Shown here: in pieces, positions 1 to 6,593 of the stretch
Position numbering within the stretch: position 1 is the first letter of the stretch
How the letters are laid out: each line of letters begins with the position of its first letter
DNA from: Candidatus Rokuibacteriota bacterium
GTDB lineage: Bacteria > Methylomirabilota > Methylomirabilia > Rokubacteriales > JACPHL01
Assembly: GCA_016188625.1 (NCBI GenBank)
Contig: JACPHL010000179.1
Location: 1 to 6,593 of the forward strand
Reading direction: 5' to 3'
DNA length: 6,593 bases
Made by a program: the position numbers and the translations under genes
The notes under the pieces: model-generated
Seen by the model: only the letters and a program-made list of their open reading frames with translations
Databases searched by the model: none
What the model was told of the DNA's origin: nothing

Positions 1-3
1 CGC

Positions 4-48
4 AACCTCCGGGGGGAGGTTTGGGAAGGGGGGCGGAGCCCCCCTCCC
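4..48 (-). terminator. Tandem GC-rich hairpins after livF (possible terminator)
   Basis: Two stem-loops lie just beyond the leftward livF stop codon. The first (23-48) pairs 23-34 with 38-48, leaving one bulged A and a three-base loop. The second (4-21) is a perfect 7-bp stem, AACCTCC with GGAGGTT, around a GGGG loop. Neither is followed by a T-run on either strand, so this is not a textbook intrinsic terminator. Very GC-rich genomes often have such U-poor hairpins at gene ends, and the first could instead be a copy of a dispersed palindromic repeat. The position suggests that livF transcription ends here. Confidence 0.4.
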
Positions 49-54
49 AGGAAT

Positions 55-759
55 TTAGAGGCCGAGGTAGGCCTCCTTGATGTTGGGATCGCGGAGGAGG
101 TCGCGCGCCGGGCCGGAGGAGACCACGCGGCCGGTCTCCAGGACGTAGGCCTCGTGGGCGATCGCCAGCGCCTGGTGGACGTTCTGCTCGACGAGGAGGA
201 TCGTGACCCCCTCCCGGTTGATCGCCTGGAGCGTCTGGAAGAGCTCGACCACCAGGAGGGGGGCCAGGCCCAGGGAGGGCTCGTCCAGCATCAGGAGCCG
301 GGGGCGCACCATCAGGGCCCGGCCGATGGCGAGCATCTGCTGCTCCCCGCCCGAGAGCGTGCCGGCGAGCTGGCGCCGGCGCTCCTCCAGGCGGGGGAAG
401 AGGTGGAAGACCCACGCCAGGCTCTCGGCCCGCCGGGCGCGCGCCGCGGCCGGGTAGGCGCCGAGCTCCAGGTTCTCGAGGACCGTCATCCCCGGCCAGA
501 GGCGCCGCCCCTCGGGGATGTGGCCGACCCCGAGGGCGACGATCCCGTGGGGCGGCAGGCGGGTCAGCTCGGCGCCGTCGAGCCGGATGCTCCCCGAGCG
601 GGGGCGCAGGATCCCGGAGACGGTCCTGAGCGTGGTCGTCTTCCCGGCCCCGTTCCCGCCGAGGAGGGTGACGATCTGCCCCGCCCTGACACGGAACGAG
701 ACGCCCCAGAGCGCCTGCACGTCCCCGTAGGAGACGTGGAGGTCCCTCACCTCGAGCAT
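55..759 (-). CDS. livF: LivF-type ABC transporter ATP-binding protein
   Basis: This 234-residue cytoplasmic ATPase belongs to the LivF/BraG family, one of the two ATPases that power high-affinity uptake of branched-chain amino acids or related amphipathic substrates. Visible motifs in order: Walker A GGNGAGKT (34-41), PEGRRLWPGMTVLENL (82-97) in the Q-loop region, the ABC signature LSGGEQQ (135-141), Walker B LLMLDE (155-160), and LLVEQN (188-193). The glutamine at 192 replaces the usual switch histidine, which is typical of LivF rather than LivG. Length matches the family, so the gene looks complete. The ATG at 759 is chosen because the protein begins with the usual MLEVRDLHVSYG and a GGGGGAG ribosome site (770-764) sits four bases upstream; the open frame extends further but enters the promoter region. 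No permease, periplasmic protein or LivG gene is adjacent in the window. The family call is secure; the substrate is not, since relatives also serve urea, amides and aromatic acids. Confidence 0.93.
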   Translation of the reverse strand: MLEVRDLHVSYGDVQALWGVSFRVRAGQIVTLLGGNGAGKTTTLRTVSGILRPRSGSIRLDGAELTRLPPHGIVALGVGHIPEGRRLWPGMTVLENLELGAYPAAARARRAESLAWVFHLFPRLEERRRQLAGTLSGGEQQMLAIGRALMVRPRLLMLDEPSLGLAPLLVVELFQTLQAINREGVTILLVEQNVHQALAIAHEAYVLETGRVVSSGPARDLLRDPNIKEAYLGL

Positions 760-784
760 CGAGCTCCCCCGCGCATCGGCCGTC

Positions 785-813
785 ACTCTAGTATAGGTCC
801 CGAGGGGCGTCAA
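785..813 (-). promoter_or_regulatory. Predicted sigma-70-type promoter for livF
   Basis: Read leftward, TTGACG (813-808) is followed after exactly 17 bases by TAGAGT (790-785), nine of twelve matches to the sigma-70 consensus. Transcription would start near 778, giving a leader of about 19 bases that contains the GGGGGAG ribosome site. An overlapping TATACT (795-790) is a better -10 hexamer but has no good -35 at proper spacing. Inferred from sequence only. Confidence 0.45.
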
Positions 814-832
814 GGCGAGTGGGAATGCGGGT

Positions 833-861
833 TTGACTCCCCCGAACGGCGACGGTAGAAT
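833..861 (+). promoter_or_regulatory. Predicted sigma-70 promoter of the etfBA operon
   Basis: TTGACT (833-838) and TAGAAT (856-861) are separated by exactly 17 bases, ten of twelve matches to the sigma-70 consensus at optimal spacing. This stands out in such GC-rich DNA. The start would be near 868, leaving a leader of about 54 bases before the etfB ATG. No other promoter-like element is evident in the 5-13 base gaps downstream, so it probably drives all five rightward genes. Confidence 0.65.
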
Positions 862-868
862 GGGCGCT

Positions 869-888
869 GGGTCGTGTCCACGCGACCC
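869..888 (+). other. Stem-loop at the 5' end of the etfBA leader
   Basis: GGGTCG (869-874) pairs with CGACCC (883-888). A T-G wobble and a G-C pair extend the stem to eight pairs around the four-base loop TCCA (877-880). It begins about one base after the predicted transcription start, so the mRNA would start with a hairpin, which could protect the 5' end. As DNA, the dyad just downstream of the -10 could equally be a repressor site. It leaves the ribosome site (906-913) free, so it is unlikely to block translation directly. Confidence 0.4.
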
Positions 889-921
889 CATCCCGCCGAG
901 TCCATAAGGGGGGCCGAGCCC

Positions 922-1701
922 ATGAAGGTCCTCGTGCTGGTCAAGCAGGTCCCGGATACCGCGACCCAGGTGAAGGTCGGCAGCGATCCGCGCGCCATCG
1001 CCACCACCGGCATCACCTGGATCGTCTCCCCCTACGACGAGTTCGCCGTCGAGGAGGCGCTCCGGATCCGGGAGAAGCGCGGCACGGGGGAGGTGGTCGC
1101 CGTCTCGGGCGGCCCCGAGCGGGTCAAGGAGGCCCTCAGGAGCTGCCTGGCCATGGGGGCCGACCGGGCCGTCCACGTCCTGGACCCCGCCCTCGAGGGC
1201 GCCGACACGCTGACGACGGCGCGGGTGCTGGCCGCGGTGATCCAGCAGGAGGCCCCGCAGCTCGTCCTCACGGGCCGGCAGGCCATCGACGACGACACGG
1301 GCGCGGTCGGGGCCCAGGTCGCCGAGCTGCTGGGGTGGCCCTGCCTCTCCTGGATCATGGAGGAGGCGATCGCCGAGGACGGCGCCACGGTGCGCGCCGG
1401 CCGCCAGGTGGAAGGGGCCCTCGAGCTCTTCGACCTCCCCTTGCCCTGCGTGCTCACGGCCCAGAAGGGGCTCAACGAGCCGCGCTACCCCACCCTCAAG
1501 GGGATCATGGGGGCGAAGAAGAAGGAGATCAAGGAGCTCGGGCCGGGCGACCTCGGGGTCAACGTGGACGGCCCCCAGCTCGAGCTGGTCCGGCTGGAGG
1601 CCCTCCCGCCGCGGCCGCCGGGGCGGATCATCCCCGGCGAGCCCAAGGAGGCGGTCCGGGAGCTGGTCCGGGTCCTCCGCGAAGAGGCCAAGGCGATCTG
1701 A
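922..1701 (+). CDS. etfB: Electron transfer flavoprotein beta subunit
   Basis: The 259-residue EtfB/FixA-family protein forms a heterodimer with EtfA and passes electrons from acyl-CoA dehydrogenases towards ETF:quinone oxidoreductase and the respiratory chain. It starts with the typical MKVLVLVKQVPDT. Further marks are SPYDEFAVEEALR (36-48), CLAMGADRA (75-83), and the nucleotide-binding signature GRQAIDDDTGAVGAQVAELL (118-137). NEPRYPTLKGIMGAKKK (185-201) corresponds to the recognition loop that docks onto dehydrogenases in human ETF-beta. Length is normal. ATG 922 is chosen over an in-frame GTG at 874 because it fits the family N-terminus, and AAGGGGGG (906-913) lies eight bases upstream; the GTG falls inside the leader hairpin. 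It is the first gene of the operon, seven bases before etfA. The adjacent dehydrogenase and the absence of fixC/fixX suggest an ordinary rather than a bifurcating ETF, though the sequence alone does not settle this. Confidence 0.96.
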   Translation: MKVLVLVKQVPDTATQVKVGSDPRAIATTGITWIVSPYDEFAVEEALRIREKRGTGEVVAVSGGPERVKEALRSCLAMGADRAVHVLDPALEGADTLTTARVLAAVIQQEAPQLVLTGRQAIDDDTGAVGAQVAELLGWPCLSWIMEEAIAEDGATVRAGRQVEGALELFDLPLPCVLTAQKGLNEPRYPTLKGIMGAKKKEIKELGPGDLGVNVDGPQLELVRLEALPPRPPGRIIPGEPKEAVRELVRVLREEAKAI

Positions 1702-1708
1702 GGGGGCC

Positions 1709-2701
1709 ATGGCGGGCGCGTTCTGGTGCGTGGTCGAGGACGATCGGCGGGGGCGCCCGAAGAGGGTTACGGCAGAGCTCATCGGGGAGGCCCGGCGTCG
1801 GGCCGGGGAGCTCGGGGCCGGGGTCGAGGCGCTCTGGCTGACCGACCGGGCCGAGGAGGAAGGGCTCGGGCAGCTCGCCGGCTGGGGCGCGGACCGGATC
1901 TGGCTCGTCGAGGGTCCCGCCCTGGCCCCCTACCGCGGCGAGGTCTGGGTCCCGGTCCTGGCCGAGCTGGCGCAGAAGGAGGCGCCGCGGGCGATCTGGG
2001 GGGCCGTGACCAGCCGCCACCGGGAGTTGATGGCCCGCCTGGCGGCGCGGCTCGGGGTCGGGCTCGCGGCCGACTGCGTCGGCTTCGCCCTCGAGGACGG
2101 CCAGCTCGTCGCGGCCCGGCCCGTCTACGCCGGCAAGCTCCTCTCGCGCGTGCGCTGGCGGGGCCAGCCGTGGCTCGCGACCCTCCGCCCCAACGTCTTC
2201 AAGCCCGCGGACGAGGGCCCCGCGCGCGAGCCCCGGGTGGAGCGCCCGGCGGTGAGCGTTCCCCCGGGCGCGGCCACGCTGGTGGAGCGGCGCGAGGAGA
2301 CGCAGACGGGGCTCCCCGAGCTGACCGAGGCCGACATCGTGGTCTCGGGCGGCCGGGGCCTCAAGGGGCCGGAGAACTTCGTGATCCTGGAGGAGCTGGC
2401 CAAGGTCATCGGGGCGGCGGTCGGGGCCTCGCGCGCGGCGGTGGACGCCGGCTGGCGCCCCCACCGCTTCCAGATCGGCCAGACCGGGCGGACGATCTCC
2501 CCCAAGCTCTACATCGGGTGCGGGATCTCGGGGGCGATCCAGCACCTGGCCGGGATGCGGACCTCGAAGGTGATCGTGGCGGTCAACAAGGACCCCGAGG
2601 CGCCGATCTTCAAGGTCGCCGACTACGGGATCGTGGGGGACCTCTTCGAGGTGGTGCCCCTGATGACCGAGGAGTTCAAGCGCGTCCTCCACGGGGAGTA
2701 G
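1709..2701 (+). CDS. etfA: Electron transfer flavoprotein alpha subunit
   Basis: The 330-residue EtfA/FixB-family protein is the FAD-carrying partner of EtfB. The N-terminal alpha/beta domain (about 1-195) is variable. The C-terminal FAD domain is near-canonical: [12 protein letters not shown] (213-224), [10 protein letters not shown] (239-248), QIGQTGR (255-261), [11 protein letters not shown] (272-282), NKDPEAPIF (293-301) and ADYGIVGDL (304-312). Arg242, Thr259 and His279 align with human ETF-alpha Arg249, Thr266 and His286, which contact the flavin. The ATG at 1709 follows etfB by seven bases; GAGG overlapping the etfB stop serves as its ribosome site. It is full length with no sign of damage. 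Immediate linkage to an acyl-CoA dehydrogenase gene suggests the pair is a dedicated acceptor for that enzyme, though an ETF can serve several dehydrogenases. Confidence 0.97.
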
Positions 2702-2706
2702 GCGCG

Positions 2707-3852
2707 ATGCGGATCGAGCTGACCGACGAGCAGCAGATGATCCGGGAGCTGGCGCGGGAGTTCGCCCAGAAGGAGGTGGAGCCCATCGCCGCCCAGCTCG
2801 ACCGCGAGGGGCGCTTCCCCCACGAGACCGTCCGGCGCATGGGAGAGCTCGGGCTCATGGGGATCGCCATCCCCGAGAAATACGGGGGCGGCGGGGCCGA
2901 CACGGTGAGCTACGTCGTGGCGCTCGAGGAAGTGGCCCGCGCCTGCGCCTCCCACGCCGTCATCATGTCGGTCAACAACTCCCTGGTGGCGGACCCGATC
3001 CACCGGTTCGGGAGCGAGGAGCAGAAGGAGCGCTTCCTCGTCCCCCTGGCCTCCGGGCGCGGGCTCGGCTGCTTCGCCCTCACCGAGCCCCAGGCCGGCT
3101 CGGACGCCACGAACCAGGCCACCCTCGCCGTGCGCGACGGCGACCACTACGCCCTCACCGGGCGGAAGCTCTTCGTCACCAACGGCCGCGAGGCCACCGT
3201 GGCCCTGGTCTTCTGCCAGACCGATCGGGATAAGGGGTCCCGCGGGATCTCGGCCTTCCTGGTCGAGAAAGGGACTCCCGGCTTCCTGGTCCCCAAGGTG
3301 GAGGACAAGCTCGGGCTCCGGGCCTCGGACACCGCGGAGTTCGTCTTCGAGGAGTGCCGGGTCCCCGAGGCGAACCGGCTCGGGGAGGAGGGGCTCGGCT
3401 TCAAGGTCGCCATGACGGCCCTGGACGGCGGCCGGATCGGGATCGCCGCCCAGGCCGTGGGGATCGCCCGCGCCGCTTACGAGGCCTCGCTCGCCTACGC
3501 CAGGGAGCGGAAGTCCTTCGGCGTCCCGATCGGCCAGCACCAGATGGTCCAGTGGATGCTCGCCGACATGGCGACCCAGCTCGACGCGGCCCGCCTCCTC
3601 ACCTGGCGGGCCGCCGCGCTGAAGGACCGGGGAGAGCCCTACGGGGTCGCCGCCGCCATGGCCAAGCTCTACGCCTCCGAGATGGCGATGAAGGTCACCA
3701 CGGACGCCATCCAGGTCCACGGCGGCTACGGCTACATCAAGGAGTACCCGGTGGAGCGGTACTTCCGCGACGCCAAGATCACCCAGATCTACGAGGGGAC
3801 CTCGCAGATCCAGAAGCTGGTCATCGCCCGCCAGCTCCTGGATCTCGGGTGA
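2707..3852 (+). CDS. Acyl-CoA dehydrogenase, short/branched-chain type
   Basis: This 381-residue FAD enzyme introduces the alpha-beta double bond into an acyl-CoA and gives its electrons to ETF. The N-terminal helical domain (about 5-118) is followed by the beta domain with [10 protein letters not shown] (124-133), which binds FAD and substrate. The C-terminal helical domain carries [12 protein letters not shown] (268-279), [16 protein letters not shown] (336-351) and IYEGTSQIQ (361-369). Glu363 is the expected catalytic base (equivalent to MCAD Glu376). The alternative base position used by isovaleryl-CoA dehydrogenases is Gly242 (LDGGR), arguing for the short-chain, butyryl or isobutyryl/2-methylbutyryl group. 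The start fits the family N-terminus; GGGGAG (2693-2698), inside the end of etfA, is its ribosome site. Five bases separate it from etfA and thirteen from the mutase gene, so ETF, dehydrogenase and mutase are probably co-produced. Exact chain specificity cannot be read from sequence. Confidence 0.94.
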
Positions 3853-3865
3853 CGGGGGGCGGCCC

Positions 3866-5536
3866 ATGGACGAGCGGGAGCGGATCCGGGAGGGCAAGGC
3901 CCGGTGGGAGGGGGAGACGGTCGCCCCCCACCTGGCCGGGGCGCCCGGGCGGCAGGACCGCTTCGAGACGCAGTCGGGGATCCCCGTCGAGCGCCTCTAC
4001 ACCCCGGCCGACCTCGAGGGGGCCGACTATCTCGCCAAGCTCGGCTTCCCCGGCGAGTTCCCCTTCACCCGCGGGGTCTACCCGACCATGTACCGGGGGC
4101 GGCTCTGGACCATGCGGATGTTCGCGGGGTACGGCCGCCCCGAGGACACCAACCGCCGCTTCCGCTATCTCCTGGAGCAGGGGCAGACCGGGCTCTCGAC
4201 CGCCTTCGACATGCCGGCCCTCATGGGGTACGACGCCGACCACCCGCGGGCCCGGGGCGAGGTGGGGCGGGAGGGGGTCTCTATCTCGACGCTGGAGGAT
4301 ATGGAGCGCCTCTTCGAGGGGATCCGGCTCGACCAGGTCACCACCTCCATGACCATCAACTGCACGGCCTCCATCATCCTGGCCATGTACCTCACGGTGG
4401 CGGAGCGGCAGGGGGTGGCCTGGGATCGGATCGGCGGGACGATGCAGAACGACATGCTGAAGGAGTTCATCGCCCAGAAGGAGTGGATCTGCCCGCCCGA
4501 GCCCGCGGTCCGGATCGTGGTGGACATGATCGAGTTCACCGCCCAGCACGTCCCCCGCTTCAACCCCGTCTCGATCTCGGGCTACCACATCCGCGAGGCC
4601 GGCTCCACCGCGGTCCAGGAGCTGGCCTTCACCCTGGCCGACGGGATCGGCTACGTCGAGGCCTGCCGGAAGCGCGGGCTCGACGTGGACGGCTTCGCCC
4701 CGCGCCTGTCGTTCTTCTTCGATATCCACAACGATTTCTTCGAGGAGGTCGCCAAACTGCGGGCGGCCCGGCGGATCTGGGCGGCCGTGATGCGCGACCG
4801 CTTCGGGGCCCGCCGCCCCGAGTCCCTGCGCCTCCGGACCCACACCCAGACGGCCGGGGTCTCCCTGACCGCCCAGCAGCCGCTGAACAACGTCGCCCGG
4901 GTCGCGCTCCAGGCCCTGGCCGCGGTCCTGGGCGGGGCCCAGTCCCTCCACACCAACTCGATGGACGAGACCTGGGCCCTCCCCACCGAGGAGGCCGTGA
5001 CCGTGGCCCTTCGCACGCAGCAGATCATCGCCGAGGAGACGGGGGCGCCGGCCACCATCGACCCGCTGGGCGGCTCCTACTTCGTCGAGTGGCTGACGGA
5101 CCGGATGGAGGCCGAGGCCCTGGCCTACATCCGCAAGATCGACGAGTTGGGGGGGGTCATCCGGGCCATCGAGCTCGGCTACCCCCAGCAGGAGATCGCC
5201 GACGCCGCCTACCGCTACCAGCTCATGGAGGACCGGGGCGAGCGGGTCATCGTGGGCGTCAACCGCTACGTCCAGGCCGAGGAGAAGCCGATCCCCTACC
5301 TCCGCATCGACGAGGGTCTCGAGCGCGAGCAGGTCGAGCGGGTGCGGCGGGTCAAGGCGCGCCGGGACGCAGCCGGGGTGGAGCGGCACCTCAAGCGGAT
5401 CGCCGAGGCCTGCCGGAACGGCGCGAACCTGATGCCGGTCCTCATCGACGCGGTCAAGGACTACGTGAGCCTCGGGGAGATCTCCGACGTCTATCGCCAG
5501 GCCCTCGGCCGCTACCAGGAGCCGATCATCTTCTAG
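3866..5536 (+). CDS. B12-dependent acyl-CoA mutase large subunit, isobutyryl-CoA-mutase-like
   Basis: This 556-residue protein is the catalytic TIM-barrel subunit of the methylmalonyl-CoA mutase family, which uses adenosylcobalamin radicals to rearrange acyl-CoA carbon skeletons. Family marks: [20 protein letters not shown] (65-84), [12 protein letters not shown] (106-117), TSMTIN (160-165), [11 protein letters not shown] (191-201), [11 protein letters not shown] (236-246), [11 protein letters not shown] (278-288), [16 protein letters not shown] (324-339), [10 protein letters not shown] (360-369) and [11 protein letters not shown] (398-408). With P. freudenreichii numbering in brackets, Tyr72 (75), Arg79 (82), Thr82 (85), Arg84 (87), Gln194 (197), Tyr240/His241 (243/244), Arg280 (283) and Ser282 (285) are kept. 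Phe86 replaces Tyr89 and Gln204 replaces Arg207, the pair reported for isobutyryl-CoA mutase; the segment IAQKEW (202-207) also resembles IcmA. It ends in EPIIF, as stand-alone large subunits do, so the cobalamin-binding domain must come from another gene. GGGGGG lies six bases before the ATG. Family membership is certain; the substrate call is an inference. Confidence 0.9.
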
Positions 5537-5548
5537 GCGGGGACGGCG

Positions 5549-6593
5549 GTGAGGAGACGCGAGCGCTCGCCCGAGGCGCGACAGACGGCCTTCGTCGAGA
5601 TCGTCAAGGAGCTGGCCGCCGAGGATGACCCGGAGCGGCTTTTTGCGCGGATCGGGGAGCGGGTCTGCCAGCTCCTCGGGACCGACAGCGCCTCCCTCTG
5701 CGTGGTGGAGGGGGATGAGCTGGCCGTCCGCGCGGCCTGCGGCCTCGAAGGGCCTCTCCACGGCGCCCCGCGCCGCAAGATCGCCGAGAGCCCGGTCGGC
5801 CGGGTCGTCCTGACCCGGCGCGCCTACGCCACCGCGGACATGACCCGGGACCCGCACTGGCGGGGCTCCGAGGTCGTGACCCGGTGGGGCTACCGCGCCA
5901 TCCTGGAGGTCCCGGTCGTTCTCCGCGGGGAGGTCATCGGGGCGATGGCGGCGCTCGACAAGGCGCCCCGGAAGTTCTCCGGGGAGGACACCGCCCTCCT
6001 GAGCGCGCTGGCCGACCACACGGCGCTGGCCCTGGAGCGGGCGCGGCTGATCGGCGAGACCCAGGCGCAGCGGCAGGAGGCCGAGGTGCTGGCGGAGCTG
6101 GCCAGCACGATCACCGCCTCGCTGGACCTCGACACGGTGCTGGAGCGGGTGGCCAAGGGGGCCAGGGAGCTCTGCGGGAGCGACATGGCAGATCCCGACT
6201 CGGACGCGATGGTGCTCCGCTACCTCGTCGGGACCCGCTACCAACAGTACGACACCTTCCGGATCGAGGCCGGCAAGGGGAGCGGGGGGCTGGTGGTCTC
6301 GACCGGCTGCCCCTTCCGGACGGACGACTACGCCGCGGACCCCAGGATCAGCAAAGACTACCTCGAGGTGGCGCAGGTGGAGGGGATCGTCGCCGAGCTG
6401 GTGGTGCCGATCCAGATCGAGGGCAGAGTGGAGGGCCTGCTCTTTGTCCAGAACCGCGCCCACCGCCCGTTCACCGACCGGGACGAGGCGATCCTCGTCC
6501 GGCTGGCCGACCACGCGGCCATCGCCATCAAGAACGCGCGGCTCTACGGCGAGCTGCGGGCCGCCCTGGAGGCGGTCGAGGCCTCCCAGCAGC
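5549..6593 (+). CDS. Tandem GAF-domain sensory protein (3' end beyond window)
   Basis: An open frame with no stop from GTG 5549 to the window edge encodes at least 348 residues. GAF domain 1 spans about 27-165 (from ERLFARIGERVCQLLG, through DPHWRG at 101-106 and VPVVLRGEVIGAMAALD at 121-137, to LADHTALALERA at 154-165). A charged helical linker (about 162-190) leads to GAF domain 2, about 193-331 (from LDLDTVLERVAKGARELCG, through RTDDYAADPRISKDY at 257-271, to LADHAAIAIKNARLYGEL at 319-336). The frame ends in another coiled-coil-like linker, so an output module such as a histidine kinase, cyclase or phosphatase probably follows; none is visible. GAF domains bind small ligands or haem, or mediate dimers; no cysteine or histidine diagnostic of a chromophore is clear. 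No signal peptide or membrane segment is seen in this part, so it looks cytoplasmic. GTG is chosen because GGGGA (5539-5543) lies five bases upstream and only twelve bases separate it from the mutase stop. GAF2 seems to lack part of its first strand (about residues 212-217). Confidence 0.85.
   Translation, partial: MRRRERSPEARQTAFVEIVKELAAEDDPERLFARIGERVCQLLGTDSASLCVVEGDELAVRAACGLEGPLHGAPRRKIAESPVGRVVLTRRAYATADMTRDPHWRGSEVVTRWGYRAILEVPVVLRGEVIGAMAALDKAPRKFSGEDTALLSALADHTALALERARLIGETQAQRQEAEVLAELASTITASLDLDTVLERVAKGARELCGSDMADPDSDAMVLRYLVGTRYQQYDTFRIEAGKGSGGLVVSTGCPFRTDDYAADPRISKDYLEVAQVEGIVAELVVPIQIEGRVEGLLFVQNRAHRPFTDRDEAILVRLADHAAIAIKNARLYGELRAALEAVEASQQ

Follow-up and report, generated by a model that had tools for sequence, protein, structure and literature searches.

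The window, by which we mean the whole stretch of DNA analysed (6593 bp), is the complete contig C320 of a genome of 2.6 Mb that is 84% complete and stands nearest to Ca. Rokubacteria. Its central feature is a clean single open reading frame on the forward strand, running from an ATG at 3866 to a stop at 5536 (3866..5536), which encodes an acyl-CoA mutase large subunit of 556 residues, putatively of the IcmA type; a search for a cobalamin (B12)-binding domain within these 556 residues found none. Upstream on the same strand are etfB (922..1701) and etfA (1709..2701), for the beta and alpha subunits of an electron-transfer flavoprotein (EtfAB), and a gene for an acyl-CoA dehydrogenase of the short-chain/butyryl-CoA type (384 residues, 2698..3852). 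The start of the dehydrogenase gene overlaps etfA by 4 bp and its end lies 13 bp upstream of the mutase start, and throughout the series etfB-etfA-acd-mutase neighbouring genes either overlap slightly or stand no more than 13 bp apart. The dehydrogenase gave its best structure scores with 5ol2, an acyl-CoA dehydrogenase of the butyryl-CoA type (466 bits), and with the short-chain enzyme 1jqi (445 bits); it is far less like ACAD8, the isobutyryl-CoA dehydrogenase (1rx0, 295 bits), or isovaleryl-CoA dehydrogenase.

The window is completed by a divergent gene for a LivF-type ABC transporter ATPase of the branched-chain amino acid family (55..759, reverse strand), and by a gene for a GAF-domain protein (5549..6593, forward strand) that is cut by the contig end. 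A livF-like gene whose product is 74-76% identical to the window LivF is also found divergently upstream in several relatives. Probes for the GAF-domain protein detected no homologue at the related loci, which have genes for an aminotransferase or a HIT protein in its place; because of this absence, the GAF-domain frame is probably not a core part of the system.

Every rokubacterial locus with sufficient flanking sequence shows the order etfB-etfA-acd-mut. Genes for a HIT protein, a B12 subunit and a second dehydrogenase follow 0.4-2.9 kb downstream of mut in most rokubacterial loci, and in several relatives a branched-chain aminotransferase (over the curated cut-off) is encoded directly after the mutase. 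In the genome under study, a second contig, C227, ends in a block that matches this downstream region and has the order B12 subunit, second acyl-CoA dehydrogenase, enoyl-CoA hydratase, CoA-transferase-like genes, LivG and AMP ligase. The B12 gene of C227 runs to the contig end, so that this copy is cut, and C320 ends as well. Its product shares 75-82% identity with the B12 subunits encoded downstream of orthologous mutases, as compared with 65-67% for the other B12 subunit of the genome (C13). We infer from these matches that C320 and C227 may adjoin, and that the window mutase would pair with the C227 B12 subunit.

Active-site residues and nearest structures

The barrel domain of the mutase matched PF01642 (MM_CoA_mutase) with 736.7 bits, and the protein scored well over the cut-off of TIGR00641, 'methylmalonyl-CoA mutase N-terminal domain'. 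Among solved structures its best match was HcmA, a 2-hydroxyisobutyryl-CoA mutase (HCM; 4r3u, 602 bits, 51% identity), followed by methylmalonyl-CoA mutases (MCM; 461-490 bits) and by IcmF (303 bits). An AlphaFold2 model computed with 24 aligned relatives was of moderate quality (mean pLDDT 73, pTM 0.76; residues 58-85 and 329-400 of low confidence), and a Foldseek search with it returned 4r3u first, with MCMs and IcmF after. Being ligand-free, this model confirms the predicted fold and bears on the fold only.

Structure alignments and a residue map in Propionibacterium shermanii MutB numbering placed Phe86 (codon 4121..4123) at the position of Tyr89 and Gln204 (codon 4475..4477) at that of Arg207, the two residues that grip the carboxylate in MCM. 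The catalytic core is kept: Tyr240 and His241 (codons 4583..4588) correspond to Tyr243 and His244, Arg280 to Arg283 and Ser282 to Ser285. Ser114, Ser164, Thr166, Thr195, Gln197, Asn236, His328 and Gln330 (MutB numbering) are likewise unchanged. Only positions 89 and 207 differ from wild-type MCM among the 25 mapped active-site positions of MutB, Tyr89 being taken from the human and Mycobacterium tuberculosis enzymes since the MutB row of the map is the Y89F mutant 5req. Ala113 (codon 4202..4204) lies opposite the aspartate of HcmA (STAFD as against STDFD). The preliminary description had named each of these specificity and core residues, and its assignments of Phe86, Ala113, Gln204, Tyr240, His241, Arg280 and Ser282 were all correct. 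According to a passage in PMC7238569 that cites Jost et al. 2015, Tyr/Arg at the two specificity sites marks MCM.

The same description had taken the segments around both specificity residues to be IcmA-like. RMFAG recurs in IcmF (RMFAGEG), but at the second site IcmF has QGQNTC, and AQKE is also present in HCM. As AQKE is common to HCM, Gln204 by itself means 'no carboxylate' and is not specific to isobutyryl-CoA mutase.

Comparison with known systems put these residues in perspective. IcmA/IcmB of Streptomyces cinnamonensis resembles the window enzyme in having a large subunit of about 560 residues that lacks a B12 domain, together with a separate small B12 subunit, as we presume for the present case. 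We take Phe80/Gln198 of IcmA to be the counterpart of the Phe/Gln pair. The Streptomyces isobutyryl-CoA mutase is tied to polyketide precursor supply, and its setting differs from that of the window enzyme, whose gene shares an operon with those for EtfBA and a dehydrogenase of the butyryl-CoA type. IcmF of Cupriavidus metallidurans (PDB 4xc6/5cjt) shares Phe, Gln and Ala at the three specificity positions (86, 204 and 113) and the Tyr/His core, but is a single chain that includes B12 and G-protein domains and is 36-37% identical to the window mutase in a structure-based alignment. HcmA, the closest solved protein in sequence and fold, is also a separate large subunit with Gln at the Arg207 site, yet has Ile and Asp in place of Phe86 and Ala113. 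The MCMs (human, M. tuberculosis, P. shermanii) share the fold and the catalytic core; they differ by Tyr89/Arg207, whereas the window chain has neither a B12 domain nor linkage to propionyl-CoA carboxylase (pcc) or epimerase genes and falls across a supported branch of the family tree, as described below.

Phylogeny and gene context of the Phe/Gln mutases

The specificity columns were excluded from both family trees, a quick one of 93 proteins and a careful one of 46. In the careful tree, a branch with support 98/97 put all Tyr/Arg enzymes together (human, M. tuberculosis and P. shermanii MCM, and pcc-linked mutases), with all Phe/Gln enzymes and the Ile/Gln/Asp enzymes (HcmA and the Xanthobacter Py2 plasmid homologue) on the opposite side. 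The preliminary description would have been contradicted by a position inside a clade of proven MCMs; the window mutase lies outside. The trees, which comprise sequences other than S. cinnamonensis IcmA and Syntrophothermus lipocalidus IcmA, show a separation of the window mutase from MCM and HCM, and the window clade in them has no activity-measured member. Streptomyces plasmid mutases that were examined for IcmA proved to be Tyr/Arg enzymes or IcmF only; a Streptomyces MCM is reported to have shown no isobutyryl-CoA mutase activity (PMC7238569).

HCM appears to be derived from among the Phe/Gln enzymes, so that the Phe/Gln set is probably paraphyletic to HCM and substrates within it could vary; forcing the Phe/Gln enzymes (without Haloterrigena) to be monophyletic was not rejected (p-AU 0.20). 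IcmF is placed far out on a long branch in the quick tree, and its Phe/Gln pair may therefore be ancestral or convergent. Two haloarchaeal Phe/Gln mutases (L107, 4989-6689, and L114, from a Haloterrigena turkmenica plasmid) have Leu at the Arg283 site and adjoin HCM in the tree, one of them near haloacid dehalogenase genes.

In a scan of GTDB species genomes, the best 80 loci all carried Phe/Gln/Ala at the specificity sites. By record title they belong to Rokubacteria, Binatota, Myxococcota, deltaproteobacterial sulfate reducers, Chloroflexota, Acidobacteria, Armatimonadota (one) and Bathyarchaeota, so that the Phe/Gln relatives span several phyla and two domains. The combination occurs in 118 of 172 aligned mutases. 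In only five columns are 116 Phe/Gln and 27 Tyr/Arg proteins each fixed, to 85% or more, for different letters, and Phe86 and Gln204 are two of these. Given the uniformity of the best 80 loci and the presence of both residues among the few group-separating columns, the pair is, on these alignments, an old and fixed trait of a large group and not private to the window gene. Of 29 genomes sampled from the same order, 28 have an orthologue of the window mutase (76-81% identity).

Several mutases of other genomes are also notable. One genome of the same order (G018) has fourteen mutase matches, an unusual expansion. Distant paralogues (L184, L185, L186, L180 and L182) combine Leu/Tyr/Ile with Tyr-Tyr (or Tyr-Asp, Tyr-Asn) in place of Tyr-His, and fit no known specificity code. 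The second mutase of the Xanthobacter Py2 plasmid (L115) is highly divergent, with Leu/Asn and Gln-His in the active site.

The neighbourhoods of Phe/Gln and Tyr/Arg mutases also differ. A gene for the beta subunit of an acyl-CoA carboxylase (pccB, at least 50% identity) was found within 4 kb at 0 of 84 Phe/Gln loci and at 12 of 13 Tyr/Arg loci. Conversely, a dehydrogenase gene lay within 4 kb of 31 of the 84 Phe/Gln and 1 of the 13 Tyr/Arg mutases, and EtfAB genes near 14 and 0, respectively; as some loci are short, neighbour absences in all of these counts are lower bounds. The Tyr/Arg loci (the pccB-linked one of the genome under study, the loci that match it best in related genomes, and those of Ilyobacter and Acetoanaerobium) were picked by sequence similarity and not by their neighbours. 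An epimerase-like gene was present near a single Phe/Gln mutase, in an Anaerolineaceae locus (L088).

Other mutases and the propionate and valine genes of the genome

The genome encodes five mutases (on C320, C105, C288, C209 and C26). Besides the Phe/Gln/Ala enzyme of the window, there is a Tyr/Arg/Ala mutase on C105, whose gene adjoins pccB, and an Ile/Gln/Asp mutase of the HCM type on C209 (L015), beside a paaK-like ligase gene as at HCM-type plasmid loci. The genome further encodes a single MeaB (C109) and a single methylmalonyl-CoA epimerase that exceeds the cut-off (C34). With the C105 mutase, pccB, the epimerase and MeaB, the propionate pathway already has its proper mutase.

The remaining copies, and the C209 gene itself, show peculiarities of their own. 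The C288 mutase (L013) is Tyr/Arg/Ala but has Leu for His328 and Gly for Gln330. The C209 gene is frameshifted at about 868-893 into overlapping frames of 366 and 532 residues, which may reflect an assembly error or a pseudogene. The C26 mutase (L014, 332-1987, reverse strand) carries Leu/Thr/Thr as its specificity residues, with Asn for His244, and its gene is next to genes for a ligase and LivF; it and the similar L179 may have an unusual specificity or an altered chemistry.

We also considered the classical route of valine degradation. Methylmalonate-semialdehyde dehydrogenase (MMSDH) over the curated cut-off was found in none of 29 relatives, and once in the genome under study; 3-hydroxyisobutyrate dehydrogenase (HIBADH) was over its cut-off in 26 of 30 genomes. 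With an MMSDH of its own and HIBADH so frequent, the classical route is not cleanly absent. The pattern is faintly suggestive of a diversion of isobutyryl-CoA to n-butyryl-CoA.

Proposed reaction and alternative substrates

The fold, specificity residues, clade and operon, documented above from sequence comparisons, lead us to infer the reaction and its direction. The window gene very probably encodes the large subunit of an adenosylcobalamin-dependent isobutyryl-CoA mutase of the IcmA type. The residues, the tree, the operon and the separate Tyr/Arg mutase beside pccB all support the isobutyryl/butyryl-CoA specificity offered by the preliminary description. The association with EtfBA and a short-chain dehydrogenase, the lack of propionyl-CoA carboxylase and epimerase genes at the locus, and the possession of a Tyr/Arg mutase elsewhere independently favour isobutyryl-CoA and n-butyryl-CoA as substrates.

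The large subunit and a separate small B12 subunit would together interconvert isobutyryl-CoA and n-butyryl-CoA. The 5'-deoxyadenosyl radical would take a hydrogen from the substrate, whose carbonyl-CoA group would then undergo a 1,2 shift, in a pocket lined by Phe86 and Gln204. The likely direction is catabolic: isobutyryl-CoA derived from valine or isobutyrate would be converted by the window mutase to n-butyryl-CoA, which the adjacent short-chain acyl-CoA dehydrogenase with EtfAB would oxidize to crotonyl-CoA, to be hydrated by enoyl-CoA hydratase. A comparable sequence is described for S. lipocalidus TGB-C1, which converts isobutyrate to butyrate before beta-oxidation and has an isobutyryl-CoA mutase cluster (Slip_0757-0760) that reportedly clusters with sulfate-reducer proteins (PMC5017805). 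The two cases, compared by description, share a mutase step ahead of isobutyrate beta-oxidation, and sulfate reducers are also found among the Phe/Gln relatives; they differ in that the S. lipocalidus cluster contains MeaB and an adenosyltransferase, whereas EtfBA and a dehydrogenase accompany the window mutase.

An enzyme of this kind might instead act mainly on another uncharged branched acyl-CoA, such as pivalyl/isovaleryl-CoA or one with a longer branched chain. IcmF, which has the same Phe/Gln pair, acts on pivalyl/isovaleryl-CoA in addition to isobutyryl/n-butyryl-CoA (PMC10481361) and has been solved in complex with pivalyl- and isovaleryl-CoA (PDB 5cjv, 5cjw), so that the window enzyme may have at least a side activity on these substrates. 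A branched product could also be what the second dehydrogenase of the operon acts on. Yet the dehydrogenase coupled to the mutase is nearest to the straight-chain butyryl-CoA type and not to the isovaleryl- or branched-chain enzymes, which fits n-butyryl-CoA as the product, and the conserved Phe86 should hold the pocket small. We consider this alternative unlikely.

Far less probable is that the protein is an MCM despite its substitutions, as automatic annotation has it. The match to TIGR00641 and the presence of the other propionate pathway components speak for this assignment, but the model also matches an HCM homologue, and we reject MCM on residues, tree and context: both carboxylate-binding residues are missing, every Tyr/Arg enzyme lies across the 98/97 branch, the genome has its own Tyr/Arg mutase beside pccB, and the 84 Phe/Gln loci are devoid of a pccB of at least 50% identity within 4 kb. 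A 2-hydroxyisobutyryl-CoA or 3-hydroxybutyryl-CoA mutase would agree with HcmA as the nearest solved relative, with the Gln204 common to HCM and with the position of HCM beside or within the Phe/Gln enzymes; we reject this identity too, as highly improbable, since Phe86 and Ala113 occupy the sites where HCM has Ile (or Val) and Asp, and a separate Ile/Gln/Asp gene stands beside the paaK-like ligase on C209. IcmF is dismissed by the lack of any fusion in the 556 residues and by a score of 371.6 bits with NF045497, for which the cut-off is 1500.

The enzyme type itself is known; what is new is its conserved setting in Rokubacteria, in an operon with Etf and butyryl-CoA dehydrogenase genes, and the breadth of the misnamed Phe/Gln group. 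The warning in the preliminary description that such proteins would be misannotated was borne out, as one and the same NCBIfam 'methylmalonyl-CoA mutase' domain model is assigned not only to a pcc-linked MCM but also to the window protein and to a homologue of HCM. The whole Phe/Gln group carries this name in databases, so that the group may be assigned to propionate metabolism when the metabolism of Rokubacteria, Binatota, Myxococcota, Chloroflexota and Bathyarchaeota is reconstructed. Within a single genome, the residues at window positions 86, 113 and 204 sort the paralogues into MCM, isobutyryl-CoA mutase and HCM types, and their neighbourhoods concur. We tentatively suggest that the breakdown of branched-chain amino acids in this lineage, and in a large part of the wide Phe/Gln clade, might have isobutyryl-CoA mutase as a core step. 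If the proposed function is true, it would provide uncultured soil and groundwater bacteria with a B12-dependent entry of valine and isobutyrate into butyrate oxidation.
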